Shown piece after piece: positions 1 through 64,000 of a DNA stretch of 64,000 nt. Every line of letters begins with the position of its first letter. Position 1 is the stretch's first letter. A program made the position numbers and the translations under genes. The notes under the pieces are model-generated. The model was not told the origin of the DNA. It did not search any database and was given only the letters and a program-made list of their open reading frames with translations. Source of the DNA: Labia minor (taxonomy: Eukaryota; Arthropoda; Insecta; Dermaptera; Spongiphoridae); the NCBI GenBank assembly GCA_963082975.1, contig OY720345.1:59998528-60062527 (forward strand). The letters run 5' to 3'.

Positions 1-3000
1 ATAGTTTCAAGAAGTGTCAATTTTTTAAGGGGAAAAAATCCCCTTTTAGTAAAATGTCAAATAATTATTTTGTTTTTCTAGAGAAAATTTTTATAACTGA
101 AATCATAGTTAAACTTAATATTAAATTTCTAACTCTGATAAGAATTATATATCAAAGGTTTTTGATTGATTCTTATCTATTAATTTAAATATTTAAAAAT
201 AATATAATAAACAATCATTCTGGAAAATTCTTTCAAAATCTGGATTATTTACGAAAATTCAATAAATAAATTAGCGGATCAAAGGTTATAATACAAACAT
301 TTTTCTAAGCATTTTTTTCTGATTCATTAATATATGACTCATACGCAAATGAATTACTAGAAAGAACAGGAAAAAAGTCAACTGATTTGTTTGATGAGCA
401 TGACATTCTCCTATCTATATTTAGACAAATGAAATAAATAATATATATATATATATAATGAACAATAAAGAATTATATAAGTGTTATAGAAATATTTTAT
501 TTATTTTATTAAAATATTAAATAAATAAACTTATAAATAACGACACAATTTAATATTTTCCATTGTTTATTTTTATCTCAGATGTTTTTGGACTCTATTT
601 ACAAACTCATTTTATATTTATCACGTAGTTTGTTGAAACGAATTGTTTTCCATTATCTATATTTTTATTTCTATTTTTTGCAATTTATCCAAAAATAAAT
701 GGTTAAAAAATTATATTTATTCGATTAGCATACATTATATATGACCATATTAATAAAAATCATAGATCCAGGTGATTTAGATTCAACTTTGGAATAAAAT
801 TCATTTATGAAATTTTAATCAGATTGGACATCCATTATAAATAATAATAAGTAATAAAAGTAATTTATAAATATAAATTTTGAAAAACCACATTAATTAA
901 TTCTATATGGCTATTGATTCGACCCACTATTTTCATTCACTTCTGTTGAAAAGAATCAAACTTATAAAAAATAATATGAATCGGTTTGAATTAATATCAA
1001 GTATGATATAAAACACTCTCGTAAAATTAGATAAAATTAAAAAATAATTATTAGGTACATTTTGAGAAAATTTAATAAAAATTGAAAAAAAAATAAAATA
1101 AAAAATAATTTAATATTATCATTATTTATTACTATTTATTATTATTTATTACAAAATATTACAATTTAAAATTTACTAGTTGAGTGCATTTATGAGCAAA
1201 TAATCGTATATTTGATAAATATTGAACCGACCCTAATGGAAATATACAGGAAATTGGGAAATATTTTAGGAGAATATTGCAAAACTCGTCATCCTTGATT
1301 ATCAATTTTTTCTTATTAAAATGATATCATATATTTTATTAAAAATTAATATTATGAAGGGAAGAATCCAAGAGATTTGTTTTAAAAGATTGTAAATGAT
1401 TCAATCTCACCACTATCTTTAGAAACAAATAAGATGGAGTGTCTCCACTCGACTATCTCGCAAATTTGAATTGGATTAATTAACATATATTATATTTAAA
1501 TTAAATTTAATTAATTATAAATTAAAATTAATAAATAATATTTATTAAATCAGCACATGTTTGGCTCTTTGTTGATGGCATTACGTCACGTGTTGACGCG
1601 TGATTTGCAGTGTTAAAAAATTAATTCCGGTACTTTCAGCGATTCAATCAAGCTGAAATTCTATATATAGCAGTTTTATACAAATTTAATCATGCCAAAA
1701 ACTATCAAACAAATCTTTATTTTTACGGTCACTTTAGAGGAAAAAAAATCAAAACGTTAGAGGTAATGACCCTCTTCCGGTTTAGCTACATTTCTCAAAA
1801 GTTGATAGAAAAAAACGAATTTCGAATAATGCCCATGTACCCAAATTTCATTATTCTAGCTCAAACCGTTTTTGCGTAATCTTGTCTACATACATACACA
1901 CACACAGACATTTTTCTCAACCTTAGTGAAAATGATTTAGGAACCTTCAAAAGGTAAAAAAACATCAAAATCTCGACATCGAAAATTTTCGTTATCTCTG
2001 GCGAGATAGTAAAAAGGAAATAACATCAACAATTAAAGGAAATTTATATTTCCGGATATTTTTTGTATTAAAACATGTTACTTAGACTCCAAAACTAATC
2101 ATAAAACTAGCATTGTGCTTGGATGTTAGTGAGATAATATAAAATGGTAGATTATCGATGATGAAGATTGTATGTAGATTATATATAATTTGCTAAAAGA
2201 AGCCAGGAAAAGACAAGTCAAGGAAAAACAATTAGAATTTTTCTTTTGTTCGAATGCTAGTCGTTTTTTTCTTCTAGATTATAAAACGTTTTATATGTTT
2301 GTGTGTGTGTAATACAAATTTTATACATTATATTCATTAGTATTTTTAAAAAATAATATTGGTAATAGTTATTTTTCGTTAGGTTAATTATAAAATGTAG
2401 GTTTTTCCTTTAGTAGTTCCAAACTTTTTCATTTTTAACATTAAAAAAAATTTGTCAATTAAAGACATTTTAGTATCAAGATTCATTCTTTTTATTACAT
2501 GGATTTATTTTTAATATTATCTGTGTGTTAATAACTTAATTTAATTAATCAATTAAAACAATAATTAAATTATATATTTTATCACTGATAATTAATGAAT
2601 CATTTTTTTATTACTTTTTTTAAAATAAATAATTTTATTAAATCGTTTTATTGCACGAATTTATTTTTAAAATTAATTGAATAACTTAATCTGATTAATA
2701 AATTAAAATAAAAATTAAATTGTATATTTTATCACTGATAATTAATGAGTTAATTGAATATCTTAATTGTATTTAAATTTTTTTTTATTAAATGTAATTT
2801 TCTGATTTCTTCTAATAACTTCAACCCCCTAGCCTAGACTATCAATTATACTTTGACTTAATTAGATACCCCGGATTTCATAAGATTTTTGCTGTTAAGC
2901 AACAGCGGGCGGATGTAGACATTCGACCCTTTCAATCCCACTCATGTCACTGTGTATCCCATTAGATTGGATGGAGAAAAGCTTCAAATAAATGGACTAT

Positions 3001-4806
3001 TAATAATGTTAAGAAGATGTTAACCCTTGCTCTATGGATAAAATTTCTTAAACTAAATTCAAAATTCAACTCTTCCAAAAAAGCATTACAAGCTAATTAA
3101 CATTAATATATAAAATTATATTAATTATTTTGACTTAATAATTATCTTTATTTTTAATTGCAAAGTTTGACACAGAATTTTGCTCAAAAATGAAATGTAC
3201 AAATATCATTCATGTTTTTTACAACCAGAAGAAATAAAAAAATAATTTAAAACTCCTAAGGCATGTAAACTTCTTAAGATATCTTATTATTATCCCCATC
3301 CTAAACTAATTTTTAAAAAAATCGCAAATATAATACGTAATAATTTTATAGTGTATTAATAATTATAACAATTTGTACATTTATTTATAATTTGTGATGA
3401 AACATATTTTAGTAAACTTTGGATGGGACTACTTTTTCTATTTACTTGTGTCTAACATTTTAGATTATAGGGATGGTCATTTATATATTATTATACTTAG
3501 AAAAATTTCAGAACTAATATATTAGCTTTGTTGATTCGTTGTTTTATTTAAGCTAATGTATGAATCAGCGGCACAATAGAATGATCGAGGCTCCTTAATT
3601 GCTAGATCCAGCTTAAAGCTTTTATCCGAGGGCGTGAATATATTGAGCTATTATTCACTTAAGTGCACCCTATTCAAAAATTGAACAACAACTAGGTTTT
3701 TTCTTCACTTATTCTTATGATTAGAATTAATATTGGTTAATTCTTACAAGACCTCTTTGGAAAGATTTTTTATTCTATTTTATTATATCTTTATTTATAT
3801 TTATAGGTTTATCTTCAATATTTAGAATAAAAGTAGAGACATTTATTTCATTATATCAAATTTTCACTTATTATCACTGTCTATTCTAAATTTCATCTAA
3901 ATCTCTAGAAATATTTTTATTTATATAAATTTGAATTTTTCAAAGGTTCAATAATAAAATATCAATGAAGGAGACACATTGAATTTATTTTTCTAAACTA
4001 ATACTTGTAAATTAATACAAAAAATTTAAAACTTGGTAATTTTTAATTAAAACACTGCGAAGTTTTCAGTTATCAATTATTTTGTTTAAAGTGAGTTATG
4101 TTGAAATAAAAGGCAGTGTATTTAAAAATCAAGATAGGAATTTATTCGTGTGTTTAGTTACAAATTAATCATAGAAGGGGCCGAAAAGAGAATGCAAAAA
4201 TCATACTCCAGCTGACTACATCTTGTCTCTTTACATGTCTGAACTACCCACTCCTCTCTGCTGACTAAGTGACCGCTCTTTTTATCCCTAATAGAGGGGA
4301 TGCGAGATGGTTCGATAATTATTAAAATTCTCAGTTCAGCATCGTCACCCACTGGATGTTCTCACGAATTTTATCTGTCGAAAGAAAATCTTATCATATT
4401 ATTCGAAAGAAGATCTATCATCTTAACTCTTAAAAATTATTCTAAAGTTTTATTTTGGTTTTAAGTTTAATTTTTGTTTGGAAAAAAACTCAATTAATAC
4501 CTCTACGGTTAAATCTAAAAATTCCATTTCTAAAAAACATAATTAAATTCTACTTTATTTAAATGTATGAAATCTTTTAGTTTTGATTTGTCAATTAAAA
4601 GAATTAAAAGAGGGAGCCTAGGATTTAAAAAAGTTATATAATTGTTTGAATATATTTCAATAATTATTAATTAATCTTTAAATTTAAAGAATTAAAAATT
4701 TGTCTATGAATAGCTAATTTTTCTATAAAATTAATTTATATTTTAAAAATTTGAAATATTTTATTAAATTAATAATAATATTCAATATTTTAATTTTATT
4801 TTATAG
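1..4806. other. Upstream sequence, probably SORL1 intron; no exon recognised
   Basis: AT-rich DNA before the first recognisable SORL1 exon. Because that exon starts in the middle of the VPS10 domain with an acceptor AG at 4805-4806, this stretch is most likely intron, with the earlier exons lying outside the window. I found no piece of VPS10 N-terminal coding sequence here. It holds one copy of the ~580-bp inverted-repeat element (1435-2015) and two GC-richer patches without a convincing ORF (about 2820-2990 and 4150-4380). A 64-codon minus-strand ORF at 4158-4352 has no recognisable motif. Confidence 0.6.
1435..2015 (+). mobile_element. Family A inverted-repeat element, copy A1
   Basis: About 580 bp. 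It begins near GTGTCTCCACTCGACTATC and ends with GGCGAGATAGTAAAA. The ends share a short imperfect inverted repeat (ACTATCTCGC / GCGAGATAGT). No coding capacity. The same order of blocks recurs in seven other places in the window on both strands: TIR, AT-rich block, CACGTCACGTG-like block, an AAGCTGAAATTCTATATATA-like block, an ACGGTCA..TTTAGAGGAAAAAAA block, a CA-rich microsatellite and the terminal TIR. I infer a non-autonomous DNA element (MITE-like). The superfamily is unknown. Confidence 0.7.
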
Positions 4807-7800
4807 ACAGTGTTTATTGATTCAACTAATTATCAAATATTCACCTCTTCTGATGATGTCAAAAATGTAACCCGGACTAAATTGCTTTTTTCTCCAAGCG
4901 ACATTCTTTTCCATCCTGAAGATCCACATATTTTTCTTGTTTATGATAAAGTAGATCCCAAAAAAAAGGTAATTAATTTTTTTTCTTAAATTATTACTAA
5001 ATATATGATATAATTAATATATAAGTTAAAGTTTCGTGGTCGACTTTAACGTTTTAAAAAACAATTTATTCGATTTATAGAAATACAATTTATTTAAAAG
5101 GATTACAATTTATTATAATTATTTATTATAATAATATGATTATATTTTCTTTTTAGCTCTGGGTGACACGGGATTTTGGACAAGGATTTAAATTAGTACA
5201 AGAAGCTGTTAAATCATATGCTTGGTTACCAACAAATAATAATCTGGATGAAGAAACCAAATTAAAAAATGAAAAAAAAATCTTATTAGTTGTTGAACGT
5301 ATGGAACCTTATGGAACTAATACGATTATAGTATCCCGTTCATTCTTTCAAGATGATTTAAAAATTGTAGCCCGAAAAGTTTTAGATTTTCAAATCAAGG
5401 GTGACTTTATTTTTACTGTTAAAGAATCTAAAAATGTATGTTTTTATTTTTAAAATATGAAATTATGAAAGTATAAATCATTATTCTTGTTATATTTTTC
5501 TTTTAGAAAACGGGTGATCTCGATTTATTTGTTTCTTATAAGCAAGGTGCATTTCTAAGAGCACGATTTGACACAACTCTTCCACGTTTGGAATACCACA
5601 TTGCAGATGTAACAGATAATCGAGTTTTTATATCAGTGCGTCATACTGACCAATTGTCTAATCTTTATGTTAGTGAAACAATCGACAATTTCCATTTATC
5701 TCTTGAAAGAATATTTTGTTTTTTCCCAAATTCAAGCTACAAAGAAATTTTCTCAAAGTAAATTTAGATATACTAATTAATTTATTTTATTAAAAAATAT
5801 TTATTATTTTATATATATTTTTTTATTTTATTATTTCTAAAGATCTCCTGATGCTTTCACTGATCTTCATAAAGTTGAAGGAATGAATGGAATTTATATC
5901 GCAACTCATGTAGTATCTGTCCCAGAAAGCAATGTTTTACCAGAACATTTAGTAACTTTAATAACTTATGATAGAGGAGGTGAATGGCATTATCTTCAAC
6001 CACCAACAAAAGATGATTCAGGACAACCTATTGATTGTGAAATGGTATTTTAATTTTTTAATATATCTATATTAATAAATAAATATTTATCTAAATTTAT
6101 ATTTCATATATATCAATTTAATTTTAATGCTTTCATTTTAATAAAAATTATTATTATATTTTAACTTTTAAATTAATTTTTTTTTTTTTTTTCAATTTTA
6201 GTCAAAAAATTGTTCACTGCATTTGACACAAAAATTCACTCAACTTTATCGAATGCAAAATTTTAAACCAATTCTTTCCACAAAGTCTGCACCTGGATTA
6301 ATTATGGCTAATGGAGTTCTTGGTAAATCTGTAAAAGGACACCCTGGATTATTTTTATCAACTAATGCTGGTCTTACATGGAGACATATCATTAAGTCCT
6401 ATTATGTATTTAATTTTGGAGACCACGGAGGTAATCTTTTTAACTTACATATATTTATTTAATTTGATTTAAATTAAATACTGGATAACTTATATGCTTT
6501 AATTTTTTTATTTAGGAGTTTTAGTAGCAGTTATGTTTGCAACAACTGGTAAAACAAAAGAAATTTTATATTCTACTGATTATGGCGAAAATTGGAAAAC
6601 TTTGTCTTTCACAACTGGCAATTTACATATTTTTGGTTTAATGACCGAACCAGGAGAAAACACTACGATCTTTACTCTATTTGGATCTTCCAAAGCTCAA
6701 CATGAATGGTTAATAATCAAAATAGATCTACGAAACGCTTTTGGTAAATTTAATTTAATTAATTTCCTTAATAACAAAATATTAAACATTTTATTTGTTT
6801 TATTAGATAGAGAATGTAATCAAGATGACTATAAACAATGGTCTCCTAGTGCTGAAAATGGACCTAGAATGCCATGTGTGTTAGGACGTAAAGAAACCTA
6901 TGTCCGTCGTCTTGAAACCCATAATTGTTATGATAATCGAACTATAGATAAACCTATTAAAGTTGAAACATGCCAATGTGAAGAAGAAGATTTTGAATGG
7001 TATTACAAATTTCAAAAAATTAATATTTTCCATTATAAAAAATTTTATTTATTAATTCTAACTAAGGTATAAATAATAATTGAGTTATAATTTTGGATTA
7101 AATTTTTTAATAGCGATTTTGGATTTGAAAGAGATTCTACTTTTAAAAAAAGATGTCTTCTTAATCGAACTTTACAAGGTTTCGATCCTCATAAAATTCC
7201 CAATACATGTGTTGCTGGTGAGACTTATAATAGAACAAAAGGTTATGCAAAAATTATTGGTGATGAATGTACTGGTGGAAATGAAGATTTATATTTACCC
7301 GATATTCTTCCTTGTCCAATTAAGTAAGCATAATAAAATTAATTATTTTAATATAAAATGTAATATTATTTTACTAAAATATTTATTCATTCTATTTTAT
7401 TTTTTAGAGAAATGAACGCATTTTTACTTGTAGCTTTAAGAGAAAAAATTGCTCGATTAGATTTAGAATCTCACAAAGAAATAGAAACTCTCCCGATTTT
7501 TAATCTTAAAAATATAATAGCTATAGAATTTGATATGAAATCCAATTGTGTGTACTGGGCAGATATTATAAATGATACAATAGGGGTATGTTTATTCATC
7601 TCTAATTTTAATTTAATATAATTATTATATTGATTTTTTTTAATAGCGTCAATGTTTGGATGGAAAAAAAGATCCTGAAATTCTTGTGGAATCTAATTTA
7701 GATTCTATAGAAGGTATGGCTTTGGATTGGATGTCAAATAATTTATATTTTGTTGATGGTATGCAAGCAAGTATACAATTAATTAGTACTGTTGCTCAAC

Positions 7801-10800
7801 ATGAGGGTAGAATGCGTAAAACCATTCTTGATTCCGATCATTTAAAAAAGCCAAGAGGTATCGCTCTCCATCCTAGAAAAGGGTAATTTATATTTTAAAT
7901 CTCAATATTTTAAAACAATTATCAATTTACTATTAAAGATATTAAAATATATCTATTTTTATTAGATTAATGTTCTGGACTGATTGGGCACCTCAACATG
8001 CTAGTGTATCAAGAGCAAATTTAGATGGTACAGAAATTAAACAACTTTTTAAATCCCCTAATGTAGTTTGGCCCAATGGAATTACTATTGATTATATGGC
8101 TGAACGAATCTATTGGGCAGATGCTCGTGAGGATTATATTGCATCCTCTAATCTCGATGGCTCTAATATGGCTAAAATTATTTCACAGCATGTAAGTTAT
8201 ATATCTCTCTGTTAATTTTAATACAATATATTTAATTTTAAAAATGGAGAAAATAATTAAATTAAAATATTTAGTCATATAAAATATATTTATTATTTTT
8301 ATCATTTATAACTAAAGTTGAAATTTGTCTTTTTAGTCGTCAGTATCACATCCATTTTCAGTTGCAATTTTTAAAGAGCAATTAATATGGGATGATTGGA
8401 AAGAAGATTCCATTTTTATTACAAACAAAAACAATGCCAATCCTATATTACGTTTAGTAAAAGAACAAGAAGGATTAATGGACTTAAAAGTATTAAGAAT
8501 TTTTTACAAAATTTAAAAATTTTTCTGTAAATTTATTCTATAATTTTTTTAGGTATATTCTCATACAGTTCAAAAAGGAACTAATGCTTGTACTGATAAA
8601 AATCCATGCTCACATATTTGTGTAGGAAAAGGGGGTGATGAATATGTATGCCTTTGCCCGGATGGTATGGAGAAAGTAGGAAACGATTGCCTCTGTCCGA
8701 GTAAAACCAAACCTTTCAATAATGGAACATGCCCACCAGGTGTGAATGAGATTATATATATATATATAATTTTGGAATTATAAATAGTTATTTTTCGTAA
8801 AATAAATTTTATTTTCAGTTGCACATACTTGTAGTCCACAACAATTTCAATGTGCTTCTAATAATTATTCTTGCATGCCAATTACATGGAAATGTGATGG
8901 TGAAGAAGATTGTCCAGATGGATCTGATGAGGTTGGATGTCTCAAGACCACATGTCCTCCTACAAAATTTCGGTGTGATAATAATAAATGTATTCCAGCT
9001 TATTGGCATTGTGATATTGATACAGATTGCTCAGATGGTTCAGATGAATTGGGATGTGGTTAGTATTTAAAAATAATTGTTCATTATAATTTTTTTATTT
9101 CTTTGTATATTTATATTTTTATAAATAATTCAACATTTTAAAGATTATATATGCAGTAACGAACAGTTCAAATGTGCCAATGGTCGATGTATATCAAAAT
9201 TGTGGCTTTGTGACCATGAAGATGATTGCCGCGACGGATCTGATGAACAAAACTGTACTAAAATTGCTACACGATCATGTCGAGGTAATTAAAATTTTAC
9301 TTTTTAATATTCATTTTTTAAAAATACTTTTAAAAAAAATATTTTTTTTAAATTAAACTAATTATCAATAATTATCTTGTATTTCACATAAATCGTTATA
9401 TAAATAAAATTATTAATTTCGATTATACAATAATTTATTTAATATATTTTTTATTCTCTTAAAAAATAATCAAATCAATTAAATTATCTTTTTTAGTCGG
9501 TGAATTTTCTTGTCATAACAATAATCAATGTATTCCAAGTTCTTGGCATTGTGATGGAGAACAAGATTGTTCTGATGGCTCAGATGAACAATTATGTGCA
9601 AATAATATTTGTCAAGATTGGCAGTTCTCTTGTGATAATAATCAATGTACTTACAAAGCTTGGGTGTGTGATGGTGAAAACGATTGTCGTGATGGTAGCG
9701 ATGAAAGAAATTGCACAGGTCGTAAAGATGTGATAATTCCAACTCCAGCTTTTCATCCAACAAATGTAAATAATATTTTAACTTTTACTAATGTTTAATT
9801 ATATTACTAAAGTTTAAATTTAGTAATTTTATTCTGTAAATAAATTTATATTTTTATCTTATATTATATTTTTTATAAAACAATTATTTGAAAAATTATT
9901 TTAATTAGGAAACAAAATGTAGTGGTTTGATGTTTCATTGCAATAATAATGAATGTATCCCATTTTGGTGGAAATGTGACAATGTGGATGATTGTGGAGA
10001 TAATTCTGACGAAATGGGTTGTGGTTCAACAGAAGAATCTGAACCTATTATTCCAACAAAGCCAACAACAGTTACAACAAGTTGCCCTCCTGAAAAATTC
10101 CAATGTGCAGGTAAAACAATTAATTCCAATCCTTATTGGTTAGTATATTTATTTCAACATCATTATCATTACAGATGGTAAATGTATCCCTCAATCATTT
10201 GTTTGTGATAATATAACTGATTGTGATGATGAAGCTGACGAAAAACATTGTGATCACATTATTAAATGTGATCACAATCAATTTAAATGTAATGATGGTT
10301 CATGTCTTCCTTTACCAAAAGTCTGTGATGGAGCACTTGATTGCCCAGATGGATACGATGAAGCCCTCTGTGCTGGAACAATTACATCTCCTCCCGGTCC
10401 AATGTGTAATCCTGGAATGTTTGCTTGCGATACAATGAGATGCTTTCCTCTTCCTCTTAAATGTGATGGCCATCAAGACTGTTATGATGGAACGGATGAA
10501 GATAGCTGTGGTCCAAATACTGTTCGAGTTTACCAGGTAATTTACTATTTAGAAATTATTTAATGCTACGTTATTTTTAGATCATTTTCCTTATGAAATT
10601 AAAAAATTATGTTGATTGATTAATTTTTAAAATTAAATAAATTTTGTTTTAGGTTTTACATCTAGGAATCGAACCTCGCAGTATGAATTCCACTAACCTT
10701 GTTCTTTATTGGCTTGCTCTTAATCCTCAAGGTGTCGAATTTGAATATTTACCTTCAATCGCAGAACAAGGGCAATCTTGGAATAATGCTTCAAGTTGGA

Positions 10801-13800
10801 CTACCGGAATCAATCATAGATTTACAGGCCTTCATCCATTTACATCATACAATATTACAGTTTATGTCCGTGTTAAAGGAAGTAATGTTGTTTCACCACC
10901 TTCGAAATACCTTATTGCAATGACTAGAGAAGGAGGTAAATTATTTTTATAATTTATTTTAAGAATATGTTACATAAAAAAAACTTAATAAATTGTATGA
11001 AAAAAAACACTTGGAGGAAAACAATTATTTGCCTTGTAGAAATAGTTAATTTTTAGAGATTTTTATTGGACTTTCACATTTACAGAATCACATTATTTTA
11101 CTTTTTGAACTAATATTCTAAAAATTATAATAACGAATATAACTGTCTTTTGTTTTTTTTAAACAATAATTAATTTAACTTTATCTATATATATATGTAG
11201 TGATTTGGAAGGGGTTGGATCGTTGTCTAAGGGTAAATTAAATTCCCATGTGTATATTCTTTCAGACATTACAAGGGTTTGCGCTATTCCTCTACGCATC
11301 TTTTCCCAAATAGAACTAGTCGTAATTCGCTCAATTACGCCAATTCTGCCAACCCTTCTATTTCTTCGATAAATCTTTCAACAGGATAGCTAATTCCGTC
11401 GAATTTTTTAATTGAATCTTCTAAATCCCTTATACTAATCGATGAAGGATCCCTATACTGATTGAAATGATCGTTATCAAAAATTACTCGATGGGAAGAG
11501 TTCACTGACCTTTGTTGTGTCGATTGTGGATGATAGCCTCTGCGTTCGCAATCCTCGACGTCGGCTGGATTCCCGTCTGGCTCTCAGCTACCGTGCCGGC
11601 CAAGTCTTGAATCTCGTGCTCGTCGTTCATGGGCAAATTTCAGTATGCTAGCTCGTCCACTGCCTTCTCTTCAGACACTACCTCGTCTTGACTCTTCAAA
11701 ACTTTTGTTTTTTGCGGCATCTTCAGTGCAAGAATAAAAATTGTATAGAAGATTTTGTTTCTATCTCGGCTCAGTCTCCAATTTGTAGTATTTTTTATTC
11801 AATCCCGGCTGAGCCTCCAATTTGTAATGATTTTGGAAAGGGTTGTGGATCGTTGTCTAGGGGTAACTTATCTTGATAGAGCAACAACACTTCTTGTTTG
11901 GGCTTTACTATAAAATGGTTTATTTACAAATAAATATACTTAGGCAAATACACCCACTCTGTCATCATCATAGCTAAGCAATCGAACAATCCAGCATTTA
12001 ATTAGCATCCAAAACGAATCCCCTGCGGACGTTTTCGTTCCAATTTATATCTCAATCCCGCCCCTACTGAAGCGTCGGGAGAAGGGGGTGGGAGACTTTC
12101 TCCTGATCGTCACCCAAGTCCGAGTCAAGCATGATCAGGGTTGAGAGAGACTCGCGGCAAATTTCCGCTATTTTATAGTTGCATTTTACAACCAGGACAA
12201 GGAAGTGGAGTGAGGAGGTCGAAACACCCTTGTCGCCAACATCCCTTGACCTCAATTTCAACTCCCAGTTCTTAGAAATTTTGATACCTCATGCAATATG
12301 GATGGGTAAATGAAATGGGCTGTGAGAAGAGAAAATTTATAAGTTTTATTTAATCTTAGGATAATATCAATGCAGTCTAGGTGCGATATTTATTAATAAT
12401 AATTATATTTTGAAAATTATTAAAAAATTATTTCTTTTTCAGAACCATCAGAACCTTGGAACGTGACTGCTAGACAAATAAGCGCTACAGAAGTATTAGT
12501 GAAATGGAATCGGCCTTTAAAACCTCAAGGGGTCATAACTTCATATAATATATTTATGACTCCACCAATACCTCCTATTTTTAAAACAACACGAACCAAT
12601 GTTGATAATTACACATTTGAATATGATTACCAATTAAATGTCAATTATTCCTTTTGGGTAATTCTATTTAGATATTCTTTTTATTTATTTAATGAAATTA
12701 TAAGAAAAGAAAATATATATATAAATTTTGATGTAATTTCAAGTCACTATTTATATCTAATTTCAAACTATTAATTTGGTCTTAAATCAGCTTCTTTTAA
12801 AGATATTCTTTAAAATATTTAGCCATATATGCATTTTATAACATTTTTCTATTAGAACAGAAATATAAAAAGAGTTTAAATTTATAAGCTTATATTTTTG
12901 AAATATATTTATATAAACTATTATACTAAATATTTTATATATACCTAAAAATTTATTTTAAAAGACCATCCAATTTTATTAAATTAATATTTCAAAAGTT
13001 TTTTTCTATTTATAATATTTTTTCTATTTTTAGATTATTGCAGAAAACAGTGAATATCAAAGTAATACCTCTAAGGTTGTGACTTTAATTCCTGATAAAA
13101 GTGCAGTTATTGATTCTATAAAAGATTTGCATGCAAAATCATCAGGAAATGGACGAATCATGCACCTTGAATGGACTCCTATTGAAAATATTACTGGATA
13201 TTATCTACTACCCCATTTGGATTCAACTTATCCTAAACTTTCACCTATTTTGATTAAATCAAAAGATCCTTTTTATTATGTAAAAAATCTCGCACCTGGT
13301 GTTATGTATGAATTTGAATTACGAGGAGTTCGAAATGGTTTTAACGGCCCAGCATCTTATATTAAAGCACGTTTACCAGGTATGATTATTTAATAAATTC
13401 TGTTAATATATTAAAGAAAAACAAGAATATTCTTTTTACAGGAGACCCACTCCCAACCATCAATGATTTGAAAGCTAATCTAATACCTAATGAAGGAACA
13501 TCAGTTAAATTGAGTTGGGGAGTACCTCAAGACAAACGAAAAAAAGAATGGCAATATGGAATATATCTTGCTTATAGAACAAGTGAATTCTCAGGTAAAA
13601 ACAATTAGCATCTATTTATTTAATCGTTTAAAAGTAAAAAATGTTAAATTTGTATATTAAAATTTAAAATATCAAATAATAAAGATCAAATCAATGAAAA
13701 TAAATTAAATATTTTATGGTGTATATTGTTTTTATAGTTCCTTATAAAGTCACAACTGATTTATCTGCTACCATCGAACATTTACATTCCTGTGAATCTT

Positions 13801-15208
13801 ATATTTTTACTGTTGGAATTATGGGACCTATAGGGGTTGGACCAATTGGAAATATTAAAAATGTTGTAACACGATTTAATGCCTTGGCTCCTCCCAAAAA
13901 TATTCAAATTTCATCTGACAAACATAATGATACAATTATGCATATTTCTTGGTTCCCGTCTTGTCAAATGAATTTAGATCAAGTTTCATATATGGTATGT
14001 ACAAAATTTTAACACCTATTAAATATAAATAGCATTTAAATTAATTAGAGAATTAAATTTTTAGATAAATGTTCGTGAATTGAATTTAAACTTGAACATG
14101 TCAACAACATTAAAAGCAAGGCCTTTTATTGGTAAATACACTCACTGGTTTGAAATTCAAAAAGGTGGACACTATGCAGTTTCTATTTCAACGAATATGC
14201 CTGGAGCGAACAAATCTGAAGAAGTAATCTGGGCAGCTCCACCTCTTCCAGTCCCTGAAGAAGTAGAGTTATTACCTGAAATAAATGGAAGTCTCATTAT
14301 TTACTGGAAAGAAATTAAACTTGAAATTAATAAAAAGTAAAAATGAAAAATATTTCATTGTTTATCATTAAATTTATTAATTTTTTAATAACTTTATTCT
14401 AGGTATGCTTATGTTATTGTAATTTCTGAAGGAAACGTTTTAAATGTATCCAATTCTAAAGAATTTATTACAAATTCTCCTCCCTTTATATTTAATGATG
14501 TTAAACCTGATATGACGTATTCCGTAGCAGTTGGTTTACGTACAGCAGATGGTTATCGGTCAGCTCTTTCTGGCGCAGAATCCCGTAGAATTGATAAAGG
14601 CACATATCTGTTTTATTATTATATTATTATTATTATTATTAATATTATCATTAAATTAACAATTTTTTTTACAGAAAATTGGCTAAGTGGAATAACTACC
14701 TCAAATCTTGTATCAGTCGCAGTTCCAGTGATCCTAGTCGTAATAGCATTAGCGGCTGCACTTGGATTCTTCGTTATAAGGCATAGAAGACTTCAACATA
14801 ACTTTGCCTCATTTGCTAACAGTCATTATGATACAAGAAGTGGTGCTGCTACTTTTGGTGGCGGAGATGGCTTAGGTAATTATATCTTTCATAACTAAAA
14901 AATTTCAAAAAATGTTATTAACAATTAAACCAATAGCAAAATAATTAATTTATTTTATTACTTTTTATAATAATTAAAAAATACCAAGTTATAAAGATAA
15001 ATGTTATTTTAAATGACTTTATAGACAAATATTTCTGCTCTATATAAGCAAATTTTATTTCTTAATGGTTTATTTTAAAATTTATATAACATTTTAAAAT
15101 AATCTAATATTATTTTATCATCTAATCATTATTCTTTTCTTTTTAGAAGAAGAAGATTCTCCTGTAATTCGTGGTTTTAGTGATGATGAACCATTAGTTA
15201 TAGCATAA
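4807..15208 (+). CDS. SORL1: Sortilin-related receptor SorLA (SORL1 ortholog), 3' part, 27 exons
   Basis: Type I endosomal/TGN sorting receptor; in animals it moves cargo between Golgi, endosomes and surface with retromer and GGA adaptors. Exons: 4807-4968, 5157-5435, 5507-5757, 5843-6044, 6202-6430, 6516-6743, 6807-6999, 7114-7323, 7408-7585, 7647-7882, 7966-8191, 8337-8489, 8553-8739, 8819-9058, 9144-9284, 9497-9765, 9909-10110, 10175-10536, 10653-10935, 12443-12657, 13034-13379, 13442-13594, 13738-13994, 14065-14336, 14403-14599, 14675-14875, 15147-15208. All phases join, giving 1977 residues. Domains by fragment residue: VPS10 (1-450, N-terminus missing), 10CC (450-584), YWTD propeller (585-849; YWAD, FWTD, YWAD), EGF-like (850-911), nine LDLa repeats with CDGxxDCxDGSDE motifs (912-1316; human has 11), six FnIII (1317-1890), TM (1902-1925), 52-residue tail with FANSHY (1937-1942), acidic cluster and DDEPLVIA end. 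Human SORL1 is 2214 residues, so roughly 240 residues lie upstream. One intron is GC-AG. Confidence 0.95.
10936..12442 (+). other. SORL1 intron enlarged by a retroelement fossil
   Basis: This intron separates the first and second FnIII domains. At 1.5 kb it is far longer than its neighbours (mostly under 400 bp). Nearly all the excess is the minus-strand LTR-retrotransposon remnant at about 11196-12320. The remaining flanks are plain AT-rich intron with a normal GT donor and a TTTTTCAG acceptor, so the insertion need not disturb splicing. Confidence 0.75.
11196..12320 (-). mobile_element. LTR retrotransposon fossil (Ty3/gypsy-like), gag remnant and LTR parts
   Basis: Broken, heavily deleted minus-strand element. 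Seen: an LTR-like stretch from about 12320 down to about 11826; a leader holding two near-copies of a tRNA-primer-binding-like motif (TGGAGGCTCAGCCGGGAT, close to the proline-type site of gammaretroviruses); the start of a gag-like frame near 11720; and at 11196-11238 a short piece repeating the LTR end found at 11822-11868. No protease, reverse transcriptase or integrase remains. The two LTR-end pieces differ at several positions, which suggests an old insertion. The outer boundary near 12320 is approximate. Confidence 0.6.
14600..14674 (+). other. SORL1: GC-AG intron in SORL1, 75 nt, retainable in frame
   Basis: The exon ends ATT GAT AAA G and the next base pair is GC, not GT, at 14600-14601. 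The acceptor is TTTTTTTTACAG at 14674. Splicing here joins the last FnIII domain to the NWLSG stretch before the membrane helix, as in other SorLA proteins. I see no usable GT donor nearby. The 75-nt intron is a multiple of three and has no in-frame stop, so retention would add 25 mostly Ile/Tyr/Phe residues just outside the membrane helix. Confidence 0.7.
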
Positions 15209-15637
15209 GATGTAACGAGTCCTAAAACATATTTTTAAACACTGTGATAAATGTAATTCCGCACTCTTCAAAATATTTTTTTAATCTTAAATTCCTTGAC
15301 CAAAAGTAATCTTAATATTTCTATCTAATTTATTTGTTCTCTTTTAATTTTATAGAATATAAATTAATAGTAAATTTATTCAAATATTTTTTTCTTGAGA
15401 TTTAATTAATTTATGCGGAAATATGAATGGTATTCCAAAGAGTTAATGCTTTAAAAATAAACGAGAATGTACAGATAATTTAGTCGATTTCTTAATCCAT
15501 TCTAGTTATTTTATTAGTCATATGTACATATATAAAAATAAATCTAAATATATCTATACTTGTCAAATTTTGACATCAAAATCATTTTTTTAATAATGAT
15601 TATTCCTAAATAAAAGACAAAAATCTTTAGTTTATTT
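15209..15637. other. 3' UTR region between convergent SORL1 and ZnT1 genes
   Basis: Only 429 bp separate the two stop codons. AATAAA signals for SORL1 lie at 15456-15461, 15537-15542 and 15609-15614. A TTTATT (AATAAA on the minus strand) lies at 15510-15515 for the zinc transporter. If these are used, the two transcripts overlap tail-to-tail. Confidence 0.55.
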
Positions 15638-17155
15638 TTATTCAAATGAAAATAATTCTGGATGTTGAAATCGTCCACAACATGTATAATGTATACAAGG
15701 ATTACTTGATTTTGGGCAATCAAGTAAACATTCTTTTAAATTTTCTTCTGCAAATTCGGAGTAGATTGAAGAGAATTCTGGTTGAACTGTAGTTAAGTGA
15801 ATGCCTTCTTTCTCAAAGAAATGTTTTACCTGAAAAATGACGAACAAATATATTTGCGTGTTTATGTATTATTTCAATTTATTAAAATATTTATATAGAA
15901 ATGAGTTTTTGTTTTTTGAAAAATGTGTTTGTTTAAAAGTGAAAATAAATTTAGTTTTAGATTAGAGCTTCTATTTCTTCTAAAGGTTGTAACAGATCTC
16001 AAATTTATTTTTTAATAAATCCTGTAAAAAATACCTTGAGTATCTGATAATATTAAACAGAATCGTATTATGAGTTTTTTTTATTTTAATATATTATTAA
16101 TAATTTTTATTAAATAAAATTATTGATGAATTTTTCTTTTCTTTTTTTAATTATAATTTAATGTATAATAAAATGTTTAAAATAACTAAAAACCTTGTCT
16201 TTTATTCCAAGATAAATATCAAGACTTTCACAAAGTATATGAACCGTAGCAATTATTCGATTTCCAGCCAATTGCCAGATATGGAATTCGTGTATAGATT
16301 TGATTCCAGATATTTCTTTAACTAACCTTTCCTAAAAAAAACGAACTACTTGAATAAAGAAAGAAAATGAAAGTATCGATAAGATTATACCTTTAAATCA
16401 TTAATTGCCAAATGTACTGGAACTGATTGAAGTAAGATATAAGCAGATTGTCTATAAATGGGCCACATTGTATAAAGTATAATAAAAATTAATAAAATTG
16501 CAAATAAAGGATCAATTAATTCACTGTACCTATTATCAAGTAATAAAATAAATATGCCCACCAAAACAACCATTAAAGATCCTATTGCATCTGAAACAAT
16601 TACAAAAAATAATGATGTACACCCTTCGGTTATCGAACTATCATTATTATTATTATCAATTCCAGTTTCAACAGTGTTTATTTTGCAAGTTGGTAGCCAC
16701 TGAGTAACATGATAATGAGAATGTCCTTCATGAGACAAAGTTTTATTTTTATTTAGTCCGTGGAATAATATTAATTCGAAAATATTGAAAATCAAACCCA
16801 ATGTCCCAGCTCCCAGTAAAAGTACTGGACATTTTTTTGATGATCCCATTAGAATTTCGCGAATACAATGTAATATATTGGTAAAGCATGAGGCAGTAAA
16901 AAAAACACAATTTACAAATGTTCCCAGTGTTTCGGCACGAGCAAAACCGAAAGTACTTCTGGTCCACTTAAGTGTGGACATTCTATAAGAAATGGTTGCT
17001 ACCCAGACTGCAGAGAGGTCACTGAGCATATGGAAGCTCTCAATAATCAAAGTTCTACTATTTGTATAATATCCAACAATTACTTCCATGATAACCATGA
17101 AACTCATACAAAAAATAAAAAATATAAGAGTTTTCTTGCCTGGGCTACAATCCAT
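15638..17155 (-). CDS. SLC30A1: ZnT1-like zinc efflux transporter (SLC30A1), three exons
   Basis: Cation-diffusion-facilitator exporter that moves Zn2+ out of the cytosol, at the plasma membrane for ZnT1. Exons (minus strand): 17155-16391, 16331-16194, 15829-15638. Joined, they give 364 residues with GT-AG borders. The first ATG in frame is at 17155 (MDCSPGKK); upstream in frame is only a GTG. Six predicted membrane helices; TM2 holds ESFHMLSD (H42, D46); a short loop HEGHSHYH (142-149) replaces the long His-rich loop of human ZnT1. TM5 reads VIVSDAIGS, so position 185 is Val where ZnT1 has His of HxxxD, while D189 is kept. The C-terminal domain carries FHIWQLAGNRIIATVH and TTVQPEF, very close to human ZnT1, then a Cys-rich end (CLLDCP..CIHYTCC). 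Human ZnT1 is longer (about 500 residues). Identity as ZnT1 type is firm; true metal specificity is open. Confidence 0.92.
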
Positions 17156-18404
17156 TTCCCTCCCCAAACCCACCCCCTCGAATTTTGAATATTATTTATT
17201 TTATGAAATTTATGTTATGTAAATAGTTTCTAAGGAACTTAAAAAATTGTAATAAACAATTTATATTTTTAGAAGTATATACTAAATGTTTGATTTGATT
17301 TATTATATATATACATATTATTACAATGTATTTCCGGGTTATTTTCACGTTTAACAATTTGTATGCATTTGTTTTAAATTAATAACTAATAGATTATTTT
17401 TATATCTTTTATAACAAAATAAAACAAAAAATTCTACCTATATTTAAAGTTTTTTTATTTAGCATTTTAAATATTTTCCTTCTTTACCCCAATTTATTTA
17501 ATTTATTAAAAACTATAAAACTAGGTATATGAAAGCTTATATTCTATATAATTATCCTTATTATTCTATATATTAATTTTATATAATTAAGTCATTATAC
17601 TAAATTTATATTTATCTCGTCTTTATTATGTTTGATAGAATTTAATTAGTCTTCCCCCTCTTCTCTCAGAGATATTGAATTTTATATTGTAGATATATTT
17701 GAAGTATATTCATTGTTTTAATTATATTCTTTGGAATAATTAAAATATGTTTATTGATTTTCCTTCAGTATTATTGCTAAATAATTTGTATATAATTTAA
17801 TTAAGAAAATATACATTTTTTTCAACTTTATATTTATAATTATCTTTATTATATATCTATATAAAGAGAGATATAGAAAAAATTTTGAATATAGAATATT
17901 GAAATTTTATAATACGTTAATTAACTTTCAAATATAAATGAAATTATTTTTTTTATTTTCAAGCACCTTTATTTATATTATCTCTATCAACTGATTTAAT
18001 AATTTCCAATTAAATGTAATGTTTTTTAGACTTATCTTTTGCTGATAAAATTAATGTTGAAATAAGATTATTTTTTTTTTTTTGCTTATTTTTTTAAATA
18101 AAAAAAAATAAATAATCTATATCACAACATATAATTAATTCATATATGATAATATAAAAGTTAAAAAATTTTAGTGTTAAAATTTCTCGAAAATTTTTTT
18201 TTCTAATCCTCTTATATTTCTATTTATATACATTGCTAAAATTAATTGCCATAAAGAAAGCGTCCTCTTGTGACTACGCGGTGGGGAGGGAAGAGAGAGT
18301 GCCGTCTTCATTTGTGAGTAGAGGCGAGAGCAGGCGAGAGGCTACGGATACGAGAGTTACCCACTCAGCCGTCTCTGCCGTCTCCTCCGCTTGAGATCTT
18401 CAAG
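17156..18404. promoter_or_regulatory. Shared upstream region of divergent ZnT1 and PP1-beta genes
   Basis: About 1.25 kb lies between the two start codons, which point away from each other. Most is very AT-rich with poly-T and TATA-like runs. The last 150 bp before the phosphatase start are GC-rich. No ORF or known repeat was seen. Both promoters must lie here unless a leader intron sits further away. A bidirectional promoter is possible but not shown. Confidence 0.5.
18262..18404 (+). promoter_or_regulatory. GC-rich promoter / 5' UTR of the PP1-beta gene
   Basis: A sharp GC-rich block in otherwise ~75-80% AT sequence, rich in GAGAG and CGTC/CTCC motifs, ends directly at the CAAGATGGC start context of the phosphatase. 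It is most simply the core promoter with the 5' leader. GAGA-like repeats (GGGAAGAGAGAG at about 18288) could bind GAGA-type factors, which is inference. Confidence 0.55.
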
Positions 18405-21952
<3,548 letters not shown>

Positions 21953-22360
21953 TCATTTTATCACCCAGGGGTATTTATTTCTAAATTAATAATATTTAAA
22001 ATTATATATATTTATATATATATCTATATATAGATATAGATATATATAAATATATATAAAGAGCCTTCTCTATTTTCTATTGCCATATTTAATGTTAATA
22101 ATATGTCCTAGCGTGAGACTACTAACTGCTGTAATTTTATTTTATTTTTTTGTTAAATCTGTTTTAAATTTTTTAATTGTGAAATGGCACTAAAATGACT
22201 GATTAAATTCATCAATTTTAAATTTGTTTATTTAAGTCTAGTGAGTGAAAGATTTACATGTTTTAAATATGTTCCCAAAATAAAAATTTAAAATACTTTC
22301 TAATTCCAAAAGCATTTATTTGTTTCTATTTCCTTTATTTTCATTTCTTCAATAAATTAT
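21953..22360 (+). other. PP1-beta 3' UTR with an AT hairpin
   Basis: Sequence from the TAG stop to the second AATAAA at 22351. At about 21998-22058 there is an almost perfect AT inverted repeat with a stem of over 20 bp around CTATATATAGATATAG, which would form a long hairpin in the mRNA. It may only be degenerate TA-microsatellite sequence. Confidence 0.5.
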
Positions 22361-25279
22361 AATATATATTTAGATGATAATAAACAATTTCATTCATTTC
22401 TTGTAAATAAATGTTATCATAAATATTCACTAGCACCTTGCTTATTTGCTAAGCCACCAAAAAACGAGCCATGACATGCGGATAATTATCTGTCTTTCTC
22501 ATATCTCAGCATTAAAATTACTAAAATTTTCATAAAAATAAATATATTTATAAAGAATTAGACTGTTATTATTCTAAAATTTTAATTATTAACTTACAAT
22601 TTTAACTTAAGTTTTATAACAATCTATTTGTGTTAAATAAATAATATATAGTATTCTATAAAATAAATTATTATTTTTCTCTTAGTAGAAGGTACTATAT
22701 ATTATTTATTTTATAAATGAATTATTTCCTGTACAATTTGATAAATATAATTTAATATTTAAATCATCATTTAAAGCGTATAATTGTTTCACGTTTTAAT
22801 TTATTTTTATTCTTGAGGCAATGGTTTATTAGATGTAATCTAATTTTTTAAAACATTGTTTAAATAAAAAAAGTTATAATTTAAATTTATTGTTGAAAAC
22901 TTGTTCTAAGATGTTCATGTTTATAGCTAGAGTAATTTGATTACAGATAAATAAATTATTATTCATATATTTTAAATATATTTTTCCCAATATTTATAAG
23001 AAAAGTTAAAAAGATATTTTTAAAATTTATAAATATATATATATTTATTCAATATTTCATTGATTGTAGTTATCCTCTAAGATGAACTTAAAAATATATC
23101 TGTAAAGATAATCATGTTTATTATTTATTCCCTTTCATTATCCTTTTTCAATTTAATTATTTCTTTTTCAGTGTTTACTTAATCAATATATTTATTTAAT
23201 GAATAAATTATTCTTAAATAAATACAAAAATAAAATAATTATCTTGGGTTGTATTATTTAAACAAATGTTACATCGATATTTCTCAAATCCTTATTGAAA
23301 CAAACTACAAATATTTTTAATATCCTTAAATTTAAACAATTTCTCTATATAAATAATTTTATATACATTTTAATATTCCATAAAGAAAAAAATATTCCTA
23401 TCTTTTGATTTGAATTCATATCATTAAATTCTTTGAACAACTAAGTTCTAAATTATATCACGAGAGGGCGGTACATAAATTGCCATGACGGATGCACAAA
23501 TAAAACATATTTGAATGCATTCATTGATGAAATTTATTAAAATATATAAAAACGGTTTATAATGATCGGACCAACTCTAATAGTAAGTATGCAAAGATGA
23601 AATTTTATCCTAATAATTAAATAAATTAAATATTCTAAATATCTTTGATTACAATAAATCAGATTCTTCTAAATAAAAAATTTAATTTATTGTTAAAAAA
23701 ATTCTGGCATTGTGAAATAAAATATTTCTAATCTAAACTTGTTAATATATAATGAAAGAGATGGTAGTCCTAAGAGGGGAAGGGGTCTATGAATGAGCAA
23801 TAACTTAATTTTTTGAGAATTTATGCAAAATTAAGACAACATTTAAATATGTGATTTCTTATATAATTTTGAATTGTTTAGGATTATTTAATTGAATTGC
23901 AATAAGGAACAATTTCAATTGTTTCTTTTAATTTGAATTAATATAGAAGATTGAATTTCTAAAATTTTAAATTTAATTTTAAGATTTATTTATTTTTTGA
24001 ATAATTATTGTGATAATATATTAAGAATATGTATATAATTATAAAAATGCAATAAATACTTGTTGATTGATCGAGATAAATATTTAAATTTTAGATTTAT
24101 ATAAAATAAAATTGATTTTTAACTAATGATCGTTGTATATGTGAACAATCTAGAATTTATTTTTAAAATACATTTTTTTAAAAATAAATTTTAAATGTAT
24201 TACTAATTATTGTAATGTCTCAAATGAAATTCGACCCCAACGGATTCTTTGATGAAAGAGACCTCAGTAGATCTGATATCACCACCCTATAATGAAATGT
24301 TTAATATCTTCCTTCACAATTGGAAAAGCAGAAAGAAAGATTTGAGAGAAATGTGTGTGTGCTTTCAAAAGGATAGTATATATATAATTCACAAGGCGTG
24401 AGCATCCATGGTAGTGATCAGACAAATGTTACAAAAATTTCTGGTCAAGACATTCCACGATGTTTCTTGGTTCACCCAATCTCATTTTTGTGAAAATATT
24501 TGAATTCAAAATTTTTTTCAATAATTTGAAAATTTTGATACTACTTCATTCAAAATATTATAATAAATTTCATAAATTTATTTATTTTATGAATTTATGA
24601 ATAGAAGATCAAGTGCACAGAAATGTAATATTATATCATACCTTATATATTAATATATTGTCTTTCGAATCTTGAAAAGTATTCACATATAAAGTTTCAG
24701 CTTTATTTTGAGTTAAAGAATTAATTTGAATGGCGCTCATTTTTGAGCAAAATAATTTTAATTTGTTAAATAAATAATTAAAATGAATATTAGAGGGCTT
24801 AAATATAAAAAGATATCAATACCACAACATTAAAATGATTCAAAATAGCTTATTAATATGTCTTAAAAAACATTATCTATACATATATATTATTAAATAA
24901 ATAATTATGATCTTTTAGACGACTCGTTGTACTGATCATACATCTCCTCCCCGCTTAGGAGGCAATCGACTTGATTGGCGCTTTGTAGAACGTCCAAAAG
25001 ATAGAGGATTTTTTTAGATTATTTAATATTATTTAAATATTTAATTAATTTTAAATGATAATTAAAGAAATAGTATAAATATTATTTCTATTAAATTATA
25101 TTTTTTATAAAAAAATCTAATAATTTAATTTAAATGATGATTGAAAGCATTTTTCAAACTGGAAGGCGCGACAAATTTAAGAGAAATATAATATTTTATT
25201 CATAATATAACATTAATAAATATAAATATATAAATTTATTTTTCAATTTTGATAATCGTTACATATAAATTAAAAAAAT
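22361..25279. other. Intergenic AT-rich DNA, nothing recognised
   Basis: No ORF above 60 codons and no clear transposon ends. Short GC-richer patches occur at about 22435-22510, 24230-24480 and 24915-25010. None translates into a recognisable protein. Confidence 0.5.
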
Positions 25280-25914
25280 CTGGACTGTGTCTCCACTCTC
25301 TCTCAACTATCTCGCAAATTTGAATTGGATTAAATAACATATTATATTTAAATTAAATTAAATTAATTAAATTATAAATTAAAATTAATAAATAATATTT
25401 ATTGAACCAGCGCGTGTTTGGCTCTTAGTTGATAGCACCACGTCACGTGCTGGCGCATGATTTGCAGTGTTAAAAAATTAATTCCGGTACTTTCAGAGAT
25501 TCAATCAATCTGAAATTCTATATATAGCAGTTTTATACAATTTTTAATCCTGTGATAGTTTTTATCATATCTTTATTTCCACGGTCAGTTTAGAGGAAAA
25601 AAAATCAAAACGTGATATGTAATGACCCTCTTCCGAATGAGCTACATTTCTCAAAAGTTGATAGAAAACTACGAATTTTAGATAATGCCTTTATACCAAA
25701 TTTCATTATTCTAGCTCAAACCTTTTTTACGTATTCTTGTTTACATACACACTCGTATATACTCACACACACATACATACATACATACACACAGACATTT
25801 TCCTCAACCTTATTGAAAATGACTCAGGAACCTTCAAAATGTATAAAAACACCAAAATTTCGATATCGAAAATTTTCGTGATCGCAATACTATCACTGGC
25901 GAGATTGTAAAAAT
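25280..25914 (+). mobile_element. Family A inverted-repeat element, copy A2
   Basis: About 635 bp, near full length. It starts at TGTGTCTCCACTCTC and ends at TCACTGGCGAGATTGTAAAA. The CA/CATA microsatellite in the right half is expanded. A 90-codon ORF inside (25612-25881) is chance coding through the repeat. It is followed within about 60 bp by two hAT-type elements, so the spot has taken several insertions. Confidence 0.75.
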
Positions 25915-25974
25915 GTATAGCCAACCATTTTCTCATTAATTTTTATTATATTAGAGGAGAGAGATCCTATATAG

Positions 25975-26596
25975 CAGGGGTCGGCAACCTTTTTCGGATG
26001 GCGGGCCATTTTCAAAATAATTTTTTTTATGCGGGCCGCACATTCAAATATAACTTACATAGTGCTTTTATATCATATACAAGTATAAATATTATTAAAA
26101 GATTATAGAAAAAAGTACTTTTTATTGACAAAATTTATCAATTCTTAAATAAAAACATACGATTCCAATTACATACTTATAAATATAATAAAATAATATA
26201 ATAATGAAATAAATATTATAATAAAAGAACAAGAATGTTAGAAAACAAAAATAATACAGTTTGTAACAGGAAAAAGGAAAATACAATTTCAATTACAAAA
26301 ATACATTATTATGTGAATATAAAATATCTTTCATTTTATTCATTCATTAAGGTTCAATGCGATGTTTGTTCTTGAATATTGTTGGATAATTCATTTACGT
26401 CCGGTTGTGTTTGGGATACTGAGATCCTCAACAAGTTTTGTAAATTTGTACTTCTGTTCGTATACATTATTGCCACCGGCCACATTTCGGCACGTTCTGT
26501 TGATTTTTTCAAAATTATATTAATGCTTTGGGGGGGCCGCACAAACAGGCGAAAAGGGCCGCATGCGGCCCGCGGGCCGCAGGTTGCCGACCCCTG
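25975..26596. mobile_element. Non-autonomous hAT-type element with 8-bp target duplication
   Basis: 622 bp. Inverted ends are CAGGGGTCGGCAACCTTTTT on the left and AGGTTGCCGACCCCTG on the right. The same 8 bp, CTATATAG, lie directly outside both ends (25967-25974 and 26597-26604). 8-bp duplications and CAGGG..CCCTG ends are hallmarks of the hAT superfamily. The interior carries CG-rich blocks (GCGGGCCGC) near both ends but no transposase frame. Confidence 0.9.
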
Positions 26597-26605
26597 CTAT
26601 ATAGT

Positions 26606-26951
26606 AGTGATTCTCAACCTGAGCGATCGACATCTTAAAGGGGGCGATTAATTGACTATCTTAGTTATTTTTGGGGGGTGATAAGTTATTTTTTTGGGGC
26701 GAAATCATTTTCAACTCTAAAAAAAGGTTAGATGATTTTGCGAACAGGCTTTTAAACATTTCCGCTTTTTTTCAATATGGTTCTAAAAAAAAAGATTTCG
26801 ATTTTTCAATATGGCTCTAAGTATCACCAAGTGCCCCTACCTTATATTAGGGATTATCATGCAACTTTTATCTGTTAAAATTTATAGGGGGGCGAATAAT
26901 GAAGCCGGCCTGACGAAGTGGGCGTTTGGTCCAAAAAGGTTGAGAACCACT
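26606..26951. mobile_element. Second hAT-type MITE directly abutting the first
   Basis: 346 bp with ends AGTGATTCTCAACCT and AGGTTGAGAACCACT, which are inverse complements apart from one base. The flanks TATATAGT and TATATATA match at 6 of 8 positions, consistent with an aged hAT 8-bp duplication. It starts one base after the target duplication of the neighbouring hAT element. No coding sequence. Confidence 0.75.
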
Positions 26952-27844
26952 TATATATAGGATTACGAGAGGTATAACATTAAGTTATCAAACCTCTGGG
27001 TATATGAAATTAAGTATAATAAAAATTATTTTTTTGGAATTTCTAGAATTAATTCTAAAAGGGGTATGGGTGGGTTTTCTGAATTTAAAGAGTCAACAGA
27101 TAAACAGTACGGGTAGTTTCGAAATTTAAGGATGAAACGTCAACAAGCTAAAAATGTTTAAAAATAAAAATTAAACGTCCATTTAAGTTTTAAAGTTACG
27201 GACATTTTCGGATAATTTCAACCTTCTTTTAAATATACAGTTATTATTGATTTTTGTCACAATTTATTATTCTATTATCTATTATTCTATTATAATACTA
27301 CCTAGAAAGTAACCAAGAGTTAAAAAATATTTTCGCGAGATTCAACTTTTAACTAATTTTGATTTTCTAACTTTGATTATCTTAATATTTAGAGAAATTT
27401 ATAATAAACCAAAATGGCAAATTATAATTTTTTTATTTATTAAAGCTTTTGTGGTTATTTTGATAATTATTAAGAGAATTTTTATTAAAAGACCACATTA
27501 TTTGTATAAAATTATTTATTAAATTAAAATAATTGTGTACAACGTTTCAACTGCTTATTCTGCAGTCGTTTTCAAGTAACCGTACGCTTGCTCCGATTCA
27601 AGCGGACTGATGCATGTTGGGACACGTCACCTCTTATATAGGCAGTGATATTGGCGCCAATTTTTGGCTCCAATTTTTGCCGCCAATTCTTAATCTCAAC
27701 ATGAAGTCAGCAGCAATTGTCAAAGCAAGCGTTTACAATCAGGAAGTATGATAGTGCATTATGTCTCTATAAAAAAGATAGTAAATTATTTCTATAATCA
27801 AGATATATACATAAATACACATTAGATTAATTATATTTCATTCA
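26952..27844. other. Intergenic DNA with a hairpin motif
   Basis: AT-rich. At 27536-27720 there is a GC-richer block beginning with an ACGTTTCAACTGC..GCAGTCG stem-loop and containing TATATAGGCAG and TTGGCGCCAA. This could be part of a decayed retroelement, but no protein remains and I do not assign a family. The rest holds nothing recognised. Confidence 0.4.
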
Positions 27845-28590
27845 AATACATAAAATCAATTTTAGAAGATTAATATTTTTTTGTTTTATTCAATTTGCAA
27901 ATTTTCGTATAACTTCATCTTTTCTATTTCTCTTGTTATATTAAATCAATTAATCAAATTAAAATTCCACTAAAAAGAATAAAATAATATAAATATAAAA
28001 AAAAATTTATAAAATAACGTTTTTCGAATGGACTAAAAAGAATAAAATAATTTTTCTATAAGCCTGACAAAGTTTATGGATGAATTGCTTCATATTCAAC
28101 TGAGAAGATTTTAGTTTTCATTTGATTTCTATGCAATTAACTTCCTTTATAGAGCTATCATATATATATATAATATATTAATATATATATATATACCACA
28201 CTAAAACACTTCATTAACTAACACTATTTTTTCAAATATAATCAACGATTTTGGATTTGATTGATAATATGTAAATGTAATAAAAATTCTTTTAAATTGT
28301 GATACATACTTTGATATAAGTATATTACAGTGATAAATAATAAAATATTAATTTCTTAGCTCTTAAACTATCAATTTTATTGCACGATAAAAAAAATTTG
28401 TCAGTTTTTGTGTTTAATAAAATTTTTATTATTACAAAAATTTGACTTGAATTTTCTTATAAATAAATAAAACCAAATGCGCCCAACGTTTTTCGTTGAA
28501 TATGAAGCAATTCATCCATAAATTTTGTCAGGCTTATAGAAAAATTATTTTATTCTTTTTAGTCCATTGGAAAAACGTTATTTTATAACA
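27845..28590. repeat. Foldback-like repeat F, copy F1 (arms of ~110 bp)
   Basis: Two arms of about 100-115 bp in inverted orientation, 28006-28110 and 28480-28590. The left arm runs TTTATAAAATAACG, then TGGACTAAAAAGAAT, to GCTTCATATTCAAC; the right arm is its reverse complement. The middle is about 370 bp and non-coding. A second copy lies at 53757-54845, where similarity extends left of the arms to about 53757 (here to about 27845). The transposition mechanism is unknown. Confidence 0.75.
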
Positions 28591-29219
28591 TTTTTACCGA
28601 CCGACGATAGTAAGGGAGGTATTGTTTTCACACCAAATTTCACATGTGGAGATTTTTAGATATCTCCACGAATCATGCATTTTCTAAACAGAAAAAAGTA
28701 TTTTTAGCATGATGTCTGTCCGTCCGTCCGTCCGTATAGATGTGTACAGCCTGAACGGCTCAACCGATTTTGATGAAATTTGGTATATTTACTTAATGCA
28801 TCAGGGGGATGAATTGATCAACTTTTGGTGCAATTCCGGAAACCGGAAGTGGTAGTATTAGCGATCGACGATAGGAAGGAAAGGGTTATTTTCACACCAA
28901 AGGAGATTTTTTTATATATCACCACGAATCATGCACTTTGTATTGGTTTTATCCTCGAGAAAAATCATATTTATTAGTTTTTTCTTGATTTAAAATTATA
29001 TGACGTCATCCAGCCATTCATGACGTCACAGCCTGGTCTTGCATATATATTATAAATAAAATGAAATTAAAAATGTTTATATTTATTATTTATGTATCCA
29101 TATCTGTTTTTTATTACCTTAATAGATATATTAAAATTATTTGAAATTGTTTCTGTAGCTGGAAATTAATTTATTTCAAACAGTCGGTCGGTTCGGACCT
29201 GGCCACAGGTCAACTTATT
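28591..29219 (+). mobile_element. Family B element, copy B1
   Basis: About 625 bp starting TTTTTACCGACCGACGATAG and ending GTCGGTCGGTTCGGACC..GGTCAACTTAT. CCGACCGAC near the start and GTCGGTCGG near the end form a short inverted repeat. Inside, a block of about 85 bp (CGACGATAG.., TTTTCACACCAAA, CCACGAATCATGCA) occurs twice in direct order. It has a GTCCGTCCGTCC microsatellite and no coding capacity. It abuts the right arm of foldback repeat F1. Confidence 0.7.
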
Positions 29220-29269
29220 TTATATTTATATTTTCCCAATCCAGTCACACGTGTAAATAATTAATCTTA

Positions 29270-30620
29270 TCTTATCTTATCTTCTTATGAGAGTAAAAAT
29301 TGTTTCTCTGTTTGTTTCTCTGTTTCTTTGTTCTCAAAAACCGCTCTAACGATTTTTTTGAAATTCACACCTGTGATAGTATTTATAAAGAAAAATTGAG
29401 TTTTATTGACCACATCTCACGAAACTTTATTAGTTCTTCTTAATTTAAATTTATAATATATGGATGACGTCACAACCACCGCATGTGAGATATATATATC
29501 TATTCTTAAAATAAAATTAAAAATATTTATATTATATTCATATATTTGATTTTTTAATTTCATTAATAGTTTTACATTTAAATTATTTGAAATTGTTTCA
29601 CACAACGTTTAAAAGAAGATTTATCTTTATATTCGATTCGATATATAGTAGGAGAATTAAATGACGTTATCAATTTATTATACTCCGGTAAATATTATAA
29701 AATATTATTTACTAAATATTCAAACAATATCAAATATTCAATTAGATAAAACATTTATTTGTTTTTGTGTTCTTATTTAAAATACATTTTAATTTAATCA
29801 GTAAATTAATTATATATATTATTATTGTAAATGTTATATCTATCTATGTGTCCCTTCATACATTTTGAATTCACCCATAATATATCTTATATTCTTATAT
29901 ACTTACTTGAATATAATTTAAAAAGTTTTAAAAGTTTTTTTTTAATATTTTATGAATTCAAATCGTCAATTGAAAATGAAAAATCCAATTATGAGATCAA
30001 TTATTCATATAATTTTAAATGTTTTCGTGTTTTATAAATAAAATATTAAAAAAATAAACTTATAAACAAAATATTCTTTGAATTATTTTGAAACATTTTA
30101 GGAAACAAATTTTTAATGGGTCATTTTTAGAAATTCCATTTAACAATTATAATAAATAATTAAAAAATTGTAAAATTTTTAAAGTATATAAAAATAAATT
30201 GTACCACTCGGGGGTACAGGGGGCGGAGCCCCCGTCCAGCTGTGAAGAGCGCCGAACGATTTTTTTGAAATTCACACCCGAGATAGTATTTATAAAGAAA
30301 AATTGAGTTTTATTGATCATATCTCACGAAACTACATTTTTATTAGTTTTGTTCTTCTAAATTTAAATGTATATATGTGACGTCACAACCACCGCCTGTG
30401 AGATATATATATCTATTCTTAAAATAAAATTAAAAATATTTATATTATATTCATATATTTGATTTTTTTTTTATTTCATTAATAGTTTTACATTTAAATT
30501 ATTTGAAATTGTTTCACACAACGTTTTGAAGATTTATCTTTATATTCGATTCGATATATAGTAGGAGAATTAAATGACGTTATCAATTTATTATACTCCG
30601 GTAATTATTATAAAATATTT
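29270..30620 (+). repeat. Composite repeat block, direct and inverted duplications
   Basis: Two diverged direct copies of a ~380-bp unit (about 29338-29720 and 30250-30620) share ACGATTTTTTTGAAATTCACA, GATATATATATCTATTCTTAA and GATATATAGTAGGAGAATTAA. Between them, 30195-30250 carries a truncated Helitron-like 3' end (GGGGGCGGAGCCCCCGTC). A TCTTATGAGAG start near 29283, with AAAACCGCTCTAACG, resembles Helitron 5' ends. I read the region as nested or duplicated Helitron pieces. Confidence 0.5.
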
Positions 30621-31184
30621 GTTTATGTTAGGAAAACATATCAAAAAAGAGAATTTACATTTTGTATGAAGGGACACAAATAATAATAATATATAATTAA
30701 TTTACTGATTAAATTAAAAAATTGTAAAATTTTTAAAGTATATAAAAATAAATTGTATAAATTGGTTAAAGGGTCGAGTGATAGTTCGGTGTCACAGGTA
30801 TATATTTTATATCAACACGCCTACTTTTCTGTTTGTATGTTATTATTTGAATGGCGATTCGGTGAATGGTTAATGGTTAATTAACGATCCATATAACATC
30901 ATCGACTGGGCCGCTACCATAAGGAGTGAAAATAGTGTCGAATAGAAATAGACGATATTACTTGGATTAATCTTATTATACTAGCTAAAATTGTTTGTTT
31001 TATAACCACTTGGGGCGCTAAACAGTTTTTCAAAAAAACACTATAGAAAAAAAAATATATGTATATATTATATATTTATGTATTATTGAGGAGCACAAGT
31101 TCATTCATTTTACTCAGATTGATGCAAATGTGTAACATTTAATAATTGTAATAAATAATTAAAGAATTGTATATCAATATTTTT
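30621..31184. repeat. Repeat debris left of the LINE
   Basis: A segment at about 30655-30720 (TGTATGAAGGGACACA and neighbours) is the inverse complement of 29785-29875. The phrase AAAGGGTCGAGTGA..GGTGTCACAGGTAT at 30770 echoes AAAGGGTAGAGCGA..GGTGTCCCAGGTAT at 31186. No ORF. Confidence 0.45.
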
Positions 31185-31523
31185 CAAAGGGTAGAGCGAA
31201 TGCCGGTGTCCCAGGTATTAATATTACCAGCCAAATCCAATAATAATGAATCATTTTTTTAACTTAAGTACCAGTACTTTTAACCAAATACGATGTACCA
31301 CTCGGGGGTACAGGGGGCGGAGCACCCGTTCAGCTGTGAAGAGCGCCGAAGGCGCTCTGACCAGCTGGTTATATATTTATGTATATATTGTGAGACATTT
31401 TATTATTACCCTAACAAAATTAATTAAAATATAAAAAAAAAAAATTTTCAATTTTTTTAATAGTTTAAACTAATTGTATTTATATTCAATATCTAATAAA
31501 TTATAAATTAAAATTATTAGATA
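31185..31523 (+). repeat. Left 339-bp direct repeat flanking the LINE (Helitron 3' end inside)
   Basis: Bases 31185-31523 match 35707-36045 over 339 positions at a constant offset of 4522. I saw no difference, and a 62-codon frame inside translates identically in both. The block includes a Helitron-like 3' end: the hairpin GAGCGCC-GAA-GGCGCTC at 31341-31357 followed 11 nt later by CTGG with T outside. The LINE lies exactly between the two copies. Confidence 0.85.
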
Positions 31524-31623
31524 ATAATAATAATAATAATAATAGCCTTTATTAGTTCTTACATGTACAAAATCATATTAAATAGTAATATAAATACAAT
31601 AATAATATTTACAAATTTATATA

Positions 31624-31657
<34 letters not shown>

Positions 31658-31662
31658 TTTTT

Positions 31663-34600
31663 TTATTTTTGTATGGAACTAGGCCCTTTTAGGGCATAGG
31701 CCTCTCCCAGTCTTTTCCATTTTGGCCTATCTCTTGCAATCTTCATCCAGTCTATTCCGACTTCTCTAATGAACTCTTTAGACCATCTATTTGGCGGTCT
31801 TCCTCGATTTCTGGTTTTATCCAATGGACACCATTCGGTAGTGATTTTTGTCCACCTATCGTTGTTCATCCTCGCCACATGTCCTGCCCATCTCCATTTC
31901 AACTTCCTTACAGCTATGTTGATATTTTCCACCTTTGTTTTCTTGTAAATATCGGTTATTCGTTGCTTATCCATCCTTCTCACACCAAGTATACTTCTTA
32001 TCATACTTCTCTGAGTGGTTTCCAATTTTGTCGATATTTTTTCTATCATCGTCCATGTTTGTGAGCCATAATTAAGTGTTGGTAAGATACACTTTTTAAA
32101 AACTTTTATTTTAGACGATATGTCTAGTTCTTTGTTTTTTAAGATAAATTTCAAGCCCCAAAACTTACCCCAAGATATTCCTATTCTTCTTGTTAATTCT
32201 TCATATGTTCTTGATTTATTAAAATTTAGTTTTTGACCCAGGTAAATTATTTCTTTTTTACATATGATGGGCGGTTCATTTTTTCCATAAGAAATATCTC
32301 TTTCGTCGCAATTTGTAATTATCACTGTTTTTTTGTTGTTGATTTTGAGGCCTATTTTTTTGCTTTCTTGATTTAATTCTCTAATCATACTTTTTATTTC
32401 CTTTTTTGAGGTCCCTATAACGACCACATCGTCAGCGAATCTTAGATTACTTAAATATCGTCCGTTCACTCTTAGGCCCCTCTTTTCCCATTTTAGTTGA
32501 CGGAACACTTCTTCTAGAGCACAGTTAAATAACAATGGTGACAATGGATCCCCTTGTCTAACGCCTCTCTCTACAGTAAAGAAAGGTCCAGGATCATCAA
32601 TAATAACTCTTGCCTGCGAATCCTCGTATATTTTTTTGATTAGGTTGGTATATCCAGTGTCCACACCTTGAGATATCATAGCGTGAAAGACACTCTCTTG
32701 ATAAACCGAGTCGAAGGCTTTCTCGTAGTCTATGAACGCTAGGTAAATTTCTATTTTATATTCAATTGATTTTTCAATTATTTGATTTAATGTGTGCAGA
32801 TGGTCGCATGTTGAATAGTTTTTTCTGAATCCGGCTTGTTCTACTGACTGCGAATTTGTAAGGATATTTTCCAATCGATTATTAATTAGTTTCATAAATA
32901 TTTTTCCGATATTCGAAGTAATTGTTATCGGTCTGTAATTTTTAATATTCTTTGGATCACCTTTTTTAAATAAGATCATTATATTGGAAGTTTTCCATTG
33001 TTTTGGTATAATTTGACTTTTAATTATATTATTAAAAATAGATGTAAGTGGCTTTTTAATTAGTTTGATTGAGAGTCTCAATATTTCATTTTTTACACCG
33101 TCTATTCCTGGGGTTTTTCCTGATTTTAAATTATTAATAACGAATTCAATTTCACTTTCAATAAATAGAGGTATATTTATATTTTCATTTGGATGGATTA
33201 AGTTGTTGTTATGTTCCCTTAATATATTAGGATTACTGTATAGTTTTTTATAAAATTTGGTTGCTATAATTTTTATTTGGGTTCTATTAAATTTTTGATT
33301 TTTATTTTCATCATTGAGACTTGGAATTAATGTAATTCCCATGGATAGTTCTTTTTTTATTTTTTTAATAGAATTATATGGTTCTATATAATTTTTTATT
33401 ATGTTATCATTATAATCTTTTAAATCTTTTTTTATGTGATATTTAACCAATTTACAAAGAATATTATGTTCGATTTTACCATTTATTGTGTTTCTTTTTA
33501 TTTTTAATTCATTTCTTTGTTTTATTAGTTTTTTTGTATTTTCAGATAACTTGTGATTTTTTTTATATAATTCTTCGGATTTATCTTGCAACATTTTTAT
33601 ATTTTTTTCAAAAATATCGTATTGATCCTGTGTTTGTTGAATATTGAAGAAATTGATATTTTTAAGTTCATTTTCTACTTTTAAAATAATTTCTGTTGTT
33701 ACATTTTGAATATTTATTATTTTCATGATTTGTTTATTGCATTTTGGATTTGGTCTTCCTAAAATTACACTCGAAGATAATTCTACCTTTATTAAACGAT
33801 GGTCGGTGAAAAATGCAAATTTGTTATCAATTTCAAATTTACGTATCAAATTCATATGAGGAGATAGAATGTAGTCAATTTCGTTTTTATAAATTCCATT
33901 TGGAGCCATCCAAGTCCACTTTCTACCTGCTCTCTTCTTATAAAATGTATTTACAATTTTTAAATTGTTTGTTTGACAGAAGTGTACCAATCTAACTCCA
34001 TTTCCATTTCTTTTTCCATAGCCATAAGGTCCGATGATCATCTTTTCTTCTTCTATTCTCTTTCCTACTTGGCTGTTGAAGTCTCCAATTAGAATTAATT
34101 TATTTTTAATATTATTACGGTATTCGTCTACAACATTGGCAAGCAAAATATAGAAGTCCTCGGTTGTTTGTTCATCAGCCTCCGCTGTTGGTGCATATAC
34201 TTGTACGATTGTTATAGTACAATTGTTTTTATAGGCAAGTTTCAAAAGTGCTATTCTATCCGAAAAACCCCTAAACTCCACAATATATTTTTTCATGCTA
34301 TTTTTTACCATGAAACCGACTCCCCGTCTTCCTCTTATCTGACCAATGTAATAAAAAATATAGCCAGATTTTCTTTGTAATATTTTTTCACCTATTCTCT
34401 TTACTTCTGACAGCCCCAAAATATCAATTTGAACACCCTCAAGAGCATTTTCAAGTTCGATTAATTTTTCCTCGTCTTTCAGGCTACGAACGTTTAATGT
34501 TGCTAGTATTATTTTTTCATATTTATTTTTATTATTTTTTTCCTTTGAATTATTTTTATTTAAGTTTCTATTTATATCTTTCTTTTTAAATGAAATCTTT

Positions 34601-34782
34601 TGTTTTAATTTATTATTTTCAGTATTATCATTAATTCTATTAAGGTTAGTATGGTCGAAAATATTATGAATTGGGAGGTTTTGGTCGGTTATGCCCGAGT
34701 TGACCAGACTTACTGGGCAGGAGTCGAGATTTTGAGTATTTTTTTCTTTCAGATGTTCTAAAGACCTAGCTCCTATGATCAT
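31663..34782 (-). CDS. LINE ORF2: APE endonuclease and reverse transcriptase
   Basis: 1039 residues. In LINEs this protein nicks target DNA and copies its own RNA onto the nick. A Lys/Asn-rich N-terminus (about 1-90) precedes an apurinic-type endonuclease: LATLNVRSL, GLSEVKR, QVYAPTAEAD, GDFNSQVG (233-240), EIDYIL and FFTDHRLI. The reverse transcriptase follows: SGKTPGIDG, YRPIT, FIDYEKAFDSV, RQGDPLSPLLF and FADD (782-785). The C-terminus has LPTLNYGSQTWT and WRWAGHVARM..GRPPNRW. All catalytic residues I can check are present. The ATG at 34782 follows the ORF1 stop by three bases (TAG GAA ATG), suggesting termination-reinitiation. Base composition matches the AT-rich surroundings. Confidence 0.95.
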   Translation of the reverse strand: MIIGARSLEHLKEKNTQNLDSCPVSLVNSGITDQNLPIHNIFDHTNLNRINDNTENNKLKQKISFKKKDINRNLNKNNSKEKNNKNKYEKIILATLNVRSLKDEEKLIELENALEGVQIDILGLSEVKRIGEKILQRKSGYIFYYIGQIRGRRGVGFMVKNSMKKYIVEFRGFSDRIALLKLAYKNNCTITIVQVYAPTAEADEQTTEDFYILLANVVDEYRNNIKNKLILIGDFNSQVGKRIEEEKMIIGPYGYGKRNGNGVRLVHFCQTNNLKIVNTFYKKRAGRKWTWMAPNGIYKNEIDYILSPHMNLIRKFEIDNKFAFFTDHRLIKVELSSSVILGRPNPKCNKQIMKIINIQNVTTEIILKVENELKNINFFNIQQTQDQYDIFEKNIKMLQDKSEELYKKNHKLSENTKKLIKQRNELKIKRNTINGKIEHNILCKLVKYHIKKDLKDYNDNIIKNYIEPYNSIKKIKKELSMGITLIPSLNDENKNQKFNRTQIKIIATKFYKKLYSNPNILREHNNNLIHPNENINIPLFIESEIEFVINNLKSGKTPGIDGVKNEILRLSIKLIKKPLTSIFNNIIKSQIIPKQWKTSNIMILFKKGDPKNIKNYRPITITSNIGKIFMKLINNRLENILTNSQSVEQAGFRKNYSTCDHLHTLNQIIEKSIEYKIEIYLAFIDYEKAFDSVYQESVFHAMISQGVDTGYTNLIKKIYEDSQARVIIDDPGPFFTVERGVRQGDPLSPLLFNCALEEVFRQLKWEKRGLRVNGRYLSNLRFADDVVVIGTSKKEIKSMIRELNQESKKIGLKINNKKTVIITNCDERDISYGKNEPPIICKKEIIYLGQKLNFNKSRTYEELTRRIGISWGKFWGLKFILKNKELDISSKIKVFKKCILPTLNYGSQTWTMIEKISTKLETTQRSMIRSILGVRRMDKQRITDIYKKTKVENINIAVRKLKWRWAGHVARMNNDRWTKITTEWCPLDKTRNRGRPPNRWSKEFIREVGIDWMKIARDRPKWKRLGEAYALKGPSSIQK

Positions 34783-34785
34783 TTC

Positions 34786-35565
34786 CTATTCATCGTCATC
34801 ACTCTCGTCAGGCTTTTGGGACCCATCACATTTCTCTATTTTATTATAAAATGATGTTATTTTGCCTTCATTTAGTCTAATTCTTTTTTCTTTATTCTCT
34901 ATTTTATCATTCAATTTATCATAAGTTGAACTATTTTTAGAATTTTCAGGAGAATTTCTTAATGCTCTTTTTTTAATATTTCTATTTTTATTCGATTCAT
35001 TATCAAATTTTTCTATAATAAGTTGATCGTATTTTAATATGGCAAATTTGCCTTCCTTCCTTGCCTTTATTAATTTAGGAATTAATTCTTTCCTTCTAGC
35101 CAATACATCTTTGGGAAAATCATCAGTAATGTAATACTTCGAATTTTTAAATTTTTTATTATTTCTGAGGATAATTTTTTTATTTCTCAAAGACAGCATG
35201 GATATTAGAACTGGTCTTGTTTTATTTTCTGAGGGGCGTCCTATGCGCTTTATAATATTAATATGTTCAATATTAATCTCATTATTGGTTTTTTCTTTAA
35301 CGATTGATATCACCTTATCCTCCAGTTCGCCAGGATGTTCCTCGTCTTCATCCAGCCCATGTAATATAATGTTTTTTAATTTATTTTCATGTTCCATTTT
35401 CCTCATTCTTTGTTCAAGTTCGACTAATCTTTTTTCAAACGTTTCGAATTTTTGTTCTACCAAAGAGAATAACTTAGTTTCAAGATGTTCATTATTCTTT
35501 TTTATTATATTTTTAATATCATCCTTCCACTCTCTTAAGAAATTCAATAATTCGGTTTTTTCCAT
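34786..35565 (-). CDS. LINE ORF1: coiled-coil, RRM-like RNA-binding protein
   Basis: 259 residues from the first ATG at 35565 (MEKTELLNFLREW); the open frame runs four codons further up only via TTG. ORF1 proteins coat LINE RNA. Seen: an N-terminal coiled-coil-like heptad region (about 10-65, rich in Leu/Glu/Lys), then NIILHGLDEDE, IKRIGRPSENKTRPVLISM and ITDDFPKDVLARRKEL, the RRM/C-terminal-domain pattern of insect ORF1 proteins found beside similar ORF2s. It ends with a Lys/Asn-rich, then acidic (DESDDDE) tail. It is intact. Confidence 0.88.
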   Translation of the reverse strand: MEKTELLNFLREWKDDIKNIIKKNNEHLETKLFSLVEQKFETFEKRLVELEQRMRKMEHENKLKNIILHGLDEDEEHPGELEDKVISIVKEKTNNEINIEHINIIKRIGRPSENKTRPVLISMLSLRNKKIILRNNKKFKNSKYYITDDFPKDVLARRKELIPKLIKARKEGKFAILKYDQLIIEKFDNESNKNRNIKKRALRNSPENSKNSSTYDKLNDKIENKEKRIRLNEGKITSFYNKIEKCDGSQKPDESDDDE

Positions 35566-35706
35566 TATTTTCCTCAAAATATTATATAAATGAGTCTCCT
35601 ACCTGACAAAGTGAGAAAAGATAAGCAGATGTCCCCACTATAAGTTTCGGCAGCTCTCTCGAAATGCGTCCGTTCAGCTTGGACTCTCGCACTCGACTCA
35701 AAAAAT

Positions 35707-36045
35707 CAAAGGGTAGAGCGAATGCCGGTGTCCCAGGTATTAATATTACCAGCCAAATCCAATAATAATGAATCATTTTTTTAACTTAAGTACCAGTACT
35801 TTTAACCAAATACGATGTACCACTCGGGGGTACAGGGGGCGGAGCACCCGTTCAGCTGTGAAGAGCGCCGAAGGCGCTCTGACCAGCTGGTTATATATTT
35901 ATGTATATATTGTGAGACATTTTATTATTACCCTAACAAAATTAATTAAAATATAAAAAAAAAAAATTTTCAATTTTTTTAATAGTTTAAACTAATTGTA
36001 TTTATATTCAATATCTAATAAATTATAAATTAAAATTATTAGATA
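35707..36045 (+). repeat. Right 339-bp direct repeat flanking the LINE
   Basis: Copy of 31185-31523. After 36045 the sequence diverges (ATCTGAGAG here, against the ATAATAATA tail of the LINE on the left). Its hairpin lies at 35863-35879 and the Helitron-like terminus CTGG ends at 35890. Its position makes it the upstream half of what looks like a very long target-site duplication. Confidence 0.85.
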
Positions 36046-36951
36046 TCTGAGAGAAAATACTTCGACACAATGAACACAAGAATTTTCGAGTTCATTAGCA
36101 CCTCTATATGTATATATATATATATAAATATTAAAGAACATAACTCATGTACATATATATACCATATATTTATAAATACCGATTGATTACTTAATGGAAA
36201 GAATTAAAAGATTAATAATTTTTCAGTTAATATTGAGATTAGATTAATCTTAATGCCGAGCTACCAGGTGATGGTCTATTCACCATTATTTAAGTTTACA
36301 CGCCTTCCATGTAGTTTTGAACCCCTGGCTTTTGTCCGATCATAGTAGGCTGACCAGCAGAGCGCATAACCGCGCTTCTTTTGTACTCCACTCCCCAGTG
36401 ACATTTGCTCAAGCCTCCGCCCCTAGGCCATTTACACTAAATACAAAGATATTGCGTCAAAACCTTAAGAAATTTTTATTTAAAAAGCGAGAAGTGACGG
36501 TATATACAATTTTCATTTTCTTTTCATTTTATACCAATACATATGTCGAAGATAATCGATGAATATCCTATATAAATAAAATTCTTTTTATCATTTTTGG
36601 GGCGGTGTGTCAGCCTTCCGGTGTAATGTCACAAGAAAATTGTCATCTTGCACGCGCGTGACAAAATTCTTTAGTCAAGGTTGACAGCCTTGGCCGCCTC
36701 CTCGATCGCAAATCAAAGCCTTTTTTGGGACACGAAGACAAATTGTTGCTTTGTTCGTGTTGATCGTACTCTGGTGTGTTTAGGGATCAAAGGGAGAGGC
36801 ATTCGTTTTATACCTTTCTAAAAAACATATTCTATATTTTGGTTTCTTATATAATTGTGAGTGATCAATGAAGGAAAAAATAATAAATTCGCTAACAGAC
36901 GAATTAATCTAGAAAAAATACATTTTTTAATCAAATACGAAAGTACATTTA
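36046..36951. other. Intergenic DNA with GC-richer blocks
   Basis: GC-richer blocks without recognisable coding lie at about 36240-36440 and 36600-36790 (with GCACGCGCGTGACA and CAAGGTTGACAGCCTTGG, the latter an inverted repeat). An 81-codon ORF at 36317-36562 has no motif. The remainder is AT-rich. Confidence 0.4.
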
Positions 36952-37360
36952 CGAGGCCAGCTCAATAAGTCCGTGAATTTTTGAATGAAACACAGGTTTT
37001 TGGATAAAAAAATATTTTATTTTTCAACTTATTGTTCGTCTCGTTTGAGCTCTATACACTTCGTCCAACGTTTCTCCAATTTTTTTATCTCTTCCAAAAA
37101 ATAAGATTTGTCCAGGGCATTAAAATAGATTTGTTTGTGAGATGATTTCATCGTTGGAGTCACATCTCTTTCCACCGAGCCATTTTTTGAAGTTTGGAAA
37201 AAGTCACTCGGGGCTAAATCACGAGGTAGTCTGTTATTAATGGACGTTAAACAAAAACTAAAAGACCCAGCTGGTTCAAATTTCATCAGGAGTCAGCTGA
37301 TAGTTGCCTGCTAACAGGATCAGTGTTTTAAAAAGTCACGGACTTATTGACCTGCCCTCG
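36952..37360 (-). mobile_element. Deleted mariner transposon (409 bp)
   Basis: Inverted ends CGAGGCCAGCTCAATAAGTC and, read inward from the right, CGAGGGCAGGTCAATAAGTC. The minus frame 37286-37029 translates to LAPSDFF, LDKSYFLEEIKKLEKRWTKC and IELK, the C-terminus of mariner transposase around its third catalytic Asp. Full mariners are about 1.3 kb, so most of the gene is deleted. A TA precedes the left end; the right-hand TA is not exact. Confidence 0.88.
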
Positions 37361-40300
37361 TCTAACTATCTACTAAAAATTTTTAACGGTTTGATTTTTC
37401 TCTTCAAATAATTAGCTGCTAAATATAACTAAAAATAAATTTTAAGCTTAAGCGGAATTATTTTTGATTTAATGAAAGAATTAATTTCTTAACAAAAAAT
37501 ACTTAATTATTAAAATATTAATTAAAATACTTAATTACTAACTACTTAAAATACTCAGTCATTATTTACAACATATTTATAATAATATAAATATAGTTAA
37601 TAATTAGTAATTAATTTTCGAATCAAAACAAGGTTAGTCATTATTGTTATGAATTTAAATAATTAATTATTATTAACTTAGTATCAGAAGTTACAAAAGT
37701 TTTAAGTAATTAATTAAATAAATGTTTAGAAATAAATAATAATAATAATAATAATAATAAATACATAATATATATAAAAATTTTCGAAATTTTTTTACTT
37801 TTAATAATGTCGTTTTTGCGATTATTGTTGATAGATAGAAATACAAATCAACGCCAACCCAAGGGGTGAAGTAGGGAAGGGTGCTCGTTCTGTATGATTG
37901 AGATTCTTTGGTGGTGTCTTCCTGTCGATTGAGGTTCACTAAGTGGATATCAATGCTCGAATCGCCTCGGCACGTTTATTTCATATCCCCATCGTTCCAA
38001 GCATTATGATTGCTTTCAACCCCAATTCCTTTCCACTCCCCCAAGCGCAGGGCAAATTGACATATTTCCTACTTGCATTATCGTTTAAAGATATTAGAGA
38101 CATGAAATCAGAGACAAATCATATACTATCATATCTAACGCAAAGAAATTCAATTCACTATATTTCTAATGAATGTGTATTCTTTGTTTTTAATTCTTAT
38201 ATGCATTTATTAATTTATATGTTTATCTTTTAAGATTATATTTTTATTATGAATTAATAAAATAAATTATTTTTTTTAACCAGTTCATAAAGTATATAAT
38301 TATTATAATCGATATATATTTAAAAAATTAAATAAATTATTTTTTCTAATATTAAATATAATATAAATAATTCAATGATTAATTTCAAATTTATATTGTT
38401 TGGCGTTTGTTTACATTTTAAGTTAACTTTTTGATTGATTTTTTATGAATTTATTTTTAAAATATATTTTTTTTTAAGTGTATTTAATATTTAATATTTT
38501 TTTAAATGTTTATTCAATTACTGAATAATATTTTAAAAACCCCAAGACTTTTCAGATAAGATAATAAATTTATTTTTAAAAATTGTCAAAATTTCTAAGA
38601 ATTTTAAATATGTATATATTATTTCTCACCTGTTGCCTATCATATATTAATTGAATGGTCTTCTTGTTTACTATCAGTTAGAGCACATTTTTTTATAAGG
38701 GCGGAGGCTTGTTAAGTCAACTCTATTATATTAACGTAAGTACATTCTAAATATTCTTTTATTCTTGAATGTCTTTAAACCTGAGGAATCTTTCATTTTT
38801 TGAATAGATAATATAAAAAACCTCTGACTTTTGTACATTCTACTCAATGACAACTCCTATCAAGTCGGTTATATTAATTAGATGTCCTCACAACTTTTAC
38901 CTTGACTTTTTTTGATTGGAGGCGCAACGTTTTATCAAATAGCTTCCCAATTTTGATCCCGGAGGCTGGGTTGACTCCGTCCCATGGATCACGATAATGT
39001 GAACCAACGATGTTGCCTTTTACCCTGTGGCGCCTTCCATAGATAATAAAATAAATAAATATTTAAAATAATATTTAATAAATTTATTTTTAATAAGATG
39101 ACAATATTAATTATCATTTTTATTAAGTTTCTGTATGGCATATTATTATCTATTATAGCGGGATCAAATTAACATTTTAAAATTAATCATTAAAAATTTA
39201 TAATAAATTTAATCTCTTTCTAATCTTCAAAATAATCTTTAGGGAATGTAAATCGCTCTATTTTATCTCTGGCCACTCTTTAAATTTCATGAAAACAATG
39301 ATTTATAAGTTTTAGTTGAAAAATTGTTTAAACGTGAGAATATTTATAATATAATATTATATAATTATGTTATATAATTAACATTTAGATATTTAATTTT
39401 CACCAATCTATTTTTGTGTTACTACTAGATTTAAAAATTCTAAAAACCACTTTACCACAACCATCATTATTCTTAACCACCTCCATCCAATTCGTATTTT
39501 CTTCTAAATTCTTCACTTTTAACTAAATATTGTCACACCAATCCTTAATTTAATAAATTAATATTATAAATATTATTTATTGTATATAGTGCCCATCTTT
39601 ATTCATATTATAAAACAATTTATTTACATTTTTTTTTAAATTAAAAAAAAAAAAAAATAATAATCATATAATTTTCCCTTACCTTTGTCTTGTAATTATT
39701 TTATACTATTTTGATTGATTATTTGAGCAAATAATTGTGTTTTATGATAACGTTAGAATGAAGTTATCTAACTGTGAAAATGTCAAATTAAAGAGCCGAA
39801 TTAAACACCTCTGACTTGGCAATACAGATCTGTTTTCTAAAGATTTATGGAAGGTAATTGCACTGATCCAGGTTTGCTTCCCCTCGACTACCTCTCTAAA
39901 GCAGTCCGTGAATATCACTGAGCTCCTTTGATATGAGCTGCCCAGTATATAAAGTCCCAACAGCCAGTTATATTTATTTTCCAAACAAGAAAACAGAAAA
40001 AATTTAATCTGTCTTTAAGACTAGACGTTTTTTCTCACCTGGCACAAAGCTATTTATTGTGAAAGAATTACGGACCGCCCTGTCGGTTCATCACTTAAAT
40101 AACTCTGTTACTATTACTGAGCAATTTGTAGCAAACGGATCCGACTGTATGATGACAGGAGGTTAATCCTTCTTTTGAAATGTGAAGGTGTACGGAGGAC
40201 GTCCAGGCCCTTTAATCCCAATGCAACCTTTGCCTTTTGTGCATTTGCTGAACTAGCCAGCCATTCAACAGCATATTGCATTTATTTCGATATATTTATT

Positions 40301-41591
40301 TCTTTTGCCTTTTACTATAAAAAAGAATTGAAGCCGGAAAAGAATATCTTTCACTTTTTCTATTTATTCTCACGAAAAAAAAAACAAGATTGGATTTTTC
40401 TATTTCATTTCACCTGAAATGAAATGATTAACAATATTATCCCTCTCTCTTTCTCTCTAATTCATTCAAAATTGGAGTTTCATTCACAAATTACTTATAT
40501 ATATATATATATATATATACATGTTTTTTTTATTATTTTTTAATTAATTATAAAATATCTTAATTTATAAATTTGATTTGAATGTTTATTACATTTATCA
40601 GTTAATGAAAAGTTTCTTTTACTTATAATAATGATTAATTAATTAATATATGTATAAATTCTACTGCATTCTACCTTTAATTTGAGGTTCCTCCCCTTTT
40701 GTTATCAACGAATCGTTACAACCCCTCAATTTTCATAGCAATCTAATATCATCAATATTCAATACTAAAATTTATTTAATCGGCTACAAAATAATCTACC
40801 AAATTATTTATAAATGTACATCAAAGTAATATTTTGTTCTTTAAACCTTTATAATTTATAATTATATTGCTTGATTACAAATTGTCTAATGGTTAAAGAG
40901 TCATTAAAATTACTGGAGGTAACTTTTATGCTTTTTCCAATTAATGTGTCGACGTTTCGGTCTTGTATCAAGACCCTCTTTCAGGATTTTGGCTTTGTTA
41001 TTTTTCTCAAATAGAGTGTAGTAATGAATGATACATGTCCTTTATATAAAAATATATCTATATATAATCAGAGTGCTAAAAAAAATATTGATACATTTAA
41101 AAGCACCATTGTTATTGTTGTGGCTGACCGCTGTGACCTAACCCAATATATAATATCAAATTTTAAATGTATTATAAGCAAATGTTACTCAAATACCAAA
41201 TTAATAATTTTTTCAATATTTTTTTTATGTTTATTAGTCTGATTTTTAAGTGTTAATAATTTCTCTTTTTGTACTAAAACTTTTTTACAATTATTTCTTC
41301 TTTTTCATTTTAAAAAATTAATATTTAAAAATATTTAGAAAAATGTATATAATTGTAATTTTTAAAAACATTAAGTTTACAATATGAAGGAATTTAAATA
41401 GAATTAGAATCATAGTTCATAAATAAGCTATGCTTTAAGATGGTTTAAGTAGCAATGCCACAGCAACACATTGCCATTTGATAACGAAACTATAAAACAA
41501 GTGTGCTAAAAATCTAGTTACTTAGTTAATTCAATTAAATATTGAGTACACAATTCTTTCCAAACAGATTGAATTTATTTAATTAAACTAT

Positions 41592-41625
<34 letters not shown>

Positions 41626-41903
41626 GGGTACTTTTATTTCTTTTAGAAAATACTACTATTATTTATAATTAATAATATTTTATACTGATTCTTTAAAATT
41701 TTCATCTGTATAATGAATAGATTTTATTTACATGGTTTGAAACAATTCAATCTATATTTACAAAAAGTCTCCCAATTATTTATTTATAAAATATTAAATA
41801 TATAAATAAATTTATTTTCTTGTCAGGCTCAAAAGCCACTTTACAGTCGCCCACTGGGATTCTTATTTATCTTAGTATTAATTAGTATTTAATCATAGTT
41901 ATG
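37361..41903. other. Intergenic DNA, microsatellites and unassigned GC-richer blocks
   Basis: No gene recognised. Microsatellites: (AAT)n at about 37736-37762, (AT)n at 40497-40520, (AAT)n at 41593-41625. GC-richer blocks without coding sense lie at 37845-38070, 38895-39040 and 39770-40270. A stem-loop GACGTTTCGGTCTTG..CAAGACC lies at 40945-40975. ORFs of 80 codons at 39742-39984 and 40175-40417 show no known motif. Confidence 0.4.
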
Positions 41904-42497
41904 TTTTTACTATCTCGCCAGAGATAGTATTGCGATCACGAAATTTTTCGATGTTGAGATTTTGATGTTTTTATACGTTTTGAAGGTTCCTGAATCATTT
42001 TCACTAAGGTTGAGAAAAATGTCTGTGTGTGTGTGTGCGTGTATGTATGTAACCAAGATTACGCACAAACGGTTTGAGCTAGAATGATGAAATTTGGTAC
42101 ATGTGCATTATTCAAAATTCATAGTTTTCTATCAACTTTTGAGAAATGTAGCTCAACCGGAAGAGGGTCATTACCTACAAAGTTTTGATTTTTTTCTTCT
42201 AAAGTGACCGTAAAATAAAAATATATGTTTGATAATTTTTCACATATTAATAATTGTTTAAAACTGCTATATATAGAATTTCAGCTTGATTGAATCGCTG
42301 AAAGTACCAGAATTAATTTTTTAACACTGCAAATCTCACGCGCCAACACGTGACGTGGTGCCATCAACAAAAAGCCAAACATGCGCTGGTTTAATAAATA
42401 TTATTTATTAATTTTAATTTATAATTTAATTTAATTTAATTTAAATTAATATATGTTATTTAATCCAATTTAAATTTACGAGATAGTCGAGTGGAGA
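41904..42497 (-). mobile_element. Family A inverted-repeat element, copy A3
   Basis: Near full length, about 594 bp. It opens with TTTTTACTATCTCGCCAGAG and closes with ACGAGATAGTCGAGTGGAG. The interior blocks are all present in reverse order, including GGTTTGAGCTAGAATGATGA and AACACGTGACGTGG. This is one of the best copies for building a consensus. Confidence 0.8.
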
Positions 42498-43842
42498 ATA
42501 ATATTATATATATTGTCGTATATTGGATATTCTGGTGAGGTATTTTATTAGAAAAATTGGGTTGAAAACAAGTTTAAATTAATTTGGTAGCACTCTGGAT
42601 AAATTTAATTATAATAAATGGTTATTGAATCCGCGGCGGTAAATAGGTTCAGATTAAAAATGCATATTTAAATTATACTAAAAATTATGTATTTAATAAA
42701 CTATAAGAATTTATATTACAAAAATAGATAATAATGAAATTAATATAAAATTGACTGGTACCTTTAGAAATAGAAATATAAATTAAATGGAATTTAATTT
42801 ATATTTAGCAATTGCAAATTATTATTAATTACCAAGGGTCGACCACAGTTGGTATATTGTGTAGTTAAGGAATTGAGAATTCATTGGAGACTTGAGTCTT
42901 GAGTGTCGTCCTGCGGATTTATCTGGAACATCGAGTGGGCAGCAACATTTCTCAAAAATTGTGTATGGATGTCCTTCCTGCCAGGGAAAATGTTCGTGTC
43001 TCTTTCTCCAATTCTTGATCAAGACTGACTCTAATATGTCTAAAAGTGTAGAAGGTCATCATCCCCTCATCTGCCACTTGGCAAAAGTGTCCACCCCTCT
43101 CTCCCTCTTGGGTAACGAAGAGGTATATCATCTGGGTATTTCCCTGGGTTATTTTTAAAACAATAAATCTAGAAAGTTATCTTTTATATACTCTGCCATG
43201 TGCTCAAACAAATAACTTTCTATATTTCCATAATATATATAAAAATGCTATTTTTATGCTTATATATTACATCCTTTAGTTTATGGAAAAAAAAATTAAA
43301 TGAAATGCATAATTTTTTTTTTTTATATATATAATTATTAAACACAATGTTTTTCACTTAAGTATCTTGCACAAAAATTATTATTTAATATCACTGCACT
43401 GAACACAAACACTTATATTTTCACATAACAATAACAGTAATTTAATTTATTTATTTATTTTTTATATATTACATCAAATGGTTTAATTTTCTTAGATAAT
43501 TTTTCGAAATTCTATTTCTTATAAATTCAAGCAAATTGTTTTTATTTTTTTTTTTTTTTATTAATTTTTAAATCGAATTTATTCGGATCACCTTTGGGGT
43601 CGGTGGATTATCGAAAAGGAATTTATACAATTAATATAATTTTGCACTCTTTCTAATTACTAAGGTATATAAAGTATAAAGTATAAAAAAATTTTTTTTA
43701 AACTTGAATTAAAATGACTAAATTATATTATTTTGGTTTTTATTTTTATTTTTAGTTTAATTACTCAATTATTAATTATTACTATATTTTAAAGTGAAAA
43801 ATTTCCGACAATGAATATATAATTAATACTTTGTAAAGTACC
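42498..43842. other. Intergenic DNA with a GC-richer block
   Basis: 42830-43150 is GC-richer with overlapping ORFs on both strands (42892-43158 plus, 88 codons; 42825-43022 minus) but no recognisable protein motif. The rest is AT-rich with poly-T runs. Confidence 0.4.
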
Positions 43843-44112
43843 ACTTCCGGTTTCCGGATATACACCACAAGTTGATGAATTCATGCTACTGGTACATTAA
43901 GTAAATATTTCAAAATTTATCAAAATCCGTTGAGCGGTTTAAGCTATATACGCCTATGCGGACATACAATGGACAAAAGGACGGACGGACAAACATCATG
44001 CTATAAATACTTTTTTCTGTTAATAAAATGCATGATTCGTGAAGATATGTAAAAATCTCCAGATGGTGTGAAAACAATACCCCTTCCCTTCCTATCGTGG
44101 TCGGTAAAAAGA
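43843..44112 (-). mobile_element. Family B element, copy B3 (partial)
   Basis: About 270 bp. Minus-strand order: TTTTTACCGACCACGATAGG, the TTTTCACACCA block, AGCATGATG, GTCCGTCCGTCC, CTCAACGGATTTTGAT, and CCGGAAACCGGAAGTGGTAC, where it stops. It corresponds to the first half of B1, so the second half is missing. Confidence 0.7.
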
Positions 44113-44219
44113 AACAAATATTTTTTTAAATTTTTTTTTTTTTTTTTTTGCGTGAAACAAATAATTAAATTTGTTTATTAGTCATAAAATACTCATAAAA
44201 GTAAAAAAAAAAAAAAATG

Positions 44220-44575
44220 AAAAACTAGAAGGGCAAGCTTTCGTTTTGGTAATTAATTTCCGACGAGTTTGTTGTTGGAGCACTATACTTGGTTTGAATC
44301 CAACGATATCAATCTTGATGAGACGTTCCGGTGTGAATAAGTTGCCATTGATTGTTTACTTGTGATATTGTGTGAATGGAGGGTGGTTTGCGGGTGGCAG
44401 CCAACCGCGGAGGCACGCGGCCCCTAATTGACTTCCGCGGGGACACGCGCCACCGGAACTCACACGCCCCTCGATGACCTGTGACGCAATTCGCCCTTTG
44501 CCAATCCAATCTCCCAGCTTATTATCACGGGGCCACGATTGTTCATTCTCGAGGCCTCTTCACAGGTCAAATAAC
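44220..44575. promoter_or_regulatory. GC-rich island 1, candidate conserved non-coding element
   Basis: About 350 bp, clearly richer in GC than its surroundings (CCGCGGAGGCACGCGGCC, CTTCCGCGGGGACACG). It has no convincing ORF, no transposon ends and no second copy in the window. It may be an enhancer or an unknown repeat. Confidence 0.3.
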
Positions 44576-46020
44576 GATTTTCCTTTCATTCTTTTCATGA
44601 AAATATAGAATCGGTTGAATAGGATCACCATTTATTTTTTTTTCATTATTCATGAATTGAAAAGAAATCAGCTAATTATGAAAATAAAAAAAAACATCTA
44701 ACCTAATCGTTTTTTAGGTTATTTTAATGAAAAACAAAAATGGAATAAAAATCATATAATGCATTCATAATTTATATAAGAACATATTTCTCTATTTTCA
44801 AAAAATCTTTTTGGAATAATGTCAGTTTAAAATTTTGTAAAAATAAAATAACTATGTTCTATAAATCATTGGTAGCCTATCTACTCTTTGGCTCCAATAA
44901 CCATTCATACTTTCTTAGTCGTTGTAAACTGAAAATGAAAAAGATAAAAAGCAAAATTGTTAATAATATCTTTTCTAAAAGAAATTTATGTTTAAAACGT
45001 TTTACAAATTTTTTAAATTTTTTTCTTGATTATTAATTATTTTCATATAATAATTTATATTTAACTATTTATTACTATTTACATGGTTTAAGGTACTGGA
45101 AGATATTATTAAAATTAGAGTGTAAAACTATTCTGAAGGCTTGAAAACGTATATACCAGAGGTTCCCAAAAGTTTGCCCACAAAATCATCTTACCCAAAA
45201 ATTTCAAGTATTAGAAAATCATGGCCCTCATGGCATTTTTCCGTCATTCATCTATAAAAATTTAATTCTGAGAATTAATTATTTTATATAAAACATACCA
45301 AAATAATATAAACTTCAAAAGTAAGAAAGAAGATTAATAATAATATTAATAAAAGTAATAATAAAAAAATCACAAAAAGAGGATGATTCTACAGAAAATC
45401 CTTCATGTGGTTAATATAATATCCCAGTTGAAGGAATTTGAAGAGAGTCTAGAATGGATGTAGATGAAATGGCAAAATATAATTTCAAATTTAAAAAAAA
45501 TAAATAAATAATCAAATATTTTGAATTATTAAATTATTTTTAATTTAAAAAAAAAATAATATAATTAATAAAATATAACTACGAGTAATAAATAAATTAG
45601 AATATATATATATATGGTCAATGTTAAAGAAATAAAACTACTTATATAATAAAAAGACTACTATTAGTATTATTGCTAATAGTATTAGTAATATAAAAAC
45701 TTTCCAAACTTGTCTAACAATATATAAACTGAAAATGGCATAACTATTCAAATAATATTTAGTAAGAACCCTAAAGGTGAAAAAATGTCAAAATTTAATC
45801 CTTGGTTTATCATGATTACAATACTTAAACAGTAATTGTAGTGTTTTGGGTTTGAGAAGAAAAAAAAATTATATATTATTGAAGGTATTAAAGGAATAAT
45901 AGGTGCGCTGCTAGAAAGCAAGTCCATTTACTTAAACTCTTTATAGATAAATTATTTTCAGGCCTTTATTGAAAGCGTTTTTGTATTCTAGCCGAAGCGT
46001 TTCGTTTAATCCCAACCGCA
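44576..46020. other. Intergenic AT-rich DNA
   Basis: No gene. A decayed hAT-like terminus (CAGAGGTTCCCAAAAGTTTG) begins near 45160 without a detected partner. Otherwise low-complexity AT sequence. Confidence 0.4.
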
Positions 46021-46029
46021 ATTTATTTG

Positions 46030-46330
46030 ACGCCAATAAAATTTGATTTCCACCTTGTCCCGCGCGTTGCCTATCTGTTCAGGCGAAACGTGACAACGAC
46101 TCTCTCATGGATCCCACTAAATCGGAGCTGGAAGGGGATGATATGATTTACGAGGGCCAGGTACGGACGTCTAATGGACCGGCGCCCGCCCTGATAACGC
46201 TTCTCGTTTCCCCAAAAGGGAGGGAGGGTGACCCGAGCTCCATTGGCCAGCACATTTGCCCACATCGTCCTCTATGATTGCTCGATGGGCCAGCAGAAAT
46301 GTGACTCTATCTAAAGAACAGAAGAACATC
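46030..46330. promoter_or_regulatory. GC-rich island 2, candidate conserved non-coding element
   Basis: About 300 bp with GTCCCGCGCGTTGCC, GACCGGCGCCCGCCC and CCCCAAAAGGGAGGGAGGG. Short ORFs occur on both strands but none has protein motifs or splice context. It is unique in the window. Confidence 0.3.
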
Positions 46331-46530
46331 ATTGAATTATATACCAACCCAAGCAACAATATCCTACCGAGTTACAAAATAACCAACATTTATGAGTTGA
46401 GAAGAGCTTTAATAAGGACTGAAAAAAATAAATATTGTTATCTTTTTTGGTATTTAAAAAAATATAAAATTATTTCATTGCCTTTTTAAATATTTTTTTA
46501 ACTAATATTTAGTTATAACTATATTTGTTT

Positions 46531-46536
<6 letters not shown>

Positions 46537-46581
<45 letters not shown>
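46537..46581. repeat. (TA)n microsatellite
   Basis: An uninterrupted TA dinucleotide run of about 45 bp. Confidence 0.9.
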
Positions 46582-46584
<3 letters not shown>

Positions 46585-46790
46585 TGCGTATTTTAATATA
46601 CAATGAAAATATATTTAATTTAGTATAAATTTAATTAACTATACAAGGTAAAAGTCGAATAAATAAAATTACAGAAAAAAATAATAAATATATTTTATAT
46701 GTTTTTATACGATTTTTTATTATTTAATTTTTTTTGATTAGTTACAAATAAACTAATTTTCATACATGTATTATCATTTCGATTATTTTA

Positions 46791-47310
46791 GTTGAAGGTC
46801 CCTGAGTCATTTTCATTAAGGTTGGAAAAATATCTGTTTATGTATGTAGACAAGATTACGCAAAAACGGGTTGAGCTAGAATAATGAAATTAGGTACACG
46901 GGCATTATTCAAAATTCGTAGTTTTCTATCAACTTCTGAGAAATGTAGCTCTTCCGGAAGAGGGTCATTAGTTACCACGTTTTGATTTTTTTTCCTCTAA
47001 ACTGATCGTAAAAATAAAGATATATGTTTGATAGTTTTTCACATCTTTAAAAATTGTATAAAATTGCTATATATAGAATTTCAGCTTGATTGAATCGCTG
47101 AAAGTACCGAAATTAATTTTTTAACACATTGACTGGCAATCACGCGCCAGCACGTTACGTATTACCATCAACAAAGAGCCAAACACGCGCTGGTTTAATA
47201 AATATTATTTTTTAATTTTAATTTATAATTAAGTAAATTTAATTTAAATATAATATATGTTAATTAATCCAATTCAAATTTGCGAGATACTCGAGTGAAG
47301 ACACTCCAGA
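46791..47310 (-). mobile_element. Family A inverted-repeat element, copy A4 (left end missing)
   Basis: About 520 bp, minus orientation. It starts inside the element at GTTGAAGGTCCCTGAG and runs to GCGAGATACTCGAGTG..ACACTCCAGA. The terminal GCGAGATAGTAAAA part is missing. Confidence 0.75.
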
Positions 47311-47621
47311 TTTTTACTAATCAATTCAATTATCCCGAGTGGCTACATATTCTTTCTATATACTTCATCTTTTATCATAATTTAAATCAATTATTATTAT
47401 TATTATTAATCCAATTATTTAATTTATAAGTTAAATTATAATAAATGATAAACAGTGTACTTTGAACGTCCTAATGAATTCACTTTATATGTAAATCAGA
47501 TAATAATCTATAATTTTTATGTATTATCATTTTCTTGTATGTAGTTTTTGGCCCGTTCTTCCCGCCTCAATCTGGATAATATGAATGATTAAGTTTATCT
47601 TTAAATAAATTTAAAAAAACT

Positions 47622-47889
47622 GTAGTGTCTCCATTCGACATTTCACAAATTTGAATTGGATTATTTTAAGTCCTAATTTAAAAAAAATAATTCCGGTACT
47701 CTCAGCATTTCAGTCAAGCTGAATTTCTATTGAATAATGCCCGTGTACCAAATTTCATTATTCATTGCGTAATCTGATTTACATACACACACACACAGAG
47801 AGACATTTTTCTCAACCTTAATGAAAATGTCTCAGGAACCTTCAAAACGTATAAAAACATCAAAATATCGACATCGAAATAGTAAAAAG
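47622..47889 (+). mobile_element. Family A inverted-repeat element, copy A5 (internally deleted)
   Basis: About 268 bp. Both outer parts are present (GTAGTGTCTCCATTCGAC and ATCGAAATAGTAAAAA), but the central half, including the CACGTG-like block, is gone. It lies about 310 bp from copy A4 in the opposite orientation. Confidence 0.7.
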
Positions 47890-48670
47890 TTAAGAAAATA
47901 ATATTTCAAAAATTCTAAGAAAAATTAGCATTATAAATTAAAATAAAATTCTTGACATGATTCTAACATCGCCCCCCTTCTCATTGCTACAAAGTCACTG
48001 TAGTGAAGTAGTGATTTCGACTTTTTGAAAGTTCAAAATCATTGTTTGGGAATTATTCATAAGCTTAATGTAAACGATTTCAAGTGGTTGAATCGAGAAA
48101 TTAAAAGAAACGCCATATCAAATATGAACAGTAATTTCAAAATTATCGAGTTAACCTTCATATAAGTATTTACTTAATATTGATTGAATATTTTATTATA
48201 TATTATTATGAATAGTTATAATATTTTTTAATATATATTATTAATAATTATTATAAAAATATTTTTCAATAAATTAACACAATATATGATATTATCATAA
48301 AAAAATTAAAATTAAAAGTAAATTACTTAAAATTCAAATATATAAAGAAATAGAAAACCTACAAATATTTTTTTTTAATATTAATTATTATACTTGCTTT
48401 TCATATATAATATTTTACAGTTAAATGATTGAATTTCCTTTTTGTAACTAAATTCTAATTTATTTAGTTTTTTGTGAATAAATAACAAAGAATTCATGAA
48501 GACATAAAATGTATGGTTCCTAAAATTTACTAATCTATTAAATTATATATATATATATATATATAATACATCAGTATTGAGTCATTATTTTTCTTTTGTC
48601 GGTATTGTTATCCTAAGCATCCCTAATCAATCATAAATATGTTTTTTTTTATTGAACACATTCAATAAAT
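47890..48670. other. Intergenic AT-rich DNA
   Basis: No ORF or element recognised; an (AT)n run lies at about 48545-48568. Confidence 0.5.
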
Positions 48671-48674
48671 AAAA

Positions 48675-48860
48675 AAAAGCTTGGTGATGGACAAACAGCG
48701 GCATTAATGCATCTTCCTTCCAGTGTGACTAACAAACCATACACCGTCACGGCCGTGCTAATGAGTCAATTGTTGCGTCTGCCACGTGGCGCACGTGGCT
48801 CGAGGTGCACGCCAGGATGCATTAGGCTGACAGGCAACCTGCCAACCAACTAACTATCTC
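48675..48860. promoter_or_regulatory. GC-rich island 3 with paired CACGTG boxes
   Basis: CCACGTGG and GCACGTGG lie 9 bp apart (CACGTG at 48783-48788 and 48792-48797), flanked by GCATTAATGCAT, a TGAGTCA (AP-1-type) site in GCTAATGAGTCAATTG, and GAGGTGCACG. It is non-coding and unique in the window. Site clustering suggests an enhancer bound by bHLH, homeodomain and bZIP factors, which is inference from motifs alone. Confidence 0.4.
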
Positions 48861-49703
48861 TTCATCAGCCAAAATTTATGGCTATCCTTGATATCATAGA
48901 TTCAATTCATTAAAATGCATGACTTTCGCACGGAGATCAACTCATCAATGTAAAAGTTAAATGGATTTTATTCAATATTAATAAAGAAACATGATAAGTT
49001 GTATTCGTAGTCAGGTTTTGGAAATTTTTTTAAACTTAACCCCATACTAAATTAATTGGATTTCATTTTTATATACTTTAAATTAATTTGTGTATTTTAT
49101 TTTATTTTTTAATTCAAAAGTTTATATTGGTCTTTGAAAGGTACTTAAATGAGTTTGGTTTGGAAAATCCGTTGGCATAAGTGTATTGTATCTGAGGGGG
49201 ATTACTTTGAAGGGGACAACATAAATATTGATAAATAAATAAATATTTTTTCTTAAAAATACAAAGTCACCTTACTTTTCGAACACACCTACATAACGTA
49301 CATAATCGCATATGTTTTTTTTAATCAAAAAACAAAATGCAATTTTTATTCAAATAGATTTCCAAAAGGTAAAATCATTTCATATACAACAATAATTATT
49401 AAAATAATATAATTTACCAAAATCAAAAAATAAACAGATCACTTAGAAATATAGGTGCCAAACACGAAATGGAAAATAACCATGATAACCTAAAAATCAA
49501 TGTAGAACTAATTTAATTTAAAAATAAATAAATATGTGGCTAAAATTAACATACATTCAAGTGGGCACATTCTAAACAGTTTGTCGACGCCATGTTGTTG
49601 TAAGCTAAGAAATAGACTATATTAAATGTTTTTCATAAGCGATATGAAATATTAATATAATTATATAATATTTGATTTATATATTATTATTTATATTTTT
49701 GTG
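48861..49703. other. Intergenic AT-rich DNA
   Basis: No ORF or transposon end recognised. Confidence 0.5.
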
Positions 49704-50270
49704 TTTTTACTATCTCGCCAGAGATAGTATTGTGATCACGAAAATTTCCGATGTCAAGATTTTAATGTTTTTATACGTTTTGAAGGTCCCTGAATCATAT
49801 TCACTAAGGTTGAGAAAAATGTATCTGTGTGTGTGGGGGGGGGGGGGAATTACGCAAAAATTGTTTGAGCTAGAATAATGAAATTTGGTATACGGGCATT
49901 ATTCAAAATTCGTAGTTTTCTATCAACTTTAGAGAAATGCAGCTCATCCGGAAGAGGGTTATTACCTACCACGTTTTCATTTTTTTTCCTCTAAACTGAC
50001 CGTAAAAACATAGATATATGTTTGATAGTTTTTCACATGATTAAAATATATATAGAATTTCAGCTTGATTGAATCATTGGAAGTACCGGAATTAATTTTT
50101 TAACACCTCAAATCACGCGCCAGCACGTGACGTAGTGCCATCAACAAAGAGCCAAACACGCGCTGGTTTAATAAATATTATTTATTAACTTTAATTTATA
50201 ATTTAATTTAAATATAATATATGTTAATTAATCCCAATCAAATTTGCGAGTGGTGTCATTCCAAATTTTT
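49704..50270 (-). mobile_element. Family A inverted-repeat element, copy A6
   Basis: About 565 bp, minus orientation. It starts TTTTTACTATCTCGCCAGAG. The microsatellite is replaced by GTGTGTGTG plus a run of G. The far end, GCGAG..TGGTGTCATTCCAAAT, is a diverged TIR. It runs straight into a hAT-like remnant. Confidence 0.75.
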
Positions 50271-50279
50271 TATTTTGTA

Positions 50280-50546
50280 AATATTTTTTTACTTTTTGCC
50301 ATGTTTTTCGGTTTTGGGTAGACCCCCTACTTAACCTGAAATTGATTTTTTGTCAATTTTTTTTTTTTTTTAGGGCCATGTTGAATTGAATTATAAGATA
50401 GTATAATGTAAGTAAATAGACTTGAAATCCACTATCGTACCCATTTTTATTTCATGGACCCCCAAATTTTTTATTCGCTGGCGTAGACCCCTTGCGGGTT
50501 CCCATAAATCCCTGGGGGTCGATATAGACCACTTTGGGAACCACTG
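50280..50546. mobile_element. hAT-like remnant (one end kept)
   Basis: The right end ACTTTGGGAACCACTG is a common hAT-type terminus. The body has GTAGACCCCC / GTAGACCCCTTGCGGG blocks. The left inverted end is not visible, probably lost where it meets the family A copy. Confidence 0.5.
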
Positions 50547-51291
50547 CTTTAGAATAAGCGGACAGTCAGCAGGAAAAATCAAGGTTTAAAAATTAAACTT
50601 GCTAACTCCTTTGCATTTGTGGCATGGGCCTCTTCACTAAAAGAATGGATCATCAACACATTGATTGATCAGTTTCATTTCGAAACATTCAATTTTCCTT
50701 CTGACTGCCTAATAACTATTCCAATATTCATTTTCTAATCAGCCAATATCATTATAAATGAAATAATTAGGAATAAATCCAAATGTTCACTTGTAATAAT
50801 AAACCCCCCCCCCCATATATTATTCATTTATTTAATCATGTAACTTGAATATATTATTATAGAAATTACGTTGCTGATAAAAGATTACAAATAAACTTTA
50901 GGGGTAGGTCGTGCTAAATGTACATTTCGGTTTACACACCATCATCAGAACCTCTTTATTCATCAATTGCTCAAATTTCTAATAAAAGTTTTAAAAATTT
51001 TATTCAATTCTAAAAATATTTAAATATTTTAAGATATAAAAATTATCTTATGATTTTTTATTTATTTTCAATTAAAATTTCATCATTATTTAGGATATAT
51101 TTTAATTTCCAGAATTTTTTTCATTTCAAACTTATTCTTTTGTTGATTCCCGATTTTTTTTTTCAAACCCAGGTCAAAAATATTTATAAATGACATAAAT
51201 GAAATGAATAATGAAAAAAGATGGAATTAAATCTTCATTAGAAGTTTCAGTAAAAATAGAAACGCATAGTGATTACCATTATAATATAGAT
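50547..51291. other. Intergenic AT-rich DNA
   Basis: It contains poly-C at about 50805-50815 and a TACATTTCGGTTTACACACC..CATCATCAGA motif at about 50919-50955. No gene. Confidence 0.4.
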
Positions 51292-51539
51292 TAGGGGTTG
51301 GCAAAAGACGGCCCGCGGGCCGGATCCGGCCCTTTTGCTTATTTTATCCGGCCCGCCGGCTCGTTAAAAAAGTTTGGTTCTTATTTCGATCTTTCATTCA
51401 ATATGGCTCTAAAAAAAATAAGGTAAATTTTTTATTAAAATGTTCCTGTTTGGTGTTTTCGAAATACGGTCCTCCGGGCCGGGAGACATTTTGAATATTT
51501 CATTTTAGCCCGCACTTAAAAGTATTTGCCCACCCCTGA
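51292..51539. mobile_element. Short hAT-type MITE
   Basis: About 248 bp. Ends TTAGGGGTTGGCAAAA and TATTTGCCCACCCCTGA are imperfect inverse complements. The interior carries GGCCCGCGGGCC and GCCCGCCGGC. The flanks ATATAGAT and ATATAAAC suggest a decayed 8-bp duplication. Confidence 0.65.
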
Positions 51540-53011
51540 TATAAACTATAAAAATTCTTACCTCTCTACTCAATATTTTCCATTTGGAAAATCGTTCAAA
51601 TGAACAAATATGTGAATATCTAATTAAGTATTTATAAATTGACCCTAGCAACAGAAACATACTGATATTTTCCTTAAATCTTTTTTTTTATTGCTCAATT
51701 AAAATGATGGGGTGAGAACTTAGTGATTTTTTAAAAAATCAAAAAAAATTTTAATTATTTAAATGATAATATTGATTAATAAGATACTATATTTATTCTG
51801 GATCAATTATTATATTATTTGATAACATAAATAATTGTTTAATAAAAATATTTAAGATAACAGTAAATTACAAATGAATATAATTAAGAAATCAAAGTAG
51901 GAACATTTTTATAAAAATGATTTTGGTATTATCTACAAAATAATTTTACATAATATGGTAAAAATCAGTAAATTTATATAATTATATATTATATTTTTTT
52001 CTTCTTCCATCCTGCCTTATATTGCATATCTTCTTCCACAATCAGTATTATCATGGTTATTTTATTTGATAGATCAGTAAGTAAATAATTAATTTTGTCA
52101 TTTGATTACTTATCAGATAATAAATATTATATAAATAATTTATTTAATAAAATTATATATTTTAATTCATTATTGAATTTTCTGAATTTAAAATAAAAAA
52201 AATTTTTTTGATAATATAAAAATTAGTATAAATTCTAAAATTTGTATATACCAATTTATTATATATTTATTTTATATTTATAAACTCATCGTACTATTTT
52301 TATAAGTAAAATATAGTTTTATCTATAAATTTGCAAAAAGGAATCGTAATAGATAAACATAAAACAATTAGATGAATTAATTATTATTTAGTTATTATTA
52401 ATAAACTTCTGATTTTTATGGGTACATTGTTAGTTTTGGGCATATAAACTATAAAAATATTTAATCCAAAAACCAAGAAGAAATTCGAATAGAGATTTGA
52501 GGAGTGAATTTGGGCATAGCATTTATTTACCTAAACTTTATTATAACGTTTTTCTTAACTTCACTTGGCGTCTGGCTCTCTGTTTTTATTGAGATAGACT
52601 TTTGAAAATTTTTATAGATATTTCAATGGATCCCTAGAAGGTATAGAAGAAATATAATTGAATTATAATTAATTAATTGTAATTAATTAGCGATTAATTA
52701 CTTTTAGTAACTAACTCCTTTTGTATTGCTCCGATTAATTTTTTTTCAACGGATTTTGAAACATAAATATTGATTTCAGAATAGATTTTCATTTTGAACA
52801 TATTTAAAAATATTTCATAGCATTAAAATTAATGATGAATTCTTATTAATCAGTTGTATCGCCAATGAGGAGGGGTTTCTTCCCCTCAGATGGTATAGAG
52901 AAAATATCTTTTTTTTACACATTGTATAGAAAGGAAACAAAACAATAAAATAACCTTTTTTTATGAAGACAATATATATATATATTTCTAAAATATACAT
53001 TTATATATATA
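51540..53011. other. Intergenic AT-rich DNA
   Basis: No gene or transposon end recognised in about 1.5 kb. Confidence 0.5.
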
Positions 53012-53647
53012 CTAGCTGCTCCGAGCGCCTTCGGCGCTCTCCACACCTAGACGGGGGCTCCGCCCCCTGTACCCCCCCCCCCCGAATGTCCCTATTCTGA
53101 GCTATAACCATCTAACTCCTACCCTGTCCCATCTCTATAGTTTTTTATATATGTTTATTTATGCAGAAAAAATTAATTGACATAATTATTAATTTAATAA
53201 AATCAAATTTAATAATAAAATTAATTTAATAAAATAAAATAATTTAATAAAATATTAAAATAAAAATTAATAAATTAGTAAAAAAAATATATAATACTTT
53301 AAAAAAAATTTGTGCCTTTGCGAGTTTCGAACCGAGAGTGCAATGTCATAAGATAACGCCTTAGACCGTTCACCCACGAACCACTTATATTGAAGACTCC
53401 TATCAGGATATATTTAAGATGTCAAATTTTCACCACCAGCGCCTCTATGATCTAGTATGGTAACTAAACTATTTTTAATTAATTAGCACCCCCTGGACAC
53501 ACCTTAGCAATTAGCGGTTTAATAAAAGAAGTCTGACATGCCCTGAGACCTACTGAATATGCATAAAAAATTTCATAAGAATCGGTCCAGCCGTTTCGGA
53601 GGAGTATCATTTCAAAGTTTTGTGACACGAGAATTTTATACATAAGA
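53012..53647 (-). mobile_element. Whole non-autonomous Helitron (636 bp)
   Basis: Minus strand. It begins TCTTATGTATAAAATTCTCG (5' TC) and ends CAGCTAG, with A just before and T just after, the A|TC...CTRR|T Helitron signature. A 7-bp hairpin, GAGCGCC-GAA-GGCGCTC, lies at 53023-53039, 11 nt from the 3' end, where Helitrons carry theirs. No Rep/helicase frame. The 5' region has CTCCGAAACGGCTGGACC, typical of arthropod Helitron starts. Inside are tRNA-like boxes (53312-53393). Confidence 0.85.
53312..53393 (-). other. tRNA-like segment with box A and box B inside the Helitron
   Basis: Minus strand: box-A-like TGGGTGAACGG (53366-53376) followed by GTCTAAGGCG, as in leucine/serine tRNA D arms, and box B GGTTCGAAACT (53323-53333). 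Spacing is about 32 nt, suitable for polymerase III. The T-stem and anticodon stem do not pair well, so it is not a working tRNA gene. Confidence 0.5.
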
Positions 53648-53756
53648 TTAATGTATATATATATATATACATTTCTAAAATCTCATATTAATAAAAATTA
53701 TTTATTTATAAATATAATATAATAATTATTATTCAATAATACCATTTACTTAACAT

Positions 53757-54845
53757 AAATGAATAAAATCAATTTTGGAAGATTAATATATTTTTTTGTT
53801 TTATTCAATTTGTAAATTGTAAATTTGTAAACTTCGTCTTTTCTATTTCTCTTTTTATATTAAATAAATTTATCATATTAAAATTGCTCTAAAAACAATA
53901 AAATAATATAAATATAAAATTGTTTTATAAAATAACGTTTTTCCAATGGACTAAAAAGAATAAAATAATTTTTCTATAGACTTGACAATATTTATGGATA
54001 AATTGCTTCATATTCAACGAAAAACGTTGGGCGTATTTAGTTCTATGCAATTAACTCTTCCTAAAGCTATAATTCATATATATATTCCACATATATATTC
54101 ATATATAGATACCAGATATATAGACACTTAATTAGCAAGTAACACTATTTCTCCAAATATAATCATCCATTTTGAATTTGATTGATAATATGTAAATTTA
54201 ATAAATATTCTTTTAAATTTTTGATACATACTTTGATATAAGTATATTACAGTGATAAATAATAAAATATTAATTTCTTAGCTCTTAAACTATCAATTTT
54301 ATTGCATGATAAAAAAAATTTGTCAGTTTATGTGTTTAATAAAATTTTTATTATGTAAGAATAATATTGGCGACAAATAATAAAATAAAAATAGATGAGG
54401 ATTAAATATAAAATTATATTTAATTATTTACAATATATACAAGTACATAAGTGATAAAGAGACGCATAAACAACATAAAAAATTACATAAGGGTTTATCA
54501 TAAGTTTTATTATCATAAAAAGCGTACGTAATTTTAATCATAACATACCATCTAAAAATAACGGGACAGCTTCAACTCGAAAGTTCGAGAATCTATCCCA
54601 TCATTCCGTGCGCTTTCTCCCGCACGAATTCAAATGATATATTTTTTAAATTTTTTTATATTAACAAAAAAAAAGCTTACAATTATTACAAAAATTTGAC
54701 TAGATTGTTCATATAAATAAATTAAACTAAATGAGTCCAACGTTTTTCGTTGAATATGAAGCAATTCATCCATAAACTTTGTCAAGCTTATAGAAAAACT
54801 ATTTTATTCTTTTTAGTCCATTGGAAAAACATTATTTTATAAAAA
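53757..54845. repeat. Foldback-like repeat F, copy F2, with a solo LTR inside
   Basis: The inverted arms are 53929-54035 and 54730-54845, matching F1. The whole is longer than F1 because a 328-bp solo LTR sits in the middle at 54354-54681. Without it the two copies align through TTTTTATTATTACAAAAATT. Confidence 0.75.
54354..54681 (-). mobile_element. Solo LTR (fossil) with 4-bp target duplication
   Basis: 328 bp starting TGTAAGAATAATATTGGCG and ending AAAAAGCTTACA, giving TGTAAG/CTTACA inverted ends. ATTA lies on both sides (54350-54353, 54682-54685). Copy F1 of the host repeat has the empty site with a single ATTA. Strand is tentative: GTCGCCAATATTATTCTTACA-type ends usually close an LTR, which suggests minus. 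No internal genes remain. Confidence 0.75.
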
Positions 54846-56325
54846 AATGTTATATTTATATTATTTATTTGAATAGTGTTTCAAGGTTAGAGGTTATTTA
54901 ACGCATGCGCAAGAAACGCAATTCAAATATGAAATAATGGCATATTAATTAACTTTTAGTGTGCAAGCATCCAAATGTTTTTTTGATTACTTAGCACAAT
55001 CAATTTTGCTATTTGGATTTATTTTCTGTCATTGGATAATTGAACAAGAATACAAATTTAAAATAATTTCATAGATTTCTTTATAAGTGTTGTAAATTTA
55101 AATAAATTTATTATATTTACTAATCCATAAAAATAATACTAATTGACTATTATAGGCGCTATTTTGAGATCTATTATTTATTATTAATTAGTATATTATT
55201 AATAATATTATGAATTATGATTATCATTTTGTTTTTTTGTTCATATTACTTTTGCAATAATTCACCAGAAACTAGTTCGTTGAAATAAAACGTAAGTTGT
55301 CTCTAAAACAATTTTTTTCTCATAGATTTCATAATTCAACATTATTAATATATATGTATTAATAGAAAAAAATACCTTTCAATTTATCTAATATAAAGCA
55401 ATCTTTAAATTATAATTAGTATATGAACGAATAATAAATACACTATCTATAGATTTTTTTTAATGATAAAATTTGAATATCATAATTAAAGTAATTTAAA
55501 TAATCTGATATTTTATATCTGATTCATTCAACAGAAAACCAATTTATAAAATGTAGAATTAATTTATATGCTATAAGAAATAATTATAGATATTTTTAGT
55601 TAACTTGATATTATAGTGGGTTATAAGAAAATAAAATGAATTTTTCAAAAATTATTCATATTATTTTTTATTTTGTCATTTTTTATAAAGGCAGAATAGT
55701 AAACTAGAATTTATAAATTTATAATTAATATTACATAAATATTGAATATTTTAGTTAAATTTACAAACTAACTATTTAGAAAAATAAATAAACTATTTAA
55801 ATTTTCAAATGTTAAACAATGTATTCAATATTTAATAAAGTTAAAAAAAAATCGATTAGTGTTGTTATTTTTCATTTAAAATCAATTCTTAATTAAAATT
55901 CATTCATTTCTGATTATGTATTTCTGTGTCGCTAGAGAAAATCAATATTTTTTAGTTAGAGGAACCTTATTCCTAAATCCAATCCTACCACTTTGGAATT
56001 ATTCTCGTCTTCTAATTTCTTCACATCTACTTTTATATTATCGTTGTCGATCTTTTCCCATTTGGTTTTCCTGTAATCAAACTTGTCTACTCGACGCTGT
56101 CCTTTCATACCCATCAAACCAAATCCCAATTTGTAAATGCATAGAGGTTATGCAATCCCTCATTATTCAATCTTTGTCATTTTTGTGATTTCTTTTTTTT
56201 TATCTTTTTTCGAACAATAAATTCTATGCAGAAGTCTATTTTCAAAATCACTTCATCATGTTTCATTTCTGATTAATTTTGGAAAAATAATTAATAAATT
56301 AATAAATTTTATCTTAAAAAAATCT
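54846..56325. other. Intergenic AT-rich DNA
   Basis: No host gene. A 90-codon ORF at 55916-56188 lacks motifs. Its 3' part, TGCATAGAGGTTATGCAATC at about 56139, has a near match at about 61987 (TGCATAGAGGTCATGCAATT), so it is probably part of an unnamed repeat. Confidence 0.4.
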
Positions 56326-57482
56326 GGAGTGTCTCCACTCGACTCTCTCGCAATTTGAATTGAATAAAATGTCATATATTATATTTAAATTATAAATTAA
56401 AATTAATAAATAATATTTATTAAACCAGCGCGTGTTTGACTCTTTGTTGTTGGCACCACGTCACGTGCTGGCGCGTGATTGCGAGTCAACGTATTAAAAA
56501 ATTAATTTAGATTCAGCGATTCAATCAAGCTGAAATTCTATATATATATCAGTTTTATCAGCTATCAAACATATATTTTTACCGACCGACGATAGTAAGG
56601 GAGGTATCGTTTTCACACCAAATTTCACAGGTGGAGATTTTTACATATCTCCACGAATCATGCATTTTCTTAAAAGAAAAATGTATTTTTAGCATGATGG
56701 CTGTCCGTCCGTATTGAACGGCTCAACGGATTTTGATGAAATTTGGTATATTTACTTAATGCATCAGTATGATGAATTGATCAACTTTTGGTGCAAATCC
56801 GGAAACCGGAAGTGGTAGTATTAGCGATCGACGATAGGAAGGGAAAGGTTATTTTCACACCAAATTTCACATGAGGAGATTTTTTTATATATCACCACGA
56901 ATCATGCACTTTGTATTGATTTTATCCTCGGGAAAATCATATTTATAAGTTTTTTCTTGATTTAAAATTATATGTCATCCAGCCATTCATGACATCACAG
57001 CCTGGTCTTACATATATATATTATAAATAAAATAAAATTAAAAATGTTTATATTTATTATTTATGTATCCATATCTGTTTTTTATTACATTAATAGATAT
57101 ATTAAAATTATTTGAAATTGTTTCTGTAGCTGGAAATTAATTTACTTCAAACCGTCGGTCGGTTCGGACCTGGCCACAGGTCTACTTATTATTTTTACGG
57201 TGAGTTTAGAGGGAAAAAAATGAAAACGTGGTAGGTAATGACCCTCTTCCGGATCAGCTACATTTCTCAAAAGTTGATAGGAAACTATTAATTTTGAATA
57301 ATGCCCGTATACCAAATTTCATTATTCTAGCTCAAACTGTTTTTGCGTAAACTTGTCTACATACACACACAGACTTTTTTCTCATCCTTAGTGAAAAAGG
57401 CTCAGGGACCTTCAAAACGTATAAAAACATCAAAATCTCGACATCGATTATTTTCGTGATCGCAATAGCAGAGATAATAAAA
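56326..57482 (+). mobile_element. Family A copy A7, split by a family B insertion
   Basis: The left part is 56326-56576 (GGAGTGTCTCCACTCGAC to CAAACATATATTTTTAC). The right part is 57190-57482 (ATTTTTACGGTGAGTTTAGA to TCGCAATAGCAGAGATAATA). The family B element lies between them, so B moved after A7 was in place. The right TIR is diverged. Confidence 0.8.
56577..57189 (+). mobile_element. Family B element, copy B2, nested in A7
   Basis: About 613 bp, the same layout as B1: CCGACCGACGATAGTAAGGG start, doubled CACACCAAATTTCACA block, GTCGGTCGGTTCGGACC end. The bases TATTTTTAC occur on both sides. Since B1 and B3 are also preceded by TTTTAC, how much of this is target duplication is unclear. 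Confidence 0.75.
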
Positions 57483-58119
57483 AATATATTCTTTAAGTAT
57501 TTATATTCGAAATTAATATATTTATTTGAAAATAAATTTATAAGTTTGTACACAATTTATTATTTATATTTAGCTTAAAGTATAGTTAAAGATAGAATTA
57601 ATGAGTTAATCTTTATAACATACTATCATTATGAAAATATAAATAATACTTCATGTTTTTGTTTGTTTTTTTTTTTTTATTTTGAATGGGCTTTTATCTT
57701 TACTACAACTTGATTTCCAAATAAATAGTTATAAAATATTAAAAGTGAAGATTCTAAGTTGTTGTGATGTTTGTTCATCTATTCAATTTAATTTCGTTGA
57801 TAAGAATGTTGTTGAAAAGTTCATTCATAAAACTGAAATGAAGTCTTTGAAGTGGCCGTAAAAAAATGTAGTGAAGAATCAAGCGTTGTGTTGAAAAAGC
57901 CACTTGATGACAAACAAAGACTTGACACCAAACAGGAATTAAGGGATTGCCATTATCAGAAAAAGTTAATCTAACCGACTTGTATATATCCACTTCACTC
58001 GATTAACTATATCAATTCCTTCCCTCTTTCATTTTTTTTTCTATTTATATTATTATATCTCTGTTATAGATATATAATATATATATATATATAGATGATA
58101 TTCATTTTTTCCAGATGAC
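57483..58119. other. Intergenic AT-rich DNA
   Basis: No gene recognised. A GATA microsatellite starts near 58173. Confidence 0.5.
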
Positions 58120-58490
58120 TTCTAATGACCGTGATGGTGTTAATGCCGACTTTCCATTCATCGGAAGTTTTATAGATAGATAGATAGAGGTCATCTGGAT
58201 CGAAGTGGCGATGACAAGTGTCTTTTCGATGTTCAAGGGGGGTGGGGGGGGGGACACAGGCACCACTGGGCATGAAGGGGCAGCGGACGGGAAACGTCGA
58301 GATAAGGAAGGAAGCCGCTTTCTATTGGGGGTGAGGCACACGCTTCTCTTTTGACCCTCTCCCACCCCCTCCTTCTCTGCCTCCCTTTCGATTTCATATC
58401 CCGGAGGGGGTCTGCCTAAACTTTCCGGGCCATCTCACCCAGCTTCCCACCCACTCACAGTTTGGCAATTGAATTGAATTTGGAAGACTG
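58120..58490. promoter_or_regulatory. GC-rich island 4
   Basis: About 370 bp with purine- and pyrimidine-rich tracts (GGGGGGTGGGGGGGGGG, CCTCTCCCACCCCCTCC). Overlapping minus-strand ORFs (58064-58273, 58102-58365) are low-complexity Pro/Ser and show no domains. It is probably non-coding. Confidence 0.3.
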
Positions 58491-58737
58491 GCGATAGATT
58501 AAAAAAAAATAGCTAAGGAAAAAAGTATTCTTCGATTGCTTCATCGTGGTCCAAGACTTGGAAATAAAAATAAATTACAAACAGCTTTTCATGACACTTC
58601 AAAATGAATTACTCTCATCTAGTATATGTATTTTTTTATAATTACTTACTATTTTTGATTATATTTTCCATTGACCCTTTCACCCTTTTATTATATTATT
58701 TCTCTTATATTATAAAGTATTGAAATTTAAAAAAAAA

Positions 58738-59217
58738 AGTGTCTCCACTCGAGTATGTCGCAAATTTTGATTGGATTAATTAACATATATTATATTTAAA
58801 TTAAATTTAATTAATTATAAAATAAAATTAATAAATAATATTTATTAAACCAGCGCGTGTTTGACTCTTTGTTGATGGCACCACGTCACGTACTGACGCG
58901 TGATTTGCAATGTTAAAAAATTAATACCGGTACTTCCAGCGATTCAGTTTTATTCAATTTTTATACAATTTTTATTCTTGTGAAAAACTATCCCACATAT
59001 ATCTTTATTTTTACGGTCAGTTTAGAGGAAAAAAATGAAAATGTGGTAGGTAATGATCTTATTTCTACATTACATACATACACACATACACACACACATA
59101 CACACACACATACATTTTTCTCAACATTAGTGAAAATGATTCAGGGACCTTCAAAATGTATAAAAACATCGAAAATTTTCGTGATCGCAATTCTATCTCT
59201 GGCGAGATTGTAAAAAT
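58738..59217 (+). mobile_element. Family A inverted-repeat element, copy A8 (shortened)
   Basis: About 480 bp, starting GTGTCTCCACTCGAGTATG and ending CTCTGGCGAGATTGTAAAA. The segment after the ACGGTCAGTTTAGAGG block is shortened and the CACACATA microsatellite follows directly. Confidence 0.75.
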
Positions 59218-59436
59218 ATAAGAAATAAACAAATGAATAAATTTTTATAAATGATTGAAATTTGAAATTCGACAAGATTATTTGATGATAATTTTGGTTT
59301 GTTTTCCGATTTCTTTTACAATAAACAAGTATTGCTGTATTAATCAATCATTGTCCTGTCTTTTTCTCCTTTCATAATTAAAATTATATTTTGATTTGAA
59401 ATTCTAATTGTTCATCTTTTTCAATTACTATTATTA

Positions 59437-59740
59437 AGAGTGCAGGTCAATAAGTCCGTGAATTTTTTGGATACAAAATTATTTTATTTTTCAACGAGCT
59501 CTATACACTTCGTCTATACGTTTCTCCAATTTTTTTTATTCCTTCTCAAAAATAAGATATGTCGAGGACATCAAAATAAGTATTTGTTTGTGAGATGATT
59601 GCATCGTTAAAGTCAAATCTCTTTCCACCGAGGCATTTTTTTGGAAACAAGAAATAGTCACTCGGGGCTATATCCGGAAAATAGGGCGGATGAGGAAGCC
59701 AATTGCCACATACTTCTTTAGGAAAGTTTGTTTTGAATCA
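59437..59740 (-). mobile_element. Truncated mariner fragment
   Basis: The left end GCAGGTCAATAAGTCCGTG matches the mariner TIR at 36952-37360. The minus strand still shows the HPPYFPD..PSDYF region of mariner transposase around 59650-59700, but the frame is broken and the other end is missing. Same family as the 409-bp copy, and a different deletion product. Confidence 0.75.
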
Positions 59741-59933
59741 AAAAAGGAATCTACTGGTAAAGTTTTATCCAAATCCATGATACATCAGTTTGACTAAACA
59801 ATTACCAATACTTGTTTAAATGAAAAATTCACAAATATTTTATAAATAATATATTTTTAATGTTTTAATTCTTTTAATATTACTTATATGATTTTTTTTT
59901 ATTTTCTGATTGATAGTTTTGATCAGGATTAGC

Positions 59934-60127
59934 CAACCCATACTTTGGAAGTGAATCATCATACTGCACCATATATCAAATTTTATTATATACGTAATCT
60001 ATTATTTGAATACATTGGATTTTACTCTAATTTGGTATATAAATTAAATAAATATAATTTCTAAAAGTATGATGAATCTAGCGGGCCACAAAAATTGTTA
60101 TCATGGGGCGCGGTTTGGCCACTTCTG
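59934..60127. mobile_element. Decayed hAT-like MITE
   Basis: About 194 bp between CAGGATTAGCCAACCC and GGTTTGGCCACTTCTG, which pair imperfectly. The interior has GCGGGCCACA. No target duplication could be confirmed. Confidence 0.45.
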
Positions 60128-60196
60128 GCTTTGATGGTACATATACTTTTCCACTTTTTTTGTCTTTATATATATTCTCTCTCTCTTTCTCTCTTC

Positions 60197-60232
<36 letters not shown>

Positions 60233-61859
60233 CATTTAAATAAATGCAACCGATTAAGGAATTGATTTGTTTCTCCATTTCCTTTGTTGTTTTCTATTGA
60301 TTTCTTTTTTATACATTTTATAAAATAGTGTGTTCATGCTTAACTCTTTTTAATAATTTACATCTCTTTTCCAAATCACTAAATAACTAGGCAACTCTAT
60401 TTTCCTTTAGTTATTTTAATATTTAATTAATTGAATGGTTCGTTTAATATTAACAAATTGTTAAATTCATCAATGTTTCAATCAACAACTATTAGCTCCG
60501 TTTATATCCTGTTTCTCTAATTGCATCAAATATCAATATTTAATAGGTTAATAAAAATTACCAGAAGGAACTATTATTAGGTAAATAATAATTATCTATT
60601 TAAATATACAAAATAAATCCTATACATCTTAAATACAAGTTAAATAACCACATTTCATACATAATTAAATATATAAAAGCCAATGTTACTTTTATCGCTT
60701 TAATAATATAATATTAAAATGACTTATTGGTTTATTTTCTTAATGGAGATATTAAAAATAGTTAAATTATTTTAAAAAATTGTTTGAATATATAATTAAT
60801 TAAGTCATTTATAATTATTATTATATTTATAGTATTATTAATTATTAAGATCCGATTCGCGATATCTTTTTATTCGATTTGCTGTTTGATTTATTTAATT
60901 ATTCATTTAATAAGTAACAAAAACTTTATTTATTTTAAAATCTAAATGAACTTGGGGATATTCGATTGTGGACCAGAACTATAACCGCGGGACTAAAAAA
61001 TTTAATTTGTTTCATTAGAAATTTAAAAGAAAAATTTTAGTAAAATTATATTATATAGATCAATTTCCAAAATCAAATTATATAGTCATTATACATAATC
61101 ATTGATATTTTTAATTATGATTATTTATATATATTAAATTATGTCAATATATCAATATTCTAAATGTTGAATTGAAATCGTTACTCAAAATTTGGTTGTT
61201 TTCAATTTTAACAAGAATTAAAAAAGGTTACCCACCACTGGTCTAGGTAGAAATCTTGGTTAAGATAGAAAAAACTATTGTAATGTATTTCTTTTTGCGA
61301 TTGAAGATATATTTGTTTTATTATCATTTTGAAGAAAATTTAAAAAAGCTAATATTTCATTCTAAAATACCTAATATGAAATATTGTTGAATTTAGTAGT
61401 TTAATATCTAATCTGTATTAATCAAATTTGTTTTTCAAAACTATTTCTTCTAAATTTAATATTCCTATGGATTTATTAACCATTATAAATTATTACTTAA
61501 TATAAAATTATTCTAAATAAATTGATTATAATTCTAATAATAAAGTTAAAAAGCTGAGCTTTTGTCAGAAACAATAAAAACTTATAATAAATATATAGTA
61601 TAATAATAGAATTATATTATATATATTATTAATAATAATAAAATATTATTAAATAAATAAAATATAATTTGTTTTTATTATAGAATTTAGATGCCATTCG
61701 TTGTTGTTTTATGAAAACAAAATAATTATATTTTTAATATGATTTGTTAATATTAAAAAAATATAATTGATTATATTATATACACTCAGATTACTTAATT
61801 CATTTAACATCTCATATTCCATAATTTCTATTTTCATTTGAATCAGGATTTAAATTCAA
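60128..61859. other. Intergenic AT-rich DNA
   Basis: (AT)n at about 60202-60231. A possible hAT-type terminus, GGTTACCCACCACTGG, at 61228-61243. No gene. Confidence 0.4.
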
Positions 61860-61960
61860 ATAAATATCTATCTATCTTTGTGGCTTTACGGAACTAGAGA
61901 GTTCTTGGAAGCAGCAACCACATTTCTCTTCTGTGCCCTGCTCATCACAGCCTTCTCAAT
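61860..61960 (-). mobile_element. 3' end of a second LINE family (fragment)
   Basis: On the minus strand this reads RNVVAASKNSLVP and stop, with GAGAAATGTGGTTGCTGC and CCAAGAACTCTCTAG. The same wording occurs at the 3' end of the LINE fragment at 63090-63860 (GAGAAATGTGGTTGTAGC, CCAAGAACTTTCGAG). Dead 5'-truncated LINE copy. Confidence 0.55.
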
Positions 61961-63089
61961 CTTATAACCCTAACTATGACTGGAGGTGCATAGAGGTCAT
62001 GCAATTCCTCGTTTTTTTATTTTAATTTTGATCCCCTTTAATAATAGTTATAACGAGATATAAGCCCCATTACTGTATGATAACAGGCATTACTTCAATT
62101 TAATATTAAATAAATAAAGTAATTTCTTTTTTTTAAAAAAAAACAAATATAGAATTGAAATGATATTCGTATTTAATTTATGAAAATAATTATAATTTAA
62201 TTTATCTATATATATAAAGGAGAGTGTTTGTATGTATGTATGTATGTATATATGTATATATGTATGTAATTTGTTTACTTTTTTGCTGTCATAGAAACAA
62301 ACAAAAAAGAAATTTCCTACTTAACCGACACTTTACCGGTAATTTAGAATTATGAACATCAAAAAATAAGAAACGATTTCTATGAAATTACATCACAATA
62401 TTCTTATATATCTCTATGGTAACATAGGCTATAGATTTTATTAATATCTAATTCTAATCAATAACCGCAGAATTTAATTTTTTAAAGTTTATATAGTTCT
62501 CCGTGTTGTTCATTCAAGAGCCAGGCGTGGCCCACTGACTGGCGGACTCATTTTACACAATGTATATAACTAGCAATCAAAGAATTATTATAAATTTTAA
62601 CTTTTTATTTTAAATTCTAATATTCAAATATCATTTCAATTAAATAATTTATTCTAAAAGTTCTCATTTTAATTAATATAATAAAATATTTAAATCATAT
62701 TTAACTTAAATTATTTTGTATTTATTCTTTCTATATTTGAATACTTCTTTTATTTTAAGGGAGGGAATTAACTATGATCTAAAAAAATTTATAAATGAAC
62801 TTAATAATAAAAAATCAAATAAATCCATTAATTTAAATTAATACTATTAATGAATGTATATATTGTTAATTTATCTTTAGTTTTATCAATACTTTTATAC
62901 CGTTAATTTTTATAAATTGTCTCAAGTCTCTAACTTTGCATTTTCTCAAATTTTATTATAATTAAAAATATTCAATAAAAATCAAGCAATGAAATTAAAA
63001 TATCAAAATGAAATGATCAAGAAATATTATACTCTATTATACATATACAATACTTATAACTATAGGCGGAGAAAATATTAGACGATATC
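61961..63089. other. Intergenic DNA, possible Helitron 5' end
   Basis: TCTATATATATAAAGGAGAG followed by TGTATGTATG repeats at about 62203-62245 resembles some Helitron 5' ends, but no 3' hairpin end was found nearby. No gene. Confidence 0.35.
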
Positions 63090-63860
63090 ATTGCGGGCTC
63101 ATGCCAAATCGATCAACATTAATTAAGATATTTTCATTATGACAGATATTAAAAAAACCGCGAATTCAATATCTCTGTTCACTAATTATTTGTAGACTTT
63201 AGTAAAACCTACGCATGACTCAATAGATCCGGATAAACTTTTTCAAATTTTGATCTTAAAATTTATCTTGAAGGTAGTAAAGAAAGAGTAAGATGCGGAA
63301 ATCAATTGTAAAATATTAGGTGATTCAGACGACTTAAATATAATAGAAGATTTCGGCAATTGCAATTACAGATAGCGAGGAAAAATTAATCGAGGTAGGA
63401 AAAGAGATGAGGTTTGAAATTAATAATGATAAATAAATATATTTAGAAACAAACAGGAGCAGTATTAACATACAAAATGTAGAATTTGAATATGTAGAAA
63501 AATTGAATGTAATCACGAAGGATAATAATATTTGAGAAGAATTTAAATCGAAGTTGCAATCGGGAAACGCCTGTTATCATTCAGTAAAGAGGCTTATCTC
63601 ATCAAAATTATTATAAAAGGGAATGAAAATTAAAATATATAAAACAATTATTTTGTCTGTTGTATTATATGAGTGTGAGACATGGTCTATGATCTTAGGA
63701 GATGAGAGTGGATTCAGAGTATTTGAGAATAGGATTCTTCCCAGCATTCATGGGCCAAAGATGAGGACACCAGGGAATGACGTAAGAAAGATGGAACAGA
63801 GGCTCAGGATAAGGACACTTGGAGAAATGTGGTTGTAGCTGCCAAGAACTTTCGAGTAGA
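63090..63860 (+). pseudogene. Degenerate LINE reverse transcriptase, C-terminal part
   Basis: A decayed ORF2 piece in several frames. The clearest part, 63623-63838, reads KIYKTIILSVVLYECETWSM, FRVFENRILPSIHGPK and LGEMW, the well-known C-terminal region of RTE/BovB-like LINE proteins (usual form YGCETW..LRVFENR). Upstream, FVDFSKTY-like and GDSDDLN-like stretches are interrupted by several stops. It belongs to a different LINE family from the intact element at 31.5-35.7 kb and is not functional. Confidence 0.8.
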
Positions 63861-64000
63861 TAGTTATAACATATTCAATAAATATATATATAATTAATTT
63901 ATTCATTAAATTAAAATATATTTTAAATAATCACACAATAAGAAATGAATGTTTTATGTTATACATTGATTGAAACAAAATGGATGAAAACCTTTTACTA

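Follow-up and report, generated by a model that had tools for sequence, protein, structure and literature searches.

Introduction

Why does a LINE in the genome of Labia minor lie between two identical copies of several hundred base pairs of DNA? The question arises in a stretch of 64,000 nucleotides, hereafter the window, on contig C2 of the one assembly that we searched (604 Mb). In target-primed reverse transcription (TPRT), a target-site duplication (TSD) results when the second strand breaks downstream of the first nick, and its length is set by the distance between the two breaks (PMC2881922; PMC2666801). How the second strand is cut is still unsettled (PMC2881922).

Borders of the repeat

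Direct comparison of the two blocks, 31184-31523 and 35706-36045, gives 340 bp without a mismatch. The identical flanking repeat that the first-pass annotation had put at 339 bp is therefore real, and one base longer on the left. Low-complexity runs excluded, the 64-kb window holds only three other exact direct repeats of at least 60 bp (72, 77 and 85 bp), and with so few a chance origin of the 340-bp pair is excluded.

The LINE occupies 31524-35705 on the minus strand (4182 bp, including six extra T), and direct repeats abut both of its ends. Its (ATT)n tail (31524-31544, minus strand), which resembles the tails of sister copies, touches the repeat copy at the LINE 3' end (31184-31523). At the 5' end, read in the LINE sense, six T (35700-35705, minus strand) stand between the other repeat copy (35706-36045) and GAGTCG, the first LINE sequence common to most sister copies; they are absent from the 13 sister copies compared. 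Sister copies L033-L040 and L045 have a G immediately 5' of GAGTC, where the window copy has the T run; this G may be the copy of a cap-derived base.

Each repeat copy is native on its outer side only. On the left, the 40 bp upstream of the block are identical in all 28 of the other fetched copies of the mobile element into which this border runs, while LINE sequence takes this place beside the right block. On the right, the block runs on into what would be the original flank: a relative (L086, ~79% identity) is unbroken across 36045|36046, although it is a diverged sequence rather than an allele and covers the right border only. The empty site would thus have consisted of the left flank, one block and the right flank, the other block being the new copy.

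These borders bear on the idea that the insertion first made an ordinary short TSD, which unequal recombination or gene conversion later turned into a long repeat. We consider this extremely unlikely, since the limits of the repeat and of the LINE agree to the base on both sides, the extra T's are kept at the 5' junction and none of the 340 positions differs. Recombination between the flanks should moreover remove the LINE instead of creating matching flanks around it.

Content of the duplicated block

A multi-copy mobile element, a putative Helitron, accounts for the first ~187 bp of the block (31184-31370); its aligned copies diverge after ...CCAGCTGGT. Among the best 40 of 1565 candidates, at least 38 further places have matches reaching block positions 186-208, and one more holds a 95-bp piece. 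Although 36 of the 38 long partial matches begin at block base 1, they do so because the query began there. The start of the block was considered as a boundary of the mobile element and rejected, as the element continues leftwards in 28/28 loci (by at least ~290-300 bp in 27 and by 171 bp in L029). The remaining ~153 bp are found at full length at only these two places in the genome (all 21 candidates scored). These last ~153 bp are treated here as host sequence. To the left of the block, segments of neighbouring repetitive DNA at 29348-29706 and 30255-30619 are 87-99% identical in blocks and spaced 907-916 bp apart. Rfam and tRNA scans of the 64-kb window found nothing.

Had the block already been a tandem duplication, a LINE entering exactly between its two units would leave the same arrangement. 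Neighbouring repetitive DNA just left of the block does show a tandem-like duplication, with a spacing of ~913 bp. This reading requires an exact strike on the junction, however, and no other place holds the block's host portion at full length. Further evidence against it comes from the other insertions described below.

The LINE

The LINE is a non-LTR retrotransposon with two open frames on the minus strand. ORF2 (31663-34782, 1039 aa) resembles human L1 ORF2p and encodes an APE-type endonuclease and a reverse transcriptase, with Pfam matches to RVT_1 (E 2e-34) and Exo_endo_phos (E 7e-07). ORF1 (34786-35577, 263 aa) has no Pfam match at E 0.001. Twelve other places in the genome are 99-100% identical to the LINE over almost its whole length.

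We place the element putatively in the RTE clade, a name that rests on its tail, its target signature and a putatively RTE-like C-terminal motif. It carries the APE endonuclease and reverse transcriptase within a single ORF, a trait also present in other clades, and it ends in a short tandem repeat, (ATT)n, with no poly(A). A T-stretch ~10 nt upstream of the insertion site, a signature described for RTE LINEs in PMC13295347, is shared by most of the sites scored (9 of 13; see below). Bov-B, an RTE-clade element, is described there with its T-stretch ~10 nt before the TSD and with a short-repeat 3' tail.

TSD lengths among sister copies

In the genome, at least 29 places have some of the LINE's 5' part; wider listings, one of them from the best 40 of 202 candidates, add more, mostly 5'-truncated. 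We examined 29 copies at both flanks, 14 in a first set and 15 in a second, preferring complete or young copies and counting as a TSD an exact repeat with a minimum length of 8 bp. Where a copy is 5'-truncated or inverted, its TSD may be overstated by a few bases that the LINE has in common with the flank, and an alternative measurement is slightly shorter for some. In the first set, 13 of the 14 were measured; the other, L035, is masked, with N beside the LINE.

A TSD was measured in 25 of the 29 copies. It is 10-16 bp long in 22 of them and far longer in three: 233 bp (L039), 340 bp (the window) and 631 bp (L034). In this family, measured at all lengths, long TSDs thus form a class apart from the 10-16 bp class. 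L060, i and j have no TSD by this measure, and L060 shows by eye a repeat of ~10 bp with one mismatch. A long TSD considered for copy a was rejected: the 82% match of its 3' flank ~570 bp upstream is an old repeat, and the exact TSD is 15 bp. The first-pass annotation had proposed this search of the genome for further LINE copies; it finds mostly short TSDs, but the 340-bp block is no common tandem repeat. To call the window's TSD extreme is fair within its own LINE family, though longer LINE TSDs have already been published.

All three long-TSD copies are full-length. Long TSDs occur in 3 of the 11 measured among 12 near-complete copies matching at 100%, against 0 of 14 others (p 0.07). The side of the first nick looks alike at long- and short-TSD sites, with a (TAT)n tail and an AT-rich start. 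TTT occurs 5-15 nt upstream, a range set post hoc, in 9 of 13 sites compared with 32% of background positions (one-sided p 0.006).

Some copies resemble one another in their truncations. Those at C1:111556309-111559460 and C1:111672340-111675406 have a common internal deletion and 5' truncation; because these are the same, one copy probably arose from the other by segmental duplication. Those at C10:64632872-64633834 and C5:13578916-13579880 both start at LINE query position 3065 and possibly represent a copied truncated form.

A second, poly(A) LINE family

A 1970-bp fragment of a poly(A) LINE with an RVT_1 match (L107, C4:32507600-32509569), which we take to be jockey-like, lies inside one copy of the window's LINE (C4:32504131-32510518). 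The same 389 bp of host LINE stand, base for base, on either side of the fragment; two of these bases (AA) could be poly(A). The duplicated stretch is present once in the window's LINE, at 387/389 identity. Since the empty site of this nested insertion is thus known to be single-copy, the 389-bp duplication arose by the insertion. In this genome, then, a LINE entering a single-copy target can leave hundreds of base pairs of it in two copies.

The poly(A) family occupies at least 40 places, as judged from the best 40 of 564 candidates. From 18 of these we took the 3' flank; one flank was a repeat and another a GT run, and the search was made with the other 16. The flanks of L116 and L125 are genome-wide repeats and uninformative, which leaves 14. 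This search, based on the best 40 of 2844 candidates, detects only TSDs of at least roughly 60-90 bp, and even long ones may be missed.

In 3 of the 14 informative flanks, a second copy of the flank lies upstream on the same strand. L112 (C1:57735315-57740960) has a 113-bp TSD, with the family's common 5' end directly after the first repeat copy. L113 (C10:57768723-57772920) has a 221-bp TSD; LINE sequence begins one base after the first repeat copy, and the LINE sequence at this junction occurs at 39 or more other places. L111 (C4:8123371-8129548) has a TSD of at least 653 bp with one mismatch, covered on the 3' side only. LINE sequence is present there from C4:8125577 onward, so its TSD is at most ~2.2 kb.

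These insertions weigh further against a pre-existing tandem repeat in the window. The nested case struck a target known to be single-copy, and equal luck would have been required for the two sister insertions with 233-bp and 631-bp TSDs and for four insertions of the second family. As the block's host portion is also unique at full length, we regard this explanation, which the first-pass annotation had also offered, as very unlikely.

A false duplication made by the assembly would also give two identical blocks. It is scarcely credible here, as six places in two families have repeat borders that match the LINE's two ends (the window, L034, L039, the nested copy, L112 and L113); L111 makes a seventh, seen on the 3' side only. 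The window also lies inside a 95-Mb contig.

Proposed mechanism

We conclude with high confidence that the 340-bp repeat is a TSD made by one LINE insertion through TPRT. The LINE endonuclease would have opened one strand at what is now 31523|31524, a T-rich site where the cDNA would be primed, and the other strand would have been broken or nicked ~340 bp away. Fill-in of this long stagger would then double the DNA between the two breaks. Such a distant second-strand break was among the explanations first proposed for the locus, and it is supported by repeat copies that are each native on one side only and by the sister TSDs of 233 and 631 bp.

In the long events, the second break is probably uncoupled from the geometry of the enzyme, and may be a chance nick or an end left by replication or repair. 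For the short class, the second cut would be made near the first; for the long class, the second break would be independent of it. The independent break may come from the LINE enzyme, from replication or from repair. Uncoupling of this kind would let TSDs of 10-16 bp occur alongside others of several hundred base pairs.

Comparison with published long TSDs

The R9 element of bdelloid rotifers reportedly has an exceptionally long LINE TSD of ~126 bp. It shares the long TSD with the present case but is rDNA-specific, whereas here lengths vary at unrelated sites.

The closest likeness to the mixture of short and long TSDs is that of ZfL2-2 in wild-type chicken DT40 cells, where 24 of 25 events had target changes of at most 20 bp and one had a 1228-bp TSD (PMC2666801). 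That was a cell-culture assay of another LINE, in contrast to the natural copies examined here. The share of long TSDs is 3/25 + 3/14 = 6/39 here and 1/25 in DT40 (Fisher p 0.23). It is not clearly above published cell-culture values.

For human L1 in cells deficient in nucleotide excision repair (NER), TSDs of hundreds of base pairs to several kilobases have been ascribed to a distal unrelated nick, and it is cells that have lost XPA, XPC or XPD that show the excess (PMC5223499). In the same paper, TSDs above 100 bp never exceeded 10% of events in HeLa cells and made up 3 of 9 events in repair-complemented cells. The long TSDs here are alike, but this genome is predicted to encode Rad4 (XPC) and XPA_C domains. 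Because one domain of each is present, gross loss of XPC or XPA is an unlikely cause of the long TSDs.

Completeness of the inserted copies is another difference. According to PMC2912911, all six full-length L1 insertions of one HeLa study had TSDs of 10-17 bp and extreme target changes went with 5' truncation, whereas the long-TSD copies of the window's LINE are full-length. Surveys may also be restricted by the TSD lengths that they accept. PMC2912911 set an upper limit of 30 bp and PMC13295347 accepted 10-49 bp only, so long TSDs would be missed in the latter.

The 340-bp case adds an instance from a natural genome to a by-product of LINE insertion that is already documented. Its interest lies in the recurrence of long TSDs in two LINE families of one genome. 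In a literature search that mostly covered titles and abstracts, with thin coverage of subscription journals, we found no report of recurrence in two LINE families, or of the two-class pattern, in one natural genome.

Significance

Long TSDs of 113 to at least 650 bp in both the ATT-repeat and the poly(A) family would point to a host factor. We suggest tentatively, as a possibility about which we remain doubtful, that in the germline of this species the second-strand step often proceeds independently of the first nick, irrespective of the LINE involved. The host factor hinted at could then be a repair protein or replication-associated nicks. Short and several-hundred-bp TSDs occur side by side in one of the two families. 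With young copies of both and a nested insertion of known empty site, the two modes can be compared here free of cell-culture artefacts.

Long TSDs duplicate the adjoining DNA, here including part of another mobile element. They may later allow loss of the LINE by recombination, as suggested for L1 (PMC5223499). If second-strand cutting is indeed often uncoupled, surveys with TSD limits of 30-49 bp would be blind to such duplications, and LINE insertion would be a steady source of small segmental duplications in this genome.
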